A program made the translations under genes and the position numbers. The notes beneath the pieces are model-generated. The model was not told where the DNA came from, made no database searches, and saw only the letters and a program-made list of their open reading frames with translations. A stretch of 64,000 nucleotides of DNA from BD2-11 clade cluster bacterium bin43 (lineage in GTDB: Bacteria > Gemmatimonadota > Gemmatimonadetes > Longimicrobiales > Gaopeijiaceae): assembly GCA_002238605.1 (NCBI GenBank), contig MPMR01000004.1, positions 124,001-188,000 on the forward strand, written 5' to 3'. Positions 1 through 64,000 of this stretch are shown here, piece by piece (position 1 is the stretch's first letter; each line of letters begins with the position of its first letter).

Positions 1-222
1 GAATGGGTCGAAGGCCGCGATGTCGCCGTCGGAATGAAAGGCCTCTCGCGTGTCCAGATGGAAGACCGACAGGTCCAGCCAGCCTCGGCCGGGCGGCTCG
101 ACCCACTGGGCGCCGGCCTCCGGGGCGCGGCCGGGCAGGGTCATGATCACGAAGGCCGCGATGAGCAGATCCCGACGGGCGCGGGAGCGAGAGCTGCGGG
201 ATGTGGATGGCCGGCTGCGCAT
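1..222 (-). CDS. Exported protein of unknown function, N-terminal part only
   Basis: The first 74 codons of a leftward gene run off the left edge of the window. The product has an Arg/Ser-rich start, a hydrophobic stretch (LLIAAFVIMTLPG, about residues 19-31) and a likely cleavage near AGAQW, so it is probably exported. The mature start (WVEPPGRGWLDLSVFHLDT) looks like the first strand of an outer-membrane or secreted beta-rich protein, but too little is present for a family. The ATG shares one base with the TAA of the upstream lipoprotein gene (TAATG), so the two are probably co-translated. Confidence 0.6.
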   Translation of the reverse strand, partial: MRSRPSTSRSSRSRARRDLLIAAFVIMTLPGRAPEAGAQWVEPPGRGWLDLSVFHLDTREAFHSDGDIAAFDPF

Positions 223-743
223 TACGGTCCGCTGATCTGCACCGTCACGGTGGCGGACCGCGAATCTCCCGCCACCGTGGAAACCGTTGCGCGCGCGACG
301 TAGGTGCCCGGTTCGTCGTAGGCGTAGTCGAAGTGGCCGGCCTGCGAGTTGATGTTCACGGGCGCGCCGCCGCCGTAAATGAACGGGATTGTCTCCATGT
401 CGCCCGTGCCGTATTCCACCACGGTCTGGGACAGGTTGGTGCCCCGCGACTCGTAGCGAAACCGGATCTCCTGGCCCACGGACGCACTCTCCCGGCTGGC
501 GGTCAGGTCTACCGTCAGGGGCTGGGGCTCCAGAGGCGGGTTCAGGCACGAGACCAGGAGGAGCGCGCAAGCCCCCGGGACGAGCCCCAAGTGCCGCGGA
601 AACCGCCGGCCGGCGGATCCCCGGAATACCCGCAGGAACCTCGATCCGGGATGGGTCCGGCCGGTGGGTCTTCCGGCCCCGCGTAGCGTGCTTCCCGCCG
701 GAGCGGCGTCCGTCGTGGAACTGCGTATGGATTGGCTGAACAT
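222..743 (-). CDS. Lipoprotein with PKD-like domain
   Basis: A hydrophobic segment ends in LLLVSC, a plausible lipobox, so the mature protein is probably lipid-anchored and starts CLNPPLEP. The following ~110 residues (TVDLTASRESASVGQEIRF, a YDEPGTYVARATVST segment near the end) resemble a single PKD/Ig-like beta-sandwich as found in cell-surface proteins. The given ATG start leaves an unusually long, Arg/Gly-rich leader of about 50 residues before the hydrophobic core, so the true start may be internal; I see no convincing alternative ATG or GTG. The stop overlaps the start of the next leftward gene by one base. Function unknown. Confidence 0.6.
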   Translation of the reverse strand: MFSQSIRSSTTDAAPAGSTLRGAGRPTGRTHPGSRFLRVFRGSAGRRFPRHLGLVPGACALLLVSCLNPPLEPQPLTVDLTASRESASVGQEIRFRYESRGTNLSQTVVEYGTGDMETIPFIYGGGAPVNINSQAGHFDYAYDEPGTYVARATVSTVAGDSRSATVTVQISGP

Positions 744-928
744 CGTGGATCCGCCTCGCTGTTTTCCGCCCCCGTCTCTGGTGGCGAAGAGATCTTTGGA
801 AACCTATGTTAGCTGTAGGATATTGTCTGCATCTCGGACCTGCGAGATCAGGCCGGTCCGACCGGGTGGCTTGCGTCGTCCGGGCGGGCCGGGCCGGTTG
901 CGCATGTCCGCGAACCGGAGGTCACGGA

Positions 929-3355
929 ATGAATGCAATCTCTGGCGCCACGGCCGTCCTGGGCGTCGTCCTGCTGGTCGGGGCGAGCGGAAGCGGCTTC
1001 TTTCCGGACGCCCCTCCCGTCCCGGCCCCTCCCGCGGACCACGCGCGCGCCGCCCCCGACCTCCCCCCCGCCACGCTCACCGATGTCGTGGTCCAGTACT
1101 GCCAGGTGTGCCACAACGACGCCCTCCTGACCGGCAACATGACCTTGTCGGGCTTCCAGGTGGAGGCGGCCGCGGAGAACGCCGAGACCGCCGAGCGCAT
1201 GATCCGCAAGCTGCGTGCCGGCATGATGCCCCCACCCGGCATGCCCCGCCCCGCCGGCGACACCCTGCTGGCCCTGGTCCAGACCCTCGAGAGCACCATT
1301 GACGATGCCGCGCGCCGCAACCCCAACCCCGGAGGGCGCACCTTCCAGCGCCTCAACCGGGCGGAGTACGAGCAGTCGGTGAAGGATTTGCTCGGCCTCG
1401 ACATCGACGCCGGCGAATACCTGCCCCTGGACACCAAGAGCGCCAACTTCGACAACATCGCCGACGTCCAGATGCTCTCTCCGACGCTGCTCGAGGCGTA
1501 CCTCAACGCAGCCAGCGAGATCAGCCGGCTGGCGATCGGCGACCGCGAAGCCAGCCCCCGCGAGGTTGCCTACAAGGTCGAGAAGCGCGCTTCCCAGCTC
1601 GTTCATGTGGAGGGTACCCCCTACGGCTCGCGTGGTGGCATCGCCATCGACCACACCTTCCCGGCCGACGGGGAGTACGTCTTCTGGATGCAGTTCCACG
1701 GCGTGGGCGGCAGGGCAACCGGAGAGAAGATCGAGGTCTCCTTCGACGGTGAGCGGGTGGCCCTCCTGGACGTGAACCTGCGCGGCGGGACGGAGAACGA
1801 GCAGCAGGGCCGCGAGATGGTCACCGACCCCATATTCGTGCGCGCCGGTCCCCGCAGCGTGTCCGCCGCGTTCGTCAGAACATTCGAGGGGCCGGTGGAG
1901 GAAGTACGGGCGCCGCTCGGACGCGCCGTCAACAGCGGCTGGCCCGACCTGGCTCTCACGACGGTGCCCCACCTGCGCGAGTTCGCGGTACGCGGACCCT
2001 TCAGCGTCACCGGCGTATCGGAGACGCCGAGCCGCCAGAAGATCTTCAGCTGCCGGCCGACCGCTCCGGAAGAAGCGCCCGGATGCGCGCGCAGCATCTT
2101 TTCGCGCCTGGCCTCGGAGGCCTATCGGCGTCCCGCCACCGAAAGCGACGTCGCCGACCTGATGGCCTTCTACGAGATCGGCGCCGAGGAGGGAGGATTC
2201 GAGCGCGGCGTCCGCTTCGCTCTTCAGGCCCTTCTGGCGAGCCCGCACTTCGTCTTCCGCTTCGAGGAACCGCCCTCGGGCACGCGAGCCGGCGAGGAAT
2301 ACGAACTCGACGGCGCCGCCGTCGCCTCGCGGCTGTCGTTCTTCCTCTGGGGCTCTCCTCCGGATGAGGAACTGATGGAGGCGGCCCGCCGTGGGAGGCT
2401 GGACGACGAAGACGAGCTGGAGCGGCAGGTCCGGCGAATGCTGGCGGATCCACGCTCCGACGCCCTCTCGACCCGCTTCGCGTCGCAGTGGCTGCGGCTG
2501 CAGGACCTGGAGAAGGTGTCGCCCGACATCTACACCTTCCCCTACTTCGACATGACGCTGTCGGACGCGATGCGGCGCGAGACCGAGCTCTTCTTCCAGA
2601 ATCTCGTGCAGGAAGATCGCAGCCTGCTCGAGATCCTCACCGCGGACTACACCTTCGTCAACGAGCGGCTTGCCGCCCATTACGGGATGCCGGATGTCGC
2701 GGGCAGCAACTTCCGCCGGGTCGAGTACCCGGACGACCGGCGCAGCGGGCTCCTCGGACAGGGCAGCATCCTCATGCTTACGTCGATGGCCAACCGCACC
2801 TCGCCCGTCCTGCGCGGCAAGTGGGTCATGGAGGTCCTGCTCGACTCGCCTCCGCCCCCGCCTCCACCCGATGTTCCGGCACTGGAGGCCACCGAGGGGA
2901 TCGAGGAGGGCAAGTTCCTGACCACGCGCGAGCGCATGGAGAAGCACCGGGCCAGCCCGGTCTGCCAGGCCTGCCACCAGTTCATGGATCCCATCGGGCT
3001 GGCGCTCGACAACTTCGACGTGACCGGCGAGTGGCGCGTGCGCGAGTACGGGATGCCGCTCGACACGCGCGGCACCTTCTACGACGGAACCACCGTGGCG
3101 AGCCCGGGAGACCTGCGCGACGTGCTCCTCAAGCGCCCCATCCCGATCGTGCGCGCCTTCACCAAGAACCTGATGGCGTACGCGCTCGGGCGCCGCGTGA
3201 TGCATTACGACCAGCCGACGATCCGCGAAATCACGCGCGAGGCGGAGGCCAGCGACTACCGGATGTCGTCGTTCATTCTGGGCATTGTCCAGAGCGACGC
3301 GTTCTCCATGAAGCGGACGGATGTGCTCCTGACCGAGGAGACATCCTCCAACTGA
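929..3355 (+). CDS. DUF1592-family protein with two CxxCH motifs (cassette copy 1)
   Basis: Large exported protein of the planctomycete-type family with PSD3/DUF1587, DUF1595, DUF1592, DUF1588 and DUF1585 modules, known to pair with DUF1552 proteins; no reaction is established. The ATG at 929 follows GGAGGT at 917 and gives a signal peptide (residues 1-22); the frame stays open to 806 without a better start. A c-type haem motif CQVCH is at residues 58-62. The DUF1587-like segment GRTFQRLNRAEYEQSV follows. DUF1592/1588-like regions fill the C-terminal half, with a second CQACH at about 679-683 in the context HQFMDPIGLALDN. A middle segment (about 220-310) looks like a carbohydrate-binding-type beta domain. 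The DUF1552 gene begins 34 bases downstream. A close paralogue occupies 6682-9171. Confidence 0.9.
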   Translation: MNAISGATAVLGVVLLVGASGSGFFPDAPPVPAPPADHARAAPDLPPATLTDVVVQYCQVCHNDALLTGNMTLSGFQVEAAAENAETAERMIRKLRAGMMPPPGMPRPAGDTLLALVQTLESTIDDAARRNPNPGGRTFQRLNRAEYEQSVKDLLGLDIDAGEYLPLDTKSANFDNIADVQMLSPTLLEAYLNAASEISRLAIGDREASPREVAYKVEKRASQLVHVEGTPYGSRGGIAIDHTFPADGEYVFWMQFHGVGGRATGEKIEVSFDGERVALLDVNLRGGTENEQQGREMVTDPIFVRAGPRSVSAAFVRTFEGPVEEVRAPLGRAVNSGWPDLALTTVPHLREFAVRGPFSVTGVSETPSRQKIFSCRPTAPEEAPGCARSIFSRLASEAYRRPATESDVADLMAFYEIGAEEGGFERGVRFALQALLASPHFVFRFEEPPSGTRAGEEYELDGAAVASRLSFFLWGSPPDEELMEAARRGRLDDEDELERQVRRMLADPRSDALSTRFASQWLRLQDLEKVSPDIYTFPYFDMTLSDAMRRETELFFQNLVQEDRSLLEILTADYTFVNERLAAHYGMPDVAGSNFRRVEYPDDRRSGLLGQGSILMLTSMANRTSPVLRGKWVMEVLLDSPPPPPPPDVPALEATEGIEEGKFLTTRERMEKHRASPVCQACHQFMDPIGLALDNFDVTGEWRVREYGMPLDTRGTFYDGTTVASPGDLRDVLLKRPIPIVRAFTKNLMAYALGRRVMHYDQPTIREITREAEASDYRMSSFILGIVQSDAFSMKRTDVLLTEETSSN

Positions 3356-3389
3356 AGACGGGCGGCAACGTCCCTGGGAGGCAGACCCC

Positions 3390-4817
3390 ATGAATTTCCT
3401 CACCGGCAGACACATCCATCGGCGGACGTTCCTTCGCGGAATGGGCGGATCGCTCGCCCTCCCGCTCCTGGACGCCATGTTGCCCGCGGGCGCGGGATGG
3501 GCCCGGGCCTCGGCCAACCTGGACAAGACCCGCTTCATCGCCGTCGAGATCGTGCACGGCGCCTCGGGATGCACGGAGTGGGGCGCGACCCAGAACCTGT
3601 GGTCCCCCGCGAAGACGGGGCGCGATTTCGATCTGAGCCCCACGGCCATGAAGTCGCTCGCGCCCTTCCAAGACCACCTCACCATCGTCAGCAACACGGA
3701 CGTGCGGATGGCGGACGCCTACACCTCGCCCGAGATCGGCGGGGATCACTTCCGCTCAAGCGCGACCTTCCTGACGCAGGCGCACGCGAAGCAGACCGAG
3801 GGATCGGATGTCTTCGTGGGGACGTCGATGGATCAGCTGTACGCGCAGCGCTTCGGCCAGGAGACGCCGATTCCGTCGATGCAGCTGTGCATCGAGAACG
3901 TGGACCAGGCGGGCGGATGCGCCTACGGCTACGCCTGCGTGTATACCGACACCCTCAGCTGGGCCTCCCCCAGCGAGCCGCTGCCGATGATCCGCGACCC
4001 GCGGGTCGCCTTCGACATGCTCTTCGGAGCCGGAGGAACGCCCGAAGCGCGCGCCGAGCGCCGTCGGGCCAACCGCAGCATCCTGGACTGGATCGCGGGC
4101 GAGGTGGCCGAGCTGAAGATGGTGCTGGGCGGCGAGGACCAGGTCCGGCTGGAGCAGTACCTGGACAACGTGCGGGAGCTCGAACGCCGCATTCAGATGA
4201 TCGAGGAGCAGAACGCGAGCGGCGAGGAGCGGGCCCTTCCGGAAGCCCCGGCAGGCGTCCCCGATTCCTTCACCGAACACCTGCAGCTCATGTTCGACCT
4301 GCAGGTGCTGGCCTTCCAGACCGACATGACCCGGGTCTTCACGCTCAAGCTCTCGCGCGACGCAACCAACCGGGTGTATCCGGAGAGCGGGCTGGACCTG
4401 CCCTTCCACCCCACGTCGCACCACGGGAACAACCGTGAGGAGATCCTCAAGTTCCAGCAGTTCAACGAGTTCTTCACCGGACAGATGCTCTATCTGCTGG
4501 AGAAGATGGACGAGTCGATGGACGGGGACGCGAGCCTGCTCGACCGCAGCATGGTGCTGTACGGATCACCTATGGGCGACCCCAACGTCCACAACCACCG
4601 GCGGGTGCCCATGTTCCTCGCCGGCAAGGCCAACGGCCAGCTGGAGGGCAACCTGCACCTGCACGCCCCGGACGACACGCCCATGGCCAACGTGATGCTC
4701 ACCATGCTGCACAAGCTGGGGCTCGACGACATGGAGGACTTCGGCGACAGCACCGGCGAATTCGCGCTTACGCTGCCCACGGCGGCAACCGCCGACGCCA
4801 GCAGCTCGAGCCGATAG
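3390..4817 (+). CDS. DUF1552 family protein, Tat-exported (cassette copy 1)
   Basis: 475-residue protein with a clear twin-arginine signal: HRRTFLRGMGGSLALPLLD within the first 31 residues. It should therefore fold in the cytoplasm, perhaps with a cofactor, before export. The family hallmark HxxSHH appears as HPTSHH at residues 340-345, a possible metal site. DUF1552 belongs to the sulfatase/DUF1501-like group, but its substrate is unknown. It lies between the DUF1592 protein and an ankyrin protein, and the same order recurs at 6682-12552. The start is supported by a GGAGG at 3377-3381 just upstream. The sequence shares long identical runs with the copy at 9251, for example MQLCIENVDQ and LPEAPAGVPDSFTEH. 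Confidence 0.93.
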   Translation: MNFLTGRHIHRRTFLRGMGGSLALPLLDAMLPAGAGWARASANLDKTRFIAVEIVHGASGCTEWGATQNLWSPAKTGRDFDLSPTAMKSLAPFQDHLTIVSNTDVRMADAYTSPEIGGDHFRSSATFLTQAHAKQTEGSDVFVGTSMDQLYAQRFGQETPIPSMQLCIENVDQAGGCAYGYACVYTDTLSWASPSEPLPMIRDPRVAFDMLFGAGGTPEARAERRRANRSILDWIAGEVAELKMVLGGEDQVRLEQYLDNVRELERRIQMIEEQNASGEERALPEAPAGVPDSFTEHLQLMFDLQVLAFQTDMTRVFTLKLSRDATNRVYPESGLDLPFHPTSHHGNNREEILKFQQFNEFFTGQMLYLLEKMDESMDGDASLLDRSMVLYGSPMGDPNVHNHRRVPMFLAGKANGQLEGNLHLHAPDDTPMANVMLTMLHKLGLDDMEDFGDSTGEFALTLPTAATADASSSSR

Positions 4818-4877
4818 GCGGGTCCGGGGCGACGGATGTCACGACTTCATGGATGTGCCGCGCACACTGGAGAAACG

Positions 4878-6650
4878 ATGAGAAAGATGTTGCGCGAGAA
4901 GAGGCGGAAGGCCGGAACCGGGAGAATCGGCGACGGAAGGCCGGGGACACTTGTGGCCGCCCTGGTCCTGACCCTGCTGGTCTCGGCGGCGACGCCGCCC
5001 GAGTCACCGGTCGCGGACGCGGCCATGCGCGGCGATCAGGGGTCGGTGCGCGCGCTCCTTCAGCAGGGAGCCGACGTAAACGCCGCCCAGGGCGACGGCA
5101 TGACCGCGCTCCACTGGGCGGCCGAACGCGGCGACCTCGAGATGGCGCGGATGCTCATCTACGCCGGGGCCGGTCTGGAAGCGGTCACGCGCATGGCGGA
5201 GTACACGCCCCTGCACCTCGCCAGCCGGGCCGGACACGGGGCGGTGGTGGGCGCGCTGCTCGAGGCGGGAAGCGACCCTGCGGCGCCCACCGGCAGCGGT
5301 GGAGCCACCCCCCTGCACCTGGCGGCCGCGGCGGGTGATGCGCGGGCGGTCGCCGTGCTCATCGAACACGGGGCCGACGTGAACGCCCGCGAGGAGAGGG
5401 CCGGGCAGACGCCGCTCATCTTTGCCGCGGCGCAGAACCGGGTGGAGGCGATCCAGGCGTTGCTCGCGGGCGGCGCCGACCCATCGCTCATCACCACGGT
5501 GGTGGACATGGTCGAGCTGGAGGAGTCGCTCCGCGGCGGCGCCGACGACGCGGTGCGCCAGCAGATCGCGGCTCAGATCGCCGCCAGGGACGCGCAGAAA
5601 GAGGAGGAGAAGGAGGAAGAGGGCGAAGAGGAAGAGAAACCGCCAGAGGCCCCAAAGCCCCTCTCCATGGGGCAGCAGGTGGGACACATGGGCGGGATGA
5701 CCGCGCTTCTGCACGCCGCGCGCCAGGGTCACAGCCAGGCCGTCGAGGCGCTTCTCGACGCCGGCACCGGGATCGACCAGGCCAGCGCCGACGGAACCAC
5801 GCCGATCTTCATCGCTGCCCTGAACGGCCACTTCGACCTGGTCCTGGCGCTGCTCGAGCGCGGCGCCGACCCGACCCGGGCCAACGATGCCGACGGCACG
5901 CCGCTCTTCGCCACCATCAACCAGCAGTGGATCCCCAAGACCGGGTACGCCCAGCCCAACGTCCACCTCCAGCAGAACGCCACCCACCTGGAGGTCATGG
6001 AGGCGCTCCTGAAGGCGGGAGCCGACCCCAACGTGCGCCTCTCCAAGCGCCTCTGGTTCACCCAGTACGGAGGGAACATCCTGAGCGTCAACATGGTGGG
6101 AGCCACGCCCTTCTGGCGCGCCTCCTACGCGGCCGACATCGAGGCGATGCGACTTCTGGTGGCATACGGCGCCGACCACCGCATCCCGACGCAGAGGCCG
6201 CCTCCGCGCCGCCGCATTGCCTGGGACGAGGACCCGGGCGCGGACAAGTCCGGCGTTCCCGCGGTTCCGGTCGGAGGGCCCGGCGTCTATCCCATCCACG
6301 CCGCGTCCGGCGTCGGCTACGGACAGGGCTTCGCCGCCAACGCCCACCGCCACGCGCCCGACGGCTGGATGCCGGCGATGCGCTATCTTGTGGATGAGTT
6401 GGGCGCGGACGTCAACGTGCGCGACCACGACGCCTACAACGCGCTGCACCACGCGGCCTCCCGCGGAGACACCGAGATGATCCGGTTCCTGGTGGAGCGC
6501 GGCGCGGACGTGATGGCCATCAGCCGCATCGGTCAGACGACCGCCGACATGGCCAACGGGCCCTATCAGCGCACCACGCCCTACCCGGATGCGATCGCGC
6601 TGCTGGAGTCGTTCGGTTCCCTGAACAACAACAACTGCCAGTCCTGCTGA
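4878..6650 (+). CDS. Exported ankyrin-repeat protein ending in CxxC (cassette copy 1)
   Basis: I chose the ATG at 4878 (GGAG just upstream) over the in-frame ATG at 4836. It gives a basic leader and the hydrophobic core TLVAALVLTLLVSAAT, so the repeats act outside the cytoplasm. Ankyrin units begin at about residue 45 (SPVADAAMRGD, DGMTALHWAAERGD) and run to the end, interrupted near residues 235-265 by a Glu/Lys-rich stretch (KEEEKEEEGEEEEKPPE). A non-ankyrin insertion with GGPGVYPIHAASGVGYG precedes the last two repeats. The protein ends NNNNCQSC. Ankyrin repeats normally mediate protein binding, so a scaffold role for its DUF1592/DUF1552 neighbours is an inference. Confidence 0.9.
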   Translation: MRKMLREKRRKAGTGRIGDGRPGTLVAALVLTLLVSAATPPESPVADAAMRGDQGSVRALLQQGADVNAAQGDGMTALHWAAERGDLEMARMLIYAGAGLEAVTRMAEYTPLHLASRAGHGAVVGALLEAGSDPAAPTGSGGATPLHLAAAAGDARAVAVLIEHGADVNAREERAGQTPLIFAAAQNRVEAIQALLAGGADPSLITTVVDMVELEESLRGGADDAVRQQIAAQIAARDAQKEEEKEEEGEEEEKPPEAPKPLSMGQQVGHMGGMTALLHAARQGHSQAVEALLDAGTGIDQASADGTTPIFIAALNGHFDLVLALLERGADPTRANDADGTPLFATINQQWIPKTGYAQPNVHLQQNATHLEVMEALLKAGADPNVRLSKRLWFTQYGGNILSVNMVGATPFWRASYAADIEAMRLLVAYGADHRIPTQRPPPRRRIAWDEDPGADKSGVPAVPVGGPGVYPIHAASGVGYGQGFAANAHRHAPDGWMPAMRYLVDELGADVNVRDHDAYNALHHAASRGDTEMIRFLVERGADVMAISRIGQTTADMANGPYQRTTPYPDAIALLESFGSLNNNNCQSC

Positions 6651-6681
6651 AGACGCAGCGGCATCCAACGGGCGGAGCACG

Positions 6682-9171
6682 GTGAAGAACGTCACGACTG
6701 TCGGACTGCTGGGCCTGATATCGGTTGCAACGGGAGCCTTTGGGGATCTCGATGCCGGCAGGGAGGTCGGGGTGTCCCCGGGCTGGGGAATGGCGGAGGA
6801 AGCCGGGCACGCGGCGGGCACGGACATCGCTCACACCTCCATCGCGCCCGAGACGCTCACCGGCGTGGTGCAGCGTTACTGCCAGGTGTGCCACAACGAC
6901 GCACTCCTGACCGGCAACCTTTCGCTTGCCGGATTCGACGTGGAGCAGGCGCCGTCGCGCCCCGAGACCGCGGAGAAGATGATCCTCAAACTGCGTGCCG
7001 GGATGATGCCGCCCCCCGGGATGCCCCGGCCCGCGGGCGACACCCTGGTGGCGCTGGTGGAGGAACTGGAGGCGAGGATGGACGCCGCCGCGCGCGCGGC
7101 CCCCAACCCCGGCGGGCGCACCTTCCAGCGGCTCAACCAGGCGGAGTACGCAAGGTCGGTCGAGGACCTTCTGGAACTGCGCATCGACGCCGGCGACTAC
7201 CTGCCGCCCGACACCAAGAGCGCGAACTTCGACAACATCTCCGAGGCGCAGCTGCTCTCGCCCACGCTCCTCGACGCCTACATGAACGCGGCCAACCAGA
7301 TCAGCCGCCTGGCCATCGGCAACCCCGGCGCCCAGCCCGCCGAGCGGACGTACACGGTTTCCGGCTACGTCTCCCAGCGGGAGCGGGTCGAGGGGGCGCC
7401 CTACGGCACGCGCGGCGGCGTGAGCGTGGTGCACCACTTCCCCGCGGACGGAACCTACCAGTTCCGCATCGTCTTCGAGCACACCACCACGGGTGAGGGC
7501 TTCTTCGGCCAGATCGCCCGCTTCGAGCAGCTCGAGGTCTCGATCAACGGCGAGCGCGTGGCGCTGCTGGACGTGGACCAGTGGATGCACATTTCCGATC
7601 CGGAGGGCATCTCCATGCGCACGGATCCGGTCTTCGTGCGCGCCGGGCCCCAGCGCGTGACCGCGGCCTTCGTCAAGCGTACCGAAGGGCCGGTGGAAGA
7701 CCTGATGTCGCCCCACGAGTGGTCGCTCGCGGACCGGCATACCGGCATCAGCGGCTACGGCCTGACGCTGCTTCCGCACCTGCGCGACCTCGTGATCGGC
7801 GGGCCCTACGAGGCTGCCGGCATCTCGGAGACCCCGAGCCGCCAGCGCATCTTCACCTGCCGTCCTGAATCGGCGGAAGAGAGCGAGAGCTGCGCGCACA
7901 GCATCCTCGCCCGGCTGGCGGGCAAGGCGTACCGCAGGCCGCTGCTCGAGCGCGACATCGCGCCGCTCATGGCCTTCTACCGCACCGGCGAGGAGGAGGG
8001 CGGCTTCGAGGCGGGCATCGGGACCGCGCTGCAGGCAATCCTGGCAAGCCCGCACTTCGTGTTCCGCATGGAGGAGGCGCCGGCCGGCATCCAACCCGGA
8101 GAGACGTTCCGAATCGGGGATGTGGACCTGGCTTCGCGGCTGTCCTTCTTCCTGTGGGGAACGCCTCCGGACGGTGAGTTGATGGCGCTGGCACAGGAAG
8201 GCGCCCTTACCGGGGACGACGTCCTGGAAACGCAGGTGCGGCGCATGCTGGCCGATCCGCGCGCGGCTTCGCTGGGACCCAGGTTCGCGGCCCAGTGGTT
8301 GCGCCTGCAGGACCTCGAACTGGTTCATCCGGACCAGTTCTGGTTCCCGGACTACGACCAGCAGCTCGCCGACGCCATGCTGCGCGAAACGGAGCTGTTC
8401 TTCAACCATCTGGTGGAGGAGGACCGGAGCGTCCTCGATCTGTACGACGCCGACTACACCTTCGTCAACGAACGTCTTGCGCGTCACTATGGCATTCCGG
8501 GGGTGCTGGGCAACCAGTTCCGGGAGGTGACCTATCCCGGTCTCGAGCGGCGGGGCGTACTGGGCCACGGCAGCATCCTCACCTTGACCTCGGTGGCGAA
8601 CCGGACATCGCCGGTGCTGCGCGGCAAGTGGGTGATGGAGGTGCTGCTGGGAACGCCTCCGCCCCCTCCGCCTCCGGGGATTCCGGACCTGGAAGAGACC
8701 GAGGACTCGGAGGGCGGACGCATGCTCACCACGCGCGAGCGCATGGAGAAGCACCGGGCCAATCCGGTATGCAACGCGTGCCACCAGTTCATGGACCCGA
8801 TCGGGCTGGCGCTCGACAACTACGACGTGACCGGCAAGTGGCGCATTCGCGAGAACGGCATGCCGCTCGACACGAGGGGCACCTTCTACGACGGCAGCAC
8901 GGTCGCGAGCCCGGACGACCTGCGGGAAGCACTCCTGCGGCGTCCGGAGCCGCTCATCCGCACGTTCACCGCGAACCTGATGACGTACGCGCTGGGCCGC
9001 AGGACGGAGTACTACGATCAGCCCGCCATCCGCGCCATCGTGGCGCAGGCGGCGGAAGAGGACTACAGGATGTCGTCCTTCATCACCGGCGTGGTGAAGA
9101 GCGACGCCTTCAGAGCCAAGAGGGTACCCGAGGCGCTGGCGGAGAGCGCCCCGCAGCCGCCGGACCGGTAG
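6682..9171 (+). CDS. DUF1592-family protein with two CxxCH motifs (cassette copy 2)
   Basis: Paralogue of the protein at 929-3355 with the same module order: signal peptide, CQVCH at residues 67-71, a DUF1587-like segment (GRTFQRLNQAEYARSV), a middle beta-rich region, DUF1592/DUF1588 with CNACH in the HQFMDPIGLALDNYDVTG context, and a DUF1585-like end. The start is GTG at 6682, with GGAG at 6674-6677. The middle region is the most divergent from copy 1, with extra residues around EHTTTGEGFFGQ, which suggests different ligands. The gene follows the copy 1 ankyrin gene by only 31 bases, so both cassettes could be one transcript. The biochemical role is unknown. Confidence 0.9.
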   Translation: MKNVTTVGLLGLISVATGAFGDLDAGREVGVSPGWGMAEEAGHAAGTDIAHTSIAPETLTGVVQRYCQVCHNDALLTGNLSLAGFDVEQAPSRPETAEKMILKLRAGMMPPPGMPRPAGDTLVALVEELEARMDAAARAAPNPGGRTFQRLNQAEYARSVEDLLELRIDAGDYLPPDTKSANFDNISEAQLLSPTLLDAYMNAANQISRLAIGNPGAQPAERTYTVSGYVSQRERVEGAPYGTRGGVSVVHHFPADGTYQFRIVFEHTTTGEGFFGQIARFEQLEVSINGERVALLDVDQWMHISDPEGISMRTDPVFVRAGPQRVTAAFVKRTEGPVEDLMSPHEWSLADRHTGISGYGLTLLPHLRDLVIGGPYEAAGISETPSRQRIFTCRPESAEESESCAHSILARLAGKAYRRPLLERDIAPLMAFYRTGEEEGGFEAGIGTALQAILASPHFVFRMEEAPAGIQPGETFRIGDVDLASRLSFFLWGTPPDGELMALAQEGALTGDDVLETQVRRMLADPRAASLGPRFAAQWLRLQDLELVHPDQFWFPDYDQQLADAMLRETELFFNHLVEEDRSVLDLYDADYTFVNERLARHYGIPGVLGNQFREVTYPGLERRGVLGHGSILTLTSVANRTSPVLRGKWVMEVLLGTPPPPPPPGIPDLEETEDSEGGRMLTTRERMEKHRANPVCNACHQFMDPIGLALDNYDVTGKWRIRENGMPLDTRGTFYDGSTVASPDDLREALLRRPEPLIRTFTANLMTYALGRRTEYYDQPAIRAIVAQAAEEDYRMSSFITGVVKSDAFRAKRVPEALAESAPQPPDR

Positions 9172-9250
9172 GCGCGCCGGCCACCGGAGGCGAAGACGCG
9201 TCCGGCCGCCCCGCCCGCCAGCGGCAACGAACCATCCGAGGAGAGTGGAG

Positions 9251-10684
9251 ATGCACTTCATCACCGGGACACACATCCCCCGCCGTACCTTCCTGCGCGG
9301 CGCCGGCGCGACCGTCGCCCTGCCCTTCCTGGATGCCATGATCCCCGCGGGGGGCGTCTGGTCACGGCGCGCGGCGGCCGAGCCCGCCACCCGGCTGGTG
9401 GCCATCGAGATGGTGCACGGAGCCGCGGGCTGCAACGAGTGGGGCGCCACCCAGTACCTGTGGTCCCCCGAGGCGACGGGCCGCAACTTCGACCTCTCCC
9501 CCAGTTCGCTGCTTCCGCTCGAGCCCTACCGCGACCGTCTCACCATCATCAGCAACACCGACGTGCGGATGGCCGAGGCGAGAATGCCCCACGAGATCGG
9601 CGGCGACCACTTCCGCTCGAGCGCCGTCTTCCTCACACAGGCCCATCCCAGGCAGACACGGGGCTCAGACGTGTTCGCCGGCACCTCCATGGACCAGGTG
9701 CACGCGCAGCGCTTCGGGCAGGATACGCCGATCCCTTCGATGCAGCTCTGCATCGAGAACGTGGACCAGTCGGGAGGCTGCGCGTACGGCTACTCGTGCG
9801 TCTATACCGACACCATCAGCTGGGCCTCGTCGACCGAGCCGCTCCCGATGATCCGCGACCCGCGGGTGGCGTTCGAGATGCTCTTCGGCGCCGGAGGCAC
9901 GCCCGAGGAGCGCGCCGCGCGCAGGCGCACGGACGGGAGCATTCTCGACTGGATCGCCGGCGAGGTCGCGTATCTCAGACGAGCGCTGGCGCAGGACGAC
10001 CAGCAGCGGCTCGACCGCTATCTGGAGAACGTCCGCGAGCTGGAGCGGAGAATCGAGGGCATCGAGAACCGCAACACCAGCGGGGAGGCGCGCGAGCTGC
10101 CGGAAGCGCCGGCCGGAGTCCCGGACTCCTTCACCGAGCACATGCAGCTCATGTTCGACATCCAGGTTCTGGCCTTCGCGTCGGACGTCACGCGCGTATT
10201 CTCGTTCAAGACGGGAAGGGACGCGTCGTCGCGGGTCTATACCGAGAGCGGCATCGACAAGGCCTTTCACCCGGCCTCGCATCACGGAGGCAACGAGGAG
10301 GCGATTCTGGACTTCGCCCGCATCAACACCTTCCAGGCGGGGCAGCTCCCGTATCTCCTCAGGAAGCTGGATGAGACGATGGAGGGCGACGCCAGCCTGC
10401 TCGACAAGACGATGATCGTATACGGCTCGCCGATGGCGGACGGGAACCTGCACAACCATCGCCGCTGTCCGCTCATCGTGCTGGGCGGCGCGAACGGGCG
10501 CCATGAAGGCGGGCTGCACCTGAAGGCTCCCGACGGCACCCCGATGGCCAACGTGATGTTGAGCATGTTGCACGCCCTGGGGCACGACGACAGGGACAGC
10601 TTCGGCGACAGCACGGGCGAGTTCCGGTTGAGCCCGCCCGCGGTCGCCGTCGAGGCTTCGAGCCCCTCCGGCGGAGGCCGGTAA
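9251..10684 (+). CDS. DUF1552 family protein, Tat-exported (cassette copy 2)
   Basis: Paralogue of 3390-4817. Twin-arginine signal PRRTFLRGAGATVALPFLD, then the DUF1552 body with the HPASHH version of the HxxSHH hallmark about 100 residues before the end of the conserved region. ATG at 9251 lies behind GAGGAGAG; a GTG two codons earlier (9245) is possible. The last base of the TAA stop is the first base of the next gene's ATG (TAATG at 10682-10686), so the ankyrin protein is probably made by coupled translation. This argues for matched amounts of the two proteins. Substrate unknown; I infer an extracytoplasmic hydrolase or oxidoreductase. Confidence 0.93.
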   Translation: MHFITGTHIPRRTFLRGAGATVALPFLDAMIPAGGVWSRRAAAEPATRLVAIEMVHGAAGCNEWGATQYLWSPEATGRNFDLSPSSLLPLEPYRDRLTIISNTDVRMAEARMPHEIGGDHFRSSAVFLTQAHPRQTRGSDVFAGTSMDQVHAQRFGQDTPIPSMQLCIENVDQSGGCAYGYSCVYTDTISWASSTEPLPMIRDPRVAFEMLFGAGGTPEERAARRRTDGSILDWIAGEVAYLRRALAQDDQQRLDRYLENVRELERRIEGIENRNTSGEARELPEAPAGVPDSFTEHMQLMFDIQVLAFASDVTRVFSFKTGRDASSRVYTESGIDKAFHPASHHGGNEEAILDFARINTFQAGQLPYLLRKLDETMEGDASLLDKTMIVYGSPMADGNLHNHRRCPLIVLGGANGRHEGGLHLKAPDGTPMANVMLSMLHALGHDDRDSFGDSTGEFRLSPPAVAVEASSPSGGGR

Positions 10685-12552
10685 TGCGCGCACCGCGGAT
10701 GGCGACGCCGCGGAGGCGGGGATGCCCACTGGGAGCGGGGTTTGCCGGACAGGCGCGGCCGCCCATCGTTCCGGGGGTGCCCCGGCGGAGGCGGGGGTTC
10801 CGGCTGAGCGCGGGAGCTGTCGCGCTTCTGCTCTGGGCCGCGCCGCCCGCGGACTCGCCGGTGGCGGACGCGGCGATGCGGGGAGACGCGGAGGCGGTCG
10901 TTGCCCTGATCGGCCAGGGCGCGGACGTGAACGTCCCCCAGGGCGACGGCATGACCGCGCTGCACTGGGCCGCCGAACGGGCGGACGCCGCACTTGTCCG
11001 GACGCTGCTGGACGCGGGGGCTGACGTGACCGCCGTCACGCGCATCGGCGACTACTCTCCCCTGCACCTCGCGGGCAAGGCGGGGAGCGGCGACGCCGTG
11101 AAGGCGCTGCTGGAGGCGGGGAGTGACCCGCATGCGGTGACCGCGACCGGCGCGGTGACGGCCATGCATTTCGCCGCCGGAGCCGGGAGCGCCGACGCCA
11201 TCGCTACCCTGGCCCGCCACGGCGCGGCAGTCGACGCCCGCGAAGCGGACCGGGGACAGACGCCGCTCATGTTCGCCGCGGCCAACGACCGGATGGACGC
11301 GTTGCAGGCCCTGCTGGCGCTGGGAGCCGACCTGACCCTCCGCACCCGGGTGGTGGACATCGTGGACCTCGCCGCCATCGACCGCGAGGCGGGAGAGGCG
11401 CGGGACGCCGTACTGGAAGAGTTCCGGGCGCAGGCGGAGGACCCGCGCTCCTGGCGGCCCACGCCGGAGCAGGTGCAGGCCGCAGTGCGGGCGGGCCACG
11501 AGGTGCAGGCTTCGCGCACCCGGGCCCTGGCCGACCAGGAAGAGCCGGAGGCGGCCCCGGACGCCTTCCCGGGATACACGGGCCTGGTGGGCCGCCAGGG
11601 CGGGATGACCGCGCTCCTGCACGCGGTGCGCGAAGGACACGCCGAGACCGCGCTGGCACTCCTCGACGCCGGCGCGGACATCAACGGCGTGAGCGGCGGC
11701 GACCATACCGGTCCGCTGCTCATGGCGACCATCAATGGCCACTTCGACTTGGCCATGACCCTGCTCGGCCGCGGGGCCGATCCGCGCACCGCCAGCGACG
11801 CCGGCGCGACGCCCCTCTACGCCACCATCAACGCCTACTGGGTGCCGAAGTCGCGCTATCCCCAGCAGCAGGCCTACCAGCAGCAGCATACCACCTACCT
11901 GGAGCTGATGGAGGCCCTCCTCGAAGCCGGCGCCGACCCCAACGCGCGCCTGACCCGCCACCTGTGGTACATGTCCTATACCTTCGACCTTCTGCGGGTG
12001 GACACCCAAGGCGCCACGCCCTTCTGGCGAGCCGCCTACGGGACCGACGTGGAGGCGATGAAGCTGCTTGTGGCGAACGGCGCCGATCCGTCGATTCCGA
12101 CCATGAAGCCGCCCGAGCGACGCAGGGGCGGCGCGGACGCCGAGGACCCTTCTGGGCTACCGCCGGTGCCGGTGGGAGGGCCCGGAGTGTACCCGATTCA
12201 CGCCGCCTCGGGTGTTGGCTACGGAGAAGGCTACGCGGGCAACTCGCACCGGCACGCCCCGAACGGCTGGCTGCCCTCCGTCCGGTACCTGGTGGAGGAA
12301 CTCGGAGTCGACGTGAACGCCCGCGACCACAACGGCTACAACGCCCTGCATCACGCCGCCGCGAGAGGGGACGTGGAGCTGATCCGCTACTTGGCCGAGC
12401 GGGGAGCCGACGTGACGGCGGTCAGTCGCCGGGGACAGACCACCGCGGACATGGCGAACGGACCGGTGCAGCGCATCCAGCCCTTCCCCGAGGCGCTGGC
12501 CCTGCTGGAAAGCCTGGGCGCGCACAACAACGACAACTGCCTGTCGTGTTGA
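10684..12552 (+). CDS. Exported ankyrin-repeat protein ending in CxxC (cassette copy 2)
   Basis: 622 residues. A long basic N-terminus (about 40 residues with RRRRGFR) precedes a short hydrophobic core SAGAVALLLWAAP, so export is likely though the leader is unusually long. The first ankyrin unit uses the same opening as copy 1 (DSPVADAAMRGD, then DGMTALHWAAER). The acidic Glu/Lys linker of copy 1 is replaced here by a longer Arg/Glu/Gln-rich segment (about residues 240-290). The GGPGVYPIHAASGVGYG insertion, the last two repeats and the C-terminal NNDNCLSC are all kept. Translationally coupled to the DUF1552 gene before it. Confidence 0.9.
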   Translation: MRAPRMATPRRRGCPLGAGFAGQARPPIVPGVPRRRRGFRLSAGAVALLLWAAPPADSPVADAAMRGDAEAVVALIGQGADVNVPQGDGMTALHWAAERADAALVRTLLDAGADVTAVTRIGDYSPLHLAGKAGSGDAVKALLEAGSDPHAVTATGAVTAMHFAAGAGSADAIATLARHGAAVDAREADRGQTPLMFAAANDRMDALQALLALGADLTLRTRVVDIVDLAAIDREAGEARDAVLEEFRAQAEDPRSWRPTPEQVQAAVRAGHEVQASRTRALADQEEPEAAPDAFPGYTGLVGRQGGMTALLHAVREGHAETALALLDAGADINGVSGGDHTGPLLMATINGHFDLAMTLLGRGADPRTASDAGATPLYATINAYWVPKSRYPQQQAYQQQHTTYLELMEALLEAGADPNARLTRHLWYMSYTFDLLRVDTQGATPFWRAAYGTDVEAMKLLVANGADPSIPTMKPPERRRGGADAEDPSGLPPVPVGGPGVYPIHAASGVGYGEGYAGNSHRHAPNGWLPSVRYLVEELGVDVNARDHNGYNALHHAAARGDVELIRYLAERGADVTAVSRRGQTTADMANGPVQRIQPFPEALALLESLGAHNNDNCLSC

Positions 12553-14089
12553 GAGGGTCGCTGTCCTGAGAAGGCGGCGATGTCCTTCTGAAGGCGGCGA
12601 TGTCCTGCTGAGAAGGCGTCCGACGGTCGCCGCGGCGACCGGTCCTGGCTATCCGCCGGGCACCAGCAGGCGGATGACGGCCGTCCCGCTTGTTGAGCAA
12701 CAGCACCTGATCGTCGGGTCCCGACCCGAAGCGCAGGTCTGCCCGGGTCGCGGCTTCGCGGCCCTGTGAGGCGTTCGTCTCCCGAATCACCTGAAGCAGC
12801 GTCTTCGCCTGACCGTCGTCGTTGAGCAGGACTCTCCGGATCGCCTCCTGACCCCCGTCCGGCAGCTCGTCGGCGCTGATGTAGAAGATCTCGCCGCTCG
12901 GGTTGTCGCCGAACAGGACGAGATCGGCGAGCTGAGGGATCGCCCCGGAGCGGTAGACGTGGACGCCGGTTGCGGCCGACTGCCGCTGCAGCAACGGATC
13001 CAGCTGGCCATACTCCGCGACGGGATACCGGAACGCCGGGTCGCCGCGCCGATTCTCGAGACGGACCTCGGAGCGGCTCACGAACCTGAAGCTGCCCTCC
13101 CAGGCGTTCCAGCCCAGGTTGTCGCCCGCTTCCACCACGCTCAGCTCCTCAACGATGTTCTGGCCGATGTCGGCCATGAACATCCTGCCGGTCTCGGGAT
13201 CCCAGGCGAAGCGCTGGGGATTGCGGGCGCCGTACGCGTAGATCTCGCCCAGCGCCTCGTCGGATCCGTCGCCGGCGAAGGGGTTGTCGGCGGGGATCCC
13301 GTACTGGCCGTTGGCGCTGTTCGACCCCAGTGGATCGATCCGGAGGATCTTTCCGAACGCCGAGCCGAGATCCTGCGAGAGGTTCAACGGGTCGCCGCCG
13401 CTCCCCCCGTCCGCCGAACCCACGTAGAGCATCCCGAAGTCGGCGTCACCGGGTGAAGCGGTCGGGTTGAAGGCCAACTGCCCGCCGTTGTGGTTGCCGA
13501 AGGGCTGCTGCTGCCGAAGGAGTTCGCGGGGCGCACCGCCGTCGTAGGTGGCCGCCCCGGGGTCGCGCGCGATCCATCCGTGCAGGACCGTGTCGTGGGC
13601 GTCGTTGCCGCCTGCCGGGGTGAAGTCGGGTGGCGGATCGGTATTGTCGGTATCGGTCCAGGTGTAGAACCGGCCGAATCCCGGGCTTCCCGGCTCTCCG
13701 AACTGCGGATGGAAGGCGAAGCTCTGGAATCCCCTCTCGCTGCCGCGCGAGTGGACGCCGATCCCCCACCGCGGATCGTTGATGTCCAGGTATTCCCTCA
13801 CCGCCCGGCCGCTGTAGCTGACGGTGTAGAGCGGGCCCCGCATGTCGTTCACGAACATGCGGCCCGTGCCCGGCTCATCGACGAGGAGCATCATCCTGGC
13901 GGGTGCCCCGTCGACATCGGGCAGCCGCGCGAACTCGACGAAGTCCACCACGATTACACCGTCGGATGCCTCGATGGGGCGCGGGAATGGGTCGTTGGTA
14001 CCCTGGGCTGCCGCCGGCGCGGGCGCGAGCGCTGCTGCGACGGGCGCGGCAACGAGCGCCGCCGCGACCACCCGGCCGAGCAGGCTCAT
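12422..14089 (-). CDS. PQQ-type glucose/sorbosone dehydrogenase family protein, C-terminal frameshift
   Basis: A signal peptide (MSLLGRVVAAALVAAP, cleavage near PAAAQ) leads a six-bladed propeller of the GSDH family, which oxidises sugars with PQQ in the periplasm. Family-like segments include GRMFVNDMRGPLYTV, QSFAFHPQFG, GKILRIDPLG, YAYGARNPQRFAWDPETG and ADIGQNIVEEL. The start at 14089 has AGGGG upstream. The recognisable protein ends at LLLNKRDG (about 12680). The literal frame then runs 85 more residues of Arg/Pro-rich sequence to 12422, overlapping the ankyrin gene on the other strand. Skipping one base near 12679-12682 gives VIRLLVPGG and a TAG at 12649, a normal family ending. I therefore think the true end is 12649, through mutation or sequence error. 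Confidence 0.82.
   Translation of the reverse strand: MSLLGRVVAAALVAAPVAAALAPAPAAAQGTNDPFPRPIEASDGVIVVDFVEFARLPDVDGAPARMMLLVDEPGTGRMFVNDMRGPLYTVSYSGRAVREYLDINDPRWGIGVHSRGSERGFQSFAFHPQFGEPGSPGFGRFYTWTDTDNTDPPPDFTPAGGNDAHDTVLHGWIARDPGAATYDGGAPRELLRQQQPFGNHNGGQLAFNPTASPGDADFGMLYVGSADGGSGGDPLNLSQDLGSAFGKILRIDPLGSNSANGQYGIPADNPFAGDGSDEALGEIYAYGARNPQRFAWDPETGRMFMADIGQNIVEELSVVEAGDNLGWNAWEGSFRFVSRSEVRLENRRGDPAFRYPVAEYGQLDPLLQRQSAATGVHVYRSGAIPQLADLVLFGDNPSGEIFYISADELPDGGQEAIRRVLLNDDGQAKTLLQVIRETNASQGREAATRADLRFGSGPDDQVLLLNKRDGRHPPAGARRIARTGRRGDRRTPSQQDIAAFRRTSPPSQDSDPLNTTGSCRCCARPGFPAGPAPRGRAGCAAPVRSPCPRWSVPGD
12562..12620. repeat. Three ~20-bp imperfect tandem repeats
   Basis: Just after the second ankyrin gene, the units at 12562-12580, 12581-12600 and 12601-12620 all begin TGTCCT and share a GAAGGCG core; the first two share AAGGCGGCGA. 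They lie between two convergent genes, inside the frameshifted tail of the dehydrogenase reading frame on the other strand. They could be slippage products or part of a transcript end. Confidence 0.6.
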
Positions 14090-14150
14090 GCCCCTGTTAT
14101 TGCGATCCTTCGGGACAGCCCTTCGATGCACAATGATGCCTCTGACGACG

Positions 14151-14531
14151 TCAGGCCCCGCCCCTCTCCTCGAGGATCCGCTCGAACTCTTCGCGGCGGG
14201 CCTGGTCGAGGCTGACCTCGAGGGTGAAGAGCTGGTATTCTTCCTGGGACATCCCGTGGGTCTCGTAGATCTCGGCGAGCCTCCGGTCCATCTCGGAGCG
14301 CAGTTCCTCCTTGCCGGGATCGTCGTGGACCACCGCGATGGCCTGGTTGAACTCCTCGCGGGCGTCAACAACCTCGATGTGGACCTGCACGAAGAGCATG
14401 AACCGCTCGTCGCTCGTGCCTGCCGCCGGTGCCTCCTCCTGCTGGCCGTGGAGGGCTGCGGGTCCGATGGTGAACAGAGAGGCAAGCGCCAGCAGACCGC
14501 CCGGAACCGTGAGTCTCGGGGCCTTTCTCAT
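14151..14531 (-). CDS. Secreted DUF4168-like protein
   Basis: 126 residues: signal peptide (TVPGGLLALASLFTIGPAALHGQ) then a compact, highly charged helical domain (FVQVHIEVVDAREEFNQA; EMDRRLAEIYETHGMSQEEY). The spacing and the late 'GMSQEEYQ' turn resemble DUF4168 proteins, a small periplasmic helical family of unknown role. The match is by pattern only. ATG at 14531 with GGAAGGAG about 10 bases before it. It ends 61 bases before the dehydrogenase start, so the two are probably one leftward operon. Confidence 0.65.
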   Translation of the reverse strand: MRKAPRLTVPGGLLALASLFTIGPAALHGQQEEAPAAGTSDERFMLFVQVHIEVVDAREEFNQAIAVVHDDPGKEELRSEMDRRLAEIYETHGMSQEEYQLFTLEVSLDQARREEFERILEERGGA

Positions 14532-14767
14532 CGCAGATACGCTCCTTCCAGCTACGCCTTGTCCAGGCACGGATACATGTCGACCGGGGTACGACGGCCA
14601 AGGCTCGGGACGCCCTGCCGACGCGACCAACGTTCTATATTATCTCCTCCGGACACGTCCGGAAACAAGCCCCGGTTGCGTGGACTGCGGCGGATGATGA
14701 TCTTGGGCCGGACCGTTCCTTGCAGGAACGGCGGCATTGGCGATGGCGCCGTTATGGGAGTGAGGCG

Positions 14768-15019
14768 ATGCCCGTCTACGAATACGTATGCAACGATTGC
14801 GCGCGGCAGTTCGAGGTGTTGCTGTTGAGGAAGGACACGGCGGCCTGTCCCTCATGCGAAGGCGTCGACCTGAAGCGGATGCTCTCCGCACCCAGGGTCA
14901 AGTCCTCAACGACGCGGGAGCTGGCAATGCGCGCCGCGAAGAAGCGTGACCGGGCCCAGGCGTGGGAACGGGTGAACGAACAGCGCAAGTACGAGGAGAG
15001 TCACGACCGGCACGGCTGA
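14768..15019 (+). CDS. FmdB-type zinc ribbon protein
   Basis: 83-residue cytoplasmic protein starting MPVYEYVCNDCARQFEV, the typical opening of FmdB family putative regulatory zinc ribbons. Two CxxC pairs (CNDC and CPSC, 24 residues apart between first cysteines) would bind one zinc. The C-terminal half is a basic/acidic helix (ELAMRAAKKRDRAQAWERV) common in this family. The ATG at 14768 follows GAGTGAGG. Role unknown; regulation or nucleic acid binding has been proposed for the family. Confidence 0.85.
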   Translation: MPVYEYVCNDCARQFEVLLLRKDTAACPSCEGVDLKRMLSAPRVKSSTTRELAMRAAKKRDRAQAWERVNEQRKYEESHDRHG

Positions 15020-15085
15020 GCCTGCCCGGTCCGGGGCTCGGCCGAGGGCCCCACGAACGTTACCGTGAACCGAAGAGGAGTAGAG

Positions 15086-15487
15086 ATGAGCGCGAATGGA
15101 AAATGGGGCCTGGTCGCCTTGGGCATCCTGGCGATGGCCGCTGCCGTCCCGGCCACCGAGTCCGGCATCCCGCAGGCTCTGCCGGACGGAGTGACCGAAG
15201 AGATGGTGGAAGAGGGCAGGACGCTCTTTGCGAGCGACGCTCTGTGCTTCACCTGCCACGCAACCGGAGAGGGAGTCCCGAACCTGGGACCCAACCTGAC
15301 CGACGACACCTGGCTCAACATCGAGGATCCTACTTCCTATGACCAGTTTGTGGAGCTGATCAACACCGGCGTCCCCGCGCCCAAGGAGCACATGATCCCC
15401 ATGGTGCCAAGGGCGGGCAGCCCCATCAACGACGAGCAGGTCAGGGCCGTCGCCGCCTTCGTCTGGACGCTGGCGAACGGAAGCTAG
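15086..15487 (+). CDS. Small exported monohaem cytochrome c
   Basis: 133 residues: signal peptide (GLVALGILAMAAAVPAT), haem c motif CFTCH at 54-58, and a likely axial Met in HMIPMVP. The class I cytochrome fold ends in VAAFVWTLANG. It should carry electrons in the periplasm. GAGGAG at 15075-15080 supports the ATG at 15086. It is clearly related to the lipoprotein cytochrome at 54417-54857 (shared PNLxDDxWLN and AAFxWxL). A strong hairpin follows 44 bases after the stop. Confidence 0.9.
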   Translation: MSANGKWGLVALGILAMAAAVPATESGIPQALPDGVTEEMVEEGRTLFASDALCFTCHATGEGVPNLGPNLTDDTWLNIEDPTSYDQFVELINTGVPAPKEHMIPMVPRAGSPINDEQVRAVAAFVWTLANGS

Positions 15488-15531
15488 ACCACGCTCCGCG
15501 GGTGCACACGCGACCCGCGCGAAGAAAAAAG

Positions 15532-15567
15532 GCCCGCCGCCTCTTCAACCTGGAAGGGGCGGCGGGC
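15532..15567. terminator. Bidirectional intrinsic terminator
   Basis: A 15-bp stem (5' arm GCCCGCCGCCTCTTC at 15532-15546, one G-T pair) closes a 6-base loop AACCTG. Read leftward it is followed by TTTTTT, a good terminator for the EF-hand gene at 15636-16289. Read rightward it is followed by only TTT, a weaker end for the cytochrome gene. The position between convergent genes fits a shared terminator. Confidence 0.85.
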
Positions 15568-15635
15568 TTTCCCTGTTGCCCGGCGCGTGACCTGCGTCAC
15601 CCGCTCGGGCGCGCTTCAGGCGGTGAGGGTCGCGG

Positions 15636-16289
15636 TCAGCCCCCCATGCCCTCGCCGCGCTTCATGAAGCCCATGTGGGCGCTGGCCTGCTCGAGGCCGC
15701 CCTCGCCCTCCTGCCAGCCTGTGCGGCCGTCACCATTGGCGTCCATCCCGGAGACGAGCTGGCCGGCTACTTCCGCCATCTCCTCGACCAGAGGCGCGGC
15801 GGCATCGGCGGACTCGGCTTCCTGGATCTGGGCAGCCAGTTCCAGAATGCGGTCCGCGCGCGCGACCGTGTTGTTGGCCGAGGTGGAGACGTGGTTCGCG
15901 TGCGTCCGGATGTTGTCCGTGGCGCCCTCGGAATCGGCAGCCATGGAGATGTGGCGGGCCGCTCCCGACGCAGCCGGCTTCACGCCGTAGCCCGCGCCGG
16001 GGCCGTTCTCGACCACGCTGGGATCGACGGCGTGCTGGACGTGGCCGGTGTGACGCTTCATGGCGTCGAGGTCGGCCAGGTCACGGGCCGCCAGGCCGGC
16101 GTGCATGGCCGCAACCTCGGCCTCGGCCATGGCGGTGGGGAGCAGTCCCATCCCGTCGGGTGTGCCGCGGAAGCCGTCCGCGACGTGTCCCATGTGAGCG
16201 TGGGCGGGGCTGTCCTGGGCGGCCGCGGTCGTGGCGAAGCCGACCACGGCGAGCGCCATCAGGGCGATGGTGAATGAACGTGCGTGCAT
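15636..16289 (-). CDS. Secreted His-rich protein with one EF-hand loop
   Basis: 217 residues, start at 16289 behind GGAGGT. Signal peptide MHARSFTIALMALAVVGF with cleavage near TAAAQ. The mature N-terminus is rich in His and Met (HAHMGHVADG). The middle is helical (AAMHAGLAARDLADLDAMKRHTGH; HANHVSTSANNTVARADRI). DANGDGRTGWQE near the C-terminus fits the 12-position EF-hand calcium loop. I do not recognise a named family. Calcium or transition-metal binding in the periplasm is an inference from composition. A terminator lies 70 bases past the stop. Confidence 0.75.
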   Translation of the reverse strand: MHARSFTIALMALAVVGFATTAAAQDSPAHAHMGHVADGFRGTPDGMGLLPTAMAEAEVAAMHAGLAARDLADLDAMKRHTGHVQHAVDPSVVENGPGAGYGVKPAASGAARHISMAADSEGATDNIRTHANHVSTSANNTVARADRILELAAQIQEAESADAAAPLVEEMAEVAGQLVSGMDANGDGRTGWQEGEGGLEQASAHMGFMKRGEGMGG

Positions 16290-16470
16290 GGAGTACCTCC
16301 GTGAAGAATGAAGGGGAAGACCTTTCTGAGAGACCTGAGAACCATCCTGGAAGGCGGCTGTTTTGTCCGACGATCTCGTTCGCCGGAGACACCTGCAGGA
16401 AAACTGCGTGTCCCGGCGGTGACAGGCAAGCGAGGGGGATGAGCCTGTGTCCAACGCGGCGGCTCGAGTC

Positions 16471-17751
16471 TCAGACCGCACCCCATAGGCAGCTTACCGG
16501 CAATGCGTAGCGGCGACCGCCGAAGGACAGCATTCGTTCCCCGAGGTAGAAGAGGATCGAGGTCATCGTTCGCGTCTTGCCCGGGCCCACCGTGGCGAAC
16601 CAGTCGAGATGTCTGAAGTCCGCTCGACCCGCTGCAGAAGATGCCTTGACTTCGATGGCAACCAGGCGGTAGCCACTCTCCGCAAGGATATCGATCTCCC
16701 TTCCGCGCTGATCGCGCCAGTGGTGGAAGCGGAAGTCGTTTTCCTGATGGGGCGCTGCGCGGAGAATCTCCGAGAACACGAAGCTCTCCGCCAGGCCACC
16801 GAGCGCGGCGGGGTCGCCGTCGACGCCAAACGAGCGTGTTGTGAGGTGTCTGAGGGCCGCCGCTACGCCGGTGTCGGCAAAGTGATACTTGGCGTTTTTG
16901 ATCTCGCGGCGGGTTTCGCCCGATGTCCATGCACCGAGCTTGAAGACCAGCGACAGGCGCAGGAGCACGTCCAGGTATTGGTTGACCGTGCTTCGCCGCA
17001 CGCCGATCAGCGAGCATAGTTCCGCGATGTTGAGTTCGGAGGCGGTGCGGACGGCCAACTGGTCGATCAGGCGCCTCAGCGCGTCCGTCTTGCGGACCCG
17101 AACGATATCGGCGACATCGCGGTCCACGATGGTATGGACGTACTCGCGGTAGACGCGCTGCCGTTTCCGGCGTTGAAGGTTACGGATGTTGGGGTAACCG
17201 CCCCGCAGAATGAGATCGACGTAGGCCATCCGGTCGAGACGCTGCGGTGTCGGAAGCTCTCGCAGGTCAGGCGATCCGGAGACTGCCCAATCGAGGATGG
17301 TCGATGGACCGCGCGACATCGTCTCGGCCACGGTCAGAGGCCACAGCGTCAACGTCAGGAGGCGACCGGCGAGCGAGTCCGTGACGTGGGATGAAGTGAA
17401 GATGTTGGATGAACCGGTGATCACGAACTGCCCTGGGCGATCATCGAGGTCCACGATGCGCTTGATGGCCAGCGGCAGTTGGTGGGAACGTTGGGCTTCG
17501 TCGACGATGAGTGGAGCATCCTCAAGCTCGGCGCGCAGGGTTTTCAGTTCTTCCCAGGGATCGTTTTCGATTGCGTCAAGCGTGGTAGCGTCGTCGAGAG
17601 TGATGAATCTTCCGGTCTGCATGATGTCCCGAACGAGCGTTGTCTTTCCGACCTGGCGGGCGCCGATGATGCTCACCACGCGCGAGTAGGTCAGCGCGTC
17701 TTCCAACTCGACCCTGAGGTGCCGCGGCAGAATGCTGCGCTCGGAAGGCAT
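16471..17751 (-). CDS. AAA (AAA_14) ATPase with DUF4143 domain
   Basis: About 426 residues from the ATG at 17751 (an in-frame start 30 bases upstream at 17781 is also possible). N-terminal P-loop GARQVGKTT, Walker B-like PLIVDEAQ and sensor-like VITGSSN mark the AAA_14 domain. The C-terminal half has the DUF4143 pattern: IAELCSLIGVRRSTVNQYL (winged helix), KYHFADTGVAAAL, and a nuclease-like core DFRFHHWRDQRGREIDIL...VAIEVKAS, which resembles the PD-(D/E)xK fold (E/D and ExK). These genes are common, patchily distributed and of unknown role; some are suspected of defence or toxin-like functions. Upstream lies a 23-bp repeat array, which may be its control region. Confidence 0.88.
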   Translation of the reverse strand: MPSERSILPRHLRVELEDALTYSRVVSIIGARQVGKTTLVRDIMQTGRFITLDDATTLDAIENDPWEELKTLRAELEDAPLIVDEAQRSHQLPLAIKRIVDLDDRPGQFVITGSSNIFTSSHVTDSLAGRLLTLTLWPLTVAETMSRGPSTILDWAVSGSPDLRELPTPQRLDRMAYVDLILRGGYPNIRNLQRRKRQRVYREYVHTIVDRDVADIVRVRKTDALRRLIDQLAVRTASELNIAELCSLIGVRRSTVNQYLDVLLRLSLVFKLGAWTSGETRREIKNAKYHFADTGVAAALRHLTTRSFGVDGDPAALGGLAESFVFSEILRAAPHQENDFRFHHWRDQRGREIDILAESGYRLVAIEVKASSAAGRADFRHLDWFATVGPGKTRTMTSILFYLGERMLSFGGRRYALPVSCLWGAV

Positions 17752-17837
17752 GAAACCCGGAGTGGCTAGCGCGAGGAACACCGCAGTCCTGGCAGGAATG
17801 CGGATCGGGATTCGGTAAGGATCATATCGGAGGTCCG

Positions 17838-17929
17838 GGGGGAAATAGGGTTACAAATCTGGTGAAAACAGTGTTATCGCTCTGGTGAAAATATCATTAG
17901 ATGACAGGTGAAAGTTGTGTTAGCCTGTA
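17838..17929. repeat. Four 23-bp tandem units upstream of the ATPase gene
   Basis: Units start at 17838, 17861, 17884 and 17907, exactly 23 bp apart. The last three begin GGTGAAA; a following GTGTTA-like hexamer (GGGTTA, GTGTTA, CATTA-like, GTGTTA) recurs at the same offset. The array is AT-richer than its surroundings and sits 57-87 bases upstream of the leftward ATPase start. Two helical turns per unit fits side-by-side protein binding. The rest of 17782-18097 has no gene that I can support. Confidence 0.75.
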
Positions 17930-18097
17930 TGGGGACGCAAGTCGGGACGCCCTGAGGAACCCCGTCCACCCGAGCGAACGACAAGCGCTCACTGCGAAGA
18001 AGCTGCGGCGGAGTGGGCAGAGGAGAGCCGGATGGGACGGCCTGGGCAACACGAGCAGCGCGGCAGTTCGGCGGACCGCGCCGACGCTCTGTCCTCG

Positions 18098-19459
18098 CTA
18101 CCCGAGAATCTCCGGCTTCGTCTCGCGCAGGATGGAGAGGATGGCGTCGCGATCGTCCGCGGACAGATGGGCGAAATCGCTCCCGCCCTCCTCGCCCCTG
18201 AGGATGCTCTGCAGGCGGCCGTTGACGTAGGTACGCGCCTGATCCGGGAGGGCGTCGTATTCCGGCGAGTGGATCAGGTAGCTCAGCGGATGGCGGAAAA
18301 GCCGGGTGCGGAGATCCAGGTCGCGGAGGGAGCGGCCCTGCGCGTCCCTGCGGGCGCCGGCCATGAAGTCGGAGGCGAAGGTCGAGGTGCCCTCGATGGG
18401 GTCTTCGAAGCGGGGGGTGCCCACGAACAGGAGGGCGCGCACGAGCGATTCGCCCAGGCCCTCGACCAGGCGGGCGGTGCGCGGGGACATCTCGCCGGGG
18501 GGCAGGCCATCCTGCTGGTCGATGTGAAGGCGGGTGCGGACACGGTATCCCACCAGCGTGATGAGGTTCTGCACGGTGATCTGGTGTTCGGCCACCAGCA
18601 GGGCCACGATGTCGCTGTGGGCGCCCGGATAGGGAGCCACGTCGATGCGCTCGGACAGGTCGGTGAGGTTGCCGCCGGCCGTGATCGAGTCGCCCGCGCG
18701 GCCGATGGCGACGTTCCCCATGTGGAGTTGGCCGCCGTGCGTGCCGGTGACGTACCAGCCGCCCCAGCGCTCCCGGATGGGCGTCGTGTCGGCGGTCACC
18801 TGCCACAGTTCGTGGGAGGCGAGCTGGCCGTTCTCGTCGGTCGGTCCGGAGCCCATGATGTGCCGGGGCACCCCGCCCCCGGTGAGCGAATAGGAGTCGT
18901 GGCACTGGAGGCAGAGGCCGGTCTGGCGGCGGATGCGCGGGCCATCCTCCCCGTCCGGCTCCAGGTTATAGAAGACCGGTCCCAGCTCCGGGTCCTGGGC
19001 GGAGATCTCGAGGCCGTCCGTCCCCGGGGTCCATGCGATATAGACGCGGTCGTTGAAGTAGAGGGCGCGCGGGGTCTCGGGCCAGATCAGGCGGGCCAGC
19101 AGGCTGGTCTTGGAGAACACCAGCATCTGGGAGGAGACGGGAATGTCGAGTTCGCGCAGGACGGCCGTCAGGTAGGCGCTAGCGCCCGCACGGTCGAGGG
19201 TTACTTCGCCGTTCTCCAGGCCGCGGGCGAGGGCGGCCACCGGGTCGCTGGGCTCGCCGGCCGTGTAGGGGATGGTGGGGTATTCGGTGTCGTAGGGGAG
19301 CTGGGGGGCGGAGAGGGTCGGGGCGGGGGCCGCGGGGAGGGCCGGGGCGGGGGCCGCGGTGCCGTCCGCAGGGGTCAGGGCGGCGATCAGTACCGTAGCT
19401 GCCGCCAGGAGGCCGACGGGCGGAATCGGCGCCGTGCCCCATGCACGCAGCCGCCTCAT
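18098..19459 (-). CDS. Exported CxxCH protein of a conserved unknown family
   Basis: About 453 residues from the ATG at 19459. Hydrophobic leader VGLLAAATVLIAALTP, then an Ala/Pro-rich linker. A single haem-type motif CLQCH sits in the context RRQTGLCLQCHDSYSLTGG, and a second conserved block RWGGWYVTGTHGGQLHMGN follows about 70 residues later, with an HSD and several His that could be ligands. The combination recurs in uncharacterised proteins of planctomycetes and relatives, from memory of the pattern. Likely a periplasmic electron-transfer or oxidising protein. The start has no strong ribosome site. It lies 64 bases after the amidohydrolase and is probably co-transcribed with it. Confidence 0.8.
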   Translation of the reverse strand: MRRLRAWGTAPIPPVGLLAAATVLIAALTPADGTAAPAPALPAAPAPTLSAPQLPYDTEYPTIPYTAGEPSDPVAALARGLENGEVTLDRAGASAYLTAVLRELDIPVSSQMLVFSKTSLLARLIWPETPRALYFNDRVYIAWTPGTDGLEISAQDPELGPVFYNLEPDGEDGPRIRRQTGLCLQCHDSYSLTGGGVPRHIMGSGPTDENGQLASHELWQVTADTTPIRERWGGWYVTGTHGGQLHMGNVAIGRAGDSITAGGNLTDLSERIDVAPYPGAHSDIVALLVAEHQITVQNLITLVGYRVRTRLHIDQQDGLPPGEMSPRTARLVEGLGESLVRALLFVGTPRFEDPIEGTSTFASDFMAGARRDAQGRSLRDLDLRTRLFRHPLSYLIHSPEYDALPDQARTYVNGRLQSILRGEEGGSDFAHLSADDRDAILSILRETKPEILG

Positions 19460-19523
19460 CGGATCAATGACCTGACCCTGGGGAGCGGTTGCGGCGCTGC
19501 GTCCCGCGAAGTCGTCCGGTCCC

Positions 19524-20894
19524 TCATCGCGTGATCGCTCCGTAGGGCCGTCCGGCGCGCATGGCGGCGTAGGGCACCAGCCGTCGAGCGGCCCTCCGGC
19601 GCTTGCCTCCGGAGTCCACGAGCTCGTAGTCACCCTCCACCATCTGGAAGACGGAGAGGTCGGCGATCGCGCCCTCGCGCAGCGTTCCCAGCTCCTCGCC
19701 GAAGTCGAAGATGCCGGCGGGGGTGGAGGTCGCGCAACCGATCACATCCTCCAGGGACATCCCCATGTGCAGGAACTTGGTGAGGGTCGTCGGGAGGCCG
19801 AAGACCGGCCCGAGCGCGTTGCCGCGGTGCACGTCGCTGGAGATGGCGGCGAGCGGAATGCCCTGGCCGAGGGCGCGCTCGGCGACGTCGAAATCGAGGT
19901 TGCCGCGGCCGTGGCCGATGTCCAGGTGGACGCCGCGCTCGACCGCCTCCAGCACCTCCGGGTAGACGTTGCCGGAATCGTCGAGGATGCTCCCGCTGCG
20001 GCGCAGGGCGTGGGTCACCACGTCGCCCGGACGGAGCATCTCCAGGATGCGCGCGAGGGGTGAGGTCTGGCCGCCGATGTGCACCATGATGGGCACGCCG
20101 GCGCCCTCCGCGGCCAGGCGGGTGAGGCGCATGACCTCAATGTCGTTGCCGCCCGGGATCCCGGCCAGCATGCGCACCTTGAGGCCCACGATCACGTCCC
20201 GGTTGGCCTCCACGGTCGCAACGATGGCGTCCGGGTCGATGTACGCAAGGTCGGCCAGCTCGTTGGAGATGGTCATGCCCGGGCTGGACACGTTGAGGAG
20301 GGCGTACACGCGCGTCCGCGCGGGCGCCGCCACGTAGGCCTTGAAGCCGGGGAAGGTGGTGGCGCCCGACGAGCCGGCGTCGATGACGGTGGTGACCCCC
20401 TTGGCGATCCCGACCACGTCCGGCTCGATGGAAACGCCCGAGACGCCGTCGTAGACGTGCGCGTGGATGTCGATCAGGCCCGGAGTAACGATCATTCCGT
20501 GTGCGCGCACCACCTGGCGGCCCTCCGCCTCGGCGATGCGCTCGGCCACGCGCGCCACCCGCCCGTCGATGATGCCGATGTCGCGGGGGGCGTCGATCCC
20601 TTCGGCCGGGTCGACCAGCCGGCCATCCACCACCACCGTATCGAACTGGCGCTCCTGCCGTGACCGCAGAGGGAACGGTAGCGCGAGCGCGAGCCCCGCG
20701 CCCGCGGCGCCGGCGACGAACTGGCGGCGGGTGGTGGAGCCGGAGAAAGAGAGCGCCGATGCCCGGAACGCTCCCCTGATTGCGGTAGTGTCGTCGCGTG
20801 CGGCAGTGCAGCCGGGTCGACGGGACGAGCGAACGCGGAACGATCCTATGGTCGTCGATCGCTCTCCGGGTTTGGTCGAGTCGCCCACTCTCAT
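19524..20894 (-). CDS. Tat-exported amidohydrolase/deacetylase-type metallohydrolase
   Basis: A TIM-barrel amidohydrolase: VDGRLVDPAEGID near the start of the mature domain, the metal motif DIHAHVYDG, then later VHIGG, THALR, DIGHG and ISSDVH ligand candidates, and the closing GxLxEGAIADLSVFQ beta-sandwich. The arrangement is closest to deacetylase/amidohydrolase family metallohydrolases that act on N-acyl or cyclic amide substrates. A twin-arginine signal TTRRQFVAGAAGAGLALALP is present, but about 55 residues of unexplained sequence precede it from the ATG at 20894. Placed after a SusCD pair, it may process the imported or captured substrate in the periplasm. Confidence 0.87.
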   Translation of the reverse strand: MRVGDSTKPGERSTTIGSFRVRSSRRPGCTAARDDTTAIRGAFRASALSFSGSTTRRQFVAGAAGAGLALALPFPLRSRQERQFDTVVVDGRLVDPAEGIDAPRDIGIIDGRVARVAERIAEAEGRQVVRAHGMIVTPGLIDIHAHVYDGVSGVSIEPDVVGIAKGVTTVIDAGSSGATTFPGFKAYVAAPARTRVYALLNVSSPGMTISNELADLAYIDPDAIVATVEANRDVIVGLKVRMLAGIPGGNDIEVMRLTRLAAEGAGVPIMVHIGGQTSPLARILEMLRPGDVVTHALRRSGSILDDSGNVYPEVLEAVERGVHLDIGHGRGNLDFDVAERALGQGIPLAAISSDVHRGNALGPVFGLPTTLTKFLHMGMSLEDVIGCATSTPAGIFDFGEELGTLREGAIADLSVFQMVEGDYELVDSGGKRRRAARRLVPYAAMRAGRPYGAITR

Positions 20895-20995
20895 TTCCCG
20901 TGTCCGGCTGCAGCGGCCATCACGCACCGCGTGGCCCTCCTCTCCTGCTCGACACCTGTTCAGTCCTTGTTCGACATCCAGGCAATATACGCGAA

Positions 20996-21031
20996 GCGGC
21001 TGCCGAAAGCCCGAAGGCTCCCGGCAGCCGC
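20996..21031 (-). terminator. Strong hairpin with UUCG-type loop after susD
   Basis: Read leftward: a 10-bp outer stem (GCGGCTGCCG/CGGCAGCCGC) and an inner AGCC-TTCG-GGCT hairpin with a TTCG tetraloop. It begins 29 bases after the SusD stop. There is no T-tract after it, so it may be a partial terminator or 3' RNA stabiliser that lowers expression of the downstream amidohydrolase. Confidence 0.65.
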
Positions 21032-21059
21032 CGTCCAACTTGTCCCCTAAGGGGATCGA

Positions 21060-22424
21060 TCAGCCGCCGCCCAACTGGGGAACGTTCTCGTTGCGCTCGC
21101 GCTCCGAATCGGGAACGTCGAAGCAGAGGCGCGCCTGACCGTTGACGATGGTGCCGCGCGGGTTGTCGGTGAAGATATAGGAGATGCGCTCGAAGTCGGG
21201 CAGTTCGACGTCGCCGGGCGTGTTGTTCTCCGCCCAGCGCCGCTGGTCGCCCAGCGTGCGCGCTTCCAGGAAAAGCTCGATCCCACGCTCGCGCTTGAGG
21301 CGCGTCCAGGCCTCCTCAAGACTGTTGGCCTCCCAGGGCGCCAGCGGCGTTCCGCCCGGGTGCAGCATGGTCTCGTTGGTGGTATAGGTGGCCCGCAGGC
21401 TGTTGATCGTGGTCATCGCCGCCTGCCAGTTGCCGTTGGTCAACTGGGCTTCGGCCTCGATGAGCCGCATCTCCCGGCCGCTGGCAACGGTGTACGAGTC
21501 GTTGGGGTCGTCGTACTTGTTCTGGTTGAACCAGGGAGTCTGGCCGTATCCCAACAGGGAAGCATTGGACCACGGGAAGTTGGGATCCTCGAACCACTCC
21601 ATGCGGGGGTCCCCGGTCTCCTGGTAGTAGCCGGACGCGCGCATGGGAGCGCCGCCTGCCGACATGTCCGGCTGCGGTCCGTAGTAGGTGTTCCACATGG
21701 TGAATGCCAAGTAGGGCGTCCTCGCGTTGGCCCACTGCGGGGTGTTGCGCGTTGTTGCTACGTTGGCATCCGACGCCACTGCGTACTCGAAACTGTTGGG
21801 AACCCCGCCGGCGTCCGCCGCCGCGCCGCCCCAGTCGCCCAAGAAGGCGCGTACCGAGGCCCGGCCCGCCGTGGCCGCCATCCTCAGGGTCTCGTTGGGA
21901 TTGAGGGCCAGGGCAGCGCTGAACTGTTCCTCGGCCCGCCGCAGGTAGTCCGATCCGGGAAGCAGCCCCGAACCGTTGATGACGGCCTCGCACCAGTTCT
22001 CCCCCAGAAGCCGGTTCGAGAACCCGGCCCAGACGTTGGCCTGAGCGACGACGTTGTTATCGACATCCTGGTCTGCGAACAGTTCGAGGGCGGTCTCGGC
22101 GATGAAGCGTGCCTGCTGGGCGTCATTGAAGTAGCCGGCGAAGCCGCCGGGCTGGATGTATCCGCCCTGTGCGTTCACGCTGTGCCCGTAGGAACCGGTC
22201 TGCCCGCCGGGCATGATCTGACGAGTGACGAGCGCGCCCGTGTAGCCGATCCAGCCGATGCCCTCGCTCAGGCGGCGCTGCGAACCGTTGACCAGTCCCT
22301 CGCGGGACTCCTCCTCCACCAGGAACTCGTCCTGGATGGGACCGGGGTTGATGACCTCACACGCGGCGACGCCCACGATGGTCGCCACCAGGGTTGCGCT
22401 TCTGATTGCGTTCTTTGCGTTCAT
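21060..22424 (-). CDS. SusD/RagB-like nutrient-binding lipoprotein
   Basis: 454 residues with signal peptide and lipobox VAAC (Cys22), followed by EVINPGPIQDEFL, a typical SusD opening. Helical TPR-like repeats and the C-terminal ERGIELFLEARTLGDQRRW block match the RagB/SusD group, which caps the SusC channel on the cell surface and hands over glycans or peptides. ATG at 22424 with GGGGAGGG upstream. It starts 12 bases after the SusC gene, a standard susCD pair. Confidence 0.93.
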   Translation of the reverse strand: MNAKNAIRSATLVATIVGVAACEVINPGPIQDEFLVEEESREGLVNGSQRRLSEGIGWIGYTGALVTRQIMPGGQTGSYGHSVNAQGGYIQPGGFAGYFNDAQQARFIAETALELFADQDVDNNVVAQANVWAGFSNRLLGENWCEAVINGSGLLPGSDYLRRAEEQFSAALALNPNETLRMAATAGRASVRAFLGDWGGAAADAGGVPNSFEYAVASDANVATTRNTPQWANARTPYLAFTMWNTYYGPQPDMSAGGAPMRASGYYQETGDPRMEWFEDPNFPWSNASLLGYGQTPWFNQNKYDDPNDSYTVASGREMRLIEAEAQLTNGNWQAAMTTINSLRATYTTNETMLHPGGTPLAPWEANSLEEAWTRLKRERGIELFLEARTLGDQRRWAENNTPGDVELPDFERISYIFTDNPRGTIVNGQARLCFDVPDSERERNENVPQLGGG

Positions 22425-22436
22425 TTTGCCCTCCCC

Positions 22437-25427
22437 TTAGAAAGAGATCCGGAGGGACGCATGCAACGTAATCGGCGCCGGCACGGATTCCTCGAAGCCG
22501 TAGCCTCCCTGATTCTGATTGCTGTAGTCATTGGCGCCCTGATCGCCGGTCAGCTCAGGGTCCATGTACGGCATCTCGAGCATCCAGAGGTACGAGTTGC
22601 GCAGCGCGAGCGTGAAGGTCGCGTTGCTCACCCGCTCGGGGAAGACGGCGTCCACCGGAATGGTGGCGCTCACGGTGCGCAGCTTGAAGAAATCCCCTTT
22701 CCACATGTAGCCCTCGCCCTCGCGGGGGTTGCAGCGGGCACGGTACAGGGCTGGCGTATCGGTCCTGAGCTCGACCGAGTTCTGCCAGTCCACGTACCAG
22801 GGATAGCACAGGTGCGAGCGGACGCTCCGGCTGATGGACCACACGGCCTCGTTCATGTAGAAGCCGCCCTTGAACTCGCCAGCCGCGGAGAGGGTAATGT
22901 TGCCCGGCGTCCGGACCGTCAGGTTCCCGCTGATGAAGTGGGTGGGCAGGTTGGGGCCGTAGTTGTGCGCGTCCCGGTCGAAGTTGGCTTGAGTCTCGGA
23001 GCATACCTCCGGTCCCGGACAGTAGTCGGGAGCCGCGATCTCGTCCGGATTCTGCACCAACAGGTCGCGCATGTTGCGCAGCGGACAGCCCTCGTCCCCG
23101 TTCGGTCCACAGTCCATCCGTAACGAGTTGGTCCAGGGAATCCCGAGCTCGAGCACCTTGGAGTTGTTGGTGGTCAGCGAGCCGCCGATGTCCACGCCCC
23201 AGGTTCGGGTGTCGAGCAGCGTTGCACCCAACTCGAGCTCGATACCCTGGTTCTGGATCCTGCCGACGTTGGTGAGCTGGCTGTTGGTGAACCCGTTCGA
23301 AGGGATCTGGGGAACGTTCAGGAGCGCGTCCCTGGTGATCTGGCGGTAGAAGGTGAAGTTGGTGGTGAGGCGGTCTCCCAGCCACGACGCGTCGAATCCG
23401 CCTTCGATCTCCTCCGTGACCTCGGGACCGACCTGATCGTTGCCTACGTTTTCGGGCACGAACGCGGGCACGCCAGCCAGCCCCGCCGGGTCCCAGGTGC
23501 GCACGGCGTCGAAGGCGCCCGGGGCGCGTCCCGACTGGCCAAAGGCGGCGCGCAGCTTGAACTCGCCCAGATCTGGCCAGAAGGCCTCATCCGAGATGAT
23601 CCAGGACCCGCTTAGTTTCGGGTACACCTGCAGGCCGAAGCCCTTGCCGAAGGCGCTGTTACCGTCCACGCGCGTCCCCACGGTGATGAAGTAACGGTCG
23701 GCAATGTCGAAGACGTTCTGGAAGAAGAAACCGGCGTTCCAGATCTTGGAACGCACCTCGAACGCCTGGGTGACGGCGGCGGAAGTGAGGGTGGGGTCGG
23801 CGGCGCCGGGGAAGTTCTCGCCGAAGCCTTCCACCATGCGGTCGTCGTCACCAATCGCCTGGCCGCCCCAGGAGAAGCTTGAGCCTATGGAGGAGGTCAG
23901 GTCAAAGCTATAGGTGCCCACGTAGTCGAAGGAGAGCACGCGGTTCTGGAAGGTGTTGTTGAGAAGCGACCCTTCCGGTACCTGCCGCCACGCGTAGGGG
24001 CGCAGATTGCGGTGCTCCTGATTTGTCCAGTCGTAACCCACGGTGAACCGGTTGGTCATCCGGTCCAGAGGCTCATAGGTGATGGTCGCGCCGGTAGTGA
24101 GCCGCTCGACATCCTGGTCAAGCTGCTGGTCCATCAACTCGTTGAGCACCGCGGGGTCCCCGGTGCCGAAGTAGTTCCGCTCGGCCCGGAAGGCGTTGAG
24201 GGTGATGCCCTGGGCGTTGTTCTGCCCGTTGGTCATCGTGAGGATGTTGTTCGCGTACGCAGTGTTCCACTGGACGGTGAGGTTGTTCGCGGGCGTGAAG
24301 GTGAAGTTCGCACGCGTGTGGTACTTCTTCTGGCTGTCGTTGGTCACATAGCCCTGCTCACCCAGGAAGCCGCCGGAGACGAAATACTGCAGGTCCTGTC
24401 GGCCCCCGCGCACTGAAAGCGAGTAGTCCGTGGTGAACGGCGAGCCCGGATGGTGCTCGCCACAGGACAACGGCCCGGTGCAGAGCCAGGGACCCATGTT
24501 GATGTACGGATCGGCGTTGGGGACATCCACGCCGAACTGGCGGCTCCATTGGCTTCCGGCCTTCACCTCGGCCGTCCAGACCGGAGCCCCGGCGGCACCT
24601 CTCTTGGTGAACACCTGGATGACGCCGGCGGACGCCTCGGTGCCGTACAGCGTGGTCGCCGCGGAGCCCTTGATCACCTCGATGCGCTCGATGTCGGCCG
24701 GGTTGATGTTGTCGAGCGGGCTGACGGCGATGTTGCCGCTGCGTCCGCCCCGCCGATCCGGCGGGTTGATGTCCGGCAGCGGGTCGCTCCGCATGCGCAC
24801 CCCGTCGATGTAGACGAGCGGGTGGTTGGAGAGGGACTGGCTGCTCTGGCCGCGCAGGCGAATGATCTTCGCCTGGCCCGTGCCGCCACCGCCGTAGACC
24901 TCCAGCCCAGGCGCCTGCGACTGCAGGAGGTCGGAGACCAGCACGGGACGGTCGGGAACCTCGGCGACGTTGATCTGGGCGATGGTGTTGCCGATCTCGC
25001 GCTGGCGCGCCGCCCCGGCCGTACCGGTCACGACGATCTCGTCGAGGCCGAGCGCCTCCTCGGTCAGGGTGAAGTCCTGCACCAGGGTCTCGCCGGCGGC
25101 CACAGTGATCTGCGCGGTGGCCGAGCCCAGGCCGATGCGCTCCGCGCGCATCTCATAGGTGCCCGGTGGCACGTTGAGCAGCACGTAGCGCCCGTTCTGG
25201 CGGGTGAGGCTTCCAACGCCGGTGTCGGTGAGGAAGATCTGGACCTCGCCGAGCGGTGCTCCGGAACCCTCCATGGTGACCTGGCCGGTGACCCGGCCCG
25301 GGTCCTGCGCCATCGCGGGAAGCGCCGAGATCAGCGCGGCGGCCACGAGCACCACGGCCGAAAGCGCGATCCGACGCCCACCTGGCGACCGGTTCCTGGT
25401 TGAACTCGCGAACCTTCGATGCATCAT
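22437..25427 (-). CDS. SusC/RagA-type TonB-dependent outer-membrane receptor
   Basis: 996 residues. Signal peptide cleaved near residue 40 (ALPAMAQ), then a carboxypeptidase-regulatory-like domain (GRVTGQVTMEGSGAPLGEV, about 44-120), then the plug (PVLVSDLLQSQAPGLEVYG; IIRLRG; HPLVYIDGVRM) and a 22-strand-type barrel ending in aromatic TLHASLRISF, as required for outer-membrane assembly. It imports a large substrate using TonB energy. Several paired cysteines occur in loops (CTGPLSCGEH; CGPNGDEGC; CPGPEVC). The nearby amidohydrolase and CxxCH protein hint at a nitrogen-containing or amide-bearing substrate. Confidence 0.94.
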   Translation of the reverse strand: MMHRRFASSTRNRSPGGRRIALSAVVLVAAALISALPAMAQDPGRVTGQVTMEGSGAPLGEVQIFLTDTGVGSLTRQNGRYVLLNVPPGTYEMRAERIGLGSATAQITVAAGETLVQDFTLTEEALGLDEIVVTGTAGAARQREIGNTIAQINVAEVPDRPVLVSDLLQSQAPGLEVYGGGGTGQAKIIRLRGQSSQSLSNHPLVYIDGVRMRSDPLPDINPPDRRGGRSGNIAVSPLDNINPADIERIEVIKGSAATTLYGTEASAGVIQVFTKRGAAGAPVWTAEVKAGSQWSRQFGVDVPNADPYINMGPWLCTGPLSCGEHHPGSPFTTDYSLSVRGGRQDLQYFVSGGFLGEQGYVTNDSQKKYHTRANFTFTPANNLTVQWNTAYANNILTMTNGQNNAQGITLNAFRAERNYFGTGDPAVLNELMDQQLDQDVERLTTGATITYEPLDRMTNRFTVGYDWTNQEHRNLRPYAWRQVPEGSLLNNTFQNRVLSFDYVGTYSFDLTSSIGSSFSWGGQAIGDDDRMVEGFGENFPGAADPTLTSAAVTQAFEVRSKIWNAGFFFQNVFDIADRYFITVGTRVDGNSAFGKGFGLQVYPKLSGSWIISDEAFWPDLGEFKLRAAFGQSGRAPGAFDAVRTWDPAGLAGVPAFVPENVGNDQVGPEVTEEIEGGFDASWLGDRLTTNFTFYRQITRDALLNVPQIPSNGFTNSQLTNVGRIQNQGIELELGATLLDTRTWGVDIGGSLTTNNSKVLELGIPWTNSLRMDCGPNGDEGCPLRNMRDLLVQNPDEIAAPDYCPGPEVCSETQANFDRDAHNYGPNLPTHFISGNLTVRTPGNITLSAAGEFKGGFYMNEAVWSISRSVRSHLCYPWYVDWQNSVELRTDTPALYRARCNPREGEGYMWKGDFFKLRTVSATIPVDAVFPERVSNATFTLALRNSYLWMLEMPYMDPELTGDQGANDYSNQNQGGYGFEESVPAPITLHASLRISF

Positions 25428-25531
25428 AACAGCCTCCGATGAAGGGGAACGGTAGTCTGGGCTACAACCTACGAGATTAGGCGAGTGCGAGCCCTGCCGT
25501 CAAGCTCGGGCGGGCTTCCGAAGCGGCCAGG

Positions 25532-26047
25532 TCAATGGGCGAAGCGGAGGGTGAATACGCGGCGTCGGCGATCCTCCACCGGGTCAAAGGGCGGATTTGC
25601 CACGTCGGGTTGGCGGGCATCGTTCAGGATGAAGACGATGAGCCCGGTGATGGCGGCCGTGGTGGCGCCCACCAGCAGCCCCGTCTTGGCCTTGCTGAGC
25701 TCCTGGCGCTCGATCTGAACGATCTCGCCGGCGGGAACACGGATGTCCTGACCCAGCTGCGAGGTGTGGAAGCCCACCTGTCGCCGGACCGTGGGAACAC
25801 GCACAAAAAGGTCGTCACCGGTGCGGCGCACGAATTCCCCGGAAAGCACAGGCTCGGAAACCATGCTCAGCGCTTCCTCGGCGCCGCCTTCGTTGACCGC
25901 GTCCACGCCCGCGCGTGTCAGAAACAGCCGCACCGATTCGCCCGGTGGAACCGCGCCGATCTCGGTGGGCACGTAGTTGAAGCAGCCGGTGGCCGTGGAG
26001 AGCACCAGGGCGGCGGCGAGCGTCGGAAGTAGTCGTTTCGGCTTCAT
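25532..26047 (-). CDS. Small lipoprotein with C-terminal membrane-like segment
   Basis: 171 residues, ATG at 26047. Lipobox ATGC (Cys22) after LPTLAAALVLST. The mature part is beta-rich (PPGESVRLFLTRAGVD; DDLFVRVPTVRRQ; IRVPAGEIVQIERQELS), then a Gly/Ala/Ile-rich stretch (GLLVGATTAAITGLIVFI) that could span a membrane. I do not recognise the family; similar short lipoproteins are frequent in Gemmatimonadota-type genomes. It is transcribed toward the susC start but ends 105 bases short of nothing else leftward except that promoter region, so its end and the susC promoter are adjacent. Confidence 0.72.
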   Translation of the reverse strand: MKPKRLLPTLAAALVLSTATGCFNYVPTEIGAVPPGESVRLFLTRAGVDAVNEGGAEEALSMVSEPVLSGEFVRRTGDDLFVRVPTVRRQVGFHTSQLGQDIRVPAGEIVQIERQELSKAKTGLLVGATTAAITGLIVFILNDARQPDVANPPFDPVEDRRRRVFTLRFAH

Positions 26048-26172
26048 GGGCAGACACTGATGGAGTTTCCGAATGTTAATCCTCTCACCATCGGGTCGGC
26101 AACGATCGATTCGACGCGGCGCGCGGCCGACAGCGGCGTTGACGGCCCGCATCCGGGCCCCGACAATCCACC

Positions 26173-27219
26173 ATGCCATCGCTCCAGGAACTGCTCGTCG
26201 CCTCCAGCCGCACGTTCGCGGTGGGGATCCGCATCTTGCCCCGGCCGCTCCGGCGTGAAGTGACCGTAGCCTACCTACTGTTGCGGGTATCGGACTACCT
26301 GGAAGACAACCAGGAGCTGGGCCGCAACGAGAAGGTAGCGCTGCTGGGGAAGTGGCAGAACATCCTCGCGGGGAACGGGGAGCGACAGCCGCTGATCGCG
26401 CGTCTGCGTGAGGCCCGGGAGGACACTCCGGACGCGCTGGTGGCCCGGCACTCGGCAAACGTGCTCGAAGGACTGGACGGGCTCGCGCCCCCCGCGAAGG
26501 AGATCCTCGTTCGGCGCGTGGGCGAATCGAGCGCCGGGATGGCGCGCTGGACGGAGCGCGGATCGCGCTTCGAGACCGAGGCCGATCTCGACGACTACAT
26601 GCATGAGGTGGCGGGACGCGTGGGGCATCTCCTCACCGAGCTCTTCACACTGCGGCTCCCGGGGACGAGAAGCGCGCGGGAGCGGATGATGTTGCTCGGG
26701 CAGGAGTTCGGGCTGGCGCTGCAGACGGTGAACGTCATCCGCGGGCTCCACGAGGACCGGGATCGCGGCTGGGTGTACGTGCCGTCGGCATTCGTCGCCG
26801 ATCCGGGCATCCATCCGAGCGAGCTCTTCGACCCGGCCAACCAGGACGCGGCCATGGCGGTGCTGGCCCGGTTGGTGACAAAGGCCGACAGACACCTTGC
26901 CGCGGCCCGGGCCTACATCCGGCTGATGCCGAGGCGCTATCACCGGGTGCGGCTTTTCTGCCTGCTCCCCCTGTTCTTCGCGGTACGCACGCTGGCGATC
27001 AGCCGGGCCAACCCGGATGTTCTCAGGCGGGAGACGAAGATGACGCGCCGCGAGGTCAGGGCGATTACCCGCCGGGCCATGGTGCTGGGCTTCTCGAATG
27101 GGTGGATCGAACGCTACTGCAGGCAGCTGGCGTCTGTGCCGCCCAGGCAGAACGGAGGATCCCCTCGCCCGGCCGCGCACCGGGCGCCACCAGCCCCGCA
27201 ACGGATATCGAATCCATGA
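26173..27219 (+). CDS. Squalene/phytoene synthase family protein
   Basis: 348-residue head-to-head prenyl synthase. The first Asp-rich motif is DYLED (41-45); the second is in NVIRGLHEDRDRGWVYVP, where two Asp/Glu would bind Mg-diphosphate. The spacing is typical of squalene synthases, which join two farnesyl diphosphates; phytoene or dehydrosqualene synthesis cannot be excluded. A hydrophobic segment (FCLLPLFFAVRTLAI, ~265-280) fits membrane contact. The Pro/Arg-rich tail after residue ~325 is probably disordered. The stop overlaps the next gene's start by ATGA. Confidence 0.87.
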   Translation: MPSLQELLVASSRTFAVGIRILPRPLRREVTVAYLLLRVSDYLEDNQELGRNEKVALLGKWQNILAGNGERQPLIARLREAREDTPDALVARHSANVLEGLDGLAPPAKEILVRRVGESSAGMARWTERGSRFETEADLDDYMHEVAGRVGHLLTELFTLRLPGTRSARERMMLLGQEFGLALQTVNVIRGLHEDRDRGWVYVPSAFVADPGIHPSELFDPANQDAAMAVLARLVTKADRHLAAARAYIRLMPRRYHRVRLFCLLPLFFAVRTLAISRANPDVLRRETKMTRREVRAITRRAMVLGFSNGWIERYCRQLASVPPRQNGGSPRPAAHRAPPAPQRISNP

Positions 27220-28367
27220 AGCCTCTCGCGTCCTTCCGCGAGGAGTTCCCCGTCTCCCGGACCCACATCTTCCTGAACCACGCGGGCGTGGCGCCCACCT
27301 CGACGCGCGTGGTTCGAGCCGTGCACGCGTTCATGGACTCGATCGCGCGCGAAGGCCGGCCCGACTTCGATGCCTGGGAGTCGGTGGCGCAGGACTGCCG
27401 GGAGCGGTTCGCGCGACTCATCGGGTGTGAGGCGGACGAGATCGCGTTCGTGCGCAACACTTCGCACGGGCTGTCGCTGCTCGCGTCGGGGCTGGACTGG
27501 CGGCCCGGGGACCGCGTTGCGGCGGCGGTCTCGGTGGAGTACCCCTCCAACGTCTACCCCTGGATGGACCTGGACCGGCGGGGGGTCGCGGCGCTCGACG
27601 TGATCCGCGTGCACGGCGATGGGACGGTGACGGTGGAGGCGGCGGAGCGGGCGCTCGGTCCCGACACCCGCGTGCTGGCGGTCAGTTCGGCCCAGTACGC
27701 CACCGGCGCGGTCACGGATCTCGCAGGGTTGGGGCGGCTGTGCCGGGAACGCGGGGTGCTCCTGTGCGTCGACGGGATCCAGACGGTGGGCGCCCTGCCC
27801 ATCGACGTGAAGAAGGCGGGGGTCCACTTCCTGTCCGCGGACAGCCACAAGTGGATGCTCGGCATGATGGGCATCGGCGCAGTCTTCGTGGACAGGTCCG
27901 TCGTGCGGAACATTCATCCGCCGCTGCTCGGCTGGCGCAGCACGACGGACGCATTCAATTTCGACAGGGTCCACTTCGAGCTACTGGACCACGCGGGGCG
28001 CTACGAGGAGGGGAGCCTCGCGTATCCGCTGATCGCCGGCTTCGGCGCAACCCTCGAGCTTCTCGAGGAAGCTGGAGTTCCCGCCATCGCCGAGCACGTG
28101 TGCGCGCTGGTGGCCGATCTCGCCGGGCGCCTGGAGCGCCTCGGCTGCGTCACGACGCCCGACGGGAGGAGCCGGCGGCACATTCTGACCTTCCGCCACC
28201 CCAACCTCGACAACGACACGCTGCTCGCGGGACTCGAAGGAGCCGGCGTGGTCGCGTCGCTCCGGCGGGATCGCATTCGGGTGGCGCCGCACCTCTACAA
28301 CACCCACGGAGAAATGAGACGGGTGGCCGACGCCGTGGGCGCGTTGCTCCCCGCCAGCGCAGGATAG
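27216..28367 (+). CDS. Class V aminotransferase family PLP enzyme
   Basis: 383 residues from the ATG at 27216, coupled to the upstream synthase by a 4-base overlap. Motifs: FLNHAGVAP at the N-terminus, NTSHGLSLLASGLDW (cofactor phosphate loop), VDGIQTVGALPIDV, and SADSHKW with the PLP lysine at about K212. This pattern is shared by cysteine desulfurase-like and isopenicillin-N-epimerase-like members. There is no conserved catalytic Cys loop of the SufS/IscS kind that I can identify, so an aminotransferase, epimerase or C-S lyase is more likely. The link to an isoprenoid gene is unexplained. Confidence 0.85.
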   Translation: MKPLASFREEFPVSRTHIFLNHAGVAPTSTRVVRAVHAFMDSIAREGRPDFDAWESVAQDCRERFARLIGCEADEIAFVRNTSHGLSLLASGLDWRPGDRVAAAVSVEYPSNVYPWMDLDRRGVAALDVIRVHGDGTVTVEAAERALGPDTRVLAVSSAQYATGAVTDLAGLGRLCRERGVLLCVDGIQTVGALPIDVKKAGVHFLSADSHKWMLGMMGIGAVFVDRSVVRNIHPPLLGWRSTTDAFNFDRVHFELLDHAGRYEEGSLAYPLIAGFGATLELLEEAGVPAIAEHVCALVADLAGRLERLGCVTTPDGRSRRHILTFRHPNLDNDTLLAGLEGAGVVASLRRDRIRVAPHLYNTHGEMRRVADAVGALLPASAG

Positions 28368-28478
28368 CCACGGGACAAGCAGACGAGCATCGAGATATGG
28401 AGACGAGTACCCCGGGGAGAAACCGGGTACCGCAGGGAAAGCGAGCTTCGGGGAGGACCCAGCCATGAGGAGATCGGG

Positions 28479-31214
28479 ATGAGACACGCGACGACGGCGG
28501 CGGCGATGACGACGAGGGGATCCAACGCCCCGGAGACGGGAGAGCCCACGAGCCCGACCAATGGGCGCAGGCGCTTGACCACCAGGCTGGGCAGGGCCCC
28601 GGCGGCCAGGCTGCCCGCGGCCGCGAGCGGGCTGGTGGCGGCGCTCGCGCTGGCGCTTTCCGCAACGGTGCTGACCGCGAGCCCGGCGGCCGCGCAGGAC
28701 CGGCAGGGCGACGCCGGCGCGCTGCCCACCATCGAAGAGAGGACCTCCTCCATGGAGCTTATGGACGGCTTCCTTCCCATGTACTGGGATGATGCGGGCG
28801 GCAGGATCTGGCTGGAGGTCGCGCAATGGGACACCGACGTGCTGCACGCCTCCGGGATCGGGGCGGGCCTCGGGTCGAACGACATCGGCATCGACCGCGG
28901 CCAGCTGGCCGGCTCACGCATTGTTCGCTTCCACCGCGTGGGTCCGAAGGTCCTGATGATCCAGCCCAACTACCGGTTCCGCGCGACCAGCGACAACGCC
29001 GCGGAGCGGAAGGCGGTGGAGGACGCCTTCGCGCCCTCGACGCTGTGGGGCTTCGAGGCCGCGGCCGAGACCGGTGACCGCGCGCTGATCGACTTCACCC
29101 CCTTCCTGCTGCAGGACATCGCCGGCTTCGCGGGGCGCCTGCGGCCCGGCACCTACCGCCTCGATCAGAGCCGCAGCGCCGTGTACATGCCGATGGTGAT
29201 GAACTTCCCGGAGAACACCGAGATGGAGGCGTCGCTGACCTTCGTGCGCCAGGACGGAGGCGTGGCCGGCGGCCGCTTCGGCGGCGGAGGCGGAGGCGCC
29301 TTCGAGGGCGTCGGCAACGTCGCGGCCAACGCCGGTGCGGCCACGGTGCGCATGCACCATTCCTTCATCCAGCTGCCCGAGTTGGGCGAATACACGCCTC
29401 GCGCACACGACTCCCGCTCCGGTTACGGCGGCATGTCCTTCCAGGACTACTCCGCAGCGCTGGACGAGCCCATGACCCAGCGCTTCATCCGCCGCCACCG
29501 GCTCGAGAAGCGGGATCCGAACGCGGCCATGAGCGAGCCCGTGGAGCCCATCGTCTACTACCTCGATCCCGGGACGCCGGAACCGGTGCGTTCCGCGCTG
29601 CTGGACGGGGCCCGGTGGTGGAACCAGGCCTTCGAGGCGGCGGGCTTCATCGACGCCTTCCGGGTGGAGATCCGGCCCGAGGACGTGAGCAGCCACGACG
29701 TGCGCTACAACGTCATCAACTGGGTGCACCGATCGACGCGGGGCTGGAGCACGGGCGGCTCGATCACCGATCCGCGCACCGGCGAGATCCTCAAGGGGAA
29801 CGTGACGCTGGGCTCGCTGCGGGTGCGCCAGGACTACATGATCGCCGAGGGGCTGCTGGCGCCCTACGAGAACGGGGATGAGGACGCGCAGGATATCTCG
29901 GAGTGGGCGCTGGCGCGCATCCGGCAGCTGTCGGCGCACGAGGTGGGGCACACGCTGGGGCTGGGCCACAACTACTACGACAGCGATATGGGGCGCATCT
30001 CGGTGCTGGACTACCCCCATCCGCTGATCACCTGGGATGGCAGCGAGTTCGACTACTCGGAGGTGTACGACACCGATATCGGCGAATGGGACAATGTAGC
30101 GATCCAGTACGGCTACTCCGTCTTCCCCCCGGGAGTGGACGAAGCGGCGGAGCTGGACCGGATTCTGGATGAGGCCTGGGAGCAGGACATCCGCTACTTC
30201 ACCAACCAGGACGCGTCGGCGCACGCCCGCGTCGACCAGTGGTCGAACGGGACGGATGCGGGCGCAGAACTGGACCGCATGCTGGACGTGCGGCGCGCGG
30301 CCATGGAGCGCTTCGGCGAGCGCGCGATCCGCACGGGTACGCCGATGGCGCAGATGGAAGAGGTGCTGGTACCGCTCTACATGCACCATCGCTACCAGGT
30401 GACCGCGGCCGCTTCGGTGCTGGGCGGGCTGCACTACACCTATGCAACCCGGGGCGACGGGCTGGAGCCGGTGCGGCCGGCCTCGGCGAGCGAGCAGAAG
30501 CGGGCGCTCGACGCGCTGGTGCGGTCGGTGCTGCCGGCCGAACTGACCATCCCGGCGAGGGTCCTGGACCAGTTGCCGCCCCGTCCCGCCGGCTACGGCC
30601 GCAACCGCGAGCTCTTCCCGCGTTACACGGGATCGATGTTCGACGCCGTCTCGCCGGCGGTGGTGGCGAGCGCCCACGTGGTGGGCGAGGTGCTGGAACC
30701 GAGCCGGTCGGCGCGCCTGCTGGAGCAGAACGCGCTCGACTCGTCGCTGCCGGGTCTTGGCGACGTGATCGGGGCGCTCACGGCGGTGGGCAACCCGGAC
30801 CCGGCGGACTCGCCCTACGAGGCGGAGGTGCGGCGCGCGATCGGCCGGGTGGTCGCGGAAGGGCTGATGAGCCTGGCGGGTGGAGCCGCCATGCCGCAGG
30901 TAAGGGCGGTGGCGGCCCAGCATCTGGGATGGCTCGGCGACGCGTCCGAGACGCGGTCGATGGGCGACGACCACAACGCCGCGCACTTCGCCCTGCTGGC
31001 CCGCGACATCCGGCGCTTCGAGGAACGGCCCCACGAGCCCTGGGCCCCGCTGGTGACGCCGGATGCGCCTCCCGGAGCACCCATCGGGACCGCGCCCACG
31101 GACTGGACCGGGTTCGGGACGGGACTGGGGGGCACGCTCGCGGCTCGGGCGGGGCTCGCGGACCTCACCTGGCTGGACAAGCTGGTGCCGTTCTGCGCCT
31201 ACGAGCAGTGGTGA
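28479..31214 (+). CDS. Exported zinc metalloprotease, DUF5117/DUF4953 type
   Basis: 911 residues. A long basic leader and hydrophobic core (GLVAALALALSATVLTA) end at PAAAQ. A DUF5117-type domain (WLEVAQWDTDVLHASGIGAGLGSNDIGIDRG, in parts) precedes the metzincin-like catalytic site HEVGHTLGLGHNY, where three His and a Glu bind zinc and water. A Met-turn candidate (SVLDYPHP region) follows. The C-terminal ~350 residues match the helical tail of this group. A periplasmic or surface peptidase, common near SusCD-type systems. AGGAG precedes the ATG at 28479. Confidence 0.9.
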   Translation: MRHATTAAAMTTRGSNAPETGEPTSPTNGRRRLTTRLGRAPAARLPAAASGLVAALALALSATVLTASPAAAQDRQGDAGALPTIEERTSSMELMDGFLPMYWDDAGGRIWLEVAQWDTDVLHASGIGAGLGSNDIGIDRGQLAGSRIVRFHRVGPKVLMIQPNYRFRATSDNAAERKAVEDAFAPSTLWGFEAAAETGDRALIDFTPFLLQDIAGFAGRLRPGTYRLDQSRSAVYMPMVMNFPENTEMEASLTFVRQDGGVAGGRFGGGGGGAFEGVGNVAANAGAATVRMHHSFIQLPELGEYTPRAHDSRSGYGGMSFQDYSAALDEPMTQRFIRRHRLEKRDPNAAMSEPVEPIVYYLDPGTPEPVRSALLDGARWWNQAFEAAGFIDAFRVEIRPEDVSSHDVRYNVINWVHRSTRGWSTGGSITDPRTGEILKGNVTLGSLRVRQDYMIAEGLLAPYENGDEDAQDISEWALARIRQLSAHEVGHTLGLGHNYYDSDMGRISVLDYPHPLITWDGSEFDYSEVYDTDIGEWDNVAIQYGYSVFPPGVDEAAELDRILDEAWEQDIRYFTNQDASAHARVDQWSNGTDAGAELDRMLDVRRAAMERFGERAIRTGTPMAQMEEVLVPLYMHHRYQVTAAASVLGGLHYTYATRGDGLEPVRPASASEQKRALDALVRSVLPAELTIPARVLDQLPPRPAGYGRNRELFPRYTGSMFDAVSPAVVASAHVVGEVLEPSRSARLLEQNALDSSLPGLGDVIGALTAVGNPDPADSPYEAEVRRAIGRVVAEGLMSLAGGAAMPQVRAVAAQHLGWLGDASETRSMGDDHNAAHFALLARDIRRFEERPHEPWAPLVTPDAPPGAPIGTAPTDWTGFGTGLGGTLAARAGLADLTWLDKLVPFCAYEQW

Positions 31215-31234
31215 GCGTCAGCCGGGACTGACGG

Positions 31235-31275
31235 GCCCGACGGCGTCCCGGGATCTGCCCGGGGCGCCGTCGGGC
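31235..31275. terminator. Long hairpin between convergent genes
   Basis: An 11-bp perfect outer stem (GCCCGACGGCG, 31235-31245, with its complement at 31265-31275) and an inner 6-bp CCCGGG stem around ATCTG. It lies 20 bases after the metalloprotease stop and 8 bases from the end of the leftward plug gene. No T-tract, but the stability and position fit a shared transcript end. Confidence 0.7.
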
Positions 31276-31283
31276 GGGTCGGC

Positions 31284-32576
31284 TCAGCGCAGGACGCGGA
31301 AGATACGGTCGGCGAGCGTCGTCATCAGCGGCGTGCCGACCGCCAGCAGGACGATCCCCGCGGTTTCCGCGGGCCGGGAGCCATTGCTCTTGCCCTCGAT
31401 TACGAGGAGGTAGCCGGCCGTCGCCGCCATCGCGCTTCCGAGCGCGGCGGGGAGGAACCGTCCTCTGGAGCGGCTGGTCTGGCCGGCCCACCCGGCCGAG
31501 TAGCCTCCCGCCGCGCTGGGCAGGGCCAGCGCCAGCACGCCTGTGCCCGTCGTCAGGACGCCGGTGCAGCGCGGGCGCAGGCCCCCGATGCCGGTATCGA
31601 TATCGAGGCACTGGTTGGCCAGACCGAGACCGAGCGCCAGGCCGACCGCGTTCCCCACGAAGGAGCTGAGGAAGACCCGCTCCCATCCGTAGCGCTCCTC
31701 CTCCATAGACCAGTCGAAGCCGGTCGCCAGACGATCGGTGGCGGTTTCGCGTTGACGCTGCGGCCCGGTCTTGGTCTCCACCAGGAGGGCGCCTCCTCCC
31801 GCTGCCATGCCGAACCGGGTCGACGCCTGCAGGGGCGACAGCAACTCCACGCGCGCGATGTCCTCGAGGGGCATCGAGAAGTAGAGCAGCGACGGCACCG
31901 CCGCCCGGACTCCATCCACGTAGATGGATACGTCGTTACACCCGCCTTGCGCCGACGTGGAACGGTATTCGACGCAGGAGCCGGTTCGCCCCGAGCGGAC
32001 GCGGAGGCCCGGCAGGTGCTGCGCGAGCACGTCGGACAGGCCGAGTCCGCGGCGGGCGGCTTCGCTGAGCTGCGCCGGCCCGACCTCGTTCATGGAATGG
32101 CCGGTGGAGATCCTCCTCTGCTCCAGCTCCGTGACCGCCTCCACGACGAGGGGCTCGAGTTCGATCGTGCGCGGTGCCAGGCGCACGTCGAGGCGGAGGT
32201 CCTCGCCCGGATTCACCGCGATCTCGTGAGACTGGTCGCCATAGGCGAGATGCTCCACCACCAGGATGTGCGCCCCCTCCGGGACCACCTCGAACCGGAA
32301 CATTCCGGCTGCGTCGGTCACGGTGGAGATGCCGAGATCCTGCAGGCGCACGACGACGTCGGCGATCGGCCGGGAGTTCTCGTGCTCCAGCACCCGTCCG
32401 GTCAGGGCTCCGCTTTGCTGGGAGACTGCCTCGGTTGCGGATAGCAGCGACAGGAGGCACAGCAGGGCCGCGCGGAAAGCCGCAGGAGCACAACTGGCGA
32501 GCGCGCGCCGCGCCGCAACCGAGGATCCCGAATGTGCGGCGGTTGGCGCCGGTCGGACCGGCCGGAGGGAAGTCAT
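31284..32576 (-). CDS. TonB-plug protein without barrel
   Basis: About 430 residues from the ATG at 32576. Signal-like segment (AALLCLLSLLSATEAVS), then a carboxypeptidase-regulatory-like domain (GALTGRVLEHENSRPIADV), then a TonB receptor plug (LSDVLAQHLPGLRVRSG; CNDVSIYVDGVR). The 22-strand barrel is missing: instead there are about 150 residues with four hydrophobic stretches (VGNAVGLALGLGLAN, TTGTGVLALALPSAA, ALGSAMAATAGYLLVI, GIVLLAVGTPLMTTL). One Cys pair flanks the plug (SCVEY, GGCND). Probably membrane-associated; function unknown. Confidence 0.82.
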   Translation of the reverse strand: MTSLRPVRPAPTAAHSGSSVAARRALASCAPAAFRAALLCLLSLLSATEAVSQQSGALTGRVLEHENSRPIADVVVRLQDLGISTVTDAAGMFRFEVVPEGAHILVVEHLAYGDQSHEIAVNPGEDLRLDVRLAPRTIELEPLVVEAVTELEQRRISTGHSMNEVGPAQLSEAARRGLGLSDVLAQHLPGLRVRSGRTGSCVEYRSTSAQGGCNDVSIYVDGVRAAVPSLLYFSMPLEDIARVELLSPLQASTRFGMAAGGGALLVETKTGPQRQRETATDRLATGFDWSMEEERYGWERVFLSSFVGNAVGLALGLGLANQCLDIDTGIGGLRPRCTGVLTTGTGVLALALPSAAGGYSAGWAGQTSRSRGRFLPAALGSAMAATAGYLLVIEGKSNGSRPAETAGIVLLAVGTPLMTTLADRIFRVLR

Positions 32577-32692
32577 GCGCGAGCCTGTCGGGGAAAAGCG
32601 TGCCAAGTCGAAATACCCTGAGCCGATCCGGCGCGTTCCGATACGGCTGGGCCCGGGATCTCTCCGAAGCTAGCGCGGGCGCACCCCCGAAG

Positions 32693-34114
32693 CTAACGCC
32701 GGGGGGCCGACGAGGGCCCTATGTCCACCCGGATGTCGCGCCACTTTCCCTGACGATAACGCGCGACGCTCAGCAGGCAGCGGGCGGCGTGCCCCAGCAG
32801 AATCGCGATCCAGACGTCGGCGGGTTCGAGCCCGCGCAGCTGCTGGAGGATCGCCAGAAGGCCGAGGGGGATCACCACCTGGGAGATGATGGAGATGAAC
32901 AGCGGGCTGCGTGTGTCGCCGCTCCCCTGCAGTCCGCCGGTGTATGTGAGCGCGACGGTCACGAAGAGCCCGGACACGCTCAGGAAGCTCAGGAGCTGGA
33001 TTCCCAGGCCGACCACCACGGGATCCTCCATGCCGAAGACGGCGAGCAGGGCATCGGGAATCAGCACGAACATGGCTCCCACGGCCAGCGCGACCAGCAG
33101 GCCGATGCGCGAAGACACCCTCACTCCGTGGATGGCCCGTTCGGGACGGCCCGCGCCCAGATTCTGCCCCGCCACCGCTGCGGTCGCGCCCATGAGCCCG
33201 ATGGATGTCCACGTGATCAAAGAGAAGAGCTGGACGTATCCCACGGCATAGGCGGCCTGCGCCTCCGCGCTCAGGGCGAGGGAGCCGATGAAGCGCAGCA
33301 GCAGCACGCCGGCGATGTTCATGACCACGCCCTGGACGCCCGCGGGAAGTCCGAAACGGAAGAGCTGGCGAATGATGCGCCAGTCGGGCGCGAGCGACAT
33401 GCCTCGTTCGAAGGCGACCACGTGCCGCCGCGAGAGGAGCAGCCAGAGCACGACCCCGCTGATGATCGCGCCGGATATCACCGTGGCCATCGCCGCCCCG
33501 GCGGTGCCGAAAGAGGGGATCGGCCCCAGCCCGCGGATCAGGATCACGCACAGCGTGATGTTGAGCGAGGTCAGGCCCACGCCCAGCCGAAGCGGGGTGC
33601 GGGCGTCTCCGGCCGCGCGGAACGCTCCTCCGGCCATGAAGAACATCATCATGCCGAAGCTGAAGACGAAGAGGATGCGCAGGTACGGGAGGGCTTCCGC
33701 CTGGACTTCCGGAGTCGCGCCCACCAGTCCCACCAGGGAAGGGGCCAGGAAGTACCCGAGAGGCGCGACGATCCCGATCGAGAGAGCCGCTGCCGTCAGG
33801 AAGGCCTGGTATACGGTGCGGTTGACCTTCTCCTTTTCGCCCGCCCCGGCGAAGCGGGCCACCAGGATGCCCATCCCGGTGAAGAGCGAAGAGATGAAGA
33901 CGATGACGACGAGGTAGATCTGCGACGATATGCCGATGGCGGCGTTGCCGGCGTAGCCGACGTAGTTGCCCACCATGACGTGTCCGACCAGGCCCTGCAT
34001 GCCGGCGATCACGTTCTGCAGCATGGTCGGCCAGGCCAGCTTCCAGACGGCTCGCGGGACCGGCCCTTCTACAATGCTGCGGTCGAAGGGGCGTCCGCCG
34101 GGCCGCCGGGGCAT
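32693..34114 (-). CDS. MATE family multidrug/cation antiporter
   Basis: 473 residues with about 12 hydrophobic helices in two similar halves. Opening LAWPTMLQNVIAGMQGLVGHVMVGNYVG and the mid block GLPAGVQGVVMNIAGV correspond to the paired MATE N-terminal regions, with GAGRPERAIHGV after the seventh helix. It would export organic cations or drugs in exchange for Na+ or H+. It ends 22 bases before the sdhB gene is reached from the other side, both leftward, but it lies downstream of sdhB and could be read from the same transcript. Confidence 0.92.
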   Translation of the reverse strand: MPRRPGGRPFDRSIVEGPVPRAVWKLAWPTMLQNVIAGMQGLVGHVMVGNYVGYAGNAAIGISSQIYLVVIVFISSLFTGMGILVARFAGAGEKEKVNRTVYQAFLTAAALSIGIVAPLGYFLAPSLVGLVGATPEVQAEALPYLRILFVFSFGMMMFFMAGGAFRAAGDARTPLRLGVGLTSLNITLCVILIRGLGPIPSFGTAGAAMATVISGAIISGVVLWLLLSRRHVVAFERGMSLAPDWRIIRQLFRFGLPAGVQGVVMNIAGVLLLRFIGSLALSAEAQAAYAVGYVQLFSLITWTSIGLMGATAAVAGQNLGAGRPERAIHGVRVSSRIGLLVALAVGAMFVLIPDALLAVFGMEDPVVVGLGIQLLSFLSVSGLFVTVALTYTGGLQGSGDTRSPLFISIISQVVIPLGLLAILQQLRGLEPADVWIAILLGHAARCLLSVARYRQGKWRDIRVDIGPSSAPRR

Positions 34115-34136
34115 GGGCTGACCGACCCCGCCGGGA

Positions 34137-34892
34137 TCAGGACTGCGCGCGTTTTCCGCGGACGACGCGAAGGAGTTTCGCCAGCGGGTCGTACGCCCTG
34201 TCCACGACGCGCTCCTTCAGGGGGATGATGGCGTTGTCGGTGATGGTGATGCTCTCCGGACACACCTTGGTACAGCACTTGGTGATGTTGCAGTAGCCCA
34301 CGCCCTGATCCTTGCGCAGCGCCTCGAGCCGGTCCCCGGTGTCGAGCGGGTGCATCTCGAGCGCGGCCACATGCACCATGTAGCGGGGGCCGATGAACTC
34401 CTCGTGCAGGTGGTGGTCCCTCAGCACATGACAAACGTCCTGGCACAGGAAGCACTCGATGCACTTGCGGAACTCCATCACCCGGTCGACGTCCTCCTGG
34501 AAGATCTCCCAGGTGCCGTCGTCGTGGTCGGGCTCGCGGGGCTGGAAGGCGGCGATGTTCTCCTTGACGCGGTAGTTCCAGGAGACGTCGGTGACCAGGT
34601 CGCGCACCAGCGGAAAGGCCTTCATCGGCTCGATGGTGACCGGCTCATCCATGGGAAGGTCGCTCAGGCGGGTCATGCACATGAGTTTGGGCATGCCGTT
34701 CACCTCCGCGGAACACGACCCGCAGCGGCCCGCCTTGCAGTTCCAGCGCACCGCCAGGTCGTTCGCCTGCTCGGCCTGGATCCTGTGGACGGCGTCGAGC
34801 ACCACCATCCCCGTGGTGGTCTCGATCGTGTAGTCCTGGAATCCCCCGGTCTCCCCGTCCCCTCTCCAGACCCTGAACGTGCTCTCGGCCAT
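34137..34892 (-). CDS. sdhB: Succinate dehydrogenase iron-sulfur subunit
   Basis: 251 residues. [2Fe-2S] ligands in CKAGRCGSC (Cys52, 57, 60) with a fourth in MCMTRL (Cys72). [4Fe-4S] ligands in CIECFLCQDVC and [3Fe-4S] ligands in CNITKCCTKVCPESI. It passes electrons from the flavoprotein to quinone in complex II of the citric acid cycle. The ATG shares one base with the sdhA stop (TAATG), and the order is sdhC-sdhA-sdhB on the minus strand. Confidence 0.95.
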   Translation of the reverse strand: MAESTFRVWRGDGETGGFQDYTIETTTGMVVLDAVHRIQAEQANDLAVRWNCKAGRCGSCSAEVNGMPKLMCMTRLSDLPMDEPVTIEPMKAFPLVRDLVTDVSWNYRVKENIAAFQPREPDHDDGTWEIFQEDVDRVMEFRKCIECFLCQDVCHVLRDHHLHEEFIGPRYMVHVAALEMHPLDTGDRLEALRKDQGVGYCNITKCCTKVCPESITITDNAIIPLKERVVDRAYDPLAKLLRVVRGKRAQS

Positions 34893-36703
34893 TATCCCTG
34901 TTCCTCGATGATTCGGCGCAGCCGCCCGGGCAGCTCGCGGACCGGTTCCCTGCGACTCTTCATGTTCCCGTCCGCACCCTTCCACAACACGAGGTTGTAG
35001 CGGCCCCAGTCAGGATCCTTCGCCGGGTAGTCGACCCGGGAATGAGCGCCCCGGCTCTCCCTGCGTCCGATCGCGGCACGGGCGGCGGCTTCCGAGACGG
35101 CCAGCAGGTTGTCGAGATCGAGGGCCGTGTGCCAGCCGGGGTTGTATTCCCGGTTGCCCGTCACGGCGACGTTCGCAGCCCGCTCCCTGAGCGCCTCGAT
35201 GTCCTCGAGAGCCGACGCCAGGTCGTCCTCGGTGCGCACGATCCCGACCTTGTCCTGCATGAGCTTCTGGAGGTCTTCCTGTACCTGATAGGGGCCCTCT
35301 CCGCCGTCGTTGCCGAACGGGGCCAGGGAATGGCGTTCGGCCTCCGCGACCTGCCACTCGTCGAGCGACGGGGCGGCGTTCTCGACGGCGAAACGGGCCG
35401 CGTACTCGCCGGCCCGCTTGCCGAAGACCAGCAGGTCGGAGAGGGAGTTGCCGCCCAGGCGGTTGGCGCCGTGCAGCCCCGCCGCGCACTCCCCGGCGGC
35501 GAACAGGCCCGGCACGTTGGACATCTGGGTATCCGCGTCCACCCGCACGCCGCCCATCACGTAGTGGGTGGTGGGTCCGACCTCCATGGGCTCCTTCGTG
35601 ATATCGATGTCCGCCAGGGCCTTGAACTGGTGGTACATCCCCGGGAGCTTCCGGCGGATGTGGGCCGGGGCATCGGAGATCTTCTCCGCGATCCAGGCGA
35701 TGTCGAGGAACGCTCCGCCGTGCGGACTGCCGCGGCCCTCCTTGACCTCGCGCACGATGCAGCGGGCGACGTGGTCGCGGGTCAGCAGCTCCGGGGGCCG
35801 GCGCGCGTCGCGGTCGCCGATGACGTAGCGCCACCCCTCCTCGGGGGAGTCGGCGGTCTGGTCCTTGTAGAGGTCCGGGATGTCGTCGAACATGAACCGG
35901 CGCCCCTCGGAGTTGCGCAGCACGCCCCCTTCCCCGCGCACCCCCTCGGTGACCAGGATGCCGCGCACGCTCGGGGGCCAGACCATGCCCGTCGGATGGA
36001 ACTGGACGAACTCCATGTCCACCAGTTCCGCCCCGGCCTCGTAGGCGAGGGCGTGCCCGTCCCCGGTGTATTCCCAGCTGTTGGAGGTGATCTGGTAGGC
36101 CTTGCCGATCCCCCCGGTGGCCAGCACCACGGCCTTCGCCTCGAAGACCTGGAAACGCCCCCGCTCGCGGTCGTAGGCGAAGGCGCCCGCCACCCGGTCG
36201 CCGTCCAGGAGCAGCCGCGTCACGGTGCACTCCATGAAGACGTCCATGCCCTGGTGGATGCCGTGGTCCTGCAGGGTGCGGATCATCTCCAGGCCGGTGC
36301 GGTCGCCAACGTGGGCGAGGCGCGGGTAGGCGTGGCCGCCGAAGTTGCGCTGCAGGATGCGCCCGTCCGGGGTGCGGTCCATGAGGGCTCCCCAGGCCTC
36401 AAGCTCCCTGACGCGATCTGGAGACTCCTGGGCGTGCAGCTCGGCCATGCGCCAGTCGTTCAGGTACTGGCCGCCACGCATGGTGTCGGCGAAGTGCACC
36501 TCCCAGCTGTCGCGCTCGTCGACGTTGGAGAGCGCGGCCGCCACCCCGCCTTCGGCCATGACGGTGTGCGCCTTGCCGAGCAGAGACTTGCACACCAGCC
36601 CCACCGAAGCGCCCGCGGCGGCGGCTTCGATGGCCGCCCGCAGCCCCGCGCCTCCGGCGCCGATGACCAGGACGTCGTGTTGGTGCCGCTCGAACTCGGC
36701 CAT
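34892..36703 (-). CDS. sdhA: Succinate dehydrogenase flavoprotein subunit
   Basis: 603 residues. FAD-binding GAGGAGLRAAI near the N-terminus, KAHTVMAEGGVAAAL with the His usually carrying covalent FAD, GGHAYPRLAHVGDRTG and the GxxxTGG-type VVLATGGIGKAY. The dicarboxylate site is covered by HPTGM and the VGPTTHYVMGG region. It oxidises succinate to fumarate on the cytoplasmic face. The start overlaps the sdhC stop (TGATG at 36701-36705). Fumarate reductase is the main alternative; the neighbouring fumC fits a citric acid cycle role. Confidence 0.95.
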   Translation of the reverse strand: MAEFERHQHDVLVIGAGGAGLRAAIEAAAAGASVGLVCKSLLGKAHTVMAEGGVAAALSNVDERDSWEVHFADTMRGGQYLNDWRMAELHAQESPDRVRELEAWGALMDRTPDGRILQRNFGGHAYPRLAHVGDRTGLEMIRTLQDHGIHQGMDVFMECTVTRLLLDGDRVAGAFAYDRERGRFQVFEAKAVVLATGGIGKAYQITSNSWEYTGDGHALAYEAGAELVDMEFVQFHPTGMVWPPSVRGILVTEGVRGEGGVLRNSEGRRFMFDDIPDLYKDQTADSPEEGWRYVIGDRDARRPPELLTRDHVARCIVREVKEGRGSPHGGAFLDIAWIAEKISDAPAHIRRKLPGMYHQFKALADIDITKEPMEVGPTTHYVMGGVRVDADTQMSNVPGLFAAGECAAGLHGANRLGGNSLSDLLVFGKRAGEYAARFAVENAAPSLDEWQVAEAERHSLAPFGNDGGEGPYQVQEDLQKLMQDKVGIVRTEDDLASALEDIEALRERAANVAVTGNREYNPGWHTALDLDNLLAVSEAAARAAIGRRESRGAHSRVDYPAKDPDWGRYNLVLWKGADGNMKSRREPVRELPGRLRRIIEEQG

Positions 36704-37542
36704 CAGAGGATCCTCCAGTCGGTCCAGATGCCCATGGAGCAGAGGCGCACGTAGACGTCGCTGAAGCCCACCCAGACGAGGCTCAGCCAGGCCCAGAGCA
36801 TGTGGCGCCGGTTGAGGCAGCTCACACACTTGTGCGCCTGCTGGCGCACAGGTTTCGCGGAGAGCTTGTCCAGTCCACCACCGACCAGGTGGCGCAGCGA
36901 ATGGCACCCAAAGACGTAGCCGGCCAGCAGCACGACATTGATCGCCAGAACCAGCGATCCGATCCCGACGCCGAACGATTCGCCACCGCCGGGCGCCTCA
37001 AACCAGAAGCCCTTCCAGGCGTCGTAGGAGAGGATCACGATGAAGATGAGAGCGACGTAGAGGAAGTAGCGGTGGATGTTCTGCACGATGAGCGGGAAAG
37101 AGTTCTCGCCCAGGTAAGCCTTCCGCGGCTCTCCGACGGCACACGAGGGCGGGTCGGCCCAGAAGGCCTTGTAGTAGGCGCCCCGGTAGTAGTAGCAGGT
37201 CAGGCGGAAGCCGAGCGGGGCCCACAGGATGAGGTAGGCGGGGGACCAGGGGAGCCATCCCAGCCACGACTCCTCCCACCAGGCCGGGCGCGGCCCCAGC
37301 CACGCGTGGTGGGAGTCGCCGAAGAGCTCCGGCGAGTAGTAGGGCGAAAGGTAGTTGCCGAAGGAATAGAATTCGCCCTGGAAGACCGCCCAGGTTGTGT
37401 AGACAATGAACGTGCTGAAGACGAGAAAAACGGCCAGCGGCTCCGCCCACCACCTGTCTCGGCGCATGGTGCGCCCGAACCGGTTGCGGGCGGGAACGGA
37501 GGTCGGGGTCCGGACCGGAAGCGAGGTCGTGCCTGACGCCAT
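36703..37542 (-). CDS. sdhC: Succinate dehydrogenase membrane anchor (single-subunit type)
   Basis: 279 residues, ATG at 37542 behind AGGAGG. About five hydrophobic helices (LAVFLVFSTFIVYTTWAV; YLILWAPLGFRLTCYYY; NIHRYFLYVALIFIVILSYDAW; LVLAINVVLLAGYVFGCHSLRHLVGG; MLWAWLSLVWVGFSDVYV, in parts). His residues in NIHRYF and GCHSLRH could ligate haem b. The long YYRGAYYKAFWADPPSCAVG loop resembles the anchor found in actinobacterial and related complexes. It anchors SdhAB and reduces quinone. First gene of the sdhCAB operon. Confidence 0.88.
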   Translation of the reverse strand: MASGTTSLPVRTPTSVPARNRFGRTMRRDRWWAEPLAVFLVFSTFIVYTTWAVFQGEFYSFGNYLSPYYSPELFGDSHHAWLGPRPAWWEESWLGWLPWSPAYLILWAPLGFRLTCYYYRGAYYKAFWADPPSCAVGEPRKAYLGENSFPLIVQNIHRYFLYVALIFIVILSYDAWKGFWFEAPGGGESFGVGIGSLVLAINVVLLAGYVFGCHSLRHLVGGGLDKLSAKPVRQQAHKCVSCLNRRHMLWAWLSLVWVGFSDVYVRLCSMGIWTDWRIL

Positions 37543-37815
37543 TCCTATCCTCCTGCGAGCGCCCGTGGGGCGCTTCTGTAAGATCGTGGGCGGACCTGCC
37601 GGTCCTCCGTGCGGGGCTCGCCCGTCCGCCTGCCGGGGCACTCCCGCCGGAATCCGGAGCGCCCGGCGTGCAGAAGAATATCCCCGGGGCGCGCATTCGC
37701 CAATACGGGTCGAGGGGACGCGGGGACCGACAGGAGAACGCGCCGGGCCGCGAGACGAGAACCCGAGGGGCCACGCCATGCGGGTGGCCGGGCCGCCGGA
37801 TGAGGGCGCGGGACG

Positions 37816-38532
37816 CTACTTCGGCGACGGGCGTGGCCCGGCGGGGCCCCCGATTGCGCAGGCCCGGCGCCAGACGGCGTCGAACATCTCGGGCGTGAGC
37901 TTGCCGGTGAAGGTGTTCTGCTGGGAGGGATGGTAGGAGGCCAGGACGGTCAGGCCGGGCCGGATGGGCACCTCCACCGCGTGGCCGAAGCGGGGCATGG
38001 GTCTGGGAAGCGTCTCGCCCCGGTCGCGCAGCAGCCGGAGCACCACCGAGAAGGCGAAGGCGCCGAGCGCGACGACCACGCGCAGGTTGGGCAGAAGATC
38101 CCATTCGCGCTCCAGGAAGGGCCGGCAGGCGTCGCGCTCCCTGGTTGTCGGCCGGTTCTTCGGCGGGGCGCAACGGACAGCGGCCGTGATCCAGGCGCCG
38201 TTGAGGGTGAGCCCGTCGCTGCGCGACGTCGAGTCCGGCTGCGAGGCAAGACCCGCCCGGTGGAGCGCGCCGTAGAGCAGATTGCCGGAGGCATCGCCGG
38301 TGAACATGCGGCCGGTACGGTTGGAGCCGTGTGCGCCCGGCGCGAGCCCCACGATCACCAGCCAGGCGGCGGGGTCTCCGAATCCGGGCACCGGCCGCCC
38401 CCAGTACTCCTCCGTCGCGTAGGCGGCCCGTTTCGTACGCGCGACCTGCTCGCGCCACTCGACCAGCCGCGGGCAGCGGCGGCATGCGCTCACTTCGGTG
38501 GCGAGGGCGGTGAGGGGATGGGTGGGGGTCAC
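37816..38532 (-). CDS. Uracil-DNA glycosylase, family 5 (UdgB-like)
   Basis: 238 residues with a GTG start at 38532. A CxxC pair at 17 and 20 (CRRCPRLVEWR) and two more Cys (VRCAPP, DACRPF) would hold a [4Fe-4S] cluster. Active-site blocks GLAPGAHGSNRTGRMFTGD and SYHPSQQNTFTGKLT match family 5 enzymes, which excise uracil and other deaminated bases and lack the usual polar motif-1 residue. Cytoplasmic DNA repair. A 270-base gap to sdhC holds nothing I recognise apart from GC-rich repeats of short words. Confidence 0.9.
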   Translation of the reverse strand: MTPTHPLTALATEVSACRRCPRLVEWREQVARTKRAAYATEEYWGRPVPGFGDPAAWLVIVGLAPGAHGSNRTGRMFTGDASGNLLYGALHRAGLASQPDSTSRSDGLTLNGAWITAAVRCAPPKNRPTTRERDACRPFLEREWDLLPNLRVVVALGAFAFSVVLRLLRDRGETLPRPMPRFGHAVEVPIRPGLTVLASYHPSQQNTFTGKLTPEMFDAVWRRACAIGGPAGPRPSPK

Positions 38533-38647
38533 TGTCGGGGGCCGGGACGGTCAGTCGGGGAAGCGGGCCGCGCGGTCATTGCGGGCGATGGCACGGACCA
38601 GGCTTCACGTTCGGCCGCGAGTGCGGCGAGTTTGCGGGCGGGGGAAC

Positions 38648-40957
38648 TCACCGGACCGGACCGGCATGCAGGTGCAGCACGCCCGGCGTGCCCGAGGCTG
38701 CGCCTTCCGTCAGAACCCTGCCGACCACGATCGCGTGTGGGCACCCGGCGGCGCGAAGGGCTTCCACACAGGCCTCGGCCCGGTCGGCCGGGATGCTGGC
38801 AAGCAGCCCGCCCGCGGTCTGCGGGTCGAAGAGGAGCTGGGCCGCGGGCTCGCCGGTCACATCGGGGTCGGCGCGCACCGATTCCAGCGCGCGCAGGTTC
38901 TGGTCGTGGAGCGAGGAGAAGATGCCGAGCCGGGCCACCTCGCGCGCCCCGTCCAGGAAGGGCACGTCGGCGAGACCGAGCGAGACCTCGACCCTGGACG
39001 CGCGCGCCATTTCCAGCAGGTGGCCGGCGAGCCCGAAGCCGGTCACGTCGGTGGCGGCGGTGGCTCCGTGTTCGCCGAGGATCCGCGCGGCGGGCCGGTG
39101 GGACTCCTGCATGAGGGCGAGCGCGGCGTCGATCCACAGGCTTTGCGCGCGACCGCGCATGTCGGCGGCCAGGATCACGCCGGTGCCGACCGGTCGGGTG
39201 AGCACCAGCCGGTCGCCCGGACGCATACCCGACTTTCGCAACAGATCTTCGGGGCGCGCCGTCCCGGTTACGGAGAAGCCCATGGCGAGCTCTCTCCCCT
39301 CGCTCGTGTGTCCGCCCACCAGCGCCAACCCGTCGCGCTCGAGGACCGTGAGCGCCCCGGCCATGAGCTGGGTGAGGTCCTCTTCCATCTTCTCTTCCGC
39401 GGCGAGCGGCAGCGTCACCATCGCCATCCCCGCCAGCGGCTCGGCACCCATCGCGAAAACATCGCCGAGCGCATGGTTGGCGGTGATGCGGCCGAAGAGG
39501 AAGGGATCGTCGATGAAGGAGCGGAAGAAGTCGACGCTCTGCACGGCCACTTGTCCCGCGGGAACCTGCACCACGGCCGCGTCGTCGGGGGCGTCCAGCC
39601 CGACCATCACGCCCGGATGACCGGTGGCGCCCAGCCGGGCCAGCGAACGGAAGAGCAGCTCGCTGCCCACCTTGGAGCCGCATCCTCCGCAGCGCATCGC
39701 CGGACCGGGGCCGACGGACCCCCCGCGCCATCCCCCGGACCCGGCCTTCGACGAGCCAGCCGGCGCCGGGCCATCATCGACACGCTCGCCATCCATCGAT
39801 GGCAGCTCGGTGTAGTCCCGGATGAAGCGCCGGTCGATGCGGTCCTTCCAGGTCCAGACCCAGCGACCTGCGACCGTCAGTCCGTTGCGGGCTGCGACGG
39901 CATGGCGCCGGCCCGTGGAGATCAGGCTCAGGTACTCGCGCTGGGGCCGGAAGCCGGCGAGGGACGCCCCGCGCAGGCGGCGCTCGAGGTTGCGGGCCAG
40001 AGGCGGCCCCTGGCGAACCGCAAAGACGCCCGCCTTCGGACGCGGATATCCTTCGACCGCGGCGATATCCCCGGCGGCGAAGACATCGGGATGGGACAGC
40101 GTCTGCAGGGTGTCGCGCACCCGGATGAAACCGCGCTCATCCACCTGCAGGCCGGATTTCCGGGGCCAGTCCGGGGCTCCCGCGGTCGTAACCCAGAGCA
40201 ACTCGTCGAAGGTGGCGCGGGCGCCGTTGCCGAAGTGCAGGCGCGAACCGTCCACGCGCACCACCCGGTGATCGGTGTGGACCACGATGCCGCCGTCCTC
40301 GAGGATGCGCGCGAAGCGCGTGCGCATGCGCACGGGGTATGCGGGGAGGATCTCGCTTGAATCGGTGAACAGCTCGATGCGCACATTGTCGCCGGCCCGT
40401 CCGGCGGCCTCCGCGGCGCGCGCGAGCCCGTAGCGGATCGAGAGCGCGATTTCCACTCCTCCGGCGCCGCCGCCCACAATCCCGATCGAGACCGGGTGGG
40501 ACGTGCCGGCGACACGCTCCCGGAGCCGCGTCCAGCGGGCGAAGAAGCCGTCGATGGGCTTGACCGGGACGACCGAGTCCTCGGCACCGGCCACTCGTCG
40601 TACTCCGGGCGCCGAACCCGTATTCAGCGAGAGCAGGTCGAAGGCCACCGGCGGACGCCCCGCGCACAGCACCCGCTTGTTCTCAAGATCGACCCCCACC
40701 AACTGGTCCCGGAGAAACCGGGCCTGGGCGAAACGGGCGAGCGGAGCCAGGTCGATATGCGCGTCCGCAAACGTGTAGTGGCCCGCGATCAGCCCCGGAA
40801 GCATCCCGGAATAGGGGGCGTTCGACTCGCGCGAGATCAGCGTAACCCGAACTCCGGGCATCGGCTTCATGCCGAAGTGCTTGAGCACGGCGACGTGGGT
40901 GTGCCCGCCGCCGACCAGCACGAGATCCCTGGTCACCGGTGGAGGCGGCGAGTGCAT
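38648..40957 (-). CDS. selD: NADH dehydrogenase-like FAD protein fused to selenide, water dikinase
   Basis: About 769 residues from the ATG at 40957 (AGGG 6 bases upstream; ATGs at 40972 and 40993 are alternatives). Residues ~10-390: pyridine-nucleotide disulfide oxidoreductase fold with LVLVGGGHTHVAVLKHFG, GIVGGGAGGVEIALS and DVFAAGDIAA, lacking an obvious redox CxxxxC. Residues ~415-769: SelD, with CGGCGSK (Cys426, Lys429) in the catalytic position and DDAAVVQVP, DPFLFGRITANHALGDVFAMG, GHTSEG and ATDVTGFGLAGH. SelD makes selenophosphate for selenocysteine or selenouridine. The fusion is known in several phyla and may couple selenium reduction to activation. No sel partner is nearby. Confidence 0.93.
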   Translation of the reverse strand: MHSPPPPVTRDLVLVGGGHTHVAVLKHFGMKPMPGVRVTLISRESNAPYSGMLPGLIAGHYTFADAHIDLAPLARFAQARFLRDQLVGVDLENKRVLCAGRPPVAFDLLSLNTGSAPGVRRVAGAEDSVVPVKPIDGFFARWTRLRERVAGTSHPVSIGIVGGGAGGVEIALSIRYGLARAAEAAGRAGDNVRIELFTDSSEILPAYPVRMRTRFARILEDGGIVVHTDHRVVRVDGSRLHFGNGARATFDELLWVTTAGAPDWPRKSGLQVDERGFIRVRDTLQTLSHPDVFAAGDIAAVEGYPRPKAGVFAVRQGPPLARNLERRLRGASLAGFRPQREYLSLISTGRRHAVAARNGLTVAGRWVWTWKDRIDRRFIRDYTELPSMDGERVDDGPAPAGSSKAGSGGWRGGSVGPGPAMRCGGCGSKVGSELLFRSLARLGATGHPGVMVGLDAPDDAAVVQVPAGQVAVQSVDFFRSFIDDPFLFGRITANHALGDVFAMGAEPLAGMAMVTLPLAAEEKMEEDLTQLMAGALTVLERDGLALVGGHTSEGRELAMGFSVTGTARPEDLLRKSGMRPGDRLVLTRPVGTGVILAADMRGRAQSLWIDAALALMQESHRPAARILGEHGATAATDVTGFGLAGHLLEMARASRVEVSLGLADVPFLDGAREVARLGIFSSLHDQNLRALESVRADPDVTGEPAAQLLFDPQTAGGLLASIPADRAEACVEALRAAGCPHAIVVGRVLTEGAASGTPGVLHLHAGPVR

Positions 40958-41072
40958 GGCGTCCCTGCGCATGGACTCAAGATGCCGCCGCATCGCGGCA
41001 CCGTTCAAGGTTCGGGTCCCGGAGGACAGGCGCGGACAGGAGGGATTCCCCTCCCATTCCGCCCCGGGAAGC

Positions 41073-42014
41073 CTACCGCCCCGGCCGGTCTCCGCGCGCG
41101 GCAAGCTCCGATGGAAGCAGCGCCGCGTGCATGAACTGGTGAAGCGGGGTGGCCACCCCGCACTCGCGCCCGAGGCGGACCACCGCGCCGCTCAGCTGTT
41201 CCAGCTCCGAGGGCCGGCCGGCGGCGATGTCGCGGTGCATGGAGGGGATGGAACCGCAGGGGAGACCATCCAGGAAGGCCAGCGAAGCCGCGATTACGCC
41301 GTCCGGCAGGCGCACCCCGCGGGCTGCGGCCACGGCGGCGGTCTCCTCCATCGAGCGGCGCAGAAGGTCCCGTGCGGGCGGGGTGGCGCGCACCTCGCCA
41401 AGCGGTACCCGGGCCACCGAACACACCCCGCTCACCGAGGCCATGAGGAGGAGCTTGTGCCACAGTTCCGCCTCGATGTCGTCGGAGACCACAACGGACA
41501 CGCCCGGGGCCTGCTCCAGCGCTGCCGCAAGCCGGTCGCAACGGCCGGTGCGTCGCCCGTCGCGCTCCCCCATCACGATCACGGGGTCGATGCCCGTGTG
41601 GCGGATGCGGCCGGGCTCGACCAGCTCGCACAGGATGCGGGTGAGACCGCCGGCCACCGCCTCGGCAGGCAGCGACCGTTCCAGCTGCGTCGCCGCCTCC
41701 ACTCCGTTCTGGAGCGGAACCACCACCGTGTGCCGGCCCACCAGCGGCCGGAGTGCCCGGCCGGCCGCCTCGACCTGCCAGGTCTTGGTCGTCACCAGCA
41801 CCGCGTCCGTTTTCCCGAGCGACGCGGGGTCATCGGTGGCGGCGACACGGTCCAGGCGCACGTCCCCCGCGATGCTCTCGATCCGCAGACCGCCCGACCG
41901 CAGCGCCGCCAACTGTGGTCCGCGCGCGACGAAGACGACGTCCTCTCCCGCCTCGACCAGGCGAGCTCCGAAGTAGCCGCCGACGGCTCCGGCCCCATGG
42001 ATCACGATTCGCAT
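41073..42014 (-). CDS. panE: 2-dehydropantoate 2-reductase
   Basis: 313 residues, start at 42014 behind GGGAG. Rossmann opening MRIVIHGAGAVGGYFGARL binds NADPH, LVTTKTWQ contains the conserved Lys/Thr region, and LQNGVEA and the C-terminal GVATPLHQFMHAAL match the ketopantoate reductase fold. It reduces ketopantoate to pantoate for coenzyme A. Related paralogues act on other 2-keto acids, so the exact substrate is an inference. Divergent from fumC, with a 201-base shared upstream region. Confidence 0.9.
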   Translation of the reverse strand: MRIVIHGAGAVGGYFGARLVEAGEDVVFVARGPQLAALRSGGLRIESIAGDVRLDRVAATDDPASLGKTDAVLVTTKTWQVEAAGRALRPLVGRHTVVVPLQNGVEAATQLERSLPAEAVAGGLTRILCELVEPGRIRHTGIDPVIVMGERDGRRTGRCDRLAAALEQAPGVSVVVSDDIEAELWHKLLLMASVSGVCSVARVPLGEVRATPPARDLLRRSMEETAAVAAARGVRLPDGVIAASLAFLDGLPCGSIPSMHRDIAAGRPSELEQLSGAVVRLGRECGVATPLHQFMHAALLPSELAARGDRPGR

Positions 42015-42215
42015 GGCCAACTCCCCGAGACAGGCCCCAAGACGCCGCGCGCGACACGGCGGCACCGGCACGGCGGGCGAAGACGGTCCCGCCTGCGCCC
42101 GAGCGGCCACACCGGCCAACCCGCCCTTTCGCACGCCGGGACAATTATCTTTGAGGCGCGAAAAAGAAAGCTCTGCATCCCAGGAGCTGCATCCCAACAT
42201 CCGGAGGTTCCCGGC

Positions 42216-43619
42216 ATGTCCAACCGGTTTCGCGTCGAGCGTGATTCGCTGGGCGAAGTCCATGTCCCCGCCGACGCCCTCTACGGCGCCCAGACGCAGC
42301 GCGCCTTCGAGAACTTCCCCATAAGCGGCCAGCGTTTCGGGCGCGGGTTCATCCAGGCGCTGGGGCTGATCAAGAAGTCGGCCGCGCGCGTCAACCGCGA
42401 ACTGGGATACCTCGACGGCCACACGGCGCGGGCAATCGCCGCCGCCGCCACCGAGGTCGCCCGCGGGGACCGGGACGGCGAGTTCGTGCTCGACGTCTAC
42501 CAGACCGGCTCCGGGACGTCCTCCAATATGAACGCCAACGAGGTGATCGCGGCGCTCGCCAACCGCATCCTGGAGGGCTCCGGGGCCGCGCCCGTGCATC
42601 CTAACGACCACGTCAACTTCGGCCAGTCTTCCAACGACGTGATTCCTACCGCCATCCACGTCTCCGCGCGTACAGCCATCGAGGAGGAGCTGATTCCCGC
42701 GCTCGGTCACCTGCGCGGTCTGCTCGCGGCGAAGGCCGAAGCCTTCGACGGCGTGCTCAAGTCGGGCCGCACCCACCTGATGGACGCGACGCCGGTGCGG
42801 CTGGGGCAGGAGTTCGGCGGCTATGCCATGCAGGTCACGCGCGCCATCGAGCGCCTTCGGCACGCCTCGGCGGAGCTGGCCGAGCTGGCGCTGGGCGGCA
42901 CCGCGACCGGAACCGGCATCAACACCCACCCCGACTTCGCGCGTCTCACCATCGAGCATCTCTCCCGCGAGACCGGCCTCGCGTTTCGGGAAGCGGAGAA
43001 CCATTTCGCGGCACAGGGCTCCCAGGACGCCTGCGTGAGCGCCTCCGGAGCCCTGAACGCGGCCGCATCCGGCCTGATGAAGATCGCCGACGACATTCGC
43101 TGGCTCTCGTCGGGCCCGACTTCGGGGATTCACGAAATCCGGCTTCCCGCCGTCCAGCCGGGGAGTTCAATCATGCCCGGCAAGGTGAACCCGGTCATGT
43201 CGGAGGCGCTGATGATGGTCGCGGCCCGCGTGGCCGGGAACCACACCGCCGTTACCATCGCCGGAAGCCGCGGCAACTTCGAACTGAACGTGATGCTGCC
43301 GGTCATCGCTCACTCGCTGCTGGAGTCGATCACGCTGCTCGCCGGGGCGAGCCGCGCCTTCGCGGACCGGTGCGTCGCCGGCATCGAGGCCAACCGGGAG
43401 CGGGCGCGCGAACTGCTCGACCGCAACCCCGCGATCGCGACCGCGCTCAACCCCTACATCGGCTACGACGCGGCCGCCAGGGTGGCCAAGCAGGCCGCCC
43501 GCGAGGGCAGGGCGGTGCGCGAGATCGTGCAGGCGAGGGGTCTGCTTGACGAGGAGACCCTGGAGGAGGCGCTGGACGTGCGGGGGATGACGGAGCCCGG
43601 GCTGCCGGCAAAGGAGTAG
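42216..43619 (+). CDS. fumC: Fumarate hydratase class II
   Basis: 467 residues, ATG at 42216 with GGAGG at 42203. Lyase-superfamily signature PGSSIMPGKVNP, plus GSGTSSNMNANEVIA and GRTHLMDATP, place it in the fumarase/aspartase family; the IN-type residues and length fit fumarase C rather than aspartase. It hydrates fumarate to malate. Its last eight codons (EPGLPAKE and stop) form most of a 35-bp sequence that is repeated after the hipBA genes, so this end may be an integration site. Confidence 0.95.
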   Translation: MSNRFRVERDSLGEVHVPADALYGAQTQRAFENFPISGQRFGRGFIQALGLIKKSAARVNRELGYLDGHTARAIAAAATEVARGDRDGEFVLDVYQTGSGTSSNMNANEVIAALANRILEGSGAAPVHPNDHVNFGQSSNDVIPTAIHVSARTAIEEELIPALGHLRGLLAAKAEAFDGVLKSGRTHLMDATPVRLGQEFGGYAMQVTRAIERLRHASAELAELALGGTATGTGINTHPDFARLTIEHLSRETGLAFREAENHFAAQGSQDACVSASGALNAAASGLMKIADDIRWLSSGPTSGIHEIRLPAVQPGSSIMPGKVNPVMSEALMMVAARVAGNHTAVTIAGSRGNFELNVMLPVIAHSLLESITLLAGASRAFADRCVAGIEANRERARELLDRNPAIATALNPYIGYDAAARVAKQAAREGRAVREIVQARGLLDEETLEEALDVRGMTEPGLPAKE

Positions 43620-43627
43620 CCGAGCGC
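43593..43627 (+). repeat. 35-bp direct repeat, copy 1 (fumC 3' end)
   Basis: Starts GAGCCCGGGC and covers the last codons and TAG of fumC plus 8 bases. It matches 45315-45349 at 32 of 35 positions; the three differences are transitions. It borders the left side of the hipBA segment, as an attachment site would. Confidence 0.7.
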
Positions 43628-43635
43628 CCTCTCTT

Positions 43636-43749
43636 TTCCCGACCGGGAATATTTCGTTGGCGAGGATTCGCCGCGGCCACGATTGCTCCCGATCGGGAAT
43701 AAACCGGTTGGCGCAACGGCGACGCGCTCGTATTTTTCCCGATCGGGAA
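43636..43749 (+). promoter_or_regulatory. Three palindromic operators at 50-bp spacing
   Basis: TTCCCGACCGGGAA at 43636, CTCCCGATCGGGAA at 43686 and TTCCCGATCGGGAA at 43736, each starting exactly 50 bp after the last. The dyads are perfect or nearly so. Between the first two, GTTGGCG also recurs at similar offset. The last palindrome lies 46 bases before the antitoxin ATG. Antitoxins of the HipB type repress their own operon by binding such dyads, so these are likely HipB operators. Confidence 0.85.
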
Positions 43750-43794
43750 AGAATCACCGCACCGACCCGCTCATCCTTCATCGAGGCCCTTCCC

Positions 43795-44037
43795 ATGACT
43801 CGTACCCCCATGACTCCCACGGAGATCGGAAGGATTGTCCGCGCCACTCGCCGAGCGCAGGGTCTCCGCCAGGACCAGTTGGCAGGTGCCGCCAACGTGG
43901 GACCGCGCTTTCTTTCCGAGCTTGAGGCGGGCAAGAAGACCGCGCAGGTCGGCAAGGTGCTCGGGGTGCTCGCCGCCCTGGGTTGCGAACTGAGCATCAA
44001 GTCTCCCGACCCACCTGAGGACCGGCCTGACGCATGA
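43795..44037 (+). CDS. hipB: HipB-type antitoxin, XRE helix-turn-helix
   Basis: 80 residues. HTH_3 fold: EIGRIVRATRRAQGLRQDQLAGAANVGPRFLSELEAGKKT, with the recognition helix in GPRFLSELEAG. ATG at 43795 is chosen because the HTH starts a few residues later; the frame continues upstream to 43657 through the operators, so a longer start is improbable. It should repress the operon through the three palindromes and neutralise HipA. Overlaps hipA by ATGA. Confidence 0.92.
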   Translation: MTRTPMTPTEIGRIVRATRRAQGLRQDQLAGAANVGPRFLSELEAGKKTAQVGKVLGVLAALGCELSIKSPDPPEDRPDA

Positions 44038-45293
44038 CGCGCTCGCTGACGGTATGGTGGGACCGCAACGTCGTCGGCTCGCTGGCCCTCGACCGACACG
44101 GCACCATGCGGTTCGCGTACGCTCCCCGCTGGCTGGCCGAGGATTCTGCTCCGCCGGTGTCTTTTTCCCTGCCGAAGCGACCGGCGTCCTTCAGCACGCG
44201 CGAGTGCCTGCCCTTTTTTGAGGGCCTGCTGCCGGAGGGAGCGCAGCGAGATGCCGTAGCCGCCGCTCTCGGCGTCTCACCCGCGAATCCCTTTGGATTA
44301 CTGTCGCAGCTGGGAGCGGAGGTGGCCGGGGCGCTTTCGCTATTGCCCGAAGGGGAGGCGCCTCCTCCGCGCCGCGCGGCGGAACCGCCCGAGCCCCTGT
44401 CGGCTGAAGCACTCCTTCAACTCCTCGACACCATCCGAACCCGACCGTTCCTGGCCGCGCGTCGGGGCACCCTGCGCCTCTCGCTGGCAGGCGCTCAATC
44501 CAAAATGCCGGTCATCGCCATCAACAGCGCCGTGGCGCTCCCTTCTCCGGGACAACCCAGCACCCACATTCTGAAACCATCCAGTGCGCGCTTCCCCTCG
44601 CTAACGGAAAACGAGGCGTTCGCCATGCGTCTCGCGTCACGCATGGGGCTATCGGTGGCTCCCGTCCAGCCCGGCGTGGTCGCCAGCCGGTCTTTTCTGC
44701 TCGTCGAGCGGTACGACCGACGCCTGGATGGCGACGGCACGATCAAACGTCTTCATCAAGAGGATTTTTGCCAGGCTCTGGGCGTTCCGCCCGCGCAGAA
44801 GTACGCCTCCGAGGGAGGACCCACCTTCGCCCAGTGCTTCGATCTGGTCCGTCGCGTCTGCACACGTCCCGCACGAGAGGTTCTCAAGCTACTGGATGCG
44901 GCGATCCTCCAGATGCTCCTGGGTAACGCGGACGCGCACGGCAAGAACTACAGCTTGCTTGCACGCCCGGACGGATCGATCGAAGTCGCGCCGCTCTACG
45001 ACCTGCTGTCGACGATAGCCTATCCCGATCTGTCGCCGACGCTGGCCATGAAGATCGCCGGGCGCGGCAGCCTGAGGCAGCTGAGACGCGGCGACTGGGG
45101 CCGCTTTGCCGCGAGCGCGAGCCTGTCCGCCCGGTTCGTCCGCCGACGGGTCCGCGAGCTATGCGGTTACGCGCAGGAGGAGGTGGCGGCTACCGTGGCA
45201 GAGCTGGTCTCGCCGGGTCTTCGCGAGGAGGCTCTGGCGGGATGCGCCGGGCGAGTTTCGGGGAGGGCGCGGCGGCTGGCGGAGAGCGTGTGA
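44034..45293 (+). CDS. hipA: HipA-type serine/threonine kinase toxin
   Basis: 419 residues, close to family length. N-terminal couple_hipA-like region (GSLALDRHGTMRFAYAP; FFEGLLPEG), then the kinase: Gly-rich loop SLAGAQSKMPV, ILKPSS (ATP Lys), NEAFAMRLA, LLVERYDR, LHQEDFCQALG, catalytic GNADAHGKN (Asp ~300) and the DFG-like YDLLS (~323). In E. coli HipA phosphorylates glutamyl-tRNA synthetase and causes dormancy; the target here is unknown. Catalytic residues look intact. Follows hipB with a 4-base overlap. Confidence 0.93.
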   Translation: MTRSLTVWWDRNVVGSLALDRHGTMRFAYAPRWLAEDSAPPVSFSLPKRPASFSTRECLPFFEGLLPEGAQRDAVAAALGVSPANPFGLLSQLGAEVAGALSLLPEGEAPPPRRAAEPPEPLSAEALLQLLDTIRTRPFLAARRGTLRLSLAGAQSKMPVIAINSAVALPSPGQPSTHILKPSSARFPSLTENEAFAMRLASRMGLSVAPVQPGVVASRSFLLVERYDRRLDGDGTIKRLHQEDFCQALGVPPAQKYASEGGPTFAQCFDLVRRVCTRPAREVLKLLDAAILQMLLGNADAHGKNYSLLARPDGSIEVAPLYDLLSTIAYPDLSPTLAMKIAGRGSLRQLRRGDWGRFAASASLSARFVRRRVRELCGYAQEEVAATVAELVSPGLREEALAGCAGRVSGRARRLAESV

Positions 45294-45314
45294 TTCGCCC
45301 GATGGAGACGACCC

Positions 45315-45349
45315 GAGCCCGGGCCGCCGGCGAAGGAGCAGCCGAGCGC
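45315..45349 (+). repeat. 35-bp direct repeat, copy 2 (after hipA)
   Basis: Partner of 43593-43627, 21 bases after the hipA stop. Read in the fumC frame it would encode EPGPPAKEQ, so the ghost of the fumC end is still visible, with the stop changed to CAG. The pair brackets 1.7 kb containing only hipBA and its operators. Confidence 0.7.
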
Positions 45350-45400
45350 GATCGTCCGCGGAAGGAGTACCCGGGGATTGGCTAAACTAATCGGACTAAG

Positions 45401-46108
45401 CTAGTCTCCGGGCCCAGACAGGCGCGTAACCGCTTCGTCGAACGAGGAGATGCCTTCCTCGCCGGTGAGCTTGACCTCCCCGGTCAGTTCCCCGCCCCGG
45501 TTGAGCACGAAGGTGGGCGTCCCCTCCACTGCCATGAGCTGGGCCAGGTTCATGTCGCTCAGGATGAGGGGGGCGACGGTGTCGCGAATGAGGCAGGCCT
45601 GGAACTCCTCCAGCGGCAGGTTGATGTCGGCCGCGAACTGGAGAAAGACGGGAATCGGGTCCTGTAGCGGCTGCCACACGCTCTGGTTCATGTAGAGGCG
45701 GTGCTGCATCGCCTCGAAACCCTGCCGGTCGTTCAGCCCACCCGCGCACAGCGCGGCTTCGGCCGCGTGAAACCCGCGCATGAGACGGGCGAGCGGAAAC
45801 ATGCGCACCACGAAGTTCGCCCTCCCGGTGTCGACGAAGGTCGCCTTCAGCGAATCCGTGCGCAGGATGTAGAAGGACCGGCAGGTGGGACAGCCGAAGT
45901 CGATGAACTCGTCGATGCGCGCCAAGGTTGAATCCACCATGTAGATGCGTGAATTGTCGGCGCGCTCCAGGAATTCCACGTCCATCATGCTGAGCGCGAT
46001 CCCGGCGGCAGCTTCCTGCTGCAGCGCGCTGGCCGACGTGGGAATCGCCGCAGCCAGGACGAGCGCCGCGATCATCGTCCGCCGGGCACGCTGGTGTTTC
46101 CTTCGCAT
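45401..46108 (-). CDS. DsbA-like exported thioredoxin-fold protein
   Basis: 235 residues from the ATG at 46108. Signal segment TMIAALVLAAAIPTSASA, then a DsbA/Thioredoxin_4 fold with the active site CPTC (73-76) in DFGCPTCRSF. The cis-Pro loop is EGTPTFVLN. Central helical insertion around FHAAEAALCAGGLN. Probably a periplasmic disulfide oxidoreductase; the FGCPTC context is more typical of thiol:disulfide exchange proteins with variable second residues. It converges with hipA, ending 107 bases away. Confidence 0.87.
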   Translation of the reverse strand: MRRKHQRARRTMIAALVLAAAIPTSASALQQEAAAGIALSMMDVEFLERADNSRIYMVDSTLARIDEFIDFGCPTCRSFYILRTDSLKATFVDTGRANFVVRMFPLARLMRGFHAAEAALCAGGLNDRQGFEAMQHRLYMNQSVWQPLQDPIPVFLQFAADINLPLEEFQACLIRDTVAPLILSDMNLAQLMAVEGTPTFVLNRGGELTGEVKLTGEEGISSFDEAVTRLSGPGD

Positions 46109-46240
46109 GGCTTCAAGCCCCTTTGGGCGGCCCACCCCGGACATGGGCGATACTCCTTGCTGGTTGGTCAATGAGACCCTTGGCACGGCTCTCGCGCAGG
46201 GTTCGACTGCTTCCGGTTACCGCCGCTGGCGCCGAATGGT

Positions 46241-46615
46241 TCAGCGTCCTCTGGGAATCAGGCGAACGTAGCCGGCCTGGATCAGGAGATCGAAGGCCTC
46301 GCCGGCCGTGACCGCCAGCTCCTGGGTCCGGTAGACGCCGCCACCCAGCAGATCCACTTCGAAGCCGATGGTGGGCAGCCTCCACTCGCGAGTGAAGCGC
46401 TCCCGCGTCTTGCCGGAAACGCTTCCCAGCCGGGTGCGCCCTCCGCCGGTCGAGATGTAGATGCGCGCGTCGTTGAAATCGAGGTTGTCCACAAAAATGG
46501 TGATATCCCGCGATGGCTCGGCGCCGATGCCGATGGGCGCGCGTCGCTGTCCCGTGCAGCCGGCAGCCAGCAGGGTCGCCAGCACGCAGAACGCGAACAG
46601 GGGTCGAGTTGTCAT
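46241..46615 (-). CDS. Small lipoprotein
   Basis: 124 residues with lipobox LAAGC (Cys20). The start at 46615 follows GGAGGAGGT. The mature part (PSRDITIFVDNLDFNDARIYIST; RLPTIGFEVDL) looks like one small beta-sandwich. I do not recognise the family. It stands 132 bases upstream of the DsbA-like gene in the same direction and may be co-transcribed. Confidence 0.75.
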   Translation of the reverse strand: MTTRPLFAFCVLATLLAAGCTGQRRAPIGIGAEPSRDITIFVDNLDFNDARIYISTGGGRTRLGSVSGKTRERFTREWRLPTIGFEVDLLGGGVYRTQELAVTAGEAFDLLIQAGYVRLIPRGR

Positions 46616-46798
46616 GATACCTCCTCCCGCGGGGGCCGGATGCCGGCTGGCCGCCGGCAGTCCGTCGTTTCCTGCCTGCGTACATTGTATCGCGAGTGGT
46701 GCGGGCCTGCTACCGGAAAGGGTCCCGGCGGGCGGACCTCGAGCGAAGGGCCCGGCACACGGGGTTGCCCGCGCGACATGCGCCGATGAAGCTGGTTC

Positions 46799-48112
46799 AT
46801 GGCTCGCACCGGCTCACAGGCGTACGTGGCGGGCAGGAGACAACCAACCATCCATGAGGCTCCGGATGCCGATAGCGGTCGAAAGGCGGGCGGCGTGGCG
46901 AGGGTGACGCGGTTCCCGGACGACCTGGTGGAGCGCATGCCGGGGGGGGATGCGATCACCCTGATCGTGCTCGACGGGGTGGGCGGACTCCCCCACCCCG
47001 CCACCGGCCTGACCGAGCTGGAGTCCGCGCGCACGCCCAACTTGGACGCGATGGCCGTGGAGAGCTCGCTGGGCATGCAGGTGCCGATCGCGCCCGGGAT
47101 CACGCCGGGGAGCGGCCCCGCCCACCTCGCCCTGTTCGGGTACGACCCGGCTCGCTACCTGATCGGGCGCGGTGTGCTGGCCGCGCTGGGGGTCGGGATT
47201 CGGCTGCGCGAGGGGGACGTGGCCGCCCGGCTCAACCTTGCCACCCTGGACGGGCGCGGCCGCGTGACCGACCGGCGCGCGGGGCGGCCCGGCAACGCCG
47301 AGGGGCGGCGGCTGGTGCGGCGGCTGCGGGAGGGCGTGACCGCGCCGCCCGGGGTGGACCTCCACTTCCAGCACGTCATGGAGCACCGCGCGGTCATGGT
47401 GCTGCGCGGCGACGGCCTGGGCGCGGAGGTCTCGGACACCGACCCGCAGCGCACCGGCGTCCCGCCCCGCCCACCCGGGGCGCCCGACGGAGACGCGGCA
47501 TCCGCGCGCACGGCCGAAGCTGCCGGCCGCATCCTGGAGCAGGCGGCGGAGGTGCTCGCCGGCGAGCCCGTCGCCAACGGGGTGCTCGCCCGCGGATTCG
47601 CCGAATACCGGGCCCCACCCGGCTTTGCCCGGCGGTATGGGCTGAAGGCGGTGGCGGTGGCGCGCTATCCCATGTACCGGGGGGTGGCCCGTCTGGTCGG
47701 AATGGAGGCCGCGGGAATCCCGGACTCCGACGGGGAGGCGGTGGAGCTGATGCGGGCCGCCGCCGGACACGCCGACTTCCGCTTTTTCCACTACAAGGCG
47801 ACGGATTCCCGAGGGGAGGACGGCGATTTCGAGGGCAAGGTCGGCGCCATCGAGGCGATGGACCACCTTCTGCCGGGGCTGGATGACGGGGGCGTGGTGA
47901 TCGTCACCGGCGACCACAGCACCCCCGCGACCATGGCCGCTCATTCCTGGCACGCGGTGCCGCTCCTGATCCGGTCGCGCCGGGCCCGGCCGACAGGGCG
48001 CCGCCTGACCGAAAACGCGTGCCGGCGGGGCGATCTGGGCACCATCGCGGCACGGCACATCATGTCGCTGGCCTTGGCGCACGCGGGCCGGCTGGCGAAG
48101 TTCGGCAGCTGA
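46799..48112 (+). CDS. apgM: 2,3-bisphosphoglycerate-independent phosphoglycerate mutase, archaeal type
   Basis: 437 residues by the ATG at 46799. A GTG at 46895 or 46904 may be the true start, since homology-like sequence begins only at ITLIVLDGVGGLPHP. Alkaline-phosphatase superfamily metal site: LIVLDGVGG, the catalytic Ser in PGSGPAHLALFGYDP, HYKATDSRGEDGD and TGDHSTP. HSWHAVPLLIRS closes the fold. It interconverts 3- and 2-phosphoglycerate in glycolysis. Upstream AGGs are weak for every start. Confidence 0.87.
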   Translation: MARTGSQAYVAGRRQPTIHEAPDADSGRKAGGVARVTRFPDDLVERMPGGDAITLIVLDGVGGLPHPATGLTELESARTPNLDAMAVESSLGMQVPIAPGITPGSGPAHLALFGYDPARYLIGRGVLAALGVGIRLREGDVAARLNLATLDGRGRVTDRRAGRPGNAEGRRLVRRLREGVTAPPGVDLHFQHVMEHRAVMVLRGDGLGAEVSDTDPQRTGVPPRPPGAPDGDAASARTAEAAGRILEQAAEVLAGEPVANGVLARGFAEYRAPPGFARRYGLKAVAVARYPMYRGVARLVGMEAAGIPDSDGEAVELMRAAAGHADFRFFHYKATDSRGEDGDFEGKVGAIEAMDHLLPGLDDGGVVIVTGDHSTPATMAAHSWHAVPLLIRSRRARPTGRRLTENACRRGDLGTIAARHIMSLALAHAGRLAKFGS

Positions 48113-48143
48113 AGTTCGCGTCTTCCGCCGCCCGCAAGCACCC

Positions 48144-49415
48144 GTGATATCCATCCCCTGCGAAGAGCACAGCCTCGAGAACGGACTCCGGATCGTCCTT
48201 TCTCCCGATCCATCCGTGCCCATCGTCGCCGTGAACCTCTGGTACGACGTGGGTTCCCGGAACGAAGGTCCCGGACAGACCGGCCTGGCCCATCTCTTCG
48301 AGCACATGATGTTCCAGGGATCCCGCCATGTGGCCGGCAACCAGCACTTCGAGCTGCTGGAGGGCGTCGGCGGTTCGGCCAACGCGTCCACGTGGTTCGA
48401 TCGCACCAACTACTACGAGACTCTCCCCTCGCATCATCTGGAGTTGGCGCTCTGGCTCGAGGCGGATCGCATGGGATGGATGCTGCCCGCGCTCACCGCC
48501 GAGAAGCTCGAGAACCAGCGGGATGTGGTGAAGAACGAACGCCGTCAGCGCTACGACAACCAGCCCTACGGGGACTGGGATGAGCGCATGCTGGCGATGG
48601 TCTACCCGCCGGGGCACCCCTATCGCCATCCGGTCATCGGGTCACTGGAGGACATCGACGGGTTCACGCTCGACGACCTCGAGTCGTTCTTTCGCGCCTA
48701 CTACGCGCCTGACAACGCCGTGCTCACGCTCTGCGGCGGCTTCGATCCCACCCGCGCGCTCGAGTGGACTGAACGCTACTTCGGCGGGATCCCGCCGGGA
48801 CCCGGGGCCCGGAGGATCGCCGGAGATGCGGACGCGGAGCGCGAGAACCACACCGTTTCCAGCCAGACGGTCGAGGCCGATGTGCCGCTCACGCGGGTCT
48901 ATGCGGCGATGCGCGTGCCCACCTTCGACGATCCCGCCTTCTACGCCGCCGACGTCGCGGGCGACATTCTGGGAAGGGGACGGGCATCGCGACTCCATCG
49001 CTCGCTGGTGCTGGAGCGACGGGTCGCCAAGGATGTCGCGGCGCACGTTTTTCCACTGATGACCGGGGCCGCGATGATGCTGGTTCGGGCGACGGGCAAC
49101 ATGGGGGTCGACCCGGGGGAGTTGGAGGCAGTCCTGGTCGAGGAGATCGACGGGCTGAGGGCGGTCGCCGGGGAAGAAGTCGCCCGGGCCGTGGCCATGG
49201 CCGAGACGGCCATTCTCGGGCAACTCGAGGTCGTGGCCCAGCGGGCCGATCTGCTCTCGATGTTCGCGACGCATTTCGGAGATCCGCAGCGGATCTCCAC
49301 GGAAATCAATCGCCTGCGCGCGGTTACGCCGGAGGCGGTGGCGACCCTGGCCGGAGAACGCCTGGGGCCGGAGAACCGGGCGATTCTGACGTACGTGCCC
49401 CGGACATCCGCTTGA
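48144..49415 (+). CDS. M16 family zinc peptidase, active subunit
   Basis: 423 residues with a GTG start at 48144. Inverted zinc motif HLFEH (HxxEH) in GLAHLFEHMMFQGS, with the distal Glu in ENQRDVVKNERRQ. The two-domain M16B layout follows. No signal peptide is visible, so it acts in the cytoplasm unless a longer start exists. It is followed by an inactive partner with a TTGA overlap; M16B proteins commonly pair an HxxEH subunit with an R/Y-containing one to close the active site. Confidence 0.92.
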   Translation: MISIPCEEHSLENGLRIVLSPDPSVPIVAVNLWYDVGSRNEGPGQTGLAHLFEHMMFQGSRHVAGNQHFELLEGVGGSANASTWFDRTNYYETLPSHHLELALWLEADRMGWMLPALTAEKLENQRDVVKNERRQRYDNQPYGDWDERMLAMVYPPGHPYRHPVIGSLEDIDGFTLDDLESFFRAYYAPDNAVLTLCGGFDPTRALEWTERYFGGIPPGPGARRIAGDADAERENHTVSSQTVEADVPLTRVYAAMRVPTFDDPAFYAADVAGDILGRGRASRLHRSLVLERRVAKDVAAHVFPLMTGAAMMLVRATGNMGVDPGELEAVLVEEIDGLRAVAGEEVARAVAMAETAILGQLEVVAQRADLLSMFATHFGDPQRISTEINRLRAVTPEAVATLAGERLGPENRAILTYVPRTSA

Positions 49416-50767
49416 GCCCCGCAGGCTTCCCCCGCACACCGCCGGGACCGGGACCGGTTGCGCCCTTCGCGATTCCGACGGTGCATGCCGCGAGACTCGA
49501 TTCCGGGCTGGAGCTGCGAGTCGCGCGCCGGGATGGGGTTCCGCTGGTGACCGCCCTCCTGGTCATGGATGCAGGCGAGGCGACCCTCGCGGGCGAGCAG
49601 GCCGGGCTGGCGGTGCTGACGGGCAAGGCGCTGCACGGCGGCACCGCGCGCCGGTCGGCGGTGGAGTTGGCGTGCGCCCTCGAGGACATGGGTACGCACC
49701 TGGCGACGTCGGTCGGCTGGGATTCCACGGTGGTCTCCCTGACCTGCGCCGCCGACCGGTTTCCGCGCGCCCTCCGGTTGCTGTCGGAAGTCGTCCTGAC
49801 TCCGGGGTTTCCGGATGAAGAGGTGGAGCGCACCCGCGAGCAGCAGCTGGGAGGGATCCGGCAACGCAGGATGTATCCCGCGCAGCTCGCCACCGCGGCC
49901 GCGGCACACTTCTTCTTCGGGAAGAGGGCCACCTACGGGCGGCCGATGGCGGGCACGGAAGGGACGGTCGCGGGCCTGGAGCGCACGCATGTGGCAGGCT
50001 TCGCAGCCGGCCGCTTCCGGCCGCGGGGAGCTGCGCTGGTCGTCGCGGGCGATGTCTCGGGGGCGGCGGTGACGGACCTCTCGGCCGAGTGTTTCGGCGG
50101 CTGGCGGGGGCAGGCCGCTCCCGTCGAAGCGACGGCCGGGCCCCGCTTCGGCGAGCGTCGCTTCGTGATCGTCCATCGCCCGGGCGCGGTTCAGTCGGAG
50201 CTGCGCATCGGCCATGCCAGCGTGGCGCGCACGACGCCCGACTACTTCCCGCTGATCGTGCTCAACGCCGTGCTCGGGGGCGCGTTCACCAGTCGCCTCA
50301 ACCTGAACCTCAGGGAAGACAAGGGCTTCACCTACGGAGTGAGCTCGCACTTCCTCCTCCGGCGCGCGGGCGGGATGTTCCGCATCGCCACGGCAGTGGC
50401 GACCGAAGACACCGCGGCGGCCGTCCGGGAGGTGCTTGCGGAGACGGAGACGCTGGTTGCCGACGGACCCACGCCGGCCGAAGTGCGCGGCGCGCGCGAC
50501 TACCTTGCGGGGATCTTCCCGCTGCGCCTGGAGACCACCGCCCAGGTCGCGTCGGGCATCGCGCGGATGTTCGTGCACGGCCTCGCCCCTGATTACCACG
50601 CGCGCTACCGCGACCGGGTGCGGGCGGTGCAGGTCGACGACGCGGCGGGTGCGGCCCGTCGCCGGATCCGCCCGGACGCCCTCACGGTGGTGGTAGCGGG
50701 CGACGCCGACCGGGTGGCCCCGGAACTCGAATCCCTCGGCCCGATCGAAGTCCACCACGACTTCTGA
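49412..50767 (+). CDS. M16 family peptidase-like partner, zinc motif absent
   Basis: 451 residues with a TTG start overlapping the previous stop by 4 bases. The M16 fold is recognisable (LDSGLELRVARRDGVPLV; TPGFPDEEVERTREQQLGGI, in parts), but the HxxEH position reads LTGKALHGG, so it cannot bind catalytic zinc. It retains NLREDKGFTYGVSS, the R/Y-type substrate-binding block of non-catalytic subunits. It most likely forms a heterodimer with the preceding peptidase. A 257-base stretch with no supported gene follows. Confidence 0.9.
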   Translation: MSPAGFPRTPPGPGPVAPFAIPTVHAARLDSGLELRVARRDGVPLVTALLVMDAGEATLAGEQAGLAVLTGKALHGGTARRSAVELACALEDMGTHLATSVGWDSTVVSLTCAADRFPRALRLLSEVVLTPGFPDEEVERTREQQLGGIRQRRMYPAQLATAAAAHFFFGKRATYGRPMAGTEGTVAGLERTHVAGFAAGRFRPRGAALVVAGDVSGAAVTDLSAECFGGWRGQAAPVEATAGPRFGERRFVIVHRPGAVQSELRIGHASVARTTPDYFPLIVLNAVLGGAFTSRLNLNLREDKGFTYGVSSHFLLRRAGGMFRIATAVATEDTAAAVREVLAETETLVADGPTPAEVRGARDYLAGIFPLRLETTAQVASGIARMFVHGLAPDYHARYRDRVRAVQVDDAAGAARRRIRPDALTVVVAGDADRVAPELESLGPIEVHHDF

Positions 50768-51024
50768 CCCGCCTGTGCGCGTCCGCCGCTGCGCGGACGA
50801 CGCCGATCCAGGAAAGGCAGCCGCCGGCACGGGGCACGACCGGAGCGCGCGCGCCGGAGGCTCCTCCGGGCAAGCCCGCGGTGCGTCGCGACCTCCTCCG
50901 GGCAACCCCCCGCCGCCCGGCCGCGCCTAACGTCCGGAAAGCAGCCGCTCTCGTATGACCGCTGGCGTCATGCGGGTCGGCCTGCCCGCGTCTTCGGGAC
51001 GCAGCATCAACGGGAGAAACCGCT

Positions 51025-51762
51025 TTGCTCGAAGGGGAGTTGCCACCATACCTGTCCGCCGGTCGAGCCGTGTACCCGGGGGGCGACACCGTTCGATACC
51101 CGGGACCGGACGCGATCCCGGGACCGGATGGGACGGGCCGCCTGTCGAGCCGGGTGGTGCACGATGGCCGGGTGGTTCACCTTTCCGTCGACCGGGTGCG
51201 CTTTCCGGACGGATCCGAGGGCGACCTGGAACTGATCCGGCACCCCGGGGCCGCCGCGGTGGTGCCCTTCGTGGATCCGCCGGAGTCGCCCGACCCCGCG
51301 ATTCTGCTGCTCCGGCAGTACCGCTACGCCTCTGGCGGCTACCTGTACGAAGTGCCGGCGGGATTGCCTGAGGGGACGAACGAGGCCTGGGCGGAGTGCG
51401 CGCGGCGGGAGCTGGCGGAGGAGACCGGATTCACCGCGGCCCGGATCGACTATCTGACCCGAATCTTCACGACACCCGGCTTCACCAACGAGGTGATTCA
51501 CCTGTTCGCCGCGACCGGCCTCTCGGCTGGAGACGCCGTCCGCGACGCGGACGAGTTCATCACCGTGCAGGTGGTGCCGTTCTCCAGCGCCCTGGAGATG
51601 GTGCGCACAGGTCGGATCGTGGACTGCAAGACCGTCGCGGCCCTCCTGTACACCGCCGCCTTTCGGAGGACCCCGTCCGGAGACCGTGCCGTCCACCGCG
51701 GGAACGACGGCCGTCCTCCCCCGGGGACGCACCTGGGGCGCGAGGCCGGGGAGAGCGCGTGA
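51025..51762 (+). CDS. Nudix hydrolase, ADP-ribose pyrophosphatase-like
   Basis: 245 residues with a TTG start at 51025 (GGGAG upstream). Nudix box at about 111-136: GLPEGTNEAWAECARRELAEETGF, given here in parts as GLPEGTNE and RELAEETGF. The second half of the box is canonical. The spacing from the first Gly to the first Glu is one residue longer than GX5E. The LLRQYRY and YLYEVPAG segments resemble ADP-ribose pyrophosphatases. The C-terminal 30 residues are disordered. It probably hydrolyses ADP-ribose or a related nucleotide. Confidence 0.85.
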   Translation: MLEGELPPYLSAGRAVYPGGDTVRYPGPDAIPGPDGTGRLSSRVVHDGRVVHLSVDRVRFPDGSEGDLELIRHPGAAAVVPFVDPPESPDPAILLLRQYRYASGGYLYEVPAGLPEGTNEAWAECARRELAEETGFTAARIDYLTRIFTTPGFTNEVIHLFAATGLSAGDAVRDADEFITVQVVPFSSALEMVRTGRIVDCKTVAALLYTAAFRRTPSGDRAVHRGNDGRPPPGTHLGREAGESA

Positions 51763-51838
51763 ATCGTCTGGTACGAAACCTGCACACAACAATGCCCTGT
51801 TCGAGGGCACAAAGAGCCAAGTCTGGCAGTGGAGCGAA

Positions 51839-52480
51839 ATGAATACCGAAAAGAGCCTGGCAAGGAAGCCGGCGAGGCCGGCGCACGAAACCCGGGACGC
51901 CCTCAGGAAGCTGGACGACAGCGCCGTCGTGAAGCGGTTCCTCGAGGGCGAGCAGAGAGCCTTCGGGATTCTGGTGGACCGCTACGACAATCGGCTGGTC
52001 AACTTCGTCTACCGGACCATCGGCGACCGGGAGCGGGCGCAGGACCTGGTGCAGGAGACCTTCATCCGGGTCTACCGCCACCTCCACCGCTTCGACCCCA
52101 CCAAGAAGTTCTCCACCTGGATCTACACCATCGCCAGCAACCTGGCGAAGAACGAGCTGCGCAACCGCTCGCGAAACCCCCTCGTCTTCTTCCAGACCAT
52201 CAAGAAGAACTGGGAGGCGGATCATCGGCCGCTGGAGTGGGAGGACCACACCTACAGGCCCGACGACCTGTACCGCAAGAGACACCTCCGCGCGGTCGTC
52301 GAAAGGGCGGTCAGCGAACTGCCGGAGCATCACCGGGTGGTCTTCGTGCTGCGGGAACTCCAGGGGAAGACCTACGAGGAGATCTCCGAGATCACTGCGG
52401 TCAACCTGGGTACGGTGAAGAGCCGACTGAACCGGGCGCGCAACAACTTCGCCCGCATCGTCGCACCCATGCTGGACTGA
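51839..52480 (+). CDS. ECF-type RNA polymerase sigma factor
   Basis: 213 residues, ATG at 51839 with GGAG 5 bases upstream. Region 2 includes FGILVDRYDNRLVNFVYRTIGDRE and the DLVQETFIRVYRHLHRF helix; region 4 includes LPEHHRVVFVLRELQGKTYEEISEI and GTVKSRLNRARNNF (in parts). An RpoE-like group IV sigma factor. The zinc-finger anti-sigma gene follows after 343 bases. The leading 25 residues are basic and unusual for the family, so a later start is conceivable. Confidence 0.93.
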   Translation: MNTEKSLARKPARPAHETRDALRKLDDSAVVKRFLEGEQRAFGILVDRYDNRLVNFVYRTIGDRERAQDLVQETFIRVYRHLHRFDPTKKFSTWIYTIASNLAKNELRNRSRNPLVFFQTIKKNWEADHRPLEWEDHTYRPDDLYRKRHLRAVVERAVSELPEHHRVVFVLRELQGKTYEEISEITAVNLGTVKSRLNRARNNFARIVAPMLD

Positions 52481-52823
52481 GTCCGCGCCGGACGCACCAT
52501 CCAGCTCGCGCTCCCGAACATCACCTTCCGCGCGTCCCCCCGCATATGCGGGCGGCGCGCCCGCGGCCCCGCCGCCGGCTACCGGGTTCTGGCCCGGCCA
52601 GGGGTGGGAACCTCGTCCTGCCCCTCCGGTAGCAGACCTTCCACCGTCTGGTCCCAGAGCCTCCTTCCCGCGAATTCGCGGGGGAACCCGAGCGTTGCAC
52701 TTCAAGTAGAGAACTCGGCAGGCACCGACGGACCCGGGGGATCGGATTCGGACCGCCGGGCGAGGGTTGAGCGAGCAGGCTCGCAGGGAAAGAGTCGCCA
52801 GGACCACGAGTACACGGACGCAC
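52481..52823. other. Intergenic stretch between sigma and anti-sigma genes
   Basis: 343 bases with no coding sequence that I can support on either strand. It holds an inverted repeat GCTACCGG (52578-52585) / CCGGTAGC (52626-52633) enclosing smaller pairable segments (GGTTC/GAACC, AGGGG/CCCCT). This could be a sigma-gene terminator or a structured leader for the anti-sigma transcript. Confidence 0.45.
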
Positions 52824-53324
52824 ATGGAATGCAACGGCTTTCTGCAGCGCTTCTCCGAATTCCATGACGGAGAAGCGGCCGATGCGGACGTTTTCGAGCA
52901 GCACCTGACGGAGTGCCCGGGCTGCCGGCGCTACACGGACACCGTATCGCGCAGCCTGGCTCTGCTGCGCGCCATCCCCGGCGTGACCGTTGGCGAGGAC
53001 TTCCATCCCCGACTTCAGCATCGCATCTACCACATCCAGGAGGATCTTGCGCGCCGCCGCCGCGGCGCCCCGTTCACCCGCCTGGGTGTGGCGTTCGCCG
53101 CCACGATTCTGCTGGCGCTGGCCATATGGGGACCGGAACTCGTCCAGGAGACTCCCCAGGTCGCGCTTCCCCCCATCGTCGTCTCCGAGCCTCCCTCGCT
53201 GCGCACGGCCGCTCCATCCGCCACGGTACGCTATCGCTCCATCCGCCTCCTGGACTCCAGCCTGGACGGCAACGACCTGTGGAGCCGCGCGCTGTACGAA
53301 TACTCGCCCCTCTCCCAGCGCTGA
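52824..53324 (+). CDS. Zinc-finger anti-sigma factor, membrane-bound
   Basis: 166 residues from the ATG at 52824, starting MECNGFLQRFSEFHDGE. A ZAS-type motif HLTECPGC (HxxxCxxC) lies about 27 residues in. One transmembrane helix (GVAFAATILLALAIWG) follows near residue 95, leaving a periplasmic tail of ~55 residues. Such proteins hold their cognate ECF sigma at the membrane until a signal arrives. The ribosome site is weak, and a start upstream in the same frame is possible. holA follows 25 bases later. Confidence 0.85.
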   Translation: MECNGFLQRFSEFHDGEAADADVFEQHLTECPGCRRYTDTVSRSLALLRAIPGVTVGEDFHPRLQHRIYHIQEDLARRRRGAPFTRLGVAFAATILLALAIWGPELVQETPQVALPPIVVSEPPSLRTAAPSATVRYRSIRLLDSSLDGNDLWSRALYEYSPLSQR

Positions 53325-53349
53325 CCGGGAATCCAAGTCCCGGCAGGCA

Positions 53350-54408
53350 ATGATCCCCGCCACCTATCGGCGCGCGCTTGGCGGGCATGGAGGCGGGGTC
53401 TTCTACCTCCATGGCGAAGACGACTTCCGCAAGCGCGAGGCCGCGCGGGAGATCGCCGAGGCCCATCTCGACCCGGCGACGCGCGATTTCAACTTCGACG
53501 TCATGTCCGGCCCGGAGCTCGACGTGCGCGATCTCGCCTCGGTGCTGGCCACCCCCCCCATGATGGCCGAGTGGCGGGTGGTGCTGGTCCATGGCGCGGA
53601 GGCACTGGCTCCGCTTCCCGCGGCGCGCAAGCTTGTGCTCGGCATCGCGGCGTCGCCCCCGGAGGGGCTGGCCCTGATTCTGACCGCCACGCGCCCGGCG
53701 CGCTCCAGGGCGCGTTTCTATCGGGACATCGTGCGCGCGGCCCGCTCGCTCGAGTTCCGTCCGGTGCGGGCAAACGACCTGCCCGGCTTCCTGATCTCGT
53801 GGTGCCACGACCGGCATGGCGCGGAGATGAACGAAGACGCCGCGCGAGCACTTGCGGCGGCCGTCGGATCCGACATGGGAGTACTGGCGCAGGAGATCGC
53901 CAAGCTGATCTCCATGGCCCCCGAAGGTCGCCCGATTACGGTGGAGACGGTGGAGGCCGGAGGGATCCGGGTTTCCCGCCTCGACCCCTGGCGCTGGTTC
54001 GACATGGTGGGAGGACGAGACTTCGCGGCGGCCACCGCCGCCCTGGGCGAACTCTTCATGCGCGGCGAATCAGGCGTGTTCCTGGTCATGGGCCTCACCA
54101 CCCACTTCCTCCGCATCGGGCTGGCGCTCGACCGCGGGCTGTCCGGGCTGGAGGCCGCGCTTCCACCCCATCAGCGCTGGCTCGCCCGCCGCATCCAGGG
54201 ACAGAGCCGGGGCTGGAACCGCGAGAGCCTGGACGCGGCGCTGCTCGGGCTGCGCCGGGTAGACCGGCTGATGAAGGCAAGCGCCCTGCCCCACCATCAT
54301 CTACTGGAGGAATGGCTGCTCGCGCAGCGTGCCTCCGCGGGAGAGGGAGGTCGAGCGGGGCCCCTCCGCGCCGGTGCCCGGACGCGGCGCGGAGAGGCGG
54401 TCAGGTAA
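53350..54408 (+). CDS. holA: DNA polymerase III delta subunit
   Basis: 352 residues. GGVFYLHGEDDFRKREAAREI opens the degenerate AAA-like domain I of the clamp loader. MAEWRVVLVHGAEAL and LALILTATRP follow, then LAQEIAKLISMAPEGRPITVETVEA and the helical collar domain, with LLGLRRVDRLMKASALPHHHLLEEW as the closing block. It opens the beta clamp. The tail after residue ~325 is basic and disordered. It converges with the cytochrome at 54417, leaving 8 bases between stops. Confidence 0.88.
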   Translation: MIPATYRRALGGHGGGVFYLHGEDDFRKREAAREIAEAHLDPATRDFNFDVMSGPELDVRDLASVLATPPMMAEWRVVLVHGAEALAPLPAARKLVLGIAASPPEGLALILTATRPARSRARFYRDIVRAARSLEFRPVRANDLPGFLISWCHDRHGAEMNEDAARALAAAVGSDMGVLAQEIAKLISMAPEGRPITVETVEAGGIRVSRLDPWRWFDMVGGRDFAAATAALGELFMRGESGVFLVMGLTTHFLRIGLALDRGLSGLEAALPPHQRWLARRIQGQSRGWNRESLDAALLGLRRVDRLMKASALPHHHLLEEWLLAQRASAGEGGRAGPLRAGARTRRGEAVR

Positions 54409-54416
54409 GGGCGCGA

Positions 54417-54857
54417 CTATCCGCGCACGCCGAGGCTCCAGATGAACGCCGCGAGCGAACTGATCTCCTCGTCGGAAAGACCCAGGCCGCCGCGCGGGAG
54501 CATCAGGCCGGGATACTCCTTCGGCTCGAGAACTCCGGTCTCGATGACCTGGATGATGCCGGCGTAGCTGCCGTCCGAGTTGAGCCACACGTCGTCGGCC
54601 AGGTTTGGCGCCAGCTGTCCCCCCTTGCCGTTGGCCCCGTGGCACGCGGAGCAGGTGGCCCGGGCGTTGAAGAGGATCCGCCCCTCCGAAATGGACTCCA
54701 GGGTGACGCCGTCCGGAGCTGCGCCGTCGTTGAGGGTTGCGCTGAGGGCATCCGGCATCGGGACATCCGCGTTGGCGTCTCCGGTTCCGCCGCATGCCGC
54801 CGAAACAACGATCACCAATAGTGGCAAGACGTGATTCAGCAATGGTTTATGTATCAT
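54417..54857 (-). CDS. Lipoprotein cytochrome c
   Basis: 146 residues, ATG at 54857 behind AAGGAG. Lipobox VSAAC (Cys22) anchors it to a membrane. Haem motif CSACHG at 69-74 and axial Met in GLMLPRGG. The fold is the same as the soluble cytochrome at 15086-15487. It would carry electrons at the periplasmic membrane face. The 269-base region up to mutS on the other strand holds both promoters and nothing else I recognise. Confidence 0.9.
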   Translation of the reverse strand: MIHKPLLNHVLPLLVIVVSAACGGTGDANADVPMPDALSATLNDGAAPDGVTLESISEGRILFNARATCSACHGANGKGGQLAPNLADDVWLNSDGSYAGIIQVIETGVLEPKEYPGLMLPRGGLGLSDEEISSLAAFIWSLGVRG

Positions 54858-55126
54858 CAAGAACTCCTTTCGGGATTCAGTGTCGACGGGTGTTGGCGAC
54901 ACAACGGCTGATACACCGGGAGCGTGGCCAGGAGCCCGCCCGGGAACGCTGCGGTCCACTGTGACCGCTCCCCTTCCGGGACGGTCTGCGACACTACAAC
55001 TTGGATCATGGCCCCGGGTGGGGTCGGGCGGGACACGCGGACGGAATGCTCCGCTTCGGATACGCCATTTTGCCGCGCACATCAGGACGGGTTTTCCGGG
55101 ATGATCTCCGGCGCCAGCGCCACGCC

Positions 55127-57730
55127 ATGACTCAGGACACGCCGCTCATGCGCCAGTGGCGGGCCGTGAAGGCGCGCCACCGCGATGCCCTCGTGTTCAT
55201 CCGGGTGGGCGATTTCTTCGAGCTCTTCAACGAGGATGCGCGCAAGGGCGCGCGCCTGCTCGGGCTGACGCTTACGGCGCGCAACAACGGGGCGGCGCGG
55301 CAGGTTCCGCTCGCGGGGGTGCCCGCCAAGGCGCTGGACGACTACCTGCGCAAGCTGGTGAAGCTGGGTTGCCGGGTGACCATCTGCGACCAGGTCGAGG
55401 ATGCCAGGGCGGCCAAGGGGCTGGTGCGCCGCGAGGTGGTGGAGACCATTACTCCCGGCACGGTCGTCCACGACGAGCTGCTGGAGGCCCGGCGCAACAA
55501 CTTCCTGGTCGCGCTCGCGCCCGCGGGGAAGGAACTCGGCGGCCTGGCGGCCCTCGACCTGTCCACGGGCGAACTGGTGCTCGAGGTCGTGGGCGAGGAA
55601 GCCCTCGCCGCCCGCATGGGCGAGTTGGCGCCGGCCGAGCTGCTCCTGCCCGCTTCCCTGGAGGGGCGAACGGTGCCGGGCGCTGCGCCCGATACGCTGG
55701 TCACCCTCCGCGACGACTGGATCTTCGGGGAGGAGGCGGCGCGCGAGGAAGCGCGGCGCGCCTACGGAGTACTGTCCCTGCAGGGATTCGGCATCGAGGC
55801 GGGCGATGCGCCCGCGGTGCGCGCCGCGGGCGCCCTGCTCGCCTACGTCGCCGAGATCCGTCCCGGCGGGGTGGCGCACCTTCAACCTCCCGCCGTGCGC
55901 CGTCCCGGCTCGACCATGGTGGTCGACGAGATGACGCGCCGGAACCTGGAGTTGACCGAACCTCTGCGGCCGGGAGACCAGGGCGCCACCCTCATCTCGG
56001 TGCTGGACGACACCGTGACCGCCATGGGCGCGCGCACGCTGCGGAGCTGGCTGCTGGCGCCGCTGGTGGAAGCAGCCGCCATCTGGAAGCGACAGGAGGT
56101 GGTGGGGGAGTTCTTCGAACGGTTCGAAGTGCGGCGTGACGTTCGCGAGGCGCTCTCCGAGGTCGCCGATCTGGAGCGGCTGGCCGGGAAGATCTCGCTC
56201 GGACGGGTCATGCCGCGCGACCTGCTCGCGCTGGCGCGTTCCCTCGACCGGGTCCCGCCGGTGCGGCGCGCGCTGGCGGCGGCCGAACTCCCCGGGCTGC
56301 GGGAGCGGGGCGCCCGGCTCGACGCCATGGAGGACGTGCGCGAGCTGCTCGGGCGGGCCATCGCCCCCGACGCACCCGCGACGCTGCAGGAAGGCGGCGT
56401 CATCCGGGCCGGGTACGACACGGCCCTGGACGCGCTCCGCCAGACCCGCGGCGATGCGCGCACGTCGATCGCGACGCTGCAGGCCCGGGAGCGGAAACGC
56501 ACGGGCATCGCCTCGCTGAAGGTCGCCTACAACAAGGTATTCGGTTACTACCTGGAGGTGACCCGGGCCAACCTGGGCCGGGTGCCGGACGACTACGTGC
56601 GCAAGCAGACACTGGCGAACGCGGAGCGCTTCTTCACCCCCGAACTGAAGGAGTGGGAAGGCCGCATTCTGGACGCCGAGGACCGCATCGCCACCCTGGA
56701 GGCGGAACTGTTCGCCGCGGTGCGGGAGGAGGTGGCCGAGCAGGTGGGGCGGCTGCAGAGACTCGGGCGCGCGCTCGGGCGTCTCGATGCGCTGACAGGA
56801 CTCGCGGAGGTGGCTGAGCGGAGCGGCTACGTCCGTCCGGAAATCCATTCCGGCTATGCCGTCGAGGTACGCGCCGGGCGGCACCCCGTGGTGGAGGCGG
56901 TGATGCCCGCGGGCAGCTTCGTGCCCAACGATCTGGTTCTGGAGGAAGACGGTCGGGTGGTCGTGCTGACCGGCCCCAACATGGCGGGCAAGAGCACCAT
57001 CCTGCGGCAGGCGGGGCTCATCCAGCTGCTCGCCCAGATGGGGTCCTTCGTGCCCGCGGACCGGGCAAGACTGCCGGTCTGCGACCGGATCTTCACCCGG
57101 GTCGGGGCGAGCGACAACCTGGCCCGCGGCCAATCGACCTTCATGGTCGAAATGCACGAATCGGCGGCGATCGTCCACGGCGCCACCGCGGACAGCCTGG
57201 TGCTGCTGGACGAGATCGGACGCGGCACCTCCACCTACGACGGGGTCTCCATCGCGTGGGCGGTCACCGAGCATCTGCACGAGGTGGTCGGCGCCAAGAC
57301 CATCTTCGCGACCCACTACCACGAGCTCACCCAGCTGGGCGAACTGCTCCCGGCGGTGCGCAACCTGAACGTGGCGGTGCGCGAATCCGGCGAGGACATC
57401 GTATTCCTGCGTCGTCTGGAGGAGGGGGGCGCCGACCGGTCCTACGGAATCCAGGTGGCGCGGCTGGCCGGGATGCCGCCGGCCATCGTGGAGCGGGCAA
57501 AGGAACTTCTGGCGGAACTGGAGGGAAGACGTACACATGACGGAGGGTGCCTGGGGCGTCAGGGTGAACGTCGCCCTTCTTCGGCCGTTGAGCCCGGCCA
57601 GCTCTCTCTCTTCGCGGCGGAAGCCGAGCTGTGCGCCCGCCTTCAGGAGATCGATCTCGACAACATGACCCCACTGGAATCCATGACACTGCTCGCGGAA
57701 CTGCGCCGTCTCGCGCGCGGGGCGCGTTAG
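55127..57730 (+). CDS. mutS: DNA mismatch repair protein MutS
   Basis: 867 residues, ATG at 55127. Mismatch-recognition FxE motif in RVGDFFELF near the N-terminus, connector and lever regions, then the ABC-type ATPase: GPNMAGKST (from ~616), DEIGRGTSTYDG and the TIFATHYHEL switch. The C-terminal GQLSLF-containing tail fits a beta-clamp-binding segment (QLSLF). Full-length MutS1. Next gene starts 2 bases after its stop. Confidence 0.96.
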   Translation: MTQDTPLMRQWRAVKARHRDALVFIRVGDFFELFNEDARKGARLLGLTLTARNNGAARQVPLAGVPAKALDDYLRKLVKLGCRVTICDQVEDARAAKGLVRREVVETITPGTVVHDELLEARRNNFLVALAPAGKELGGLAALDLSTGELVLEVVGEEALAARMGELAPAELLLPASLEGRTVPGAAPDTLVTLRDDWIFGEEAAREEARRAYGVLSLQGFGIEAGDAPAVRAAGALLAYVAEIRPGGVAHLQPPAVRRPGSTMVVDEMTRRNLELTEPLRPGDQGATLISVLDDTVTAMGARTLRSWLLAPLVEAAAIWKRQEVVGEFFERFEVRRDVREALSEVADLERLAGKISLGRVMPRDLLALARSLDRVPPVRRALAAAELPGLRERGARLDAMEDVRELLGRAIAPDAPATLQEGGVIRAGYDTALDALRQTRGDARTSIATLQARERKRTGIASLKVAYNKVFGYYLEVTRANLGRVPDDYVRKQTLANAERFFTPELKEWEGRILDAEDRIATLEAELFAAVREEVAEQVGRLQRLGRALGRLDALTGLAEVAERSGYVRPEIHSGYAVEVRAGRHPVVEAVMPAGSFVPNDLVLEEDGRVVVLTGPNMAGKSTILRQAGLIQLLAQMGSFVPADRARLPVCDRIFTRVGASDNLARGQSTFMVEMHESAAIVHGATADSLVLLDEIGRGTSTYDGVSIAWAVTEHLHEVVGAKTIFATHYHELTQLGELLPAVRNLNVAVRESGEDIVFLRRLEEGGADRSYGIQVARLAGMPPAIVERAKELLAELEGRRTHDGGCLGRQGERRPSSAVEPGQLSLFAAEAELCARLQEIDLDNMTPLESMTLLAELRRLARGAR

Positions 57731-57732
57731 AC

Positions 57733-58164
57733 ATGCCGGCGCCGCTCCCGCCTTCAGGGCGCCTTGCCGGCCCGGTGCCTCGCCGCTCTCGCCGCGCGCG
57801 TGGCTTCATCCACGGAATGCTGGCGATCCCGACCCTGGGCGTGTCCTGGCTCACAGCCTGCGCCGGCGATGCCGAGGTGGAGGATCCCGCGCCCCTGGGC
57901 GACGCCGTCCCCATCGAATACCCGCTCGAGATGTGGGATCAGGGAATCGAGGGCGAGACGGTGCTCCAGGTCCGCGTCAACGAGCTGGGTGAGGTGGATT
58001 CCGTCGCGGTGGTCGAGACCAGCGGGCACGAGTCGCTCGATTCGGCCGCGGCCGAGGGCGCGCGCGCGATGATCTTCCATCCCGCGCGGAGGGACGGGCG
58101 TGATGTTCCGGTGTGGGTACGCATGCCGGTGCAGTTCTCCAGGCGGTCGAGCCCCGAACCTTGA
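57733..58164 (+). CDS. Lipoprotein with TonB C-terminal domain
   Basis: 143 residues. A basic N-terminus (RRSRRARGF), a hydrophobic segment and WLTAC as a likely lipobox. The rest is one TonB/TolA C-terminal-like domain: GETVLQVRVNELGEVDSVAVVETSGHESLD, given in part as VLQVRVNELGEVDSV, and the closing ARRDGRDVPVWVRMPVQF. A classic TonB has a Pro-rich linker and an uncleaved membrane helix; both are missing. It is probably co-transcribed with mutS. Role unknown. Confidence 0.8.
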   Translation: MPAPLPPSGRLAGPVPRRSRRARGFIHGMLAIPTLGVSWLTACAGDAEVEDPAPLGDAVPIEYPLEMWDQGIEGETVLQVRVNELGEVDSVAVVETSGHESLDSAAAEGARAMIFHPARRDGRDVPVWVRMPVQFSRRSSPEP

Positions 58165-58192
58165 TGGCCGCCCGCAGGGAAGGATCGTGGCG

Positions 58193-59584
58193 ATGAGCGT
58201 CCGCCATCGAGAGCCCTACGACAACGTGATGGAGATGGTGGGGTGGACCCCGCTGGTGCGTTTGCACGGTGTCGCCGCGGACTGCCGCACCCCCGTCTAC
58301 GGGAAGTGCGAGTTCATGAGCCCCGGCGGTTCGGTGAAGGATCGCATCGGCCTCGCCCTGGTGAGCGCGGCGGAGCGGGACGGAACCCTGCGCCCGGGCG
58401 GCGTGATCGTCGAAGCCACCAGCGGGAACACCGGACTGGCGCTCGCGATGGCCGCGGCAACGCGCGGGTATCGCTGCGTCTTCACCATGCCGGACAAGAT
58501 GAGCCAGGAGAAGGTGAAGCTGCTGCGCGCCTTCGGGGCGGAGGTGGTGATCACCCCCACGGCCGTCGGGCCCGACCATCCCGACCACTACCAGCAGGTC
58601 GCCCGCCGCATCACCCGGGAGACCCCCGGCGCCGTACTGGCCGACCAGTTCTACAACCTCGAGAACCCGAAGGCCCACTACGCCACGACAGGCCCCGAAC
58701 TCTGGGAACAGAGCGGAGGCCGCATCACACACCTGGTGGGCGGGGCGGGCACCGGAGGGACCATCTCCGGCACCGGCGCATACCTGAAGGAGAGGAATCC
58801 GGCGGTCGAGGTGGTGGGCGTGGATCCGGTGGGGTCGGTGATTTCCTCCTTCTTCAACACCGGCGAGATGGGGGAGGGGCACCCGTACCTGGTTGAGGGA
58901 CTCGGCAACGACAAGATCCCCGGCGCGCTGAACCTCGACGTGGTGGACGCGTACGTGACCGTCAAGGACGGCGAAGCCTTCCGCATGGCGCGCCGGCTGA
59001 CCACGGAGGAGGGACTCTTCGTGGGCGGCTCGTCCGGGCTGAACACGCACGCCGCGGTGGAGCTGGCCCGCCGGCTCGACGACCCGGAGGCCTTCGTGGT
59101 CGCGATTCTGTGCGACTGGGGAGAGCACTACCTTACCAAGATGTACGACGACGAATGGATGCGTGAGAACGGTTTCCTGGAACGCCCGCGCAGGAGCGTC
59201 CACGACCTCGTGCGCGCCAAGGAACCGCTCGACTTCCGACTGCTGACGGCAACGCCCGCCACCCCCGTGCGCATGGCGGTGTCCACCTTGAGCAGCCACG
59301 GGATTTCACAGCTCCCGGTGGTTCGGGACGGGGATTGCGTGGGCTCGCTGAGCGAGGGAAGGCTCATGGCACGGGTCATCCAGGACCCGGGAGTCCTGGA
59401 CCACCCGGTGGAGACCGTGATGGGCTCGCCCTTCCCGGTGGTGGACAGCCATCTCGACGCCGAGAAGGCGACCCGGCTGCTGACCCGCGAAAACCCCGCG
59501 GTCCTGGTGAGGGCCAACGGAAGGCTGGAAGACATTCTCACCCGCTTCGACATCGTGCGCACGCTCACGGGAGCGGCCCGTTGA
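58193..59584 (+). CDS. Cystathionine beta-synthase with CBS domains
   Basis: 463 residues, ATG at 58193. PLP lysine K49 in SPGGSVKDRIG, phosphate-binding EATSGNTGLALA and GAGTGGTISGTGAYLKE mark the cysteine synthase/CBS fold. The C-terminal ~115 residues contain two CBS motifs (LLTATPATPVRMAVSTLSSHGI and MGSPFPVVDSHLDAEKATRLL, in parts), which in the human enzyme mediate S-adenosylmethionine control. It condenses serine with homocysteine in transsulfuration. Confidence 0.93.
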   Translation: MSVRHREPYDNVMEMVGWTPLVRLHGVAADCRTPVYGKCEFMSPGGSVKDRIGLALVSAAERDGTLRPGGVIVEATSGNTGLALAMAAATRGYRCVFTMPDKMSQEKVKLLRAFGAEVVITPTAVGPDHPDHYQQVARRITRETPGAVLADQFYNLENPKAHYATTGPELWEQSGGRITHLVGGAGTGGTISGTGAYLKERNPAVEVVGVDPVGSVISSFFNTGEMGEGHPYLVEGLGNDKIPGALNLDVVDAYVTVKDGEAFRMARRLTTEEGLFVGGSSGLNTHAAVELARRLDDPEAFVVAILCDWGEHYLTKMYDDEWMRENGFLERPRRSVHDLVRAKEPLDFRLLTATPATPVRMAVSTLSSHGISQLPVVRDGDCVGSLSEGRLMARVIQDPGVLDHPVETVMGSPFPVVDSHLDAEKATRLLTRENPAVLVRANGRLEDILTRFDIVRTLTGAAR

Positions 59585-59606
59585 GCGGCGCCCGGCGGGG
59601 AATGCG

Positions 59607-60635
59607 GTGATGAAGGTCGCCGTGCTCATGGGCGGGACGTCCGAGGAACGGCCGGTATCGCTGGTCTCGGGCGCCGCGGTCGCCGCCGCGCTGCGCGGCC
59701 GCGGCCATGAGGTCGTGGCGGTGGACCCGGCGTCGGGCGTGCTCGGCCGGGAGCGGGAACGCGAGCTGCGCGAGTCGGGGGTGGCCCGGGAGGCGCCGCC
59801 CTCCGCGGGACCGGGCGGGAGCGACCCCCTCCTCCTCCTCGACGAGGCGTTGCGGGCGTGCGCGCCCGAGGTGGTCTTCCCGGCGCTCCATGGCGGGACC
59901 GGCGAGGACGGCACCGTGCAGTCGCTGCTCGACCTGATCGGGATCCCCTATGCGGGGAGCGGACACACCGGCTGCGCCCTGGCCATGGACAAGGACCTCA
60001 CCAAGCGGCTGCTGCGCGACGCCGGCATCCCGACGCCCGAGTGGATTGCCGGTCGCGCGCCCGCGGACCGCGCCGTCGCCGGGCTGGGGCTTCCCCTGAT
60101 CGTCAAGCCGCCGAGGGGCGGGTCGACGCTGGGACTCACGCTGGTGCATCGCGCCGACGAGATCCCCGCCGCGGAGGAGCAGGCGCTCGCGTACGGCGGC
60201 GAGGTCATGTTCGAGCGCTACGTTCGGGGACGGGAGCTGACGGTGGGCATTCTGGGGGAGCAGGCGCTCCCGCCGGGCGAAATCATCCCCGAAAACGAGA
60301 TCTTCGACTACGAGTGCAAGTATCAGCCGGGGATGGCGCGCGAGATCTTCCCGGCCCGCATCCCGGAGGACATCGCCGCCACGCTGCGCCGGCAGGCGCT
60401 CGCCGTGCACCGCGTCCTCCGGCTCGACGGCTTCAGCCGGGTCGACTTCATCCTGGACTCCGCGGGCACCCCCTGGTGCCTCGAGGCGAACGCGCTTCCG
60501 GGCCTGACGCCCGCCAGCCTGCTGCCGCGGGCAGGACGCGCCGCCGGGCTGTCCTTCGGCGAACTGTGCGAGCACATCGCCGCCCTGGCTCTGTCCGGAC
60601 GCGCCGCGCCCGTCGCCGCCGGATCGCGCGCATGA
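59607..60635 (+). CDS. ddl: D-alanine-D-alanine ligase
   Basis: 342 residues from the GTG at 59607; the ATG at 59610 is the next codon and equally likely. ATP-grasp fold: VLMGGTSEERPVSLVSG, VFPALHGGTGEDGTVQSLL, IVKPPRGGSTLGLT, FERYVRGRELTVGIL and CLEANALPGLTPASLLP. It makes the dipeptide for peptidoglycan. There are fewer residues than usual between HGG and the ATP domain, but every block is present. Stop overlaps the rhomboid start by ATGA. Confidence 0.93.
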   Translation: MMKVAVLMGGTSEERPVSLVSGAAVAAALRGRGHEVVAVDPASGVLGRERERELRESGVAREAPPSAGPGGSDPLLLLDEALRACAPEVVFPALHGGTGEDGTVQSLLDLIGIPYAGSGHTGCALAMDKDLTKRLLRDAGIPTPEWIAGRAPADRAVAGLGLPLIVKPPRGGSTLGLTLVHRADEIPAAEEQALAYGGEVMFERYVRGRELTVGILGEQALPPGEIIPENEIFDYECKYQPGMAREIFPARIPEDIAATLRRQALAVHRVLRLDGFSRVDFILDSAGTPWCLEANALPGLTPASLLPRAGRAAGLSFGELCEHIAALALSGRAAPVAAGSRA

Positions 60636-61486
60636 CCTGGTCGTCGTTCCAGCCGGGCTACGGCGCCTCCGTACTCACGCCCTGGGTGAAGCGACTGCTG
60701 ATCGCCAACGCGGCGATCTTCCTGCTCATGTGGGTCAGCGGGAGCGCCGGCTTCTTCGTGGAGTGGTTCGCGTTCCGGCCGTCCCGCATCCTCACCCGCC
60801 CCTGGGGCGCGCTCACCTACATGTTCCTGCACGCGGGCTTCTGGCATGTGTTCATCAACATGCTGATGCTGTTCTTCTTCGGCATGCCGCTGGAGCGCCG
60901 CTGGGGTTCGCGCGAGTTCATCAAATACTATCTGCTGTGCGGACTCGGAGGAGTGGCCCTCAGCTTCGTCTTCCAGTCCTCTTCGATCATCGGCGCGTCG
61001 GCGGCGGTGTACGGCCTGATGGTCGCCTTCGCCATGACCTGGCCGGACGCGCCCATCTACATCTGGGGGATCTTTCCGGTCAAGGCGAAATGGCTGGCCG
61101 CCTTCCTCTTCGTGGTGAGCACGCTGAGCGCCTTCGGAGGAGGGGGGGACGGGATCGCCCACTTCGCCCACCTGGGCGGCCTGGTCACGGGGTTCGTCTA
61201 CCTCAGGACCGACTGGCGAACCCCCGCGTGGCTGCCGGGGCGCGGCAGCGGCGGCTCCTCCCGTGCGGGCGGAAGATCCGGTTCCGGCACGACGCCCGGA
61301 CGGCGGCCGACCCCCCCAGCGGATCCCACCGGTCGCCCGGAAGGTTGGCGGAGAGGCGACGAGGAAGCCCTGCTGGACGAAGTGGACGCCATCCTCGACA
61401 AGATCTCGCGCAGCGGGATGAGGTCGCTCACGCGCAAGGAACTCGAACTCCTCAACGAGGTTTCCCGCCGGCGCCGCTCTTCCTAG
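60632..61486 (+). CDS. Rhomboid family intramembrane serine protease
   Basis: 284 residues with about six membrane helices. Catalytic Ser123 in IIGASAAVYGL and His180 in AHLGGLVTG; HVFINM supplies the helix-2 oxyanion region. It cleaves membrane proteins within the bilayer. The soluble C-terminal ~90 residues have a Gly/Ser/Arg linker and a charged helix (EALLDEVDAILDKISRSGMRSLTRKEL, in part), which resembles tails of rhomboids in Actinobacteria and relatives. Follows ddl with a 4-base overlap. Confidence 0.92.
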   Translation: MTWSSFQPGYGASVLTPWVKRLLIANAAIFLLMWVSGSAGFFVEWFAFRPSRILTRPWGALTYMFLHAGFWHVFINMLMLFFFGMPLERRWGSREFIKYYLLCGLGGVALSFVFQSSSIIGASAAVYGLMVAFAMTWPDAPIYIWGIFPVKAKWLAAFLFVVSTLSAFGGGGDGIAHFAHLGGLVTGFVYLRTDWRTPAWLPGRGSGGSSRAGGRSGSGTTPGRRPTPPADPTGRPEGWRRGDEEALLDEVDAILDKISRSGMRSLTRKELELLNEVSRRRRSS

Positions 61487-61565
61487 CTTCTGCTCCCGGC
61501 CGAATTCGCCGAAACGACGACGCCGCGCCGCGTCGCCCGACTCAAAACACGTTTCAGGAGGCCAG

Positions 61566-63656
61566 ATGGCGGAAGGGAAGGAGTACCTGACGGAGGATAT
61601 TCGCAACGTGGCCATACTCGGCCACGGCGGCTCCGGCAAGACCATGCTGGTGGACGCCCTTGCATTCGTGGGAGGGACGGCCCGGCGCAAGGGCAATGTG
61701 GCGGAGGGACACGCCCTCACGATGACCGCGCCCGAGGAGATTCAGCAGGGGATCTCGATGCAGCTCACGCCCGCCTTCAGCGAGTGGAAGGGGACGAAGA
61801 TCAACCTGATCGATACGCCCGGATACCTGGACTTCACGGGGGAGGCCCTGGCTGCGGTGCGGGTGGCGGACGCGGCCGTCATCGTGGTGAGCGCGACCTC
61901 GGGCGTCGAGGTCGGGGCCGAACGGGTGTGGCGCTACTGCGAGGAGCGCGGCATCCCGCGCATGTTCTTCGTCTCGATGATGGACAAGGAGCACGCCGAC
62001 TTCCGCAAGGTATTCGAGAACATCAAGGAGATCCTGGCCGACAGCGCATTGCCGGTCGAGATACCGGTGGGCGAGGGACCCGGCTTCCGCGGGATCATCA
62101 ACCTGTTCAGCGGACGCACCCACATGTATCGGGAAGGCTCCGCCACCGGCGAATACGACGAAGCCGAGGTCCCTTCCGACCTGGAGGACATCTTCGAGGA
62201 GTGGACCACGGAACTGCAGGAAACCCTGGCGACCACCGACGAGGAACTCCTGGACCGCTACCTGGAGGGCGAGGAGATCACGCGCGAGGAAGCCCTCGAG
62301 GCCATGGCCATCGCGATGGGGCGGGGCGAAGTGGTGCCCGTCTTCTGCGGCTCCTCGACGCGCGTCTACGGGATCCGGGCGCTGCTGCGCAAGATGGTCG
62401 AGCTCTTTCCCGATCCCTCCGAGTCGGGCAGCCACTCCGCCTCCCGTCCGGGCCTGGACCAGGACACGGAGCTCCAGGCGTCCGACGACGGATCGTTCGC
62501 GGCGCTGGTCTTCAAGACCGCAACCGAACCGCACGTGGGCGAGCTGTCGTATTTCCGCGTGTTCAGCGGCGTCGCCGTCAACGGGATGGAGGCGCACAAC
62601 GCCGACCGCAGCTCGAGCGAGAAGCTGAACCACGTGTCCATACCCCTGGGGCGGGAACGCCTGGAGGTGCCCCGCCTGCACGCAGGCGACATCGGCGTGG
62701 TGGCCAAGCTCAAGAACACGAGCACCAACGACACCCTGTCCTCCTCCGCCCGGCCCCTCGTCCTCCGGAAGATCGACTTCCCGGAGCCGGACGTGTCGGT
62801 GGCGATGAGGGGCGCGACCCGCGCGGATGACGACAAGATCGGCGAAGCCCTGCAGAAGCTGCACGACGAGGATCCGACCTTCCACGCCGCGTACAATCCG
62901 GAGCTGGGACAGACGATAGCGCGGGGACTCGGGGAGCTGCACCTGGACGTCCAGATGCAGCGCATGAAGCGCAAGTACAACGTCAGCGTGGAGACGGAGC
63001 AGCCCAAAATCGCCTACCGGGAGACCATCACGCGCACCGCCGAGGGACGCGGACGCTTCAAGAAGCAGACAGGCGGCCGCGGACAGTTCGGTGACTGCTG
63101 GGTGCGCCTGGCGCCCCGGCCGCGCGGCGAGGGCTACGAGTTCGTGGACAGCATCAAGGGGGGCGTCATCCCCGGGAAATACGTCCCGTCGGTGAACAAG
63201 GGCATCCAGGAGGCGGCCGGAAAAGGGGTCCTGGCCGGGTTTGCCCTGGTGGATTTCGCCGCCGAGTGCTACGACGGCTCCTACCACTCGGTGGACTCCT
63301 CCGACATCGCGTTCAAGGTGGCCGGGTCGATGGCCTTCCGCGAAGTCGCGGGCAGGGCGGGGCCGGTGCTGCTGGAACCGATCATCGAGGTCGAGGTGTC
63401 GACTCCGGACGAGTACATGGGCGACATCATGGGCGACATCACGCAGCGTCGCGGCAAGGTCCAGGGCATGGTGCCCGGCAACGGAAGCACGACCGTGCAG
63501 GCGCTCGTTCCTGAAGCCGAACTCTACAAGTACGCCACCGCTCTGCGGTCCATGACCCAGGGACGCGCCCACCACACGCGTACCCTCGCCGGGTACGAGC
63601 CGATGCCGGCACACGAGGCGCAGCAGGTGATCGAGGCGCTCAAGGCGGAGGAGTAG
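61566..63656 (+). CDS. Elongation factor G-like GTPase with altered G4
   Basis: 696 residues with all five EF-G domains: GHGGSGKT (G1, 19-26), EEIQQGISMQ (switch I), DTPGYLDFTGE (G3), then domain II, domain III (GLGELHLDVQMQRMKRKY), domain IV (GGRGQFGDCWV) and domain V (LEPIIEVEVSTPDEYMGDI). The G1 and switch sequences fit the EF-G2-like subgroup, not canonical FusA. The G4 motif, normally NKxD, reads SMMD (137-140), losing Asn and Lys that hold guanine. Function is therefore uncertain. GGAGG precedes the ATG. Confidence 0.9.
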   Translation: MAEGKEYLTEDIRNVAILGHGGSGKTMLVDALAFVGGTARRKGNVAEGHALTMTAPEEIQQGISMQLTPAFSEWKGTKINLIDTPGYLDFTGEALAAVRVADAAVIVVSATSGVEVGAERVWRYCEERGIPRMFFVSMMDKEHADFRKVFENIKEILADSALPVEIPVGEGPGFRGIINLFSGRTHMYREGSATGEYDEAEVPSDLEDIFEEWTTELQETLATTDEELLDRYLEGEEITREEALEAMAIAMGRGEVVPVFCGSSTRVYGIRALLRKMVELFPDPSESGSHSASRPGLDQDTELQASDDGSFAALVFKTATEPHVGELSYFRVFSGVAVNGMEAHNADRSSSEKLNHVSIPLGRERLEVPRLHAGDIGVVAKLKNTSTNDTLSSSARPLVLRKIDFPEPDVSVAMRGATRADDDKIGEALQKLHDEDPTFHAAYNPELGQTIARGLGELHLDVQMQRMKRKYNVSVETEQPKIAYRETITRTAEGRGRFKKQTGGRGQFGDCWVRLAPRPRGEGYEFVDSIKGGVIPGKYVPSVNKGIQEAAGKGVLAGFALVDFAAECYDGSYHSVDSSDIAFKVAGSMAFREVAGRAGPVLLEPIIEVEVSTPDEYMGDIMGDITQRRGKVQGMVPGNGSTTVQALVPEAELYKYATALRSMTQGRAHHTRTLAGYEPMPAHEAQQVIEALKAEE

Positions 63657-63671
63657 AGCAGGAGAAGGCGG

Positions 63672-64000
63672 GTGGCCGGACACAGCAAGTGGGCGCAGAT
63701 CAAGCGCAAGAAGGCCGTCAACGACGCCCGGCGCGGCCAGATGTTCACCAAGCTCATCCGCGAGCTGACGGTGGCGGCCCGCGACGGCGGCGGCGATCCC
63801 AACTTCAACCCGCGCCTGCGCCTGGCGGTAGACACCGCCAAGGCCGGGAACATGCCCCAGGAGAACATCGAGCGGGCGATCAAGAAGGGGACCGGTGAAC
63901 TCGCAGGCGTCAACTACGAGGAAGTGGTCTACGAAGGCTATGCCCCCGGCGGGGTCGCGCTCTACATCGAGACCCTGACCGACAATCCCAAGCGCACCGT
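63672..64000 (+). CDS. yebC: YebC/PmpR family protein, 5' part
   Basis: The first 109 codons of a gene that runs off the right edge. GTG start at 63672, preceded by [30 protein letters not shown] is the family opening, followed by [20 protein letters not shown] and a [20 protein letters not shown] segment. Members act as transcription regulators or help translation of proline-rich stretches. It starts 15 bases after the EF-G-like gene and may share its transcript. Confidence 0.92.

Follow-up and report, generated by a model that had tools for sequence, protein, structure and literature searches.

Knowledge of how HipBA promoters are controlled rests largely on Escherichia coli, in which the operators lie 28 and 39 bp apart. 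In Caulobacter crescentus, three palindromic operator sites are reported for hipBA1 and hipBA2 (PMC8545095), and regular inverted repeats are described in the promoters of both modules (PMC7029023). The hipBST system of Legionella pneumophila has operators of 18 nt separated by 53-bp gaps (PMC10653801). The presence of multiple operators 5′ of hipBA is already known, and the locus described here, which lies in a Gemmatimonadota genome, within a 64 kb stretch of DNA that was analysed as a whole (the window), is an ordinary hipBA module carrying a real long-step operator array, in which neighbouring sites are 50 bp apart. The interest lies in the rule that governs this spacing and in related arrays found in phages, rather than in the locus itself. 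The features of the locus are as follows:

ends at 43619, same strand as hipBA: fumarase/aspartase-type lyase, the upstream neighbour of the dyads
43636-43649, no strand: O1 = TTCCCGACCGGGAA, upstream HipB-type dyad, read from the sequence
43686-43699, no strand: O2 = CTCCCGATCGGGAA, middle dyad, 50 bp past O1 and just 5′ of the putative -35 box
43708-43713, + strand: putative -35 box TTGGCG, from the best -35/-10 pair within O2–O3
43731-43736, + strand: putative -10 box TATTTT, 17 bp past the -35 box and sharing the first base of O3
43736-43749, no strand: O3 = TTCCCGATCGGGAA, proximal dyad, covering the predicted start point
43783-43786, + strand: putative ribosome-binding site GAGG, 8 nt 5′ of the hipB ATG, predicted from the sequence
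43795-44037, + strand: hipB, 80-aa HTH antitoxin/repressor (PF01381, E = 1.2e-7)
44034-45293, + strand: hipA, 419-aa HipA kinase toxin (PF07804, E = 7e-52; PF13657, E = 2e-24)

The toxin is a full-length HipA kinase, in which PF07804 (HipA_C) and the N-terminal PF13657 both score far over cut-off; its match to E. coli HipA has E = 8.5e-45, and it retains all the catalytic residues S150, K181, D309, H311, N314 and D332 (E. coli numbering). Against the HipB family model TIGR03070, the antitoxin scores 67.5 bits, slightly below the cut-off of 71.65, and its top PDB match is Legionella HipB; translation could alternatively begin at the ATG at 43810. The hipB gene lies directly 5′ of hipA with an ATGA overlap, the layout of co-transcribed genes. 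Occurrence of the module is patchy, with a close HipA in two of the 11 genomes of the genus (this genome and G006). The same genome carries a second hipBA module (L036, G000:C9:26391-27521), preceded by short-step dyads of the TGTCGCCG type at 28/27 bp, and these differences in step and dyad should keep the two modules from using each other's operators. Elsewhere in the window, the minus strand at 38648-41104 holds an 818-aa open reading frame (ORF) that by eye resembles a FAD oxidoreductase fused to a selenophosphate synthase-like part.

An initial annotation had placed three dyads at 43636, 43686 and 43736 with an exact 50-bp period, and the sequence confirms these positions, the start-to-start steps O1–O2 and O2–O3 being 50 and 50 bp exactly. 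Only O3 is a perfect palindrome; O1 is off in its central pair and O2 in its outermost pair. The repeated dyads sit between the upstream gene and hipB and overlap the predicted promoter, as in an operator array. A scan of the 64 kb window for TTCCCGATCGGGAA returned O1–O3 only at 0–1 mismatch, together with six other matches at three mismatches each. The annotation had proposed a check for single sites elsewhere, and across the 4.47 Mb genome O1–O3 are the sole sites with 0–1 mismatch. A reading of O1 as a terminator was rejected, its 14-nt dyad with a 4-nt loop being at chance level.

By scanning genome contigs, we gathered 80 HipA loci related to that of the window. In nearly all of those with a HipA identity of at least 41%, TTCCCGNNCGGGAA-like dyads, usually three, stand 5′ of hipB, and the steps between dyads among the relatives were 49 bp (77 times), 50 bp (66), 48 bp (five) and 51 bp (four). 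These relatives come from Gemmatimonadota, Pseudomonadota, Acidobacteriota, Verrucomicrobiota, Myxococcota, Bacteroidota, Chloroflexota, Omnitrophota and other phyla. The idea that exactly 50 bp is a special value was ruled out, since 49 bp is slightly commoner among them. We also applied a motif-free test to 179 non-identical hipBA loci drawn from many phyla, in which each upstream region was scored for a set of three dyads resembling one another and nearly evenly spaced, and compared with dinucleotide-preserving shuffles at the 99% level. This null was exceeded by 125 of the 179 loci, including that of the window (L020); both steps were 48–51 bp in 92 and 26–29 bp, the E. coli type, in 25. 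The remaining significant loci comprised 39/39 bp in L218, 60/61 bp in L039 (clear there, though its two relatives do not replicate it), 41/41 and 31/31 bp at two HipA-like kinases with low scores, and noise; triplets at ~65 bp (L045) and 38 bp (L189) were set down as noise. None of these locus counts represents a number of independent events, because the loci share ancestry.

On a tree of HipA sequences, the long-step and short-step classes are separated by one change (support 96; shuffled mean 21), with E. coli in the short-step clade and the window HipA, at steps of 50/50, deep among the long-step rows; the deep order of this tree is unsure, because it was built with FastTree and contains flagged long branches. 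The step is kept in loci that have a different dyad: TTTATC-type dyads stand at 49/49 bp in L377, with a related pair 50 bp apart in L378, TTTCAA-type dyads at 50/50 bp in L137 and L138, and AGTTCCCTWWAGGGAACT at 50/50 bp in L171. Neither the relatives nor the motif-free test yielded a step shifted by half a turn within the long-step class. Dyad spacing appears to be under selection, and the claim of the initial annotation that spacing matters is supported by the conservation of the 49/50-bp step across phyla, by its persistence when the dyad changes and by the failure to find half-turn values in the long-step class. The Ensifer locus L218 carries a TTCCCG-like array at 39/39 bp, while its relatives L131, L375, L376 and L388 keep 47–51 bp; it looks like a natural change by one turn, in the direction of a shorter step. 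Two related hipBA promoters from Gemmatimonadota (L043, L044) have four or five dyads at steps of 50–51 bp, with a last step of 64–65 bp.

The same annotation had taken 50 bp as close to five helical turns, with bound repressors near the same face of the DNA. This part of it is not supported: with 10.5 bp to the turn, a step of 50 bp corresponds to 4.76 turns and one of 49 bp to 4.67, so that neighbouring sites on straight B-DNA are rotated by ~85–120 degrees, a rotation that bent or untwisted bound DNA could alter. On the same scale, 27–29 bp gives 2.57–2.76 turns, 39 bp gives 3.71, 49/50 bp gives 4.67–4.76 and 60/61 bp gives 5.71–5.81. The E. coli steps of 28 and 39 bp (2.67 and 3.71 turns) agree with 49/50 bp in fractional phase, and for Legionella hipBST, reading the gaps as edge to edge would give a step of ~71 bp or 6.76 turns. 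Dyad pairs spaced by 31 bp (2.95 turns), found 5′ of short, low-scoring HipA-like kinases (L235, L220, L226, L256, L260, L048), differ in phase from the arrays of full-length HipBA. We keep a shared phase as a hypothesis, since 39 bp and 60/61 bp are each represented by one or two loci, and the 31-bp pairs deviate.

The predicted promoter of the window matches consensus weakly (8/12), and a stricter generic promoter scan reports neither box. When the 92 long-step promoters were aligned on O3, a TTGACA-like -35 signal emerged ~7 nt past O2, and a -10 signal running into the TT of O3; the putative -35 box of the window stands at the same place as the former. The mean best -35/-10 score (of 12) was 8.2 in O2–O3, 6.7 in O1–O2 and 6.1 in the region 5′ of O1; this scoring gave no promoter signal for the O1–O2 interval, though its step equals that of O2–O3.

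We propose that the dyads are autoregulated hipBA operators and that the 49/50-bp step lets neighbouring complexes touch, the whole array then filling as one repressing assembly, a reading to which we assign a probability of about 0.8. HipB dimers, alone or with HipA, would occupy O1–O3; the complex on O3, lying over the -10 box and start point, would block RNA polymerase, and O2 would abut the -35 box. The fixed step would permit contact between complexes on adjacent sites, most likely through HipA, and the array, filled cooperatively as a single assembly that may be looped or wrapped with HipA, would repress transcription, perhaps with the steep toxin control suggested by the initial annotation. 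Upon loss of HipB the array would empty, transcription would rise and HipA would be freed. The HipA–HipA contact of E. coli is not simply transferable to such an assembly, because P86 and D88, two positions of the dimer interface in E. coli HipA, are not kept across the long-step class as a whole.

HipB might instead bind each dyad independently, with O3 alone repressing and the step reflecting inherited history or promoter geometry rather than contact between neighbours. The promoter within O2–O3 could indeed fix that one step, the loci are related by descent, and O1 or the middle site is degenerate in some relatives (L021, L084). Yet the O1–O2 interval has an equal step without a promoter signal, the step outlasts changes in the dyad and in the sequence between sites, no half-turn steps were found in the long-step class, and pairs of dyads in phages keep 49/50 bp without hipBA. 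We consider independent binding unlikely.

That HipB is the protein which recognises the dyads, as the initial annotation had supposed, is very probable from the cross-phylum 49/50-bp step beside hipBA and from the covariation of its recognition helix. Helix 3 of HipB carries Arg in 85 of 85 TTCCCG-type loci and Phe in 84 of 85 (GPRFLSELEAGK in the window), while the HipBs of short-step loci mostly have Gln-Trp at the same two positions; L218, with its TTCCCG-like dyad at a 39-bp step, retains Arg-Phe. This covariation of helix 3 with the dyad fits HipB as the probable binder, with phylogeny contributing to the pattern. In a DNA-only search of 398 Pseudomonadota and 289 alphaproteobacterial genomes, exact dyad pairs occurred in seven genomes, all adjoining hipBA.

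The same DNA pattern was sought in IMG/VR, with steps of 34–64 bp allowed. Dyad arrays were found on 61 contigs (L283–L343), dominated by steps of 49 and 50 bp with a few at 51, 39, 52 and 60 bp, while two control palindromes returned 3 and 0 contigs. The phage arrays consist of two, or at times three, copies of TTCCCGNNCGGGAA at 49/50 bp and are mostly intergenic (for example L284:293-355, L286:5365-5427 and L313:2892-2955). Among non-redundant arrays outside ORFs >150 aa, 26 of 31 steps were 49 or 50 bp, a count that pools several scans and includes L317. Phage steps of 39, 51 and 72 bp were entertained as a helical ladder and set aside, as most fall within ORFs >150 aa and, like coding repeats, have lengths divisible by three. 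Only one of the 61 contigs, L317, has hipBA beside its array. In 40 whole viral records, which may themselves be fragments, PF07804 was found only in L317 and none held a HipB scoring at or above the family cut-off, with weaker HTH matches in three records besides L317. The neighbours of the arrays include genes for terminase, major head protein, ribonucleotide reductase, exonuclease and SSB, with no gene common to all. When three of the array regions were compared with named phages by BLAST, no host emerged for the arrays.

Phage contigs that carry arrays without hipB or hipA would suit a DNA-binding protein other than HipB, of which hipBA were merely a target. Such a protein is very improbable, given that the arrays accompany hipBA in host genomes across phyla and that the recognition helix of HipB changes with the dyad. 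Coincidence of three chance palindromes at an even 50-bp step is refuted: short palindromes are common in GC-rich DNA, and window matches with up to three mismatches are only ~2-fold the shuffled mean, but the genome-wide uniqueness at 0–1 mismatch, the 99% shuffle null and the recurrence across phyla all speak against it.

One possible use of the phage sites would be capture of host HipBA. A bolder proposal is that phages use hipBA-less arrays of two, sometimes three, sites at the 49/50-bp step of the host in this way, with the kinase held on DNA during infection or phage expression placed under HipB, and that a rule of about n + 0.6–0.75 turns governs HipBA assembly on all DNA of this kind; we regard this combination as tentative and somewhat doubtful. 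Were phage arrays to bind host HipBA, viruses would be targeting a toxin–antitoxin system with DNA sites alone.

No description of TTCCCGATCGGGAA, of the cross-phylum step or of the phage arrays was found in the literature, a search that took in few subscription papers and is weak evidence of novelty. Among described systems, L. pneumophila hipBST resembles the window in having three evenly spaced operators 5′ of hipB, which are bound there by HipB in gel shifts, and differs in its dyad, its tripartite organisation and its split kinase (PMC10653801). The C. crescentus modules resemble the window in the number and regularity of their sites and belong to a different organism and gene neighbourhood; the relatives from Caulobacteraceae sampled here (L055, L068) have TTCCCG dyads at 49/50 bp, like the window. 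E. coli K-12 hipBA also has several HipB dyads 5′ of hipB, with steps of 28 and 39 bp at a similar fractional helical phase. The sites themselves are not of the E. coli type, as the initial annotation had noted of the core: those of K-12 read TATCC-N8-GGATA and are four in number, at steps of 28, 39 and 28 bp, whereas the window has three with a TTCCCGATCGGGAA core, at 50 and 50 bp. The window is one member of a broad class, spread over many phyla, whose step of 49/50 bp exceeds that of E. coli by about two turns. Together, the long-step and short-step classes form a natural series for finding out what protein contact determines the spacing and whether HipA bound at the operators is kept inactive.
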